Assembly: GCA_905479115.1 (NCBI GenBank)
Contig: CAJQLF010000028.1
Location: 1 to 42,894 of the forward strand
DNA from: an uncultured Flavobacteriales bacterium
GTDB taxonomy: Bacteria > Bacteroidota > Bacteroidia > Flavobacteriales_D > Sanyastnellaceae
Reading direction: 5' to 3'
Length of the DNA stretch: 42,894 nucleotides
Shown piece after piece: positions 1 to 42,894 of the stretch. A model generated the notes under the pieces. That model was not told the origin of the DNA and searched no databases. It saw only the letters and a program-made list of their open reading frames with translations. Positions within the stretch are counted from its first letter, which is position 1. Each line of letters opens with the position of its first letter. The position numbers were made by a program, and so were the translations under genes.

Positions 1-60
1 AAATCACTTCGAAAATGTGGTGGGACGTCAATTGATAAGGACTGAACAATCAAACAAGGA

Positions 61-88
61 AAAGCCCCGCTCATGCGGGGCTTTTTTG
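61..88. terminator. Bidirectional intrinsic terminator
   Basis: A perfect 7-bp GC stem (GCCCCGC at 65-71, GCGGGGC at 76-82) closes a 4-base loop. It is followed on the plus strand by six T residues (83-88) and preceded by AAAA (61-64), so it can work on both strands. On the minus strand it would end transcription coming from the DoxX-like pair and the gene remnant. On the plus strand it would end a gene lying to the left of the window, whose tail, if any, I cannot identify in bases 1-60. Confidence 0.85.
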
Positions 89-139
89 TTTTTAGTTGAT
101 TCCGCTACCAGGCGTATCCCAAGTTCAGTTCGCTTGAAA

Positions 140-270
140 TCAATCCCACGAGTACACCCGCACGTGACCGGAGTTAATGCCGTTGCCGGCGTTATAAATC
201 GCCCCAATGGCAACCGTCGTGCCGTCGGAGGAAAGGGAAACGCTCCAGCCGCTCCAATCATCCGTCCGAC
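140..270 (-). pseudogene. Remnant: C-terminal fragment of an FG-GAP-like repeat surface protein
   Basis: Read on the minus strand, the bases just past the stop of the DoxX-like gene encode an open stretch with the pieces SGWSVSLSSDGTTVAIGA and NSGHVRVYSWD, ending at a TGA at 140-142. This resembles one unit of the beta-propeller-like repeats (SLSSDGTTVAIGA...SGHVRVY) found in many copies in large secreted Bacteroidota proteins. Only one unit is left, with no start codon or signal peptide of its own, and its frame runs upstream into the DoxX-like gene in a different register. I read it as the 3' stub of a deleted or rearranged gene. The family match is from memory of the repeat pattern. Confidence 0.6.
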
Positions 271-276
271 TTGAAC

Positions 277-615
277 TCAAGAAATTGAATTGTAAAAGAG
301 GATGCTATTTAGAATAACATACAGAAGTGCGGGCAACATTTTCACAGCACGTTCTTTTATTCTCATTCTAATGACAACCGCTGCCAGCATCATGCATGTC
401 AGCAGAAAAGAAGCGACTGATAGCATCAAGGGCTGGGCTAAACCTATAAGCAAACCCAGGCCGCCCAATAGTTGACAACAACTAAGAATGATGCGTTGGT
501 TCTTGAAACCCCAGCGCTCGTATTCTGAGATCATCCGCTTAGAAAAGATGGAGTTGATTCCGTACCCAATAAAAGAAATTGCAGAAAACAGAAGGATAAT
601 CCGGTAGATATCCAT
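277..615 (-). CDS. DoxX-like small integral membrane protein (second of tandem pair)
   Basis: A 112-residue, strongly hydrophobic protein with about four predicted membrane segments. The segment YERWGFKNQRIILSCCQLLG followed by GLGLLIGL matches the DoxX-like pattern, in which a short amphipathic 'wGf/lGy' motif precedes a Gly/Leu-rich helix. The biochemical role of this family is poorly defined; some members are linked to thiosulfate:quinone oxidoreductase or to redox-stress membrane complexes. It starts only 3 nt after the stop of the related gene at 619-963, so the two are very probably co-transcribed and perhaps arose by duplication. A gene remnant and a strong terminator lie downstream. 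The family call is moderately firm; the function is unknown. Confidence 0.7.
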   Translation of the reverse strand: MDIYRIILLFSAISFIGYGINSIFSKRMISEYERWGFKNQRIILSCCQLLGGLGLLIGLAQPLMLSVASFLLTCMMLAAVVIRMRIKERAVKMLPALLYVILNSILFYNSIS

Positions 616-618
616 TGG

Positions 619-963
619 CTAGATCAGACCGTATTCGAAGGCTGCGATGAACAAAGACAGCAGCAGCAACAAAGCCGAAGGAACGTACTTTTTGAGGGGA
701 TTTTTCACTTTCACATGAAAGGCTTGTGCGCAGACCATTAAGAACGCCATGGACAATGCGGCGGCGGCCACCGGTACGTCATACCACACCCCGATAGCCA
801 AAATGGTAGCGAGCGATATCTTGGAGGCACCAACCATGTTTCTGACCAGGTCCGAAAGGCCGTACTGCTTGAACTCCAACACAATGTTGTCGTATCGAAA
901 TACCCAAACCAGGATGATGGATGCGGCAATTACAAGCTGCGCTAAGAGAGAAATATTTTCCAT
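619..963 (-). CDS. DoxX-like small integral membrane protein (first of tandem pair)
   Basis: A 114-residue protein with about four hydrophobic segments. It has the same architecture as its downstream neighbour: an N-terminal helix, then FKQYGLSDLVRNMVGASKIS in the position where DoxX-like proteins carry their 'lGy/lGl' motif, then two Leu/Ala-rich helices. The pair probably forms a two-gene operon with a promoter in the 222-nt divergent region shared with alkB (964-1185). A TTAGTTTG on the minus strand in that region is one base off the Bacteroidota -7 consensus, but no -33 box is clear. The substrate or partner cannot be inferred. Confidence 0.68.
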   Translation of the reverse strand: MENISLLAQLVIAASIILVWVFRYDNIVLEFKQYGLSDLVRNMVGASKISLATILAIGVWYDVPVAAAALSMAFLMVCAQAFHVKVKNPLKKYVPSALLLLLSLFIAAFEYGLI

Positions 964-1152
964 GGACTTGGGGGTTAAGCGAGGTGTTTGAGGTAAAACG
1001 GGGGATTAAAAATGACCCAACGGGTGCTCCACGTGCAAACTAAGGTAAATATCCGAGTATCCGGCGGTTCATTCAGGGTCTAAATAATCCAAGCCTCATC
1101 CATCTTAGATGCTGTATTTGGGTGTTTACCCAAAAAACGGTACCTTGGACAG

Positions 1153-1166
1153 GGTGAGAGCTCACC
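1153..1166. promoter_or_regulatory. Palindrome upstream of alkB, candidate TetR operator
   Basis: GGTGAG-AG-CTCACC is a perfect 6-bp inverted repeat with a 2-bp centre. It ends 19 nt before the alkB start codon. TetR-family regulators bind short palindromes like this, and the gene overlapping the end of alkB encodes one, so this is the natural candidate operator for local control. Seen: the palindrome and its position. Inferred: that the TetR protein binds it. Confidence 0.4.
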
Positions 1167-1185
1167 GGACTCCACAACGCGCGCT

Positions 1186-2241
1186 ATGAAAGACATAAAA
1201 TACCTCTTCGCATACACTGTGCCGCTCGCCGCTTACATGTCCTTCATGGGCACGGGTATTTGGACCTACGCCCTTGTGATTTATGCCTTCATTTTTATTC
1301 CCTTTCTGGATGTCGTCACTGGAGAGGGCGACCGCAACTTATCCGATGATGACGCGCAATACAAGAAGACCAAATGGATCTTTGATTGGATGCTTTATGT
1401 GAATTTGCCTTTGGTTTTTGGGTTGTTATTCCTGCTGCTATCCAACATACACGGAGGGGAATATGCGCCCTATGAATTGGTCGGTCTCGCTTTGTCAGGT
1501 GGAATCCTGCTTGCCACTAACGGGATCAATGTTGCGCATGAACTTGGACACCGAGCGCCGTATTTTGAACGATTTATCAGCAAAGCCTTGTATGTGCCTT
1601 GCCTGTACATGCACTTTTACATTGAGCATAATTTTGGACACCACATCCACGTCGCGACACCGGAGGATGGGGCCACAGCCAAATACAACCAGAACCTCTA
1701 TTCCTTCTGGGTAAGCTCTGTTTTTAAACAGTACGTCCATGCTTGGAAGCTGCAGTTTCAACTGCTCGAGCGACAGAAACTTCCTTTTGTTTCTGTCAAA
1801 AATGACATGCTCTGGTATCATGTGATTCAACCCCTGTACTTGGTGGCGGTTGGGGTGGTTTTCTCTACAGAAACGGCACTCTTTGCTGCGGGAGTAGGTG
1901 TGATCTCTTTTTTGTTCTTAGAAAGCATCAATTACATCGAGCACTATGGATTGCGGCGAATGAAAACAGCGTCGGGCAGGTATGAACGCGTCCAACCTCA
2001 TCACTCCTGGAATTCTGACTTCAATGTTGGGCGCATCGCCTTGTATGAATTGACCCGTCACAGCGATCACCATTTCAAGTCTTCCAAAAAGTACCAGACG
2101 CTTAATAGCCACCAGGAGAGCCCGCAGCTTCCGTTGGGGTACCCTGCCTCTATTTTGCTCAGTTTCTTCCCGCCGCTGTGGTTCTATGTCATGAATCCAC
2201 GGGTTCCCGCCGCCATGAAGCCCGACTATGCATCTCATTGA
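1186..2241 (+). CDS. alkB: AlkB-type membrane alkane 1-monooxygenase
   Basis: A 351-residue non-haem di-iron hydroxylase of the membrane desaturase/hydroxylase superfamily. It converts medium or long n-alkanes to 1-alkanols, taking electrons from rubredoxin. All histidine boxes are visible: HELGH (118-122), EHNFGHH (147-153) and RHSDHH (291-296), plus the AlkB signature NYIEHYGL (249-256) that separates AlkB from fatty-acid desaturases. Hydrophobic stretches near residues 10-45, 68-88, 95-112 and 215-245 fit the usual six-helix fold. Length is slightly short of the usual ~400, with no rubredoxin fused and no rubredoxin gene in the window. It overlaps the TetR gene by 14 nt, implying coupled expression. 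Related xylene monooxygenases share the boxes, but the NYIEHYGL motif favours AlkB. Confidence 0.9.
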   Translation: MKDIKYLFAYTVPLAAYMSFMGTGIWTYALVIYAFIFIPFLDVVTGEGDRNLSDDDAQYKKTKWIFDWMLYVNLPLVFGLLFLLLSNIHGGEYAPYELVGLALSGGILLATNGINVAHELGHRAPYFERFISKALYVPCLYMHFYIEHNFGHHIHVATPEDGATAKYNQNLYSFWVSSVFKQYVHAWKLQFQLLERQKLPFVSVKNDMLWYHVIQPLYLVAVGVVFSTETALFAAGVGVISFLFLESINYIEHYGLRRMKTASGRYERVQPHHSWNSDFNVGRIALYELTRHSDHHFKSSKKYQTLNSHQESPQLPLGYPASILLSFFPPLWFYVMNPRVPAAMKPDYASH

Positions 2242-2902
2242 CTCAACCTCAGAGCCGCTCACACAGGCCACACAAGCGTTGTTTTCCTCCAAAACGAGGG
2301 GGCGCATTTTAGAGCAAAGCCTGCTTCTCTTCAATCAATCTGGTTTCGGATCGGTCACCACGGCCTCCATTGCCAAAGAAGCTGAGGTGCTGGAGGGTTC
2401 GCTTTGGTATCACTTTCATTCCAAAAAGGACATCCTCACTGCGCACCTTGCCCTTGTGCAAGCTGCCTTTGAAGAGCAAAACACGCTGGCCAATTCGTCT
2501 GACCCGCAAACAATCATTGAAGGGGTTTTTCAATCGTATGATGTAATCTGGGACTTTCGGTACATCCTGCGCGATGATTTCCGCAGCCTTTTGAAAGACG
2601 ATCCAGCCATGTTGGCTGTAACCGAAAAAATCAACCTTTATTTCGACCAGTGGGCAGAAGAGAGAATCCGCCATTCACATGTACATGGTGTTTTGGAAAT
2701 CCCCCAAAACGACATGGAGGGCATTTCTGAAATCATTCTTGTCATCGGCCGCTATTGGTTGGATTTTTCATCGAAGAAATACCCTGAGACTCCGCATCAA
2801 ACACTCCGAAAAAAAGGGTTGGCCCACATTTTTACGGTACTCCAACCCTACCTCAATTCAGAATCCCGTTCTCTTGTTGAGCGGGGCTTGAGAAATCGGT
2901 AA
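2228..2902 (+). CDS. TetR/AcrR family transcriptional regulator
   Basis: A 224-residue protein with an N-terminal TetR helix-turn-helix at about residues 25-70 (TRGRILEQSLLLFNQSGFGS, then the recognition-helix signature GSLWYHFHSKKDIL) and a longer helical C-terminal ligand and dimer domain without recognisable homology. The ATG at 2228 lies inside alkB, giving a 14-nt overlap in another frame. No better downstream ATG precedes the HTH, so this start is kept. The arrangement suggests a local repressor of alkane hydroxylation that senses an alkane, alkanol or acyl-type molecule, possibly acting at the palindrome at 1153-1166. The ligand is inference only. Confidence 0.85.
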   Translation: MHLIDSTSEPLTQATQALFSSKTRGRILEQSLLLFNQSGFGSVTTASIAKEAEVLEGSLWYHFHSKKDILTAHLALVQAAFEEQNTLANSSDPQTIIEGVFQSYDVIWDFRYILRDDFRSLLKDDPAMLAVTEKINLYFDQWAEERIRHSHVHGVLEIPQNDMEGISEIILVIGRYWLDFSSKKYPETPHQTLRKKGLAHIFTVLQPYLNSESRSLVERGLRNR

Positions 2903-2923
2903 AAAACCGTTCGTGTCAGATGA

Positions 2924-4051
2924 TCAGAGAATGATCCAGGTCGCCGCTTCAACTTCAGCGCCTATCCGCAACTTTGCAATGTGCATGCCGGGAGACAAAC
3001 GAAGCTCAACCCTTTGTCCGGGGGCCAGCTCCAATCCAGCCACCACCCTCTGACCTCTCGCGTTGTAGACCTCAAGGTTGGCCTGCTGCATTGAGGCGTT
3101 TCGGATGTATCCCCCTCCCTGACCTGGGTTTGGATGCACATCCAGCTTATCGGAAACCACTTCCTCTACTTGCAAGGCACACGCCAGCTCCAGGTTGACA
3201 TTCACCTCAGCAGCAAAAGCATCGAGCGCATCCAATCCATTGAGATCGTCTTTCAAAAAAGCATCCAACCATGGAATCGTCACGCCCAATGTCATCTCCA
3301 ACTGTTCTGCGTGAGGAAGCCCATTGAAGCCTAATTCACCAAAGTCACATAATGTTCCAGGATCGGCAAATCCACAATGGCCTCCATCTGCAATCGAAAC
3401 AAACGCGCGGCAAGGTGAATTTACAGCGCTCTCGTACAGTGGGGTATGTTGGGTGCTCGGGGGGGTAACTGCATCGCCTGATCCAGAAATCACCAGCAAA
3501 GGCACGCTCATTTCCGATCCCACAGCAAGAGCCGAAGGACTTGTTTCTGCTGGGGCCAGAGCCACAACGGCATCAATCACGGGTTGCTCCGCAGCCGCCA
3601 ACCAGGCTGCTCCACCCCCCATGCTATGACCTGCAATGGCCACGCGACCGTTCAAAACATTTTCCAATAAACCACTTACATCTCCATCCGCGACGGCGTT
3701 GGACACAAAAGCCAGGTCCAATCCATACATCGCATGATTCGCAGCAAAGCCGAGTTCTGTTCCGAGAGAAACGAACACATACCCCTCCTCCACCAGTCCT
3801 TCCGCAAGCCCCTCATAATCTGCTGGGCCCATTGCAAAACCGTGAGCCAACACCACGGTGGGAAAAGGCCCTGACAAAGGCGGTGTCTCGGAGCCGTCCT
3901 GCATTGCGGGGTACCAGACCATGCAAGGGATTTCTCGGTCCTCCCGATCCTCATCGATGAGCAGCCAATCAATTTGGCCTATGGCACCCTGAGCATTGAG
4001 TGTGCAGCAGAATAAACCAACCAAGAACGCTGTAAACATGAAACGTATCAT
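2924..4051 (-). CDS. Secreted alpha/beta hydrolase with T9SS type A sorting domain
   Basis: A 375-residue exported protein. A signal peptide (residues 1-20, cleavage near LNA-Q) is followed by an alpha/beta hydrolase of the dienelactone hydrolase/chlorophyllase/PAF-acetylhydrolase type. The catalytic triad can be assigned: Ser143 in GHSMGGG, Asp193 in GSGDAVTPP and His225 in DGGHCGF. An oxyanion-loop HG motif sits at 70-71 (LAHGF). The last ~70 residues (from HPNPGQGG) form a type A sorting domain, so the enzyme should cross the outer membrane through the T9SS and end up secreted or surface-attached. It probably cleaves an ester or lipid. The gene is monocistronic, tail-to-tail with the TetR gene (21-nt gap) and divergent from the next secreted protein. 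Confidence 0.85.
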   Translation of the reverse strand: MIRFMFTAFLVGLFCCTLNAQGAIGQIDWLLIDEDREDREIPCMVWYPAMQDGSETPPLSGPFPTVVLAHGFAMGPADYEGLAEGLVEEGYVFVSLGTELGFAANHAMYGLDLAFVSNAVADGDVSGLLENVLNGRVAIAGHSMGGGAAWLAAAEQPVIDAVVALAPAETSPSALAVGSEMSVPLLVISGSGDAVTPPSTQHTPLYESAVNSPCRAFVSIADGGHCGFADPGTLCDFGELGFNGLPHAEQLEMTLGVTIPWLDAFLKDDLNGLDALDAFAAEVNVNLELACALQVEEVVSDKLDVHPNPGQGGGYIRNASMQQANLEVYNARGQRVVAGLELAPGQRVELRLSPGMHIAKLRIGAEVEAATWIIL

Positions 4052-4193
4052 CCGCGCAAGATAATTCCTTGGGCTTGGACGAAGCCAAAGAATCCAATCG
4101 GTTAATTCTAATAATTAAAACAAACGGGGTTAAATTCGTCGTTAGAGCCACAATTACACCTGAAATGCCTGGTGGGTTCATCCAAAAATTCCC

Positions 4194-5492
4194 ATGCGTT
4201 TATCACTCCTCTCCCTTTGTGCATTCTTCGTTGTCACCGCTCATGCACAAATCAACTTCCCTTTCGACTTCGAAACAGCCGAAACTACCCCTGTACTTGT
4301 TGATTTCGAACAGGCCGTTTCCTCGGTAGTCCCGAACCCGAATCCCAACGACAACAACCCCAGCGCTACCGTCGCAAAAATGGTGCGCCAACCCGGTGGT
4401 GAAATGTGGGCTGGATCCATTGTCACCCTTCCTGCATACCTCGATTTGTCGGAAATCGGCGCCATTCGTATGAAAGTCCATGCGCCTCTCACGGGATCGG
4501 TTATGAAGATGAAACTGGAAGGATTGGCTGTGTCTGAATTGGATGCCATCACGACGGTCTCCAATGATTGGCAAGAACTGGAGTGGGACTTCACTGGGCT
4601 TCCGTCCGGCGTATTCAATCAATTGGCCTTCATGCTCGACTTCGGGTTGTACGGAGACGGAACTGATCTCTCCACATTTTATTTCGACGATGTAGAGTTA
4701 TTCGATGGCGCGGGAGAGCTCATTCAAGTCGACCTGCCCATCACCCACGAAGACGAAAACGTGCATTACCAAACCACTTCCTTTGCAGGAAACTTTTCCG
4801 GTCTCAGCGTGGATCCGACAGATGAAACCAACAAGGTGACGAAGGTGACCAAGCATTATTTGGCGCTCGACTATGCAGGAACCACCGTCAGCACGCCTCT
4901 TGGATTGTCTTCTCCTATCCCCCTTGAGTCCGGATACACCACAATCAGTGTCGATGTTTACTCGCCAACCGCTGGACTCCCTGTGCGTCTGAAGGCAGAG
5001 GAGTACATGGACATGAGCCACAGTGTTGAAACGCAGGTTAACACAACAACGAGCTACGAGTGGGAAACTTTGACCTTTGATTTATCCCAACCTGTGCCTG
5101 GGACGCAGGCATTGAACCTCAATTTTGATTATCGAATCTTGTCCATCTTTTTTGACTTTGGCAATCCCGGTTTCATGAGTGGCAGCGTTGATTATTACTA
5201 TGATAATGTGGTACATAATGGCAATCCTTCTTCCATCACAGAGACTGGGGGGTCGACCAACTGGTTGTACCCCAGCGCCATCATTTCAGGTGGGTTTGTG
5301 AATGTCGCAGCCGAGGCGGGAAACTTCGAGCGATTCCGAATTTACACTGCGCTCGGGCAGGTAGTCTACGATGGTTGGATCAACGGAACGACCCGAATTG
5401 CCTTGGCTGACATGGCGCCCGGCGTCTACGTTTGTAAGCTCGGAGAAGAGCAGCCTTTGACTCAAAAAATTACCGTCGTTTCCCAGCGCTGA
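4194..5492 (+). CDS. Secreted tandem carbohydrate-binding-like protein, T9SS type A
   Basis: A 432-residue protein with a clear signal peptide (MRLSLLSLCAFFVVTAHAQ). Two related beta-sandwich-like modules follow, at about residues 20-175 and 180-340. They share the pattern 'LDLSEIGAIRMKVHAPLTGS...MKLEG' and 'GYTTISVDVYSPTAGLPVRL', with a terminal 'FYFDDVELF' / 'YYYDNVVHNG' strand. These modules resemble the CBM-like domains attached to secreted laminarinases and other GH16 enzymes of marine Bacteroidota, but no catalytic domain is present. The C-terminal ~70 residues (from TNWLYPSAI) are a T9SS type A sorting domain. The likely role is glycan binding outside the cell. The stop codon directly abuts the stop of the convergent aldo/keto reductase, with no gap. 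Confidence 0.75.
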   Translation: MRLSLLSLCAFFVVTAHAQINFPFDFETAETTPVLVDFEQAVSSVVPNPNPNDNNPSATVAKMVRQPGGEMWAGSIVTLPAYLDLSEIGAIRMKVHAPLTGSVMKMKLEGLAVSELDAITTVSNDWQELEWDFTGLPSGVFNQLAFMLDFGLYGDGTDLSTFYFDDVELFDGAGELIQVDLPITHEDENVHYQTTSFAGNFSGLSVDPTDETNKVTKVTKHYLALDYAGTTVSTPLGLSSPIPLESGYTTISVDVYSPTAGLPVRLKAEEYMDMSHSVETQVNTTTSYEWETLTFDLSQPVPGTQALNLNFDYRILSIFFDFGNPGFMSGSVDYYYDNVVHNGNPSSITETGGSTNWLYPSAIISGGFVNVAAEAGNFERFRIYTALGQVVYDGWINGTTRIALADMAPGVYVCKLGEEQPLTQKITVVSQR

Positions 5493-6356
5493 TTACGGCA
5501 CTTTGTGTCCCCAACTTGCTTCTGTCAGCGCAAACCAGTCTTCCTGTTCCAAAGGAATTTCATGGGCTGATGCCATGGATTGAAGGCGGTCTCCTCGAGT
5601 CGTTCCTACAACCGGTATGATGCGCGCTGGATGGCGGTGCAACCAGGCAAGTAGCAGGCATTCTGTTGTGCAATCGTACTTCTTGAGCAAGCGCTGAATC
5701 ACCGGTTCCAATCGACCGCGCACCTCGTCTTGGGATTTAAAATAACTCCCTAAGGGGGACCAAGCCATGGTGCCTATGCCGTGGGTTTGATGGTGGTCGA
5801 GGGTGCCGTCTAGCAGCGGAGCTGTATGCGTGATAGAGCAAGCTATTTGGTTCCACTCCGGTGTGATTTCTTGACCAATCAGGTGAAGTTGCGAAACAGT
5901 AAAATTGGACACGCCCCAGTGCCTAATTTTTCCCTGCGCCTTGAGCTTTTCGAGGGTTTCGACCGCTTCTTTTGGGTCCAACAAAGGACTCGGTCGGTGC
6001 AGTAAAAACACATCGATGTAGTCCGTCTTCAGATGCCGCAAGCTGTTTTCCAAAGAACGACGGATGTGCTCTTTCGAGTAGTCATAGTGCTTTACAGCGT
6101 GCGGGGATTCTGGTGAGGGATATCGGATTCCGCATTTTGTTATGAAGATTGCCTCCTCCCGCTCAACCTGCGATGCGGCGAAGGCTGTTCCAAAATCCTG
6201 TTCTGTTGTATAACCACCGTAAATATCCGCGTGATCAAACGTGTGCACTCCCGCTTCTACTGCTGATTCAATCAAATCAGCTATTTGGCGAGCAGATAAT
6301 TTGGCGCCCCACGCGCCCCAATTCATGGTTCCTGCAATGATGGGAGATAGCTTCAT
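5493..6356 (-). CDS. Aldo/keto reductase (YdhF-like)
   Basis: A 287-residue NADP-dependent TIM-barrel oxidoreductase. The AKR catalytic tetrad is visible: Asp and Tyr in FDHADIYGG, Lys in FITKCGI and His in VFLLHRPS. The NADP-binding end (IIPVVGTTRGDRLQS) is the usual GTTR/GS-type motif. Closest in style to E. coli YdhF and related cytosolic reductases acting on sugar or keto aldehydes; the physiological substrate is unknown. Length is normal. It is transcribed alone, lies downstream of the katG terminator, and has a candidate promoter at 6390-6420. Confidence 0.88.
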   Translation of the reverse strand: MKLSPIIAGTMNWGAWGAKLSARQIADLIESAVEAGVHTFDHADIYGGYTTEQDFGTAFAASQVEREEAIFITKCGIRYPSPESPHAVKHYDYSKEHIRRSLENSLRHLKTDYIDVFLLHRPSPLLDPKEAVETLEKLKAQGKIRHWGVSNFTVSQLHLIGQEITPEWNQIACSITHTAPLLDGTLDHHQTHGIGTMAWSPLGSYFKSQDEVRGRLEPVIQRLLKKYDCTTECLLLAWLHRHPARIIPVVGTTRGDRLQSMASAHEIPLEQEDWFALTEASWGHKVP

Positions 6357-6389
6357 TAGATTTTCGATAACAGTGTTTCAGGCCCACCT

Positions 6390-6420
6390 CAAATTTGCAA
6401 CCATCAGCGCACATGGACAA
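6390..6420 (-). promoter_or_regulatory. Candidate promoter of the aldo/keto reductase
   Basis: On the minus strand TTG (6418-6420) is followed after 20 nt by CAAATTTG (6390-6397). This differs by one base from the Bacteroidota -7 element TAnnTTTG and has acceptable spacing to the TTG-type -33 box. The predicted leader would be roughly 30 nt. It lies between the katG terminator and the gene start, where a promoter is required. Confidence 0.35.
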
Positions 6421-6446
6421 GCAGCATCCGACATCATAGCGGGAAC

Positions 6447-6470
6447 AAAAAAGGAGCCCTTCTGAGCCCC
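6447..6470 (-). terminator. Intrinsic terminator of katG
   Basis: Read on the minus strand: GGGGCTC, loop AGAA, GGGCTCC, then six T. The 7-bp stem includes two G-T wobble pairs. It sits 27 nt past the katG stop codon, so it is well placed to isolate katG from the aldo/keto reductase gene. Confidence 0.65.
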
Positions 6471-6497
6471 TCTTTCTGTACGTTTTGTTGTGACGGA

Positions 6498-8811
<2,314 letters not shown>

Positions 8812-8871
8812 GGGTTTTATCCCCTCCAAATGAACCGAGGTTCCACTCGCAGTGGTGTAAGACTTTTTCGG

Positions 8872-9891
8872 TCAGTGGATCATCATTTTTCGTGTCCCAA
8901 GGAGCTTGCCCGACTTGGAAACAAGCCGAACAATGTAGGTGCCAGGTGAAAAGCCCCGAATGTCTACCCATCCAGACAACCCCGCTTGATCGACCCAAAA
9001 CCGCGAAACGTTGTACGCCCCTTCTTGGCCCAGCATGGAGGTCAATAGAAGCTGTTCGGGAACTCCAGACTCCACACCTGAGTACGAAAACGCCAACCGC
9101 CCCGCCGAGTCAAGGTACACCTGGAGCTCGTTTGATTTACCCACCTCGCTTGTTTCAGTAGCCTGATTCCACGCGTCAAAAACTCCTTGCAGCTCCGTAA
9201 TCGGCTCAACACCTTCAGGGGTAATAGACACGTTCAAATCAAGTGTAAGGTTGTTGGGGTCATCTCCTGGAAAAGCAACCCGAATGAAGGCACTTCGTGA
9301 ACTAACCCCTTCCTCCAAGCACCGTGAATCAGCTCCTGGCACATTTGCCCCCTGCAACGCCGCCATCAACCGCTCAGCCAATGTGCCCGACGTTTCTGTG
9401 AACCCTTGCTCCATCGCCTCGAGTATTGATGCGTCCAAGAGGATGTTTCCTTGTATCGCATAATCTTCTCCCACAAGGTGACCGTGGTAGTCCATACAAG
9501 CCTCTCCTGTGAAAGCGTCAGCGCGTGCTGAACCTGTTACCAGATCGACCGCACCATATTGCCGTATACCGGGTGAATCTTGAACGTCGTTGGATTCCAA
9601 CCAATCCATAAGTTGCGTCGGGCTGGCACCCTCTATAAACTGTTCGTGGGCATTCGATTGATTTGCGGGATGCCAATAGCTTTGCGTATGAATCGCCCCG
9701 TGGTCGGGAACAACGTCCGAAATAATGATGGCGCCACCCGCGATATCATCATCGTCCAAACACGTCGCACCCGCTGAGCCGACTTGCCCTGTGGTGATGT
9801 CCACCGCTACAATGCTAAAGGTGTCCTGAGCCGAGGTGCTCGCAACGCTTATCGTAAAAAACAAAAGCGCCGTAAAAACAGCGCTTTTCAT
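8872..9891 (-). CDS. Secreted DUF1028 protein with C-terminal sorting domain
   Basis: Starting at the ATG at 9891 gives 339 residues beginning MKSAVFTALLFFTISVASTS, a clean signal peptide; an ATG six codons upstream is the alternative. The mature N-terminus (DTFSIVAVDITTGQVGSAGA) starts the DUF1028 domain, which has an Ntn-hydrolase-like fold and no established reaction, and runs to about residue 235. The C-terminal ~85 residues, with SPGTYIVRLVSKSGKLLGTR near the end, look like a T9SS type A sorting domain. The gene follows the LytTR regulator closely and is the last gene of the MORN-kinase-regulator operon, so the secreted protein may be an output or partner of that system. The domain call is good; the function is unknown. 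Confidence 0.8.
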   Translation of the reverse strand: MKSAVFTALLFFTISVASTSAQDTFSIVAVDITTGQVGSAGATCLDDDDIAGGAIIISDVVPDHGAIHTQSYWHPANQSNAHEQFIEGASPTQLMDWLESNDVQDSPGIRQYGAVDLVTGSARADAFTGEACMDYHGHLVGEDYAIQGNILLDASILEAMEQGFTETSGTLAERLMAALQGANVPGADSRCLEEGVSSRSAFIRVAFPGDDPNNLTLDLNVSITPEGVEPITELQGVFDAWNQATETSEVGKSNELQVYLDSAGRLAFSYSGVESGVPEQLLLTSMLGQEGAYNVSRFWVDQAGLSGWVDIRGFSPGTYIVRLVSKSGKLLGTRKMMIH

Positions 9892-9919
9892 TCGTTCTAT
9901 TTGTTCCATCAAAACCGCT

Positions 9920-10669
9920 TTAGAGCAGGTTGATGCGCTGAGCAAGCGCGTCTTTGTAGCTGCCGCCAACTGGAATTTCTTTTTCCATTCCCGCAATGGT
10001 AATCATCGAGTATTTGATGCTTTCAATGGCTTCAATGTTGACGATGTAGCTCCGGTGTACTCGCATAAAGTCCGGTCCGCTCAGCTTTGTTTCGACATCC
10101 TTCATGGTGGAATGGATTGTGTAGCTTTCGTTCGTGGTGTGGACTACGACATAGTCTTTCAGCGCCTCCACAAAAAGCAAATCGCTGTTCTTAACCCGAA
10201 TCAAGCGGCTTCGGTTTTTCACAAAAATGATGTCTGTGTCATCCTTGTGCTCCGCCAAACTTCTCAAAAAATCCGTCTCTTGACGCATTTCCAGCTCCTT
10301 GCCGTGCTTGTGCAGGGCCATTTCTACGGCCGTCTGGATATCAACATCCTTGAATGGCTTCAAAATGTATCCGTGTGGCTCGGCGAGTTTCGCGTCGTTC
10401 AGTGTGTTCTCGTCCGCATAAGCCGTCAAAAAGACGACGGGAATGTCGATGTTCCGCTTAATTTCTTCGGCGGCCGCAATCCCATTCATGTCGCCTTTGA
10501 TCATGATGTCCATGAGTGCTAAATCCGGCTTGTGTTTCATGGCCATGGAAATGGCGTCCTCACCGTTATCCGCAGAAGCCACAACGTTATAACCTAGGTT
10601 TCCTAAGCAACGTTCAATGTCCTTACGAACAATGCTTTCATCTTCTGTTACGAGAATATTTATGGGCAT
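9920..10669 (-). CDS. LytTR-family response regulator
   Basis: A 249-residue two-domain regulator. The receiver domain (1-120) has the acidic pocket (TEDE, 8-11), the phosphoacceptor Asp54 (LALMDIMIKG) and the conserved Lys104 (YILKPF). The C-terminal half (about 145-245) is a LytTR DNA-binding domain: FVKNRSRLIRVKNSDLLFVE, then YVVVHT, then FMRVHRSYIVN. Such proteins bind short direct repeats upstream of targets. It lies 24 nt downstream of the six-PAS histidine kinase on the same strand, so the two form a cognate pair. The next gene is the secreted DUF1028 protein. No LytTR target repeat could be picked out by eye. Confidence 0.93.
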   Translation of the reverse strand: MPINILVTEDESIVRKDIERCLGNLGYNVVASADNGEDAISMAMKHKPDLALMDIMIKGDMNGIAAAEEIKRNIDIPVVFLTAYADENTLNDAKLAEPHGYILKPFKDVDIQTAVEMALHKHGKELEMRQETDFLRSLAEHKDDTDIIFVKNRSRLIRVKNSDLLFVEALKDYVVVHTTNESYTIHSTMKDVETKLSGPDFMRVHRSYIVNIEAIESIKYSMITIAGMEKEIPVGGSYKDALAQRINLL

Positions 10670-10693
10670 ATCAAGTGGTTTCTTTGGTTGCGT

Positions 10694-13570
10694 CTAAAGC
10701 GTCACGGGGGTAAATCTAACCAAAAATGATGCCCCCGTCTCAATATCTAACGCCTTATCGCTCTGTTTGTTATCCACAACGAGCGCTCCGTCCAATTGGT
10801 CGGTTAAAGCTTGAACCAAATACACCCCCAAGCTCTCATTGGTTTCAATGTCAAAATTATCGGGCAAACCGACCCCGTTATCTGCGACCTCAATTTCCAG
10901 TTCGTCGCCTTTCTTTTCAACGCGCAAAAATATTTTTCCCGTTTCTCTTCCTTTGAAAGCGTATTTTAAACAATTAGAAACCAACTCATTAACTATTAAT
11001 CCACATGGGATCGCTTGTTTCAGATTGATGTAAATGTCGTCCAGCTGACTGGTCAATTCCACGCGAGCAGAAATGTTAGAATAGCTCTGGATCAGGTTCT
11101 GGGTTAGTCGTTCCAAATAATCCGCAAAACCAATGGAGCTAAAATCAGAATTTTGGTACAGGCTTTCGTGAATAAAGCTCATTGTCGAAATCCTGTTTTG
11201 GCTTTCCTCCAAAACATCTAACATCTTTTGGTCGTCCACAAACCGTCGCTGCAGGTTAAGCATGCTTGAGATGACCTGTAAGTTGTTCTTCACCCGATGA
11301 TGGACCTCTTGGAGTAAAACTTCCTTTTCCTTCAGTGCTTCACGAATCTTATTGTCGATCTCTTTTCGTTCTGTTATGTCGTACGCTATACAACTCAATT
11401 CCTCTGTTCCTTCTTCAAATACAACGGGGTTGACAAAGAGTTGGTACCACGCCACCTCTCCGGATTGCGTGACCAGCGGAAGTTCAAATTGCTGCTGGGT
11501 GCCCTGCGCTGCGCGGGAGAAAAGTCTGAATTGTCCCTGATAAAGGCTTTTTTCTGTGAAGCCTTTCAGGGTTTCTATAATGGGCGTACCAACTTCCGTG
11601 TCAAACCCGAACTGTTCTTTGAGTGTGTGTCTTAGGTTTTGATTAACCGATGTCACCCGAAGGTCTTTGTCGATGGTAAACATCAAGAGATAGCGCGTTG
11701 AGTTGAAAATCGATTCCAGTTTGGCAGATTTTTCCCTTGCATCACGCTGATAGGCTCTGACTTCAGAAACATTCGAGTAAATGCAACGCAACCCGATTAA
11801 GTCGCCTTGATTGGTTGTTTGTACTGAACCACCCCCCAACATCTTCAATATCGAACCGTTTTTGTTTCGAAAGTTTATTTCGTTGTTCTGGCCGGCCAAC
11901 AATTCCATCCAGTTCTCTTTGTTCTCGTTTGTTGGAGTTTCAATAACGTCTGGAATCAATACCGACTTCAGTTCTTTTGGTGAGTATCCCAGGGATTCAA
12001 AGAAAGCGGGGTTCGCGTATTCAAGCCCGCCTTTTGCGTTGACCTGAAAAACCAAGTCGCTCGCGTTTTCCAGAATATCCCGGTAGCGCTCATCGCTTCT
12101 TCTAAGTTCTTGCTCTGCAAAACGGATATCTGTGATGTCTCTCCCGACAAGTACATAGCCTGTGCCTTCCCCTTTTTCATTTTGTAAAGACGCAATCGAA
12201 ATCAACATCTGAAACACCTCTCCTGTCGATCGCTTTCCTGAAATTTCTCCCGCATAGTACCCTTGGCGATCCAAATCAGAGATAATGTTTTCTGCGTCCT
12301 CGGGGTTGCTCAAAAAATCAGCCGCAGTCATATCCTTTACATCGTCAGCGCTCATCCCAAACTCCACAGACGCTGCGTGATTGAATTGCAGAATGTTTCC
12401 TTTTACATCCAACGCTACAATCATATCAATGGAACTCTCAATGATGGATCGATTAAAGCGCTCGGCACCTTCTAACTGCTTTTGGGTTTCCCGGTGCTGC
12501 AGAATTTCCTCCTTCAACAAAACGTTCGCCTCTTCGGCTGATGTTCGCTTCAGTTGTTCACGGACCAATTGCATCTGCGTCGATAGGTCGTTCATTGTAA
12601 TTTGAACGGCCGGTTGATTATCAAAAAAGGAAAGGACCATTTGAACCCCCACCTCTTTTAATTGCTTGTCCATCATATTCACCTGCACTTCCAAGTAGGT
12701 AGTTTTCTCTCCGTTGAGAATTCGATCGATGTCTTCTTGAATTGGGGAGCGATCAGACGGTGCAAAAAACTGAATAACCTCTTGGTCAAACACCTCCTCT
12801 TCCTCTATGCCTAAAATTTCCAAACCCGCTTGATTTGCATACCGTACGCGGCCATCCACCGCTAAAAGCAACCCAAACGGATTGGTCTCCACAAGCAACC
12901 TGAACCGCTCTTTGGTTTGCAGAAGGTCTTTTGAAATTTTTCTCTTATCTGTGATATCCAGAAGGGCCAGGGCTTTGAAGCCCGACTCCTTGTCTACGAT
13001 CGTCATTTTTCCCTCCACTACGATTGGTTTGCCACCCGCGTTGACAAATTCAAATTCCAAAACCTCATCCAAACGGCTCATCAAGCGCTTCCAATTGCGC
13101 TCTCCTAATTGGGCTTCCCAGTCGATTTCACCTAATTCCTGGGCTGTGTTGACACCCATTGTAATCCACATCTGCGCATTTGAGTCAACCGCTTTGTTGT
13201 TGTTGATGAGAGCTAGCCCTTCGATGGTCCCATTGGCTAAACCCGTGTAAAGCGTCTTATTATATCTCAGCGCAGTGGCCAGCTCATCCGCATCTCGCAC
13301 GTCCTTAAAAACCGCATAATAATAGCCATTCAGACAACCTGAATGCACTGTGTGCGGTTTTTCGTTGTTTGATACGTTCCAAGTAAATGGCTCATGGCTA
13401 CTCGCTGCAATGATCCGTTCCCCTGCTTCTTTTGCCCGCTCTATTTCGCTTTCAGAAAGCATTTGCCTTCCTGCATTGTTCACGTAAACCGCCGCTCCAT
13501 CCTTGTCAAATACCAAAGCAGCATCCGTGCATACATCTATCCAATTTGCAATATGGGGATCAAGTTTCAT
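10694..13570 (-). CDS. Soluble multi-PAS histidine kinase (HisKA_2/HWE-like)
   Basis: A 958-residue kinase without a recognisable membrane segment, so it is probably cytosolic. The sensor part holds about six PAS-like modules, near residues 10-95, 105-207, 220-330, 370-485, 493-605 and 615-735; several end in the usual DITDxR/DITERK motif (205-210, 478-483, 731-736). A short coiled coil (335-370) splits the array. The transmitter starts with EVHHRVKNNLQV (His757/758 as phosphoacceptor), the HisKA_2 signature, followed by a HATPase domain (about 855-955; NELVSN as N box, DNGVGLP as G1). It sits between the MORN protein (15-nt gap) and its LytTR partner. The signal is unknown; PAS domains could bind haem, flavin or small metabolites. 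Confidence 0.92.
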   Translation of the reverse strand: MKLDPHIANWIDVCTDAALVFDKDGAAVYVNNAGRQMLSESEIERAKEAGERIIAASSHEPFTWNVSNNEKPHTVHSGCLNGYYYAVFKDVRDADELATALRYNKTLYTGLANGTIEGLALINNNKAVDSNAQMWITMGVNTAQELGEIDWEAQLGERNWKRLMSRLDEVLEFEFVNAGGKPIVVEGKMTIVDKESGFKALALLDITDKRKISKDLLQTKERFRLLVETNPFGLLLAVDGRVRYANQAGLEILGIEEEEVFDQEVIQFFAPSDRSPIQEDIDRILNGEKTTYLEVQVNMMDKQLKEVGVQMVLSFFDNQPAVQITMNDLSTQMQLVREQLKRTSAEEANVLLKEEILQHRETQKQLEGAERFNRSIIESSIDMIVALDVKGNILQFNHAASVEFGMSADDVKDMTAADFLSNPEDAENIISDLDRQGYYAGEISGKRSTGEVFQMLISIASLQNEKGEGTGYVLVGRDITDIRFAEQELRRSDERYRDILENASDLVFQVNAKGGLEYANPAFFESLGYSPKELKSVLIPDVIETPTNENKENWMELLAGQNNEINFRNKNGSILKMLGGGSVQTTNQGDLIGLRCIYSNVSEVRAYQRDAREKSAKLESIFNSTRYLLMFTIDKDLRVTSVNQNLRHTLKEQFGFDTEVGTPIIETLKGFTEKSLYQGQFRLFSRAAQGTQQQFELPLVTQSGEVAWYQLFVNPVVFEEGTEELSCIAYDITERKEIDNKIREALKEKEVLLQEVHHRVKNNLQVISSMLNLQRRFVDDQKMLDVLEESQNRISTMSFIHESLYQNSDFSSIGFADYLERLTQNLIQSYSNISARVELTSQLDDIYINLKQAIPCGLIVNELVSNCLKYAFKGRETGKIFLRVEKKGDELEIEVADNGVGLPDNFDIETNESLGVYLVQALTDQLDGALVVDNKQSDKALDIETGASFLVRFTPVTL

Positions 13571-13580
13571 GGCTCAGAGA

Positions 13581-13588
13581 CGAAGTTA
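13581..13588 (-). promoter_or_regulatory. TAACTTCG element before the multi-PAS kinase
   Basis: TAACTTCG on the minus strand overlaps the stop codon of the MORN gene and ends 10 nt before the kinase ATG. The same octamer followed by T recurs at 26527-26534 and 31718-31725, each time pointing at a start codon. It resembles the -7 element TAnnTTTG, so the kinase may have an internal promoter in addition to read-through from the MORN gene. Confidence 0.3.
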
Positions 13589-15154
13589 ATCGCCAGAAGG
13601 TTCAGTTTTTCGTGAAGCGCTGTCCTTGAGCCGTTGTCCGTCAATTCGAAACAGCTTTCCTCGCTTATAATCGAGGGTTTGAATCAATGTTTGGTTAGGT
13701 CCATAAAACATCCATTTTCCATCTCTTTCACCTAAATCATATCGTTCAACTCGAACCATTGAACCTTGTGTGTCTTTGTAAATGTGCTTTCCTATCGGAA
13801 CTCCACTTTCGTAAGAACCTTCAAATTGCTTTTGCCCATTCGGGTGAACATGCACCCAGTCACCGTCGCGTTCATCGTCTAAATAGTTTCCTTCTTCTTT
13901 GTGATCGTTGACATCCATAACCCAGGGTCCTTGCTTTAAACCGAAATCATACGTGCCCTGAACAATGAGTTTTCCATTGAAATCCCATTCACGAAAAAGA
14001 CCACTCGCTTTGCCATTGCGATACGACTCATCTCGATGAATGGATCCATTCAAATAATACCATTTCCAATTTCCGTGGTATGCGCCTTCCTTGTATTTCC
14101 CTTCTTGAACTAATTCGCCTGATTCTGCATAAAATTTCCACAGCCCTTCACGCTGTCCATTTTGATATCCTCCTTCCGATTTTAATTCGCCCGACGTATA
14201 AAATTGTTTCCACGATCCAACCCGCTTGCCTTGGGAGTTGGTAATGCCTTTTCCAATCATTACACCCGCGTCATACAGCGCTCCAGCTATAATTGTTCCC
14301 TCATTATCGTATTCAGAATAGGTACCTACTCGTTTTTCATTTTCATATGTTGCCCGCGATGCAACAGTCCCATTCTCATGAACGGTTGTCCGAACATCAA
14401 TTTCTACTGTTTCTTCTGCATCCGAAATCACCTCTCCATCCAGGTATTTCTCTACCCGATCAAGCTGACCCCATTGATCATAAAACCGAAACAACCCATT
14501 TCTTTTTCCTCCCTTCCAAACACCTTGCTCTAAAAGAATACCGGAATCCGACCACTCCATCCAGGTACCTGTTTTAGCGTTCTTTTCGTCGTAACGATTA
14601 ATTTTTTCAATGCCCCTTAAATATCCTTTCTGATAATCCAACAACGAAATAACTCGACCATCTAATGCAAATTCCCGCCCTTTACCATCCTCTAAATCAG
14701 CTCTGTAAGGAATTGACTTTCGTTTTTGTCCTGATTCATCATACAGATTTGTCCAACCTGATTTTTTATCTTCTTTAAACTGGATTTCCTCTTTTATCGT
14801 GCCATTAGAGAAATATACTCGCTCCCATCCTGATTTTTGATTTGCCACATATTCCACTGTTCTGACCTTTGTTTCCGTGGAATCAAAAAATACCCACTCA
14901 CCGTGAAGTAAAAAGTTCATTCGAGCACCTACACTCTTGATGTTTCCGTTGGTAAAATATGAGGTCCATGTTCCTTCTGGTTTTCCGTTAACTAAGCATC
15001 CTTCACTTGCTTTTTTTCCCGATGGAAAGGTATATACCGTCCAATCACAATTCACTGGAATTTCCTGCGCTGAGGCAAAAGATGTAATCAACACACACCA
15101 TAGTAATATTCTTTTATTCTTAGAAAATAAAGCAATAGTAGTAGGCTTGTTCAT
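13586..15154 (-). CDS. Exported MORN-like (YwqK-type) repeat protein
   Basis: From the ATG at 15154 the product is 522 residues and starts with a signal peptide (MNKPTTIALFSKNKRILLWC..., cleavage near ASA-Q). An ATG seven codons upstream is possible but fits a signal peptide less well. The rest is a chain of roughly fifteen imperfect 23-25-residue repeats of the form 'G.W..YY.NG.l..eg.Y..G...G', seen clearly in REGLWKFYAESGELVQEG and HGNWKWYYLNGSIH. This is the MORN-variant pattern common in Bacteroidota and also annotated 'YwqK antitoxin'; no toxin is nearby. It is the first gene of the kinase operon and a plausible periplasmic or surface accessory. The region looks more AT-rich than its neighbours. 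Confidence 0.8.
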   Translation of the reverse strand: MNKPTTIALFSKNKRILLWCVLITSFASAQEIPVNCDWTVYTFPSGKKASEGCLVNGKPEGTWTSYFTNGNIKSVGARMNFLLHGEWVFFDSTETKVRTVEYVANQKSGWERVYFSNGTIKEEIQFKEDKKSGWTNLYDESGQKRKSIPYRADLEDGKGREFALDGRVISLLDYQKGYLRGIEKINRYDEKNAKTGTWMEWSDSGILLEQGVWKGGKRNGLFRFYDQWGQLDRVEKYLDGEVISDAEETVEIDVRTTVHENGTVASRATYENEKRVGTYSEYDNEGTIIAGALYDAGVMIGKGITNSQGKRVGSWKQFYTSGELKSEGGYQNGQREGLWKFYAESGELVQEGKYKEGAYHGNWKWYYLNGSIHRDESYRNGKASGLFREWDFNGKLIVQGTYDFGLKQGPWVMDVNDHKEEGNYLDDERDGDWVHVHPNGQKQFEGSYESGVPIGKHIYKDTQGSMVRVERYDLGERDGKWMFYGPNQTLIQTLDYKRGKLFRIDGQRLKDSASRKTEPSGD

Positions 15155-15515
15155 TGTGTGTATAAGGAGAGGCAATGGATGTAGGAATTTTCAGTTTTTC
15201 ACAAGATTAAGGCAGGTTGCAAACAGCGTTTTTTAAAAGGTTAGACTGATTTTCAAGGCTTAAAGATGGTTTTAAACAAGCAGTGTATGAATGAATGGTC
15301 TGATAATTTATGATCAAATGATTGGTCGATAACCTTGGAAAATAGGCGCATAATATGGAGTAGAAATTAGACGGAAAAAGTTTGGAATTCTGATGACGTA
15401 ATTTGCTTGCACGAGAATTTCGAAATTGAAAGAGAAGTTGTTTTGAAGTTGTTCACCAAAGAAATGTGCTATCAACCATCTGCTTGTTAATTAACTTGCC
15501 AAAAAATAGGACACC
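15155..15515. other. Divergent intergenic region, no gene seen
   Basis: About 360 AT-rich bases between the MORN-repeat gene (minus) and the RpiB-peptidase fusion (plus). I see no conserved reading frame, RNA gene or terminator. It must contain promoters for both directions. Partial matches to the -7 element are TAATCTTG on the minus strand near 15200 and TAACTTGC on the plus strand at 15492-15499, which lies inside a TTAATTAA context and 16 nt before the fusion's start codon. Neither has a convincing -33 partner. Confidence 0.6.
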
Positions 15516-17477
15516 ATGCGTATATCAATTGGAGGAGATCATGCAGGGCCTGCATTGAAAAAGGCACTCACAAGGTACTTAGAATCGGAGGGTAATACGG
15601 TGGTCAATCGAGGCACAGATTCAACAGACAGTGTTGATTATCCGGATCATGCGCACGCGGTGGCTGCGGATGTTGAAGCGAAAGAAGTGGATTTCGGAAT
15701 TTTAATTTGTGGATCAGCCAACGGAGTGGCCATGTCAGCAAATAAGCATCAAGGGGTAAGAGCTGGTTTAGCTTGGAACCCAGAAGTTGCTCAACTTGTG
15801 AAGCAACACAACAATGCGAATGTTTTGTGCATTCCAGCTCGGTTTGTCTCGGAAGATGAGGGATTGGAAATTTTAAAAGCGTACATGAGCCAATCTTTTG
15901 AGGGCGGCAGGCATGAGCGCCGTGTAAGTAAAATATCCTGTGCACTTGCGGGACTGGCATTGATGTTTTTTTCTGTGAATGAAGGACTTGCTCAAGACAT
16001 CGTGATCCCTGAATCATACAGGTCTTCCATTTCTGCTTCGGATTTAGAAAACCACTTAATGGTTTTGGCGAGCGATGCGTTTGAAGGCCGGGAGACCGGT
16101 GAGCCGGGCGCAGACAAGGCCGCAGCCTACATTGCGAGTTACTTTAAATCAGTGGGAATTGCTCCATACGATGGAGATTCTTATTTCCAACCGGTAGAGC
16201 TGGTTCGATCTCAAATTGAAGGCGGATCAGCTTACGTTGGTGGTCAGGGGTTGGTTTTTTTAGATGACTACCTGTTTTATCCCGGCATCAAAGAGCCCGT
16301 GATGAACGACTTACCAATGATGGCTATTTCAGACGTGCAGGATTTGCAAGATGTCGACGTAAAAGGCATGGCGGTGGTTGTGCAAGCGGCAACGGAAGGC
16401 GGAGAAACCCGCTGGCAGACAGGATTGAATACTTTGCGCACAGCCGCATCAGAACAAGGCGCAGTTGCGGTGATCGTCGTAGGGGATGATTTATCCGTGG
16501 TACGGAGTAGAATGAAGCCTTGGTTGCTCCGTAAATCTTTGCGATTAAACAGGGAGGGCGAACCAGAAGAACGGGAAGGAACACGGATTCCAACCTTTAT
16601 GGTGGAGGCTCCAGCCACAGCGAATTGGTGGACCGGTTCAGCAATAAAGTCATGGAAGAGGTGGTCGAAAAAAACACAAAAAGGACAACCGCTTGCCCCT
16701 ACCCTGCTTCCACAAGCGACATGGAGTTTTGAGTTGTCAGCGACGGCTGACGATGTCACATCAAACAACGTATTGGGCTTTATTCCTGGGCGAGACTCCG
16801 TTTTGAGAGATGAGGTACTTGTGATTACAGCGCACTATGATCATGTAGGAATTATTGACGGGGAGATTCACAACGGAGCAGACGACGATGGTTCTGGTAC
16901 CGTCACCGTACTGGAGCTGGCCGAGGCGTTTATGAAAGCGGTTAAAGCGGGAGACGGTCCAAGGAGGAGTGTTTTATTGATGACGGTTGTTGGTGAGGAA
17001 AAGGGATTGTTGGGAAGTGAATGGTATGCGGACCACCCTGTTTGGCCTTTGGAGAACACAGTTGCAAACCTCAACATTGATATGATCGGCCGGGTGGATG
17101 AGAGCCACGCAGATGAAGAGCGTTACGTCTACCTGATCGGTTCAGATAAATTGTCAAGCGAACTGCACGAAATCAGCGAAACAGCCAACACAACATATAC
17201 CAAGCTCGCGCTGGATTACACATTCAACGCCCCTGATGACCCCAATCGCTTTTACTACCGGTCAGATCATTACAATTTTGCCAAGAACAACATACCGGTA
17301 ATCTTTTATTTCAGCGGTGTGCATGAGGATTATCACCGTCCAGGCGATGACCCGGAGAAAATTTTATACGATAAGACGGCTGAAATTGGTCAGCTTGTGT
17401 TTTGCACTGCCTGGCAATTAGCAAATCAAGACAAACGGATCGAAGTGGATCGAGTTAATGATTTTCCAGAGAAGTAA
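15516..17477 (+). CDS. Ribose-5-phosphate isomerase B fused to exported M28 peptidase
   Basis: One uninterrupted 653-codon frame. Residues 1-140 are a full RpiB (ribose-5-P/ribulose-5-P isomerase): GGDHAG (6-11), Cys65 in LICGSANG, His99 in KQHNNANVLC and the C-terminal FEGGRHERRVSKI. The Gly usually following CGS is Ala here. Residues 141-160 (SCALAGLALMFFSVNEGLAQ) look like a signal-peptide h-region and cleavage site. Residues 161-653 are a Zn peptidase of family M28 with a PA-like insert (about 230-370). Ligands are His440 (AHYDH), Asp456 (NGADDDGSG), Glu494/495, Asp522 (NIDMIG) and a late His (EDYHRPGDD). An internal ATG at 15885 could start the peptidase alone, using RpiB's basic tail as n-region. 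The frame overlaps the convergent lipoprotein gene by 23 nt. Confidence 0.9.
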   Translation: MRISIGGDHAGPALKKALTRYLESEGNTVVNRGTDSTDSVDYPDHAHAVAADVEAKEVDFGILICGSANGVAMSANKHQGVRAGLAWNPEVAQLVKQHNNANVLCIPARFVSEDEGLEILKAYMSQSFEGGRHERRVSKISCALAGLALMFFSVNEGLAQDIVIPESYRSSISASDLENHLMVLASDAFEGRETGEPGADKAAAYIASYFKSVGIAPYDGDSYFQPVELVRSQIEGGSAYVGGQGLVFLDDYLFYPGIKEPVMNDLPMMAISDVQDLQDVDVKGMAVVVQAATEGGETRWQTGLNTLRTAASEQGAVAVIVVGDDLSVVRSRMKPWLLRKSLRLNREGEPEEREGTRIPTFMVEAPATANWWTGSAIKSWKRWSKKTQKGQPLAPTLLPQATWSFELSATADDVTSNNVLGFIPGRDSVLRDEVLVITAHYDHVGIIDGEIHNGADDDGSGTVTVLELAEAFMKAVKAGDGPRRSVLLMTVVGEEKGLLGSEWYADHPVWPLENTVANLNIDMIGRVDESHADEERYVYLIGSDKLSSELHEISETANTTYTKLALDYTFNAPDDPNRFYYRSDHYNFAKNNIPVIFYFSGVHEDYHRPGDDPEKILYDKTAEIGQLVFCTAWQLANQDKRIEVDRVNDFPEK

Positions 17478-18627
17478 GCGGTGCTAAATAACGCTTAAAC
17501 ACGGCAACCTCCTGTTCATATAGAGTCCCTGTAGCAGGACCATTAAAACCAGAGTGCACATAAACGGTGCCATCCCTGTGAACGAATAACGTGGTTGGAA
17601 AACTGATCACCTGATCGAGAAACGGAAAGGCATCAGCGGCAACCTGCTTGTTCGCTTTGCCTCCAAGGTAAATAACCCAATCCATTTGCATTTCGGACTG
17701 AAAGGACTGAATGCGTTCATAGGCATTGAGCGGAGAATCGGGCCGTTCGAACGCCACGGAAAGCATCTGGTTTCCGTTGGGCCGCACAACCTCCTTAAGC
17801 AACCGGACTTCGTCCATGCAATTAGGGCACCATGAGCCAAGAATATCAACAACCAAAGGCATCTCACCATCTGGGACCAAAGAGACCTCCACCGGAGCAC
17901 CTCCCGGATCAACGACCCGCACAAAAAGAGAATCCAAAGGCACGGACAGCATGCGGATTGAATCCTTTTTTGGCCACGGGTCCGCCTTTTTTCCTTGCCA
18001 TGAGACTCGGTAGTGATTTCCACTGTAAAACGACCCCAACGTCCAGTTTCCATCTTCCCATATGCCTGTAATGCAGTACAAATGCGCCCCATCGAAGGTC
18101 TGCATGGTTAGAACACCCTCGAGAAACGTGCCGCTGAGATAGCGGTAGTCACCTGTTGGGGTGCGTATGGTGCCTTGGACACCGGCCTCTGTTGAAGTCA
18201 AGTCAAGTTGGGAGGTGGCAACGTCACTTTCATCGCCTTCACCAAACCAGACGTCCCACGTGCCTTCAATTGCAGTGGATTCAGACTGTGTCGTCCGAGT
18301 GGTTATTTCAAACGGAACTTGGTACGGGTATCCGTTTTTTTTAGGCCGCAAAGAATCAGTCCAAACACCTTGGTTTAACTGTGCCTCACCTGTGGCCAAT
18401 GATCCCCCAAAGACAGGAACCCGGTATACAGTGTCGTTGACGCGTTCCAACACCAAAACTTCTGCTCCGTTCTGGATTTGCCACGAATCTAGCTCGCGCT
18501 GAATGGGAAATACAGCACGTGTCGAGTCGTTCAGAACAAACTCAACGAACTGATTTTCAATGGGCTGACTACACGCCAAAAACAAGGAAAGGAATCCTAA
18601 TGCCCAGCAAAAATGAAGAGGTCGCAT
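17455..18627 (-). CDS. Thioredoxin-fold (TlpA-like) lipoprotein
   Basis: A 390-residue protein with a lipoprotein signal (MRPLHFCWALGFLSLFLAC, lipidated Cys19). A middle region of about 220 residues is beta-rich, as in Bacteroidota lipoproteins with an N-terminal DUF4369-like part. The C-terminal thioredoxin/TlpA domain carries the redox motif WCPNC (in VDILGSWCPNCMDE) and a cis-Pro loop (SFPTTLF). It should act in the periplasm as a thiol-disulfide reductase or in envelope protein folding. Its ATG overlaps the aldehyde dehydrogenase stop as TGATG, so the two are translationally coupled. Its 3' end overlaps the RpiB-M28 gene by 23 nt tail-to-tail. Confidence 0.85.
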   Translation of the reverse strand: MRPLHFCWALGFLSLFLACSQPIENQFVEFVLNDSTRAVFPIQRELDSWQIQNGAEVLVLERVNDTVYRVPVFGGSLATGEAQLNQGVWTDSLRPKKNGYPYQVPFEITTRTTQSESTAIEGTWDVWFGEGDESDVATSQLDLTSTEAGVQGTIRTPTGDYRYLSGTFLEGVLTMQTFDGAHLYCITGIWEDGNWTLGSFYSGNHYRVSWQGKKADPWPKKDSIRMLSVPLDSLFVRVVDPGGAPVEVSLVPDGEMPLVVDILGSWCPNCMDEVRLLKEVVRPNGNQMLSVAFERPDSPLNAYERIQSFQSEMQMDWVIYLGGKANKQVAADAFPFLDQVISFPTTLFVHRDGTVYVHSGFNGPATGTLYEQEVAVFKRYLAPLTSLENH

Positions 18628-20159
18628 CAGCCGAGGTCAAACTTGATGCCTTGCGCAAGAGGCAGGGTTGTGCCGTAATTGACCGTGTTGGTTTGTCGAC
18701 GCATGTATGCTTTCCACGCATCACTTCCAGATTCACGCCCCCCTCCTGTTTCTTTTTCGCCTCCAAATGCACCACCAATTTCCGCACCAGAAGTACCGAT
18801 GTTGATGTTGGCGATTCCACAATCGGAACCCGCGGCAGAAATAAAGCGCTCGGCTTCACGCATGTTGTTGGTCATAATCGCAGAAGACAATCCCTGTGCT
18901 ACTCCGTTTTGCAGATCGATGGCTTCTTCCAGCGTATCGTAAGGCATGATATAGAGCAATGGAGCGAAGGTCTCGTGCTGCACAATCGCCATATCATTGC
19001 GGGCTTCAGCGATGGAAGGGCTTACATAACATCCGCTCTCATATCCAGCCCCATCAAGCTTACCTCCTTTGACTAAGAACGTTCCACCCTCGGCTTCGAC
19101 AGCGTCAAGCGCGTCGAGGTACATCTGAACTGCTGCTTGGTCGGTTAAAGGGCCAACGTGGTTTTTTTGATCCAAAGGATTCCCAATGCTCAGTTGTTGG
19201 TAGGCTTTGGTGAGAACTGTTTTGACCTGGTCGTAGATGGATCGGTGGATGATCAATCGACGGGTTGATGTGCAGCGCTGACCGCATGTGCCAACAGCTC
19301 CAAATACGGTGGCCGGCACAACCATTTCCAAATCAGCGTCAGGGGCAATAATAACCGCATTGTTTCCACCGAGCTCAAGCAAAGCACGCCCCAAACGGGC
19401 TCCAACCGCTTTACTGACCGCCTTGCCCATGCGGGTACTACCGGTGGCACTAACCAAAGGAATGCGCGTGTCATCGCTTAATTTCTCACCGATGTTAGCG
19501 TACCCATTGACAACGCAGCTCAACCCCTCGGGTACATCATTCGCTGCTGCGACTTCGTTCCAAATATGCTGGCAAGCAATGGAGCACAAGGCGCTTTTTT
19601 CTGAGGGCTTCCACACACACGAATCACCGCAGATCCACGCCAATGCCGTGTTCCATGACCAAACGGCTACCGGAAAATTAAAAGCAGAGATGATGCCAAC
19701 GACCCCCAAAGGAAGGTACTGCTCAAACATGCGGTGGTCTGGACGTTCGGAGTGAGTGGTCATGCCGTAAAGCTGCCGACTTAGACCGACAGCGAAGTCA
19801 CAGATGTCGATCATTTCTTGCACCTCACCCAATCCCTCTTGCAGAGACTTTCCCATTTCATAACTCACGAGCGCACCGAGCGCGTCTTTCTTTTCCCGAA
19901 GGGCGTCCCCAAACTGTCGAACAACTTCTCCACGCTTTGGAGCCGGAACAGTGCGCCACTCGATAAAGGCTTGCTGGGCCGCTTCTACCGCACGCTCGTA
20001 ATCTGCATCTGTTGCGCTGGACAATGAAGCAATCTTTTTTCCATCCACAGGAGAGATGGAGTCAATCGTGGGTCCTGATCCAAAGGATTCGGTCCCGATC
20101 ATGACACCGTGGTTGTGGGGTTGAATGTTCAGGGTCTGGAGAATACGTTGAATGTCCAT
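18627..20159 (-). CDS. Aldehyde dehydrogenase, ALDH7 (aminoadipate-semialdehyde) type
   Basis: A 510-residue NAD-dependent dehydrogenase. Catalytic Cys296 (GTCGQRCTSTRR), Glu262 (LELGGNN) and Asn161 (SAFNFP) are present. The signatures TSGAEIGGAFGGEKETGGGR and SDAWKAYMRRQTNTVNY are typical of ALDH7 (antiquitin, piperideine-6-carboxylate or 2-aminoadipate-6-semialdehyde dehydrogenase), which works in lysine catabolism and aldehyde detoxification. Length fits the family. No other lysine-degradation gene is in the window, so the role is inferred from family alone. It is the first gene of a two-gene unit with the thioredoxin lipoprotein and has a good -7 element at 20185-20192. Confidence 0.9.
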   Translation of the reverse strand: MDIQRILQTLNIQPHNHGVMIGTESFGSGPTIDSISPVDGKKIASLSSATDADYERAVEAAQQAFIEWRTVPAPKRGEVVRQFGDALREKKDALGALVSYEMGKSLQEGLGEVQEMIDICDFAVGLSRQLYGMTTHSERPDHRMFEQYLPLGVVGIISAFNFPVAVWSWNTALAWICGDSCVWKPSEKSALCSIACQHIWNEVAAANDVPEGLSCVVNGYANIGEKLSDDTRIPLVSATGSTRMGKAVSKAVGARLGRALLELGGNNAVIIAPDADLEMVVPATVFGAVGTCGQRCTSTRRLIIHRSIYDQVKTVLTKAYQQLSIGNPLDQKNHVGPLTDQAAVQMYLDALDAVEAEGGTFLVKGGKLDGAGYESGCYVSPSIAEARNDMAIVQHETFAPLLYIMPYDTLEEAIDLQNGVAQGLSSAIMTNNMREAERFISAAGSDCGIANINIGTSGAEIGGAFGGEKETGGGRESGSDAWKAYMRRQTNTVNYGTTLPLAQGIKFDLG

Positions 20160-20184
20160 GAGAGTGCGGTTAAAAAGATTGGCG

Positions 20185-20192
20185 CAAAGGTA
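20185..20192 (-). promoter_or_regulatory. Promoter -7 element of the aldehyde dehydrogenase operon
   Basis: TACCTTTG followed by CGCC on the minus strand is an exact match to the Bacteroidota -7 consensus TAnnTTTG. It lies 25 nt before the ATG at 20159, so a short leader would result. No clear TTG-type -33 box is seen at the usual spacing. Confidence 0.5.
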
Positions 20193-20334
20193 AACAGCAC
20201 GAGACGAATGCTATATTCATTAAAACGTTGATAATAAGGGTTTTGCGCGTTTCTATTTTCTCGAGGGTGCCGCACCGTGGCCTTTACAGAACGTCAGAGG
20301 CCTGTTTTGGCGCGCTATTGGGTCGATTTCTATA

Positions 20335-20350
20335 TGTTTCACGTGAAACA
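20335..20350. promoter_or_regulatory. parS centromere site (ParB-binding)
   Basis: TGTTTCACGTGAAACA is a perfect 16-bp palindrome identical to the widely conserved chromosomal parS consensus bound by ParB. It lies in the non-coding gap 12 nt past the mnmG stop codon. Chromosomal parS sites cluster around the replication origin, so this window is probably in the origin-proximal part of the chromosome. No parA or parB gene is in the window. Confidence 0.88.
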
Positions 20351-20362
20351 TTAACAAAAGGC

Positions 20363-22234
20363 TCACCGTCCAAGGTGAACGAGAAGAACCGCGAGATCGG
20401 ATGCGCTCACCCCAGAAATTCTGGATGCGCTTGATAGGTTAGCAGGTTGTTCCTCTGAAAGTTTTTCTCGAGCCTCGCTGCTGAGGGATTCGAGGGCGTG
20501 GTAATTAAACCCTTTTGGTATGCTGATATAATCAAGTCGCTGGAGTTTGTCGGCGACTGCTTGTTCTTTTTCAATGTACCCCTCGTACTTCACCTCGACT
20601 TCCAGGCATTCAATGTCGGCAAGCTCTAATTGGTGTTCTTGAGACTTTTGATTGATCGAATCGATGGAAGAAATAAGGTCAGTAAGACCGATGTTAGGCC
20701 GAGATAAAAGAGCGATGGACTTTTGCTTCTGTCGGAGAGGGGCGCTGTTCTTTTTTTCAAGAAGGGCTTGAGCTTCGTCTGGCGTCACGCTGGTTTTTTC
20801 CAAAGAGGTTCGCATTTTTTTAATCCGCGCCCTCTTGGATTCAAGTGCCTGCAGCCGTGCGTCACTCGCCAACCCCATGGCATGAGATAGGGGAGTTAAC
20901 CGTTGATCTGCATTGTCTTGTCGAAGGAGGATTCTGTATTCTGCACGTGAGGTGAACATGCGGTACGGCTCTTTCGTGCCTTTGGTGACGAGGTCATCGA
21001 TCAAAACACCGATGTAGGCTTCGTTTCGTTTGAGAGTTACCGGCTCCATGTTCCACGTGGAACGTGCGGCGTTGATGCCCGCCATGATACCTTGCGCTGC
21101 GGCCTCTTCATATCCTGTTGTTCCGTTGATTTGACCGGCGAAAAACAAACCTTGAATGGCCTTGGTCTCCAAACTGTGATGGAGCTGTGTGGGGTGAAAG
21201 AAGTCATATTCGACCGCATAGCCGGGTCGGAAAAACCGAACGGATTCGAAGCCAGGAACCGACCGCAAAGCCTTGACTTGGATATCCTCTGGCAGGCTTG
21301 TGCTAAATCCATTGACGTACACTTCAACCGTTTCCCACCCCTCTGGCTCAACGAATAATTGGTGTGAATCTTTGGTGTGAAATCGCTCAATTTTATCCTC
21401 GATGCTCGGACAATACCGCGGACCCAATCCTTGAATTCGCCCATTGAACATAGGTGAGCGATCAAAACCCTCTCTCAAAATATCATGGACCGCGAGGTTG
21501 GTGTGTGCGATGTGGCAGCTGCGCTGATTGGACAAGACGGGCGTATCGGTAAAAGAGAAACGCTGTGGGTTTTCATCCCCCTTTTGTTCTTCAAGGACTT
21601 GGTAGTTGATGCTGCGCCCATCAACCCGAGGGGGCGTTCCTGTTTTCATGCGATCCGCACTGAAACCATGTTCTACTAGTTGCTCGGTGATTCCGTGAAT
21701 TGCTTTTTCGCCCGCTCGTCCGCCTCCAAATTGCTTCTCACCAATGTGCATCAAGCCATTCAGGAATGTGCCTGCTGTGACGACAACAGACTTGGACCGG
21801 ATGGTGGCGCCAAGTTGGGTTTTGACCCCGCAGCATCGATCGTTTTCGATGATAAGTTCAAGAACAGCGTCTTGCCAAAAGTCGAGTTTAGGCGTCTGCT
21901 CGAGCATTAACCGCCACTTCTCAGCGAAGCGCATCCGGTCATTCTGGGTGCGCGGAGACCACATCGCTGGGCCCTTGGATCGGTTGAGCATTCGAAACTG
22001 GATGGCACTGTGATCGCTAACAATTCCAGAATATCCACCGAGCGCATCGATTTCCCGTACAATTTGACCCTTGGCTATGCCGCCCATGGCGGGGTTGCAG
22101 GACATCTGTCCGATGACCCCCATGTTCATCGTTATGAGCAAGGTGTGGGCACCAAGATTGGCTGCTGCTGCTGCTGCTTCGTTACCAGCGTGTCCTGCGC
22201 CAACAACAATGACGTCGTATTCTGGATGAATCAT
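20363..22234 (-). CDS. mnmG: tRNA uridine-5-carboxymethylaminomethyl modification enzyme MnmG (GidA)
   Basis: From the ATG at 22234 the product has 623 residues, as usual for MnmG. That ATG overlaps the ybeY stop as ATGA, the typical coupling, so it is preferred over an ATG ten codons upstream. With MnmE it installs the cmnm group on U34 of several tRNAs, using FAD, glycine and methylene-THF. The FAD site VVGAGHAGNEAA is at the start, followed by the family signatures MSCNPAMGGIAKGQIVREID and FGGGRAGEKA and the C-terminal helical domain. Last gene of a four-gene minus-strand operon. A parS-like sequence is embedded at 21049-21064 and a perfect parS lies just past the stop. Confidence 0.97.
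   Translation of the reverse strand: MIHPEYDVIVVGAGHAGNEAAAAAANLGAHTLLITMNMGVIGQMSCNPAMGGIAKGQIVREIDALGGYSGIVSDHSAIQFRMLNRSKGPAMWSPRTQNDRMRFAEKWRLMLEQTPKLDFWQDAVLELIIENDRCCGVKTQLGATIRSKSVVVTAGTFLNGLMHIGEKQFGGGRAGEKAIHGITEQLVEHGFSADRMKTGTPPRVDGRSINYQVLEEQKGDENPQRFSFTDTPVLSNQRSCHIAHTNLAVHDILREGFDRSPMFNGRIQGLGPRYCPSIEDKIERFHTKDSHQLFVEPEGWETVEVYVNGFSTSLPEDIQVKALRSVPGFESVRFFRPGYAVEYDFFHPTQLHHSLETKAIQGLFFAGQINGTTGYEEAAAQGIMAGINAARSTWNMEPVTLKRNEAYIGVLIDDLVTKGTKEPYRMFTSRAEYRILLRQDNADQRLTPLSHAMGLASDARLQALESKRARIKKMRTSLEKTSVTPDEAQALLEKKNSAPLRQKQKSIALLSRPNIGLTDLISSIDSINQKSQEHQLELADIECLEVEVKYEGYIEKEQAVADKLQRLDYISIPKGFNYHALESLSSEAREKLSEEQPANLSSASRISGVSASDLAVLLVHLGR
21049..21064. promoter_or_regulatory. 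Second parS-like site inside mnmG
   Basis: TGTTCCACGTGGAACG is a 16-bp near-palindrome; only the last base breaks symmetry. It matches the TGTTCCACGTGGAACA form of parS at 15 of 16 positions. It lies about 700 bp from the perfect site at 20335, within the coding sequence; intragenic parS sites are known in other bacteria. Two close sites make chance occurrence unlikely. Confidence 0.7.
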
Positions 22235-22659
22235 GGATGAAGTTCGTAGTAGCGTAAGATCCACTGTTCCTCAGCTTCACGCATGGCAATGGAATCCTTC
22301 TTTGTTTTGTCTTTATACCCTATGAGATGAAGGTTCCCGTGTGCAATAACCCGAAGTAACTCATTGAAAAAGAGTTGTTTATGACTTACTGCGTTTTCTT
22401 TTACACGATCAACGGAGATCAAGATATCCGCAGACAAGGTGTTGCCTTCGCAGTAATCAAAGGTGATAATATCCGTGTAGTAATCGTGCTGTAAGTGAGT
22501 CTTATTGATCTCAAGTAAGTAACGGTCACTGCAAAAAACAATGGAAATTTCCCCAATGGTTTTTTGGTGCGCTGATGCGAAATCAAGCAACCAAGCTTTG
22601 ATTTTGCGCCGATTCGGGCAACGAAAGGCATGGTCGGCATTGTGAAAATGAAATGCCAA
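22231..22659 (-). CDS. ybeY: Endoribonuclease YbeY (rRNA maturation)
   Basis: A 142-residue metal-dependent RNase needed for 16S rRNA 3'-end maturation and ribosome quality control. The metal motif HGNLHLIGYKDKTKKD keeps the first two histidines of the usual HGxLHLxGYDH, while the third His is replaced within a KDKT sequence. I recall this variant from Bacteroidota YbeY proteins, so it is probably normal for the phylum. The upstream DYYTDIITFDY matches the conserved 'xTDVLSFP' segment. It lies 9 nt after the ATPase gene and overlaps mnmG by 4 nt (ATGA). Confidence 0.93.
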   Translation of the reverse strand: MAFHFHNADHAFRCPNRRKIKAWLLDFASAHQKTIGEISIVFCSDRYLLEINKTHLQHDYYTDIITFDYCEGNTLSADILISVDRVKENAVSHKQLFFNELLRVIAHGNLHLIGYKDKTKKDSIAMREAEEQWILRYYELHP

Positions 22660-22668
22660 AGCAGGGTG

Positions 22669-23100
22669 TTATGTGGTTTGAAAAACACCCTTAAAGGTCA
22701 ACTCAACAATGCGTCCGTCATCGTCAAATTCACACGCATCCGCCAATTGACGCATGAGGAAAACTCCTCGTCCGTTGGGCTTCTCGAGGTTCTCAGGAGA
22801 AGTTGGATCAGGGACGTTTTCGTAATCAAACCCAGCGCCGGAATCAACAATTTTGAAATACAGGTCCGAGGGCTGGATTTCGTATTCAACCACAACTTTC
22901 TTATCGGGATCTAATTTATTTCCATGGACAATAGCGTTGTTGACGGCTTCCGTCATAGCGATCAAGACGTCACCATAGCATTCCTCTTGGAAGGTCGTTT
23001 CTTCTCGAATCTCGTCGATTAATCGCTCGATGATCGCAATGTTTTCGGGCTCTGAGGTAAATTCCAGTTTATGCATGGTTTCAATCATGGGTCCTATCAT
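22669..23100 (-). CDS. Anti-sigma-type ATP-binding protein (RsbW-like HATPase)
   Basis: A 143-residue single-domain GHKL ATPase. It shows the N box (EAVNNAIVHGN), the G1 box (DSGAGFDYENVPDP) and the G2 box (GRGVFLMRQLAD). There is no receiver or histidine phosphoacceptor, which points to the serine-kinase/anti-sigma group (RsbW, SpoIIAB, BtrW). These bind or phosphorylate an anti-anti-sigma STAS protein in partner-switching control, but no STAS or PP2C gene is in the window. The start at 23100 overlaps the DUF4175 stop by 4 nt (ATGA). The fixed company of DUF4175, YbeY and MnmG in Bacteroidota is from memory; its functional meaning is unknown. Confidence 0.85.
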   Translation of the reverse strand: MIGPMIETMHKLEFTSEPENIAIIERLIDEIREETTFQEECYGDVLIAMTEAVNNAIVHGNKLDPDKKVVVEYEIQPSDLYFKIVDSGAGFDYENVPDPTSPENLEKPNGRGVFLMRQLADACEFDDDGRIVELTFKGVFQTT

Positions 23101-26100
23101 TGGGGTGGAAGCTCGGAGTCGGGCTTCGTGAGGTCCAAATTATTGAAATATTCGTTGACTCGGTCACGGTAATAAGCATCCAATTCAAGGGGGATTGTTC
23201 GTAACCACTCGGCTTCTCTATTCTTTTGCTCCCGATAATCCAAGAGCGGAGCAGGCTCGGTAGCGAGGTTTTGGTCCCCTGCCTTGGATTTACGTTTATC
23301 GTCTTCACCCCGCGTCATCTCTGCATTCTCAGCCTCCAAGAGCCGAACTAAAAGCTGCTGTTGTCGCTCCAATGTTTCTAGTGTGACGTTCTTATTGACA
23401 AGGTCTCGCTCCAATTCTTCCATCTCTTTAGCGATGTCGTTCATCTGATTTCCATCTCCCGAGCCATCTCCATTCATCTCTTGGGCCTTCTTTTCGGCCA
23501 TTTGACGAAGCGCGGCTTGTTGAGCGGCCATTTGAGCGAGCTCTTTGCTGAGCTGTCGTTTTTGTTTTCCGCTGTTGCCCGCGTTGGCCCCCTCGCCCAT
23601 CATTTCTTTCATTTTTTCGAGCCGATCACCCAAGGACTGTTGCATTTTTTTGATGTCACCAGCGCTAGGGGAGGGTTTAGGTTTGCCGTTGCCCCCTGGC
23701 TTTTCACAATTGCCATTCCCGGGCTGTTTTTCAGCCATGTCTTGTTGCATTTGCTGCAACGCGTCATCCAACATTAAAGCGAGGTTATTGAAGCTCGTCA
23801 TCACATACTGCTGGTTTGTGGTGATGATGTCCGTTTCACGGTCCCCAAAATTACCTAACGCCAGAGCCATGTGGTGGTTGACCAGCCCAACTTCACGGTT
23901 CACGGCTGGAGCGAGTTGTGGAATCCGCATGCTGAGCTCAAAAAGTGAATCTTCCACCATGCGCGCGTCGTCTTTAAGACGTCTTTGGGTTTGCCCGTGC
24001 ACAACATAAGCCGGATCATTCTTGCTGGTGTTGCGTAAATCCGCCATCAAACCCTCCTCCTCAAACGATAATTGAATGATGTTTTCCAGAAGCTCCCTCA
24101 ATGCGTCCATGTCCATTTCCAGGGCTTCTTCACTGGATTGTTGCATGAGGCTTTCTAGCTGTTGGGCCATCTGTTGCATCTCTTCCGCTGCGGACTGCTG
24201 GTTTTGAGAAGCTTTTTTGTTTTTACTCTGTTCCAACTGGTCAGAGCTGTCATTCATCTTTTCTTGAATGGATTCACGCTCTTCCTCCCGGTCCATTGTG
24301 GTGTTGGGGTTTTCGAGCTCTTCATTGGATTTTTCCAAATCGTCAAGTTCCTTTTGAATCTCTTCAAACGCTTTATTCAAGGAGTCTTGTTCGGCTTGTA
24401 AGCTGTCATTGGAACCCTCTTCATTCCGGGTCTTTTCAGCTAAATCAGCCTGCTTTTCAGCGAGTTCCTTCAGGTCGTCAATGGCCTCCTCCATTTTAAC
24501 CTCAAACTCCAACTGCTTGAATTGTTCTAACGCCCGATCCAATTCCTTTTCCAACGACTCTTGATCGACCTGCATGTTTTCCAACTGCTCCTGAATTTGT
24601 TCCATGGATTCAGGGTCCATTTGTTCCATGAGCCGCTGCATCTCTTCGTACAACTCCTTCAACTCGTCGCTCATCACTTGCTCCATGAGGTTTTGGAGTT
24701 GTTCCTGTTTTTCTAATATGCGCTCTTCTTCTGGACTGAATTCATTTGTGCGCTCATCTTTTTCACTGTTGATTTCTTGTAGCTCGTTGAGGTCTTCCTG
24801 AAGCTGTTTTTGCTTTTTCATTAGCTCCTCTATCGCCCGCTCATCCTTCCAATCCATCTCTTTATCCTCAGCCAATTGACGGCGCAACGACTCCATGTTT
24901 TCGCGCACTTCAGCGGCACTCTGTCGCGCGGCGGCCATGCGTTCTTCAATGTCCGCATTGGCTTGGTCGCGCTCTTCTCGGATCTCTTCTTTACTCGGCG
25001 GCGAGAAGGTTCTTGGTGTTGATCGCGACATTTTAGCACCGTGGATGCGGTCATTGTCCCAGACTTCGAACCAATACTCGAGCACATCGCCTTGGATAAC
25101 GTTGATTTCATCAAGTCGCCATTCAAAAAAGAAACGATCGCCGCGACCCCTGGGCGCAGCGAGCGATTGGCGTAGAGCATTCCCCGCCGTCGGTCTTTCT
25201 CCAGCAAGCAATTCTTCCGCTCGCTCACCGACCTCGATCCACTGGTAAACAAAGGTCAGTTGACTGAAGCCGTAATCATCCGAAACTTCCCCATTGAAGT
25301 AGCGCGTCTTCAGGGCGGTTGAATCGACGCTTTCTGTCGCGCGAATGCGCGGAAATTGATCGGAGCTAACGTGCAAGTGATAACGCATGGAGTCCAATGC
25401 ACCCACAGCGCTATTGGAAGGAACCACCCAATATGGACCGCTTTCTTTTGCCCGAAGAGCAGCAGTGAACATACCGCCCGCCCCGCGCTCCACAGCAACA
25501 GGGGACCCCCCAAATTCCAAGCGCAGGCTCTCTGTGTCTTTGCTTCGTATGCGCCATTCAATTTGGGTTCCCTCGGGGACCCTCAAGTTTCCTACATCTT
25601 GCACGGTTTCGGCTGGAAGACCGGTGTAGGAGGGGGGAGTGGTTGTAACCTCCAACCCCACTAAAGTTGGGACAGGGAGAGCCTTGAGGGTGTACACATC
25701 GGAAGAAACACCGGATCCAAAGAGTGTAAAACTCAGGCTTTCTCGGACCATAGGAAACACATAACGAAACCGTCCTTCACCTGTTCGTTCCATGCGGTAG
25801 CGGCTCTCACCAACTTCGATCATCACGATTTCCGGTTGGGCCTCTCCCTCTGTTTGAACTTCCAAAGTGAACGGCTCGAGAGCTGGAACAGCGAGTGGAT
25901 TGCTGAGCACAGAGAAAGCAAATGGCGGTGGCGGAATAAAATCCTGCCGATGTGCGAGAATCCTGCTCGCAGGTTCTTGGACCAATTCAGGACTCCACCC
26001 CATAATTCCTGCGGCAAGAATCAACGTTGGTACAGCATATTTTAAGAGTTTTCGGCTCTTTTTCCAATCAATCGCTCGTTGAAACGCGACCGGTTTCAAG

Positions 26101-26519
26101 GCTGTGGTGCGTTCTTCGATGGACGCCTGCAGCAATGAAGTATCGCTTGTGCTTGACGTCGTTCCGAGTTGACGTTGAAGTTGCAGAACATTGAGCAACC
26201 GGTCACTGATCTCCGGGAAGTGTTCGCCAATGATAGAGCTCGCTTGCTCATGGGTCAAACCTCGGCTCAACCGCCCCCACTGGAGCAAAGGCCACAAGAC
26301 CCACCCTCCTATAACAGTGCTTCCTCCCCCAGTTAAAACCCAAAATATCACGGTACGACCTGCGATTCCAAACTGCCCAACATATTCCAACAAGGCAAAG
26401 GTGATGCCGCTGACGATGAGCACAGCAACCGACAAAAGCAAGCCGTTAACCACCTGATTGAGGTAGTACGCCCGGATAAAATCATCCAACTTTTCAATAA
26501 GGCTTCCCTTCGCTTCCAT
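23097..26519 (-). CDS. DUF4175 family membrane protein with long coiled coil
   Basis: A 1140-residue protein. The N-terminus has two membrane segments (about 24-45 and 55-80) and a third near 158-175 before a large beta-rich periplasmic-type region (about 180-510). Then comes a very Glu/Gln/Lys-rich coiled coil (about 520-780: repeated 'EEMQRLMEQMDPESMEQIQE'-like heptads). The C-terminal third has Met/Gln-rich stretches (MAQQAALRQMAEKKAQEMNG) and the ending YFNNLDLTKPDSELPPQ. This matches the Bacteroidota DUF4175 architecture; no enzymatic motif is evident. It heads the operon that continues into the ATPase, ybeY and mnmG. A structural or scaffolding envelope role is plausible but unproven. 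Confidence 0.85.
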   Translation of the reverse strand: MEAKGSLIEKLDDFIRAYYLNQVVNGLLLSVAVLIVSGITFALLEYVGQFGIAGRTVIFWVLTGGGSTVIGGWVLWPLLQWGRLSRGLTHEQASSIIGEHFPEISDRLLNVLQLQRQLGTTSSTSDTSLLQASIEERTTALKPVAFQRAIDWKKSRKLLKYAVPTLILAAGIMGWSPELVQEPASRILAHRQDFIPPPPFAFSVLSNPLAVPALEPFTLEVQTEGEAQPEIVMIEVGESRYRMERTGEGRFRYVFPMVRESLSFTLFGSGVSSDVYTLKALPVPTLVGLEVTTTPPSYTGLPAETVQDVGNLRVPEGTQIEWRIRSKDTESLRLEFGGSPVAVERGAGGMFTAALRAKESGPYWVVPSNSAVGALDSMRYHLHVSSDQFPRIRATESVDSTALKTRYFNGEVSDDYGFSQLTFVYQWIEVGERAEELLAGERPTAGNALRQSLAAPRGRGDRFFFEWRLDEINVIQGDVLEYWFEVWDNDRIHGAKMSRSTPRTFSPPSKEEIREERDQANADIEERMAAARQSAAEVRENMESLRRQLAEDKEMDWKDERAIEELMKKQKQLQEDLNELQEINSEKDERTNEFSPEEERILEKQEQLQNLMEQVMSDELKELYEEMQRLMEQMDPESMEQIQEQLENMQVDQESLEKELDRALEQFKQLEFEVKMEEAIDDLKELAEKQADLAEKTRNEEGSNDSLQAEQDSLNKAFEEIQKELDDLEKSNEELENPNTTMDREEERESIQEKMNDSSDQLEQSKNKKASQNQQSAAEEMQQMAQQLESLMQQSSEEALEMDMDALRELLENIIQLSFEEEGLMADLRNTSKNDPAYVVHGQTQRRLKDDARMVEDSLFELSMRIPQLAPAVNREVGLVNHHMALALGNFGDRETDIITTNQQYVMTSFNNLALMLDDALQQMQQDMAEKQPGNGNCEKPGGNGKPKPSPSAGDIKKMQQSLGDRLEKMKEMMGEGANAGNSGKQKRQLSKELAQMAAQQAALRQMAEKKAQEMNGDGSGDGNQMNDIAKEMEELERDLVNKNVTLETLERQQQLLVRLLEAENAEMTRGEDDKRKSKAGDQNLATEPAPLLDYREQKNREAEWLRTIPLELDAYYRDRVNEYFNNLDLTKPDSELPPQ

Positions 26520-26526
26520 GTAATTA

Positions 26527-26534
26527 CGAAGTTA
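26527..26534 (-). promoter_or_regulatory. TAACTTCG element before DUF4175-ybeY-mnmG operon
   Basis: TAACTTCG on the minus strand ends 7 nt before the ATG at 26519. The surrounding 12-mer ACGAAGTTACGG (plus strand, 26526-26537) recurs exactly at 31717-31728 in front of another minus-strand gene. If it serves as -7 element, the transcript would begin at or next to the start codon. Confidence 0.35.
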
Positions 26535-26585
26535 CGGTTCAATGACCAGTGGAGTTGCATTGTCGATGTTCGCGCTGAAAGTATG

Positions 26586-26593
26586 TATTTTTG
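26586..26593 (+). promoter_or_regulatory. Promoter -7 element of the large secreted protein
   Basis: TATTTTTG is an exact TAnnTTTG match, 29 nt before the ATG at 26623. A weak TTG at 26560-26562 is 23 nt upstream, at the long end of accepted -33 spacing. Its position supports the start at 26623 rather than the in-frame ATG at 26542, which would lie upstream of this promoter. Confidence 0.45.
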
Positions 26594-26622
26594 ACCCCCC
26601 TCCATTCGCAATTAAGATTCAC

Positions 26623-29600
26623 ATGCGCCCACTTACTCTCGCCTTCTTTGTAACGACAGCCGCGGTGCTTTTGACCACGCAGGTCCAGTCACAGCTCGTT
26701 ATTAATGAATTTGATCCATCTGGACCAGGCATTGACACGCAGGAGTTCGTGGAGATTTACGGCACTCCAAATCAGGATTTGTCCGGCTTTTTGTTGGTGA
26801 TTTTTAACGGTTCAAACGCCCAATCCAACCTTTCGGTCGACTTGTCGGGGTACAACTTGAATTCCGAAGGGTTTTTTCTGGTTGGAGGACCGGGCCTCCC
26901 AGAGGCGGACATTGTCATTGAATCAACCAATTGGTTGCAGGTGGGCCAAGAGGGAATCGCTTTGTATGATGCAGACATTTCAGCTTTTCCCAATGGCACC
27001 CCGGTGAGCAGTGAGGACATTTTGGACGGTGTGGTATATGGAAACAACCAACCGCCAATGAGCGCGTTGTTGGATGTTTTGACCCCCAACGGCACTCAAC
27101 TTAATGAGAGTGCCGAAGGGTTAGCAGACTACCAAAGCTTGTCAAGGGTTCCAGACGGGGGCACCCCGCAAACACCATCGGAATTTATTTTGCAGTCGCC
27201 CACCCCGGGCTATAGCAATGTTTTGCTGTGCGATGGCGGTCAAATTGGGCTGCAGAATGCCAGCAACAGTTTTGTGTGCACGGATGAAGGTGAGTTGGTG
27301 TTGGTTCAACTGAATCACAGCAATGACGTTCCGGATGCGGCATTTACCTCAGTGGTTGCAGATGCGGAGTCAGGGCTGATTTTGGCTGCGTTTGATGGAA
27401 CAGCGGTTAATTTATCAGGGCTAGGAGATGGTTTGATGGAGGTGTTTGGTGTTTCCCATGACGCTCCTCTTATTGAAGCAACCCTTGCCCCAGGTCAGCC
27501 CGCTGAAGGCATCTTGGGTGAAGGGTGTGTTGCTGTAACAACGAACAGCATCGAGATTCAAGGAGAAACGTGCGACCCACCAGCTTGCGACGGCGGGTAT
27601 GTAACAGATGCGTCAGGGACCCCAACGGCTTTGGGATGTTTGGGTTTGGAAAACGCGGAAATCACCTTCGGATATACCTCGGAGGCGGAGGATGCCGAAT
27701 ACATTTTTGTGATTACCGATAACACCCAGACCATTTTGGATACTGCGGGATACCCTCAGTATGATTTCTCAGGGCTGGGTGTCGGCACGTATCAAGTGTG
27801 GGGCACGAGCGGTTTGGGCGGGTTTGATGCCGGCACATTGGTCCCTGGAGGTGCGCTGAACGCCATTGCGGGTGTTGAATGCGACAGCTTGAGTATGACA
27901 TTTTTGGAGGTGGAAATTTTGGACTGCGAAAGCGCTAGTTTTTGCGAAGAAATCTTCATCTCTGAGTACGTGGAGGGCAACAGCAACAACAAGGCGATTG
28001 AACTATACAACCCGTCACCTGTGGCGATTGACTTGACGGGTTACAGCATGGAAACATGGAACAATGGCGCTTCCGAAGCGACCAATGTTCAAGAACTTTC
28101 GGGTGTAATCGAACCCAACGGTGTTTTCGTTCTTATGAATGCACTGGCGGCGCCAGAGTTGTTTCAGGCAGGCGATCTGGTAAGTCAGATAACGTGGTTC
28201 AATGGCAATGACGTTATTGTGTTGTACCACGATGGAGTCATCATTGATCAAATGGGCGAATTTGGACCAGATCCAGGAAGCGCTTGGTCCGTGGATGGAG
28301 GTGCTGGAGAAATGGCGGAATACACCTTGGTTCGAAAAGCCAATGTCTCTCAGGGTAGCACAGACTGGGAAGTAGGTCAATACCAATGGGATGCATACCC
28401 GTCGGATACCTTTGATTTTATCGGTTACCATTCAGCCACTTGCACAGGAACGCCAGACATGGAATTGGGTTTCACAGCGACAGATCTGTACATATTTGAA
28501 GGAAGCGGAGTAGAGGTGGTGATGCAGGTGGCCTATCCCCTGCAAAACGCGACAGTTGTGGTGGACGTGGTGGGAGGCACCGCGGAAGCAGGAACTGATT
28601 TCCCAGGGGTGTTCCCTTTGCCAGAGTTCTCCTTTCCCATTGGTTTATTGAATGATCAGTCGTTCACGTTTGCCGCCATTGATGACGAGGAGCCAGAGGG
28701 AGAAGAGACAGTGGAGCTGGCTATACAAGTAACATCGGGCGACTTGGTGTTGCTGATCGACACCGTAACCATCCACATTCAACCGTCGGATTTGACCTAC
28801 CCGGTATATGATATTGCGACGGTGCGGACGGTAGATTTAGTGTCCGGTGTAACCGATAGCTTGGGGGTGTCATGTGAATTGCGAGGGATTGTGCACGGCT
28901 GGAACGATTATCCATCCGGACTCCAGTTCACGTTGATTGATGCAACGGATGGAATTAACGTTTTCAGTCCTCTTTCTGATTTTGGCTACGACCAAGTGGT
29001 TCCCGGTGACAGCCTGCGCGTGCGTGGAACCATTGCTCAATTTGCGGGACTCACTCAAATCATCGCTGATACCGTGCTTTATGAGGGGTCGGGTTTCTTG
29101 ACAGAACAACCTCCATTGGTTCAAGAACTCAACGAAAACACAGAGTCGCACATCATTCGATTGAAGTGCGTGGAATTGGTAGATCCAGAACAATGGACGA
29201 ACAGCGCCCCGAGCTTCGAAGTGGACATTACGACGGGCAACTCGGTGTACACGATGCGGATTGATGCCAATACAGACTTGTTTTTGTCGGATGCTCCAGT
29301 GGGTGTGTTTGGCGTTACAGGGATCGGTGATCAACGGGATTTTGAGGAACCTTACTTTGAAGGTTATCGGATTTCGCCGCGGTACCAATCGGATCTCACG
29401 TCGGCTGTGAATGCCGCGTTTGATGTGACATCTCCCTGGAACTTGCTGGATGGCGCATTGGAAATTGATAACGCAAGCACAGGTGCGGGTGGTTACTATT
29501 GGACATTCGGTGATGGAGGCGTCAGCGAAGAAATGGATCCGGAGTACACCTACACCGATGCGGGCATCTACACCGTGACGTTAACGACTTTCAGCGAGGA

Positions 29601-29901
29601 TGGAGTATGCTCAGATCAAACCTCCGTCGAGGTGGACATTATTGTAGTCTCCGTGGACGAGCTCACAGTGAACGCACGCGTTTGGCCCAACCCAACGAAC
29701 AGCATTGTTATGTTTGAGTCGACAGAGGTGATGGAGTTCATTGAGGTATACACCCTTGCAGGACGCATGGTCCAAACGTTGCAACCTCAGCAAACGAGGA
29801 GCACACTCACGATGCAGTCCATGCCTGCAGGAACGTATTTGGTGAAAATCGGAACAGCGAGCGGTGTGAAAACCGTCAAATTGGTGCGCTCGGCGGAGTA
29901 A
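26623..29901 (+). CDS. Large secreted lamin-tail/Calx-beta/OB/PKD protein, T9SS type A
   Basis: A 1092-residue protein beginning with a signal peptide (MRPLTLAFFVTTAAVLLTTQ). Domains in order, positions rough: lamin-tail domain (25-190: LVINEFDPSG...QEFVEIYG), a Cys-containing linker region, a second lamin-tail domain (440-600: IFISEYVEGNSNNKAIELYN), Calx-beta-like repeat (620-720: AEAGTDF...DDEEPEGEETVEL), an OB-fold-like segment (725-910: RGIVHGWNDYPSGLQFTLID), a PKD domain (915-1010: YYWTFGDGG) and a type A sorting domain (last ~80 residues: VWPNPTNS...MPAGTYLVKI). No catalytic residues are evident. Lamin-tail plus OB-fold modules often accompany secreted nucleases, and a nuclease-family gene is its convergent neighbour. 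Confidence 0.82.
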   Translation: MRPLTLAFFVTTAAVLLTTQVQSQLVINEFDPSGPGIDTQEFVEIYGTPNQDLSGFLLVIFNGSNAQSNLSVDLSGYNLNSEGFFLVGGPGLPEADIVIESTNWLQVGQEGIALYDADISAFPNGTPVSSEDILDGVVYGNNQPPMSALLDVLTPNGTQLNESAEGLADYQSLSRVPDGGTPQTPSEFILQSPTPGYSNVLLCDGGQIGLQNASNSFVCTDEGELVLVQLNHSNDVPDAAFTSVVADAESGLILAAFDGTAVNLSGLGDGLMEVFGVSHDAPLIEATLAPGQPAEGILGEGCVAVTTNSIEIQGETCDPPACDGGYVTDASGTPTALGCLGLENAEITFGYTSEAEDAEYIFVITDNTQTILDTAGYPQYDFSGLGVGTYQVWGTSGLGGFDAGTLVPGGALNAIAGVECDSLSMTFLEVEILDCESASFCEEIFISEYVEGNSNNKAIELYNPSPVAIDLTGYSMETWNNGASEATNVQELSGVIEPNGVFVLMNALAAPELFQAGDLVSQITWFNGNDVIVLYHDGVIIDQMGEFGPDPGSAWSVDGGAGEMAEYTLVRKANVSQGSTDWEVGQYQWDAYPSDTFDFIGYHSATCTGTPDMELGFTATDLYIFEGSGVEVVMQVAYPLQNATVVVDVVGGTAEAGTDFPGVFPLPEFSFPIGLLNDQSFTFAAIDDEEPEGEETVELAIQVTSGDLVLLIDTVTIHIQPSDLTYPVYDIATVRTVDLVSGVTDSLGVSCELRGIVHGWNDYPSGLQFTLIDATDGINVFSPLSDFGYDQVVPGDSLRVRGTIAQFAGLTQIIADTVLYEGSGFLTEQPPLVQELNENTESHIIRLKCVELVDPEQWTNSAPSFEVDITTGNSVYTMRIDANTDLFLSDAPVGVFGVTGIGDQRDFEEPYFEGYRISPRYQSDLTSAVNAAFDVTSPWNLLDGALEIDNASTGAGGYYWTFGDGGVSEEMDPEYTYTDAGIYTVTLTTFSEDGVCSDQTSVEVDIIVVSVDELTVNARVWPNPTNSIVMFESTEVMEFIEVYTLAGRMVQTLQPQQTRSTLTMQSMPAGTYLVKIGTASGVKTVKLVRSAE

Positions 29902-29925
29902 AGAGGCGTCTGCTCGGAGTTCAGG

Positions 29926-31689
29926 TCAGCATGTGCCCCCGAACAACCCGAGCAATACCAAAAGGTCCGCTACGGAAACGACTGAATCGTTGGTCAGGTC
30001 GCCCGGACAGAGGTCCAATGAGCTGCAGCTGCAAAGTTCTAGCGCGTCAGAAACGCCATCTCCGTCCGTATCTGCGAGGCCAGGGTCTGTTCCATAAACA
30101 TTGACTTCGAGAGCGTCACTAAGCCCATCTCCATCGCTGTCGCTGCATGCATCCCCGACGCCATCTCCATTGAAATCACCTTGATCGGGGTTCAAAACGC
30201 TGAGGCAGTTGTCATCGAAGTCGCTGATTCCATCCTCATCCAAGTCGGGTGCGTAGCCAATTAAATCACCAAGACCGAGGTCTCCAACGACTATAAAATG
30301 ATCCGAGGCAGCGAGTGCATCCCCCGCCTGTAAACCCAGCTCAGCGAGCCGCTCAGAAGCCATGTTGGCCGTCCTCAATACAAATCCCCCCTTCACATCG
30401 GCAGAGGCATCAGAGGTGATGAGGTAGTCGAGTTTTCCGGGCATCCATTCCGAGGAGAGGTTGCCGCTTTGCCATGTGAAATCAAACGGATGGTCCGACT
30501 GCAACAAGGGCCATTCGGTGAGGGATGAACCATCCCAATCTGGCGCGAAATCCGGTCCGTGCGCGGATTCATTGCTGATGTCGCCGGAGACCAAGGTGTA
30601 AATCGGGTTGTCCAAACCGACCATGTTGAGGTCCCCACCGTAAACGACCGGGGTGTTAGCCGCAATGCTGATTTCCCCTTCTCCGTTGATGGCGTCTCGC
30701 AAAAATGCCATGTACTCATCCGCTTCCGCTTGCCTCTGCGCTTCGTTGGAAGATCCTCCACAACATTTCATGTGGCTGCTCGTAAAAAGCAACGGCACCT
30801 CCCAATCAGCATGCCCTTCGACGACGACTGGAAATTGCCGGGTTACGGATGCAAATGAGGACAGGATGTTTCCTTTGGCGGCCACCATCAAATCCCAATC
30901 GTCTTTGACGACATTCCACGACCCTCCACCCTCTATGGGGATCCACTCGTTGAGTAGGTTGGTTACGTAATTCGCACTCACATTGGACACTTCTGAAAAC
31001 CCAATAACATCGGGACTGACCGCTTGTAAAATACGCTCCATGGCCTGTTGAGCAGCGGGCTCATCCATGCGCCCGTTCATGTTCCAAAAAGCAACACGGT
31101 TCAGGGTTCCGCCTGCCCGTTCGATGCTGACAGGAATCCAAGGGTCGAGGTTTTCATTGAGAGTGTGAGCATATCCCTCCGAAGGAAAACTGACCTGTGA
31201 CGCATTGTCAAACCATGCAATGCGAACATCGGGGCCTGTCACTTGCGTGAGTTCCCGATCGAAGGCAATTTCAAATTTGGTACCGCTGTATGTAGGTGCG
31301 ACGCGCATCCCTATTTCATTGAACGATTCGATGCCGGACCCGTTCGTGTACCGGATGGCCTGTCGATCGGCGAGGTTGATGAGCAGGTCGACTCCGAGCC
31401 CTTGGTTGGCATAATCCACACCCGTCTCGGTGTTGTCATCCAAATCCAACAGAATGCACAAGTCGTTGGGCAGCACATTTTCATCCAAGGCAACTTCGTT
31501 GAGGACCTCCACATACAAGTAGAGCCAACTGGCGTTGCTGGTAACGCTGGTCTTGACAAAAGGACCTCCTTCGGTATCTGTCACGTGCGGTTGGTTGGTC
31601 CAATCGTTGAATTGATTGTCCAGTTGAATTTGAGCAAAGCCCTCACTGCAAATGAGAAGAATAAAAAGAGCGGTAGACAGAAGTTTCAT
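29926..31689 (-). CDS. Secreted endonuclease/exonuclease/phosphatase-family enzyme with TSP3 and dockerin-like tail
   Basis: A 587-residue exported protein (signal peptide MKLLSTALFILLICSEGFAQ). Residues about 20-190 look like a CBM9/DOMON-like sandwich. About 195-475 is the EEP fold, with all key elements visible: WNMNG, the catalytic Glu in DVIGFSEVSN, the GGDLNMVG Asp/Asn pair and the terminal SDHF. Substrates may be nucleic acids, nucleotides or other phosphoesters. Calcium-binding thrombospondin type 3 repeats follow (DEDGISDFDDNC, DFNGDGVGDAC, DSDGDGLSDALE). The end, CPGDLTNDSVVSVADLLVLL, is a dockerin-like EF-hand, in place of the usual T9SS sorting domain. It is tail-to-tail with the lamin-tail protein, 24 nt apart. 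Confidence 0.85.
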   Translation of the reverse strand: MKLLSTALFILLICSEGFAQIQLDNQFNDWTNQPHVTDTEGGPFVKTSVTSNASWLYLYVEVLNEVALDENVLPNDLCILLDLDDNTETGVDYANQGLGVDLLINLADRQAIRYTNGSGIESFNEIGMRVAPTYSGTKFEIAFDRELTQVTGPDVRIAWFDNASQVSFPSEGYAHTLNENLDPWIPVSIERAGGTLNRVAFWNMNGRMDEPAAQQAMERILQAVSPDVIGFSEVSNVSANYVTNLLNEWIPIEGGGSWNVVKDDWDLMVAAKGNILSSFASVTRQFPVVVEGHADWEVPLLFTSSHMKCCGGSSNEAQRQAEADEYMAFLRDAINGEGEISIAANTPVVYGGDLNMVGLDNPIYTLVSGDISNESAHGPDFAPDWDGSSLTEWPLLQSDHPFDFTWQSGNLSSEWMPGKLDYLITSDASADVKGGFVLRTANMASERLAELGLQAGDALAASDHFIVVGDLGLGDLIGYAPDLDEDGISDFDDNCLSVLNPDQGDFNGDGVGDACSDSDGDGLSDALEVNVYGTDPGLADTDGDGVSDALELCSCSSLDLCPGDLTNDSVVSVADLLVLLGLFGGTC

Positions 31690-31712
31690 GGTCAGTTTCT
31701 TGCAAGGTGAAG

Positions 31713-31727
31713 CGTAACGAAGTTACG
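31713..31727. promoter_or_regulatory. 15-bp palindrome with overlapping TAACTTCG element
   Basis: CGTAAC-GAA-GTTACG is a perfect 6-bp inverted repeat around a 3-bp centre, in the divergent gap between the EEP enzyme (minus) and the EamA transporter (plus). On the minus strand it contains TAACTTCG (31718-31725), 28 nt before the EEP start codon. It may be an operator, a -7 element, or both. Confidence 0.4.
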
Positions 31728-31729
31728 GG

Positions 31730-31737
31730 TAGATTTG
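31730..31737 (+). promoter_or_regulatory. Candidate -7 element of the EamA gene
   Basis: TAGATTTG is an exact TAnnTTTG match ending 5 nt before the ATG at 31743. If functional, the transcript is nearly leaderless, or translation starts at the ATG at 31767. No -33 box is clear at normal spacing. Confidence 0.4.
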
Positions 31738-31742
31738 CCGGA

Positions 31743-32675
31743 ATGAATCGTCGCCAAAGCACCTTTATGTTGCACTTCATCGTGGTGATCTTTGGGTTCA
31801 CGGGTATTTTGGGTAAACTTATTTCCCTGGATGCTGAGCGATTGGTGTTTTGGCGGGTGTTTTTAGGAGGCGGGTTGGTTTGGTTGTGGTTGATGATTCG
31901 CCGCCGTGTTCAACGTTTCGAGCCGCGTGTTTTGTGGAAGGTGGCTATGGTGGGATGTTTTGCCGCCGCGCATTGGATTGCATTCTTTGCGAGCATCAAG
32001 GTGAGCAATGTTTCTGTCGCGCTCGCGACGTTGGCGACGACCCCGGTGTTTGTTAGCCTCATTGAACCGTTGGTGCATCGCCGCAAACTGGATGTACGGG
32101 AGGTTTTGCTGGGCGGTGTGATCATCATTGGCTTGTTGGTGTTGTTGTTTGGGCCGTCTGCGGGTGGAGCGGTTCAAGACATGTCCAGCTATTATGATGG
32201 GGTGGCTCTTGCGCTCCTTTCAGCGGCCCTTGCTGCGGTGTTTGCGACGTTGAACTCTGTGTTGGTGAAGCGCCATGATTCAGCCAACTTAACCCGGGTG
32301 GAGTTGCTCAGTGCAGCATTGGTTTTGTGCGGCATTTTCATGGTGCAAGGAAAAGGGATGGACTTGAGTTTTTGGCAAGTACCTCAAGCGGATTGGCTGT
32401 GGTTGGGGCTGCTGGCATCATTGGCAACCGCCTTCGCTTTCTTGATGAGCATTGAGGTGATGAAAAACCTAACGGCCTTTACCACGGCGGTGGCCATTAA
32501 TCTAGAACCGGTTTACGCTATTGTTTTGGCGGCGTTGATTTTTGGGGAAGAGGAGCGCATGAACGGGGGCTTTTACCTCGGCGCCTCCATCATCGTCGGG
32601 GCTGTGTTTGTGGATGCATGGCTGAAGCGCAGGGATCGCCGCCCATCCACCCAAGCTCACTCAGACGTGGAATAA
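31743..32675 (+). CDS. EamA/DMT-family transporter
   Basis: From the ATG at 31743 the product is 310 residues with about ten hydrophobic helices in two related halves (EamA repeats; second half beginning near ALALLSAALAAVFATLNSVL). The signature end of the second repeat, NLEPVYAIVLAALIFGEEE, is clear. Family members export amino acids, nucleotides, drugs or other metabolites; the substrate cannot be assigned. An in-frame ATG at 31707 precedes the -7-like elements at 31713-31737, so the later start is preferred; 31767 is also possible. The 3' end overlaps hemW by 15 nt on the opposite strand. Confidence 0.88.
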   Translation: MNRRQSTFMLHFIVVIFGFTGILGKLISLDAERLVFWRVFLGGGLVWLWLMIRRRVQRFEPRVLWKVAMVGCFAAAHWIAFFASIKVSNVSVALATLATTPVFVSLIEPLVHRRKLDVREVLLGGVIIIGLLVLLFGPSAGGAVQDMSSYYDGVALALLSAALAAVFATLNSVLVKRHDSANLTRVELLSAALVLCGIFMVQGKGMDLSFWQVPQADWLWLGLLASLATAFAFLMSIEVMKNLTAFTTAVAINLEPVYAIVLAALIFGEEERMNGGFYLGASIIVGAVFVDAWLKRRDRRPSTQAHSDVE

Positions 32676-33800
32676 AGCGGAGGCAATTCGATCAGCAAAC
32701 AACCAATGGGTTTCGGGAATTCGGAAACGATCAGTTCCGGAAGCGATGAGCTGTCCAGTCGAAATCAACTGCTGCCAATCCACAGCGTTTTGGAGGTCGG
32801 GACGCAGGCGATGGACCTTCTCCAATTCGACGAGGTCAATTCCGTGCGCCGTTCGCAATCCCGTCATAATCGATTCGTTGTAGCGGTCTATTGGATTTAA
32901 GGCGTCGGTTTCCAAAGGCAGGTCTTGGATGCCTTGGGCGGAATTTAGCGCCCTGATGTACCGGGGGTTGTTGGATACATTCGCTGTTCGAGCCATCCCA
33001 CTAAAGCTGTGGGCACCCGGTCCGATGCCCCAATACGGTAATCCCGACCAATAGTGTCGGTTGTGAACAGCGTGCCCTCCCGGTCGCGCCCAATTTGATA
33101 CTTCGTAATGGGCAAATCCCGCCTCCGTCATCGCGGAACACAGCGCGTGGTATTCCGATTCAATTTGTCCCTCGTCGGGCGCCGGAGCTTTTCCGTTTTG
33201 GATGTTTCGGCCTAAGGCTGTTTGGTCTTCAACGGTCAAAATGTAGGCAGACAAATGATCCACGGGAAGCGATACAAACCGCTCGAGTTCATGTTCGAAG
33301 GTGTGCGTGCGACCCGGAATTCCATAAATTAAGTCGGCGGTGAGGTGTTCAAACCCTGCTTCAGCAGCCCACCGCACGGCCTGCTCGGCATCCGATGCTG
33401 AATGCTTTCGGTTCATCCAGGCCAACCGGTTTTCATCAAACGTCTGAATGCCAATGGACAACCGCGTTATTCCCATGGAGCGCCAGGCGTCTAACTGGCC
33501 CCGCGTGACGTCTTCCGGATTGGCTTCTAAGGTGATTTCTCGGCACGCGGATGCCTCAGGTAAAAAAGCCCCAAGCAACCGCTTGAGCCCAGAAGCGGGA
33601 AACAAAGAAGGTGTGCCACCGCCAAAATAAATACTTTGAATCTCCTCTAAGTCTGGGTTTTCCGCCTGCATTCGCACCTCAATTTCCTTTATCAAAGCGC
33701 CTTCCATGGCCTCAAGTGTGGATTGATTGGTGGAGAAATGGAAGTCACAATAGTGACACGCAGTTCTACAGAATGGAATGTGAATGTAAACCCCGAACAT
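32661..33800 (-). CDS. hemW: Radical SAM haem chaperone HemW
   Basis: A 379-residue radical SAM protein. The cluster motif is Cys11-x3-Cys15-x2-Cys18 (PFCRTACHYCDF), as expected for HemW, followed by FGGGTPSLF, LEANPEDV and the TADLIYGIPGRT segment. HemW-type proteins bind haem and deliver it to respiratory enzymes. They are often misannotated as oxygen-independent coproporphyrinogen oxidase, but the HemN-specific extra N-terminal residues are absent. It is transcribed alone, divergent from the biotin carrier protein (39-nt gap) and convergent with a 15-nt overlap with the EamA gene. Confidence 0.92.
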   Translation of the reverse strand: MFGVYIHIPFCRTACHYCDFHFSTNQSTLEAMEGALIKEIEVRMQAENPDLEEIQSIYFGGGTPSLFPASGLKRLLGAFLPEASACREITLEANPEDVTRGQLDAWRSMGITRLSIGIQTFDENRLAWMNRKHSASDAEQAVRWAAEAGFEHLTADLIYGIPGRTHTFEHELERFVSLPVDHLSAYILTVEDQTALGRNIQNGKAPAPDEGQIESEYHALCSAMTEAGFAHYEVSNWARPGGHAVHNRHYWSGLPYWGIGPGAHSFSGMARTANVSNNPRYIRALNSAQGIQDLPLETDALNPIDRYNESIMTGLRTAHGIDLVELEKVHRLRPDLQNAVDWQQLISTGQLIASGTDRFRIPETHWLFADRIASALFHV

Positions 33801-33839
33801 GCCCCCAAGTTCGGTCCAAAATCCTCCTAACTTGCTCTC

Positions 33840-34325
33840 ATGGAATGGGAAGTTCGTTGGCCAGACGGTTCGTCTGAGCGTGTGTCACCAAACGCAGGTG
33901 AATCTTGGGACTGGAAACCCGCCGGTCCAGGTATGTATGATGTGCGAATGGGCACGCAAAATGTTCGTGTAGAGGCGTTGAGTGGTCCGGATGCTCAGGG
34001 CTTCTTCCGCATCCGTGTAAACGGGGTGGAGCAGGAAATCCAAGTGCTTAGCCATCAACATTTGTTGTTGGAGTCGATGGGCATGACGGGAACCACCGAA
34101 TCCATTGAGCGACACGTCGAGGCGCCGATGCCTGGGAAGGTGCTGGAGGTGAAGGTTGCTTCAGGGGATCAGGTCAAGGCAGGTGATGCGCTCTTGGTCT
34201 TGGAGGCGATGAAAATGGAAAATGTATTGCGCGCCCCTCGGGATGGTGTGGTGGAGCGAGTGGATGCGGTGGTGGGCATCGCCGTTGAAAAGGGTGCGGC
34301 ATTGGTGACATATGAAATGAATTGA
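33840..34325 (+). CDS. Biotin carboxyl carrier protein (biotinyl domain)
   Basis: A 161-residue protein. The C-terminal ~75 residues form a biotinyl domain with the biotinylation motif EAMKMEN, where the middle Lys carries biotin, and a preceding APMPGKV turn. The N-terminal ~80 residues (MEWEVRWPDGSSERVSPNAG) resemble the linker domain of acyl-CoA (propionyl/methylcrotonyl-type) carboxylase carriers more than AccB. No carboxylase or carboxyltransferase gene is in the window, so its partners lie elsewhere. It is the first gene of the operon that continues into the T9SS type B cargo, PorP/SprF and a histidine kinase. A TAACTTGC 4 nt upstream of the ATG may be a -7 element. Confidence 0.88.
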   Translation: MEWEVRWPDGSSERVSPNAGESWDWKPAGPGMYDVRMGTQNVRVEALSGPDAQGFFRIRVNGVEQEIQVLSHQHLLLESMGMTGTTESIERHVEAPMPGKVLEVKVASGDQVKAGDALLVLEAMKMENVLRAPRDGVVERVDAVVGIAVEKGAALVTYEMN

Positions 34326-34327
34326 AC

Positions 34328-35335
34328 ATGCGTTGGATGAATATGAAATTTAGATGGACGATCCTGCTTGCGCTTTGCACCCTGGTGGTGCTGCCGCGGC
34401 AACTGAGCGCACAAGGGTGCGACAACCCCATACCAACATGCGGTGAACTACCTGAGCCCGTTTCTTTGAGTTTCGTGCAATCCCTGGAGGTAGCGTGCCT
34501 CAACTCGCCGTACGTTTCGGTTCTGGAGTTCATGACGAACGGTAACGTGGTGAATACGGGACCCGTGACCGTAGATGTTGGGGGAATCACCTGCCAAACC
34601 GACGGGGTGGATGACGTCATCGAATGTGTGGTGGTCAAGCCCGACCCGCAGTTTTTTTGCGACGTTTCGCTGTATGAGATTGTGGGTGCATGCTCAGAGA
34701 CAGCAGGCTCGTTTTCCATTCAAACCTCTGATTTACTTCCCAACACGACCTACCTCATTTTGATTGGAACCGCTCACGACCCATCCTTGACTCCATGTAA
34801 TTTGACGGTCTATCTCTCGGGCCCAGCTGTTTCCATTGATGCGTGCTGCACAACCAACATCGTACCAGGACAGAGCATAAACTTGACTGTAACAGGCGGA
34901 GACGAAGATTTGGGATATACGTGGTTTCCAAATTATGGGTTGTCCTCGACCACTGGCTCCGAGGTGATTGCTTCACCGGGGGTGACCACAACGTATTCTG
35001 TTTCGGGCTTTTTTGGCGGGTGCCAGTACACCGATGCGGTGACCGTATCAGTAGGCAATCCATTAGGCATACCCACAAGCTTCACGCCCAATGGGGATTT
35101 GATCAATGACCTCTGGTCCATTGATGGGTTGACCCAATACAATACGGCCGATGTGAGGATTTTTGATCGCTGGGGCCAGCTCGTCTACCGAAGCGTCGGC
35201 TACGCGCAACCGTGGAATGGGAAGAACGGAGGAACAGACGTACCGGTGGGAACGTACTACTATGCGATTGATTTGAACGACCCGCTTTCGGTGGATTTTG
35301 AAACCATCACCGGCTTTATCAGTATCATCCGATGA
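34328..35335 (+). CDS. T9SS type B (gliding-motility-associated C-terminal) cargo protein
   Basis: From the ATG at 34328 the product is 335 residues; a TTG six bases upstream and ATGs at 34337 and 34343 are alternatives, all giving a signal peptide (FRWTILLALCTLVVLPRQLSAQ region). Residues about 30-170 are a Cys-containing beta-rich region without a known family. About 170-245 resembles a PKD/Ig-like strand set (SINLTVTGGDEDLGYTWFPN). The last ~85 residues are a classic type B sorting domain: GIPTSFTPNGDLINDLWSID, then VRIFDRWGQLVYRS and VPVGTYYYAID. It probably ends up on the cell surface. The gene overlaps porP/sprF by 4 nt (ATGA), indicating co-synthesis with its likely secretion partner. 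Confidence 0.88.
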   Translation: MRWMNMKFRWTILLALCTLVVLPRQLSAQGCDNPIPTCGELPEPVSLSFVQSLEVACLNSPYVSVLEFMTNGNVVNTGPVTVDVGGITCQTDGVDDVIECVVVKPDPQFFCDVSLYEIVGACSETAGSFSIQTSDLLPNTTYLILIGTAHDPSLTPCNLTVYLSGPAVSIDACCTTNIVPGQSINLTVTGGDEDLGYTWFPNYGLSSTTGSEVIASPGVTTTYSVSGFFGGCQYTDAVTVSVGNPLGIPTSFTPNGDLINDLWSIDGLTQYNTADVRIFDRWGQLVYRSVGYAQPWNGKNGGTDVPVGTYYYAIDLNDPLSVDFETITGFISIIR

Positions 35336-36267
35336 AACAGTTATTTCTACTCGGCTTCGCCATCGTCTGCGGTGCGACAACCACCTCTGCTCAGCAATTC
35401 CCGATTCGCGCTACGGCAATGATGAATCCGTTTCAAGATCACCCGGCCGCGGCAGGGGTACTTGGGTGCATGGATTTACACATGGGTTACCGAAATCAAT
35501 GGTCTGGCATTGAAGGCGCTCCACAAACGGCGTTTGCCAATTTACACGGCCAAATGCCCGGTCAAGGGGATGATTTTCATGGATTTGGTGTTCGAGTGGA
35601 GTCTGATGAAGCGGGTGCGTGGGGCTATAACGCGGTCAACTTAGCGTACGCTTACAACCTTCGTTTGACCAACGGTGCGCGGTTGGCAGCAGGGCTGAGT
35701 GCCGGATTCTTTCAGCATCGACTGGACATGAGCATGCTGGATATGCCAGAATTACAGGTTGCGAACGATCCCGCAGTATTTGGCAACCAACAGTTTATTG
35801 TGCCGATGGTTGATGCCAGTTTATGGTATTACAACCGAACAATGTACGCGGGGTTGACCATTCAAAACGTCACCCAGGCCTCCATGGAAAAGATTAGCCA
35901 ATATGGCAAGTTGCGCCGTCATCTGGTGGTAACGGGCGGATCAGAAGTAGAATTGGACGGGCGCTGGATGTTCTTGCCTTCAGCCCAAGCACGTCTGGGA
36001 TCGGGTGTGCCACCGGCAGCGGAAATCCTAGGTCTTTTCAAATACGATGGATTGGTAGGTGTTGGGCTAGGCTACCGAACACAAAGCGCCCTCATTGTCG
36101 CGGCCCAAGCGAAAATCATGGATTACCTGAGCATCGGCTATGCCTATGAACTCAATGTCTCTCCCTTGAGCGGCTCCGGGCCCAATTCGCACGAAATCGT
36201 CATTGGAATTAACGCGTGCTCCGGCCGATCTGTTGGACGCAGCATCCCATGTCCGGCCTATAACTGA
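35332..36267 (+). CDS. PorP/SprF family type IX secretion membrane protein
   Basis: A 311-residue outer-membrane beta-barrel protein with a signal peptide (MKQLFLLGFAIVCGATTTSA). The start of the mature protein, with MNPFQDHPAAAGV in place of the usual 'NPAYAG', then YRNQWSGIEGAPQTAFANLH, is the family signature. It continues with alternating strands and ends in a glycine/aromatic-rich strand region (VGVGLGYRTQSALIVAAQAK, IVIGINAC). PorP/SprF-like proteins are needed for secretion or surface attachment of T9SS type B cargo, as SprF is for SprB in Flavobacterium. Here it directly follows, and overlaps by 4 nt, a type B cargo gene. About 25 residues after the expected last strand (SGRSVGRSIPCPAYN) are unusual. 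Confidence 0.9.
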   Translation: MKQLFLLGFAIVCGATTTSAQQFPIRATAMMNPFQDHPAAAGVLGCMDLHMGYRNQWSGIEGAPQTAFANLHGQMPGQGDDFHGFGVRVESDEAGAWGYNAVNLAYAYNLRLTNGARLAAGLSAGFFQHRLDMSMLDMPELQVANDPAVFGNQQFIVPMVDASLWYYNRTMYAGLTIQNVTQASMEKISQYGKLRRHLVVTGGSEVELDGRWMFLPSAQARLGSGVPPAAEILGLFKYDGLVGVGLGYRTQSALIVAAQAKIMDYLSIGYAYELNVSPLSGSGPNSHEIVIGINACSGRSVGRSIPCPAYN

Positions 36268-36277
36268 TGCGCAAACG

Positions 36278-37750
36278 ATGAATGTCTACTCCAACAAGCA
36301 ACGTTGGAAGCGGGTGCTTCTTGTGGCAGCGGCGGTCATCGTCGTGGCGACGCTGTGGTACTCCAATGATATCGCTCAGCGCATCCGTGTAGAAGAACAG
36401 ACCAAGGTTCAGTTGTGGTCTGAGGCCATTGTGCAACGTGCTGAACTCGTCGGATATACGCAGCATTTGTTTGAAGAGTTGGGAGACGAAGAACGGGGCA
36501 AAGCCGACCGTTTAGCCGATGCCTACCGTCTCATCAACAATCCACCACGCGGAATGGACTTGACGTTTGTGACGGATTATTTGTGGTCGAACAACACCAT
36601 TCCGGTGTTGATTTTCGACGACTCCGACGAGATGCTTTATCGGGTTAACGTGCCAGACGACGTGAATGTGGATTCGCTCAGATCAGTGATGAAAGCGGCG
36701 AACGACCCCATCGTATTTGACGATGTTGGCCATACCATTTATTGGAGTGAAAGCGTGCGTTTCAGTGAGCTTAAAGAAGTTATGCAGGACCTGATTGATT
36801 CATTCATCAGCGAGACGGTCATTAACAGCGCTTCGGTGCCCGTTGTCATGACCGACAGCACCAAAACGGAGGTTATTCGATACCAACGGGTTGATTCGGC
36901 TGCTGTTGCTGATCCTGTGGAATTGCAAGGCTTGTTAGCTGCAATGGCTAGTTCCAACGAACCCATTGAAGTGAGTTTACCTGGGGAGGGCCGCCACTTC
37001 ATCTACTATGCAGACTCGGTTGTTTTGACTCAATTGCGCTATTACCCTCTGGCACAGCTCATCCTGATTGCCGTTTTTGCGTTCGTTGCTTACCTCATTT
37101 TCAATGGATTTCGCAGAGCAGAGCAAGACCAGGTGTGGGTGGGCATGGCCAAGGAAACAGCCCACCAGCTCGGAACACCCCTAAGCTCTCTGATGGCGTG
37201 GGTGGGGTTGTTGGAAGAGCAAGGCGTGCAATCGGATTACCTCAAGGAAATGAACCGCGACATTGTGCGCCTCAACACGGTTGTTGACCGATTCAGTAAA
37301 ATTGGATCGAAGCCTATACTGAGGGAGCACAATGTGATTGCAGTGGTGCGCGATACGGTTGAATACATGCTCCCGCGGGTATCCAAAAACGTAGAGTTGA
37401 TTTTTGAACCGGCCCAGCCGGAAGTTCAGATTGCCTTGAGTCCACCATTGTTCAGTTGGGTGCTGGAAAATTTGATTCGAAACTCAGTCGATGCAATGGA
37501 CGGCAATGGCAAGATTCGTTTGACCGTGGAGAAAAATTCAGACGGTGCAGCGGTGACAGTTTCAGACACCGGCCCCGGCATTCCAAAAGCAAAGCGCAAG
37601 CAGATTTTTGAACCGGGTTACACCACCAAAGCTCGTGGTTGGGGCCTTGGGCTGTCGTTGTGCAAGCGCATCATTGAGGAATACCACGGGGGGCGGATTA
37701 GTGTTGGAGAAGGGTCAATTTTTCTCATCAAGCTCCATCAGTTGACGTAA
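36278..37750 (+). CDS. Membrane sensor histidine kinase with duplicated sensor module
   Basis: From the ATG at 36278 (10 nt after the porP/sprF stop) the product is 490 residues; a longer frame from 36203 would overlap porP/sprF and add no domain. Topology: membrane helix 1 (about 12-28), extracytoplasmic region (30-255), helix 2 (about 258-276) and a transmitter. The phosphoacceptor is His296 (GMAKETAHQLGTPLSS). The ATPase boxes are ENLIRNSVDAM, DTGPGIP and GWGLGLSLCKRI. The sensor contains two similar modules, about 108-165 and 187-252. There is no response regulator next to it. Its operon position suggests that it monitors envelope or surface state, by inference only. Confidence 0.9.
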   Translation: MNVYSNKQRWKRVLLVAAAVIVVATLWYSNDIAQRIRVEEQTKVQLWSEAIVQRAELVGYTQHLFEELGDEERGKADRLADAYRLINNPPRGMDLTFVTDYLWSNNTIPVLIFDDSDEMLYRVNVPDDVNVDSLRSVMKAANDPIVFDDVGHTIYWSESVRFSELKEVMQDLIDSFISETVINSASVPVVMTDSTKTEVIRYQRVDSAAVADPVELQGLLAAMASSNEPIEVSLPGEGRHFIYYADSVVLTQLRYYPLAQLILIAVFAFVAYLIFNGFRRAEQDQVWVGMAKETAHQLGTPLSSLMAWVGLLEEQGVQSDYLKEMNRDIVRLNTVVDRFSKIGSKPILREHNVIAVVRDTVEYMLPRVSKNVELIFEPAQPEVQIALSPPLFSWVLENLIRNSVDAMDGNGKIRLTVEKNSDGAAVTVSDTGPGIPKAKRKQIFEPGYTTKARGWGLGLSLCKRIIEEYHGGRISVGEGSIFLIKLHQLT

Positions 37751-37752
37751 TT

Positions 37753-39195
37753 ATGGAAGAGAAAAACCATGCGGAGGAAGCAGAAGACTTTCTCTTTGAA
37801 AACATGGGTGCTTTTTACAATAGAAACGCCAGGAAATTCAAAGATTTTGAGGAAAAGTTAGGGGTCGATATCTGGTTTCTAGAGCACTTTAGAATGCATT
37901 TTAAGCTTCGAAATCAAAGGCTCAAAACGAAAGGAAGAGAGGCTTCGGCTAATTCGAAGCATTTGAAGGGTAAAGCAGGTTTGTACCGAGAAATGTCGAC
38001 GATTCTTCAGTCCGGTTGGGCGAAACCCAGAAGCAATCCAAAAAACATCCTTTTTGTGAATTCCAGGTTTGTTCGGGAAGATGGAAAGTTTCGGTTTAAC
38101 TCGGAAGAAACAAAAAGCTGGACCCTTGTTATGAACCGAGAATTAGGCACTGTGATGGATGACGGTTTCCGCAAGCAATGGTCAAACACAATGAATACCG
38201 ATGCAATAATATTCCGTTACTTTCTTTCCTTTCGCTGGATTGTTGATGGCCCTTCGTTCTACTGGAAGCTTCAAAAAACACTAAAGAAGCTCACTGTAAA
38301 ATCCAGGTTTGACGAGTCAATCCTTTTAGGGTTAAAAGCGGCTGTCCCTAGTTTTATGCTCTATTGGGTTCGATTCAACTCGATGCAGATGTTCTTCAAT
38401 CGAATGAATTGCGAGAACATCCTAATGTGGGATGAAAACAGTCCACAGCAAAAAGTGATTCAATACGCGGCACGAAGCAAAGGGATTCAGGTTGGAGCTA
38501 TTCAACACGGATCCATTTATAAACATCACCCTGCTTACGCCTATGCTCAGTACGATTTTCCTCCCCTGCTCCCAGATGTCACTTTCGTTTGGGGCAGTAA
38601 ATTCAGAGACGTTCTGACAGGGCTGAATGGCTATAGACCAGAGTCGATTGTAATCACTGGAAAAGTGAAGGAACAGATCGAACTGGTGGATTCAAACCAG
38701 CCAGGGAACTTTTGGCTGTATGCGAGTCAGCCTCTAAGAAACGGAGCTTTGCGTGAACAGATTTTGCTTGATGTATGCAAAGCTGCAAACAAGGGGTTTG
38801 AAATAGTTATTCGCCCGCACCCAACGGAACAATTTGATGGCTATTTCAATGAAATCAGCTCCAGGGCTGGCCTGAATAATATCAGAATAGAACGACACCC
38901 CTCCTTGCTTCAGCATTTATCAGCATGCAAAGGATTGATTGTGACCAGTTCAACGGTTGGATTTGAGTTTTTAGAATTCAATAAGCCCATGATTGTGATG
39001 GACTATTTGGAGCAAGACCTCATGCACTGGATCAAGAATGATCTTGGGACCAAAGTCATAAACCTCGAAGAACTAGAGGCCGCATTGAAGAAGGGTCAGT
39101 TTGTTGCAAGCGACAGCAGAAAAGACATTATTGAGTCGTTGTTTTATAAGAACGACGATCGCGCTCTAAATCGAATTTTGCAACACTTTAATTGA
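37753..39195 (+). CDS. Putative GT-B-like surface polysaccharide glycosyltransferase
   Basis: A 480-residue cytosolic protein with no signal peptide. The C-terminal half resembles capsule/CDP-glycerol-type transferases: GAIQHGSIYKHHPAYAYAQY, FVWGSKFRD, VITGKVKEQ, EIVIRPHPTEQF and TSSTVGFEFLEFNKPMIVMD, motifs that bind a nucleotide-sugar or phosphate donor. The N-terminal half (KNILFVNSRFVREDG) is not recognisable. It begins 2 nt after the histidine kinase stop, yet the DNA from here on is clearly more AT-rich, which suggests that a surface-glycan block was inserted directly behind the operon. The donor and acceptor are unknown; a link to nonulosonic acid is suggested by neuB-type genes downstream. 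Confidence 0.6.
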   Translation: MEEKNHAEEAEDFLFENMGAFYNRNARKFKDFEEKLGVDIWFLEHFRMHFKLRNQRLKTKGREASANSKHLKGKAGLYREMSTILQSGWAKPRSNPKNILFVNSRFVREDGKFRFNSEETKSWTLVMNRELGTVMDDGFRKQWSNTMNTDAIIFRYFLSFRWIVDGPSFYWKLQKTLKKLTVKSRFDESILLGLKAAVPSFMLYWVRFNSMQMFFNRMNCENILMWDENSPQQKVIQYAARSKGIQVGAIQHGSIYKHHPAYAYAQYDFPPLLPDVTFVWGSKFRDVLTGLNGYRPESIVITGKVKEQIELVDSNQPGNFWLYASQPLRNGALREQILLDVCKAANKGFEIVIRPHPTEQFDGYFNEISSRAGLNNIRIERHPSLLQHLSACKGLIVTSSTVGFEFLEFNKPMIVMDYLEQDLMHWIKNDLGTKVINLEELEAALKKGQFVASDSRKDIIESLFYKNDDRALNRILQHFN

Positions 39196-40225
39196 CGGCC
39201 TCGCTCTGACGAATCTTGAGCGCTTCCAAAACATCCAAAAAATAAGCGTCCCACAAAGGGCTCACAGCTGCGTGTGTTTGAATTTTCTCTGGCGCATCAT
39301 CGAACTTTCGAATAATCTGTTCAGCATATTTTTTGGCTAAAAACCCGGAAAACGCATTGAATCCAATTCGGTTCAGCACCTTCAGGATAAAAAGACGCTT
39401 TCTGAAATCAAAGGTCTCACAACCATATTGCTCTGCAAGTGAGGCCCCTCGCTCATCTTCAACGATCAATAAAGACGGCACCCCCAATGCCAGGCAGACG
39501 AGATGAGCATGAACTCGAAAACCTAAATGAACGCGACAACTTCGATAGGTGTTGATGAGTTTTTCATGGCTACCACCAATAGAAATCACAGAATTCTTTT
39601 CCTGTTGATTGGAGTCTCTATGAGAATGACGGATGATTCTTGAATTCGGAAGTAATTCCCCCAAGTGATTCACAACTTGATTTGCGCCTTTATTGTAATC
39701 CTGCCCGTCAGAAAGGGCAACATCAATAGAGGGTGAATTGGGGGAGGAGGCAGCACCGAAATCGTCATTGATCATAGCAGGTGTCAATGAAGAAACCGGA
39801 CACCCCGTCATGCACACTTGGTTGTCGCGGATGGTTTTTTTAGCAACAGCTGCAGTTGCCAAGTCTCGCACACTTACAGGTAAAGATGTATTGAGAAACC
39901 GTAAGGTTGATTCATTGAATGGCGGCATTCGGCGGTGCTTCACACCTGACCCAAGCAAAGCGGTCTTCCACCAGAATTTTTCAGGAACATTGCAAATCTC
40001 TGGGATAAGATTCTGCCGAAAACTTGGTCCGCCCGGAATGAATATAATGTCTGACGATTCAAGGGTGTCGTTATTTTCAGGCAGCTGCGCATCCGTTCGG
40101 TCGATTTCTCGGATGGACGCGACTTTCATTTTTGACTTGATTAGTCTCAAAGAAGCGTATCGATGTAAGTAATCACCTGCATTATCAATCGTATTCGTTA
40201 GGACAACTACATTCATTTTTCGCAT
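39188..40225 (-). CDS. Polysaccharide pyruvyltransferase family protein
   Basis: A 345-residue protein. Its elements NTIDNAGDYLHRYASLRLI, DIIFIPGGPSF, VSVRDLATA and CRVHLGFRVHAHLVCLALGVPSLLI (the RVH..I/L.ALG.P pattern) match the PS_pyruv_trans (CsaB/WcaK) family, which adds ketal pyruvate to sugars in surface polymers or catalyses related GT-B chemistry. It lies on the opposite strand within the glycan block and overlaps the end of the upstream gene by 8 nt. An ATG three codons downstream (40216) is an alternative start. Assignment to the family is fair; the exact acceptor is unknown. Confidence 0.75.
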   Translation of the reverse strand: MRKMNVVVLTNTIDNAGDYLHRYASLRLIKSKMKVASIREIDRTDAQLPENNDTLESSDIIFIPGGPSFRQNLIPEICNVPEKFWWKTALLGSGVKHRRMPPFNESTLRFLNTSLPVSVRDLATAAVAKKTIRDNQVCMTGCPVSSLTPAMINDDFGAASSPNSPSIDVALSDGQDYNKGANQVVNHLGELLPNSRIIRHSHRDSNQQEKNSVISIGGSHEKLINTYRSCRVHLGFRVHAHLVCLALGVPSLLIVEDERGASLAEQYGCETFDFRKRLFILKVLNRIGFNAFSGFLAKKYAEQIIRKFDDAPEKIQTHAAVSPLWDAYFLDVLEALKIRQSEAVN

Positions 40226-40284
40226 ATTTCAAACGACCTATCCGAGAAGCAACAATTTACCGCAATTCTCCGTAAGTTGGCATC

Positions 40285-40929
40285 ATGACAAGTCTTATAA
40301 TTACGTCTTACAACTACGGTCAATACTTAGAAAGGTGTCTGAGGTCTGCCTTAAATCAGACCATGCCTGAAGGGGGGTACGAGGTGCTTGTAATCGACGA
40401 TGCTAGCAGAGATGGCACCGAACAGATATTGAATAATTTTGCGGATGATATCCGGTGTGTTCGGCTTGAACAAAACAAAGGACTTAGTCATGCCCGCAAT
40501 TTGGGGGTAAAAATGGCCAAAGGGCAATTCGTGGTTTTTCTTGATGCCGACGACTATGTTCACAAAGACTTCTTGTATTTGGAGCGAACGATCATGGGCC
40601 TGAACCCATCGTTGGACGCCGTTTCATGCGACTATTATATCGTGGATGAACGCGGCAGGCACTTGGAGTACACGAAAGGAGATGCAAGTCCGATTGCATG
40701 TGGAATTATGTTTAGGAAAGATCTGTTGTTCCAGATTGGCCTGTATGATGAAGATTTTATCGCTCGGGAAGAAGAAGATTTGAGAAAGCGTTGGCTGGCA
40801 GACTATCAGATTTTCAATATACCAGCGGCATTGTACCGCTACAGGATGCACGATTCCAATTTGACCAAGGATCAGAGCCGGATGGAAGAAGGAAAGACGA
40901 AACTTCATGAAAAGCACGGGAAACAGTAA
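40285..40929 (+). CDS. Family 2 glycosyltransferase
   Basis: A 214-residue GT-A fold enzyme. It begins directly with SLIITSYNYGQYLERCLRSA, then VLVIDDASRDGT, QNKGLSHARNLGVKMAKGQF and the metal-binding VVFLDADDYVHKDF (DxD region). A later acidic motif, YDEDFIAREEEDLRKRW, is the probable catalytic base region. It is short for GT2 and has no membrane helix. It probably transfers a sugar during surface polysaccharide or glycoprotein assembly. The 3' end overlaps the CMP-sugar synthetase gene by 23 nt. A TAAGTTGG at 40273-40280 lies 4 nt before the ATG. Confidence 0.9.
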   Translation: MTSLIITSYNYGQYLERCLRSALNQTMPEGGYEVLVIDDASRDGTEQILNNFADDIRCVRLEQNKGLSHARNLGVKMAKGQFVVFLDADDYVHKDFLYLERTIMGLNPSLDAVSCDYYIVDERGRHLEYTKGDASPIACGIMFRKDLLFQIGLYDEDFIAREEEDLRKRWLADYQIFNIPAALYRYRMHDSNLTKDQSRMEEGKTKLHEKHGKQ

Positions 40930-41596
40930 GGCGGTAATAATTGTCCAGGCTCGACTGGGTTCGACTCGATTGCCGGCTAAAATTGCTTTGGATTTTGGCG
41001 GTGTTCCAATGCTCGTTAGCCTATTGAAAAGACTTGACAACTCGGAAATTGGTTTTCGCAGTGTCGTGGCAACGTCTCTTGAAAAAAGGGATGATTTGGT
41101 TGAGGAATTCGCTCGGGGCAGTGGTTGGAACGTACACCGAGGCAGCGAGTCGGATGTGTTATCCAGGTTCGCGGGAGCCTATGCTGAATACGGCGAAGAC
41201 GCTGACACAGTCATAAGAATCTGTTCGGATAATCCGCTTTTAGGGTTTGACGATGTGAACCAGGTTTACGCTAGATTCTGCGCAAGTGAAGTTGATTTCT
41301 TAGCGAACGCCAACGGTCCAGATGTTCACGAAGATGGATTTGCGGTGGAAGTTTTCCATTCAAGTTGTTTGATTGAAGCCAACGAAAAAGCGACTGAAGC
41401 GTATGATCGAGAGCACGTTTGCCCTTGGATAAAGCGGAATAAAACAGTGGCGTACACCCAGCTCGATAAGCGATATAAGGCGAAGTTATCAGTGGACACC
41501 ATGGAAGACTTTCTAAATGTCCGCGAGATAAATCAAAGGTTGATGCCCGGATTTACGATAACCGATGTTTGCGATTTAACCAATAATCAACAGTAA
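40907..41596 (+). CDS. Acylneuraminate cytidylyltransferase-like (SpsF type)
   Basis: A 229-residue nucleotidyltransferase. The motif VQARLGSTRLPAK is the CTP-binding loop of the CMP-NeuAc synthetase/KdsB family in its SpsF form. Further motifs are VVATSLEKRDDLVEEFA, VHRGSESDVLSRFAGA, ICSDNPLL and LSVDTMEDF. It would activate a nonulosonic acid or related keto sugar as a CMP derivative. It overlaps the GT2 gene by 23 nt and is followed within 3 nt by the NeuB-type synthase gene, which supports a shared pathway. SpsF-type proteins are also called 'glycosyltransferase family protein', so the exact activity is not settled. Confidence 0.82.
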   Translation: MKSTGNSKAVIIVQARLGSTRLPAKIALDFGGVPMLVSLLKRLDNSEIGFRSVVATSLEKRDDLVEEFARGSGWNVHRGSESDVLSRFAGAYAEYGEDADTVIRICSDNPLLGFDDVNQVYARFCASEVDFLANANGPDVHEDGFAVEVFHSSCLIEANEKATEAYDREHVCPWIKRNKTVAYTQLDKRYKAKLSVDTMEDFLNVREINQRLMPGFTITDVCDLTNNQQ

Positions 41597-41599
41597 AAA

Positions 41600-42667
41600 A
41601 TGCTCAGAGACTTATTTGCGAACGAGGGGTTGAAGGCAGAGAATAATCCGATTGTAAGACCATTCGTGATTGCTGAAGCGGGTGTCAACCATGAGGGCGA
41701 CATGGAAACCGCATTCCGGTTAATAGCAGAAGCAAAAGAAGGAGGTGCGGATGCCATCAAGTTTCAGACGTACAAAGCGAACACCATTGTGGTGAAGGAT
41801 AGCCCCAGCTACTGGGATCTTACAAAGGAACCGACCGATTCTCAGTATAAACTTTTTCAGAAATACGATAAATTCTGGAAAAAAGAGTTTGAAACCCTAG
41901 CTCGACGATGTGATGAAGAAGGAATTGAATTTATGAGCACGCCGTTTGACGAGGAATCAGCATTTTTCATCAATGACCTTGTTTCAACCCATAAAATTTC
42001 AAGCTCGGATATTACCAACCGGCCATTTATTGAGTTGATTTCTGATTTTGGAAAACCGATTTTGTTAAGCACGGGAGCTTCTTACCTCTCTGAAATTCAA
42101 GATGCGATATCTTGGGTTGATGGCAAGGGCACCCCTTTGTGCTTGATGCATTGTGTTTTGAATTATCCGACGCCGAATGATCGAGCTAACCTCGCAAGGA
42201 TCAGTGGATTGAAGAGTGCTTTTCCAAATCACCTGATTGGATACAGCGACCATACGTTGCCGGAGGAAATGCAGACCTGCATGATTGCGGGCATGCTGGG
42301 GGCAACGATCATAGAAAAACACTTCACGCACGATAAAACCTTACCGGGTAATGACCATTATCATGCTATGGACAAGGAAGACCTCAAAAGATTTCGAAGT
42401 CTATGGAAGAAAACAGGAATACTGCTAGGTTCTTCGGACGTGACGAGCCATCAAGAAGAGGATAAGAGCAGGAAATACGCAAGAAGAAGCTTGGTGGCTA
42501 ATTGCTCTATTGCAATGGGCGAGATCGTTACAGAAAAGATGCTCACATGGAAGCGCCCTGCACTTGGTATTTCTCCATCGGAATATGGGAATTTGTTGGG
42601 CAAAGAGGCTTTAGTGGATATTGCTGAGGACACAACCCTTCAGTGGGAGATGTTTCAATCGAACTGA
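41600..42667 (+). CDS. N-acetylneuraminate synthase family protein (NeuB/SpsE)
   Basis: A 355-residue condensing enzyme. An N-terminal TIM barrel carries FVIAEAGVNHEGDMETAFRL, DAIKFQTYKA, FMSTPFDEES, KISSSDITN, LLSTGASYL, YSDHTLPEE and the metal site EKHFTHDKTLPGNDHYHAMD. The C-terminal ~60 residues (SLVANCSIAMGEIVTEKML then KRPALGISPS) form the SAF/antifreeze-like domain. It joins phosphoenolpyruvate to a 6-carbon amino sugar to make a 9-carbon nonulosonic acid (sialic, legionaminic or pseudaminic type). Which sugar cannot be told, because the epimerase and dehydratase genes are not in the window. It follows the CMP-sugar synthetase directly. Confidence 0.92.
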   Translation: MLRDLFANEGLKAENNPIVRPFVIAEAGVNHEGDMETAFRLIAEAKEGGADAIKFQTYKANTIVVKDSPSYWDLTKEPTDSQYKLFQKYDKFWKKEFETLARRCDEEGIEFMSTPFDEESAFFINDLVSTHKISSSDITNRPFIELISDFGKPILLSTGASYLSEIQDAISWVDGKGTPLCLMHCVLNYPTPNDRANLARISGLKSAFPNHLIGYSDHTLPEEMQTCMIAGMLGATIIEKHFTHDKTLPGNDHYHAMDKEDLKRFRSLWKKTGILLGSSDVTSHQEEDKSRKYARRSLVANCSIAMGEIVTEKMLTWKRPALGISPSEYGNLLGKEALVDIAEDTTLQWEMFQSN

Positions 42668-42866
42668 CAGGTTGTCAATCCGCTCCACTCCTGCATTTTC
42701 GTTATTCTAGTGCTCATCAAACAAAATTGAATTCTCTGAGGGGTAGATTTTTTTTGCGCTTCCTAAAATTAGGGGCCTTTCTCACTGAATTTAGATTTTT
42801 CGGCGAGTAATTGTGATCTGTATTGCTTTTTGGATTTAATTTCATCAATCCAAACGCTTTTTGATT

Positions 42867-42894
42867 ATGAACAAAAGAACCCTGCCGTTAGCCA
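42867..42894 (+). CDS. Start of a gene cut by the window edge
   Basis: An ATG at 42867 opens a frame (MNKRTLPLA) that runs off the right edge. The preceding 199 nt (42668-42866) contain no gene; a 12-bp imperfect palindrome CCTAAAATTAGG lies near 42763 and no terminator is seen. Nine codons are too few to identify a product. Confidence 0.25.

Follow-up and report, generated by a model that had tools for sequence, protein, structure and literature searches.

In-frame fusion of ribose-5-phosphate isomerase B and an M28 peptidase in a family of Flavobacteriales: a probable two-compartment polyprotein

The nearest bacterial case to the gene described here is FbcH of Bradyrhizobium, a cytochrome b/c1 polyprotein whose single open reading frame (ORF) carries an internal signal sequence and whose product is split into two subunits of a membrane complex. 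The M28 aminopeptidases YwaD (6hc6), 2ek8 and PaAP are exported, and sugar-phosphate isomerases of the RpiB/LacAB type (PF02502) end a few residues after a Lys-Ile (KI) pair. Cleavage of a single-pass protein that has a cytoplasmic part is described in an excerpt of PMC8844934 for two anti-sigma factors of Bacillus, RsiV and RsiP; signal peptidase cuts their outer part and RasP then cuts in the membrane, as a regulated signalling step. For Bacteroidetes, an excerpt of PMC5837995 reports glutamine at the +1 position of signal peptidase I substrates (71% on average) and its cyclisation to pyroglutamate; the traits of this Q-rule are a basic n-region, an uncharged core and a small residue followed by Gln.

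The gene compared here with these systems lies in a stretch of 42,894 nucleotides from an uncultured Flavobacteriales bacterium (hereafter the window), where positions 15516-17477 of the forward strand form a single intact ORF of 653 codons from ATG, with zero internal stops. Its front part has the full-length domain and the conserved active-site columns of RpiB/LacAB isomerases and differs from them in continuing after KI into a putative signal-peptide core and a peptidase. Its rear part has the same M28 domain by sequence, and the same overall fold, as YwaD, 2ek8 and PaAP; unlike theirs, its predicted signal peptide is internal and would take the n-region from another enzyme. The likeness to FbcH, as judged from sequence, consists in one ORF, an apparent internal signal, two conserved domains and a proposed split into two proteins, whereas the front part here is a soluble enzyme of central metabolism. 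The likeness to RsiV and RsiP, as far as the excerpt of PMC8844934 goes, consists in the proposed cutting of a single-pass protein with a cytoplasmic part by signal peptidase; routine processing of two enzymes is what we propose here. The separate rpiB-M28 pair of other Bacteroidota consists of homologous genes in the same order and on the same strand, and it differs from the fused ORF in a stop shortly after KI and a peptidase start of its own. We found no report of an RpiB-peptidase fusion in the open-access literature. We consider it probable that this one gene gives a two-compartment polyprotein, with RpiB staying inside and the peptidase being translocated, and with signal peptidase I cutting between A159 and Q160. 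The features concerned are collected in Table 1.

Table 1. Features of the fused ORF, with window positions and the basis of each assignment
Feature	Position	Strand	Basis
RpiB (ribose-5-phosphate isomerase B) domain, residues 1-140	15516..15935	+	Pfam LacAB_rpiB, NCBIfam PRK05571.1, PDB 1o1x, invariant active-site columns
RpiB C-terminal basic tail GGRHERRVSKI, residues 130-140, proposed to be also the signal-peptide n-region	15903..15935	+	3-4 Lys/Arg in 44/44 fused proteins
Internal in-frame ATG, residue 124, candidate internal start	15885..15887	+	Met in this column in 13/44 fused proteins; A+T-rich upstream, ordinary context score
Predicted signal-peptide core and c-region SCALAGLALMFFSVNEGLA, residues 141-159	15936..15992	+	0-1 charges and 16-20 residues across 44 fused proteins
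Gln160, predicted +1 residue of signal peptidase I cleavage (between A159 and Q160)	15993..15995	+	[AGST]Q in 44/44 fused proteins; Bacteroidetes Q-rule (PMC5837995, excerpt)
Predicted mature peptidase, residues 160-653; M28 domain 418-628	15993..17474	+	Pfam Peptidase_M28; structure matches 2ek8, PaAP
Stop codon TAA of the fused ORF	17475..17477	+	ORF reading

Both domains score above the curated Pfam cut-offs. The Pfam LacAB_rpiB match spans residues 3-140 and positions 1-138 of the 138-position profile (E 1.6e-50; 171.1 bits against a cut-off of 24.7), and the Peptidase_M28 match has E 1.6e-37 (129.6 bits against a curated cut-off of 21.3). The subfamily models PRK05571.1 (NCBIfam) and TIGR00689.1 are also passed by the RpiB part, which falls slightly below the cut-off of the equivalog model TIGR01120 (135.6 against 138.65 bits). 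Solved relatives include RpiB 1o1x (E 5.7e-35) and the aminopeptidase YwaD 6hc6 (E 3.1e-13). An AlphaFold model, built on an alignment that took 39 of the 44 fused proteins described below, has a mean pLDDT of 84 and two mostly confident domains joined by one continuous helix (residues 132-159) of low confidence; the best solved matches to the whole model are the M28 aminopeptidases 2ek8 and PaAP.

The flanking large ORFs, 13586-15175 and 17455-18627, are both on the opposite strand, which leaves the fused gene by itself in its orientation; its final 23 bases are shared, tail to tail, with the downstream ORF. This downstream ORF (minus strand) encodes 390 residues, for which Pfam gave nothing at E 0.001; judged by eye, its start resembles that of a lipoprotein, and SWCPNC resembles a thioredoxin motif. 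The upstream ORF (minus strand), with 529 residues, contains MORN_2 repeats (Pfam E 3.6e-32), and on visual inspection its start resembles a signal peptide with ASAQ at its end, which is consistent with the Q-rule. Farther upstream, 10694-13570 (minus strand) encodes a multi-PAS sensor kinase of 958 residues with HisKA_2, and the ORF beside it, 9920-10669, is response-regulator-like by eye.

A first-pass annotation, made on the letters of the window, had read this ORF as an in-frame fusion of RpiB with an M28 peptidase running without a stop, and had suggested, as a check, a search of related genomes for fusions against adjacent separate genes. The fusion was borne out by the intact ORF, by the two Pfam domains and by this search, in which close relatives proved to be fused and two separate genes were found only in more distant ones. 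Of 114 genomes of the family, 43 (window included) have the fusion; they belong to six genera and give 44 distinct in-frame fused proteins, a count from which L113, a duplicate of the window locus, is left out. Among same-genus relatives, 18 of 21 have the fusion in frame and without a stop, and the fused counts elsewhere in the family are 10/11 in g3, 2/2 in g9, 1/1 in g13, 9/14 in g14 and 2/17 in g10. RpiB was not found at all in three same-genus genomes (G005, G009 and G019), and five of the 14 g14 genomes (G062, G152, G153, G157 and G158) gave no RpiB and no peptidase match at E 1e-100. These eight genomes are 63-91% complete and the absence of RpiB is likely due to assembly gaps; some of them may have truly lost it. 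In the g3 exception, G056, the M28 match lies on a contig that ends inside the gene. One g14 genome, G160, carries two fused copies (L157 and L186), probably through a binning mix-up; one of the copies, on a contig of 8.6 kb, is 83% identical to the window protein. All ten fused records that bear names are metagenome-assembled genomes (MAGs).

Outside the family, no fusion was listed in a sample of 395 genomes of the phylum, at least two of which are family members (E 1e-100), or in 285 other-family genomes of the order sample (E 1e-125); these are samples searched with strict limits, which rare or very divergent fusions could escape. The in-frame pairs listed outside the family (G521, G296, G162, G585, G109 and G572) all carry stops.

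The same comparison bears on the view that the fusion is an artefact of sequencing or assembly, that is, two genes with a missed stop, or else a decaying gene. The window does come from a draft assembly of 69 contigs and more distant relatives do have two separate genes, but 44 distinct fused sequences from six genera and the selection on both domains described below make this view extremely improbable. The critical codon is TGT at codon 142, whose possible misreading the first-pass annotation had raised. At least 90% of 39 aligned fused proteins have Cys in this column, and many separate RpiBs end in KIACS-stop, with Cys at the same place; a missed stop or sequencing error at this codon is thus ruled out by the 44 fused homologues and by the Cys of the separate RpiBs.

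Both halves of the fused protein appear to be functional enzymes' domains under constraint. The columns of E. coli Asp9, His10, Cys66, Gly67, His99, Arg133 and Arg137, which we take to be the active-site residues of RpiB in both numbering and role, are invariant in 44/44 fused and 84/84 separate RpiBs, with two of 86 separate RpiBs left out as short. Some variation is seen in other RpiB columns tested, such as that of E. coli Thr68, where every fused protein has Ser. In the peptidase, H440, D442, D457, E494, E495 and D522 are invariant in 39 fused proteins and H607 is present in at least 90% of the 39, and this pattern of HxD, D, EE, D and H presumably marks the zinc-ligand and catalytic positions of M28. 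In 13 of 13 pairs compared, pN is smaller than pS in each of the two domains, although dS is saturated or cannot be defined for the more distant pairs; dN of the hydrophobic segment exceeds that of either domain in 12 of the 13. Judged from these substitution patterns, both domains are under purifying selection, and gene decay is ruled out by pN < pS together with the invariant active sites.

The window genome is 99.5% complete, and its single RpiB match is the fused one. RpiA gave no match in this genome and was found in 0 of the 72 genomes searched, 64 of which have RpiB. A second ribose-5-phosphate isomerase in the window genome was thus sought in the two known families and not found, and, barring an unrelated isomerase, this activity probably has no source other than the fused RpiB.

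We now consider the junction, where the argument for cleavage lies. All 44 fused proteins have GGRHxxR[VI]xKI, then 16-20 residues, then Gln. The motif contains four Lys/Arg residues in 40 of them and three in the other four; the segment has no charge in 40/44 and one charge in 4/44, including the window, where the charged residue is Glu (E156). The residue before the junction Gln is Ala in 33, Gly in 7, Ser in 3 and Thr in 1. As a control within the M28 parts of the same proteins, [AGST]Q occurs at an offset of 10-26 at 12.8% of positions, and with no more than one charge at 0.9%; the 44 fused rows are related, and their counts are not independent tests. The same signature is found in 73 of 83 separate M28 proteins. 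The Q-rule traits are thus present in 44/44, with one core charge in four, but the segment is not at the N-terminus of the ORF, since 140 RpiB residues precede it. The window genome has a gene of the Peptidase_S26 (signal peptidase I) family; a plant-type glutaminyl cyclase was sought and not found. The first-pass annotation had noticed a signal-peptide-like segment at residues 141-160; the segment is there, with its hydrophobic part being 141-159 and the predicted cut falling before Q160.

The first-pass annotation had also suggested that the basic end of RpiB, GGRHERRVSKI, doubles as the signal-peptide n-region. This suggestion is well supported by the alignments, because none of the 44 fused segments holds the Met followed by Lys or Arg that is typical of separate M28 starts, and the GGRHxxRVxKI tail stands in the place of that start. 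A membrane protein that is never cut, with the segment as a permanent signal anchor and with a single chain bearing RpiB on the inner side and the peptidase on the outer side, would have the same topology as the polyprotein, and the continuous helix 132-159 of the model, low in confidence as it is, would suit it. This reading is however improbable, because a segment of 16-20 residues including the c-region, which ends in [AGST]Q in 44/44, has the signature of cleaved substrates in Bacteroidetes, as the excerpt of PMC5837995 describes them. The first-pass annotation had offered a two-compartment membrane protein as one of two readings; the two compartments are favoured by the comparative data, and the cleavage step, to which the [AGST]Q of 44/44 points, was absent from it.

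Its other reading was that two products arise from one frame, an RpiB-containing chain and a pre-peptidase initiated at the ATG at 15885, so that the last RpiB codons would serve two proteins. This ATG sits 17 codons ahead of the core, and the 20 bases before it are 70% A+T, a value that only 2% of 284 internal ATGs reach; the column is Met in 13/44 fused RpiBs against 3/84 separate ones. Within 30 codons before the core, ATG, GTG or TTG is found in 39/44 fused genes (ATG in 26), 12 fused genes have ATG in the first four codons of the segment, and separate M28 genes do own their start. The start-context score at 15885 is nevertheless ordinary, being matched by 43% of internal ATGs, while 14% of 28 predicted gene starts score lower, and the column is Leu, Phe, Ile or Val in the other 31/44. 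Five of the 44 (L024, L025, L028, L158 and L162) lack ATG, GTG and TTG in the 30 codons before the core and keep the signature, and four of these five lack them also in the first four codons of the core. Unless start codons of other kinds are in use, internal initiation therefore cannot apply to the fused genes in general, and we regard it as an unlikely explanation of the fused frame; as an added route it may contribute to expression in some species. It should be mentioned that signal peptidase would process both precursors (57 and 71 kDa) to one and the same mature form, with a mass of about 54 kDa as estimated from length, so that a blot looking for 57 against 71 kDa products cannot separate the models.

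Under the polyprotein reading, which we prefer, the following course of events is predicted. RpiB would fold in the cytosol while leaving the ribosome, and the basic tail and the hydrophobic core would direct it to SecYEG, oriented N-in, C-out. Translocation would then carry the M28 part across the inner membrane, signal peptidase I would cut between A159 and Q160, and the released peptidase would be periplasmic or secreted, with an N-terminal Gln that is perhaps converted to pyroglutamate. RpiB would be left at the inner membrane with a hydrophobic tail of 19 residues, which a membrane protease of the site-2 type might later clip.

The separate-gene relatives are informative on how such a frame could have arisen. 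In 86 distinct loci, rpiB and the M28 gene are separate, close and on the same strand, and this arrangement, as neighbours that often overlap, occurs in many other Bacteroidota. Among 82 separate pairs with a defined start (three of the 86 without a found M28 start, and L141, being left out), 44 overlap and 61 are within 5 bases, the commonest overlaps being 4 bases (19 pairs) and 10 bases (12 pairs). The separate RpiB often ends in FEGGRHxRRVxKIACS-stop, and the separate peptidase usually starts with Met-Lys or Met-Arg and a signal peptide; in most separate genes of g10, the ATG of the peptidase overlaps the TGA that ends rpiB (TCATGA). Translational coupling is reported for gene pairs whose stop and start overlap (PMC6728339 and PMC10666635, each in excerpt). 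The pairing is common and not universal: among 80 contig loci, as far as the retrieved stretch of DNA reaches, both genes were nearby in 38 (10 of them fused), and 42 had the M28 gene without a nearby rpiB, some of these at contig ends. Such wide pairing suggests that the link between isomerase and peptidase is one of co-expression rather than of a joint reaction. The fusion probably originated from an overlapping rpiB-M28 pair in which an indel set the two frames in register, removing the stop and the second start, and an indel between overlapping frames would be the simplest route.

How often this happened was examined with a quick tree of 124 rows, 43 of them fused, from which L165 (truncated) and L150, L047, L054, L077 and L170 of the 86 separate rows were left out. 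The tree requires the state to change twice: a clade of 41 fused rows (SH-aLRT 97) has the g10 rows, 2 fused and 11 separate, as its sister group. A single fused clade was rejected (p-AU 4.3e-07; 64 rows of a quick tree, with the group named after the tree had been seen), which leaves either two fusions or a single one that was split again once. In g10, the separate genes overlap by 4 or 10 bases, as is found in other genera of the family; because these overlaps are the common ones, two gains are favoured, and we prefer two independent fusions on this sequence evidence. Two rows titled Chryseobacterium gleum (L058) and Verrucomicrobia bacterium (L092) fall inside Flavobacteriales lineages in this tree, and these MAG names look wrong.

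Taking the above together, we lean, somewhat more for than against, towards the wider view that signal peptidase I acts as the maturation protease by which an exported peptidase is separated from a cytosolic, central-metabolic enzyme, that the C-terminal, substrate-binding tail of the isomerase is reused as the n-region, that every RpiB molecule passes by the translocon and is at first tethered to the inner membrane, and that this arrangement arose in two lineages, or once with a later re-splitting. Export signals are usually regarded as N-terminal and cytosolic enzymes as free; here, across six genera, the one gene for what looks like the sole ribose-5-phosphate isomerase continues into an exported protein, of which the enzyme is the front half. 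This would be a caution for annotation pipelines that assign one compartment to each protein. If the proposal is true, signal peptidase would serve as the polyprotein protease for a house-keeping enzyme, and the family would provide a natural test of how large a folded cytosolic domain may precede a cleavable signal peptide. Living relatives allow one to follow how overlapping genes became a single frame.
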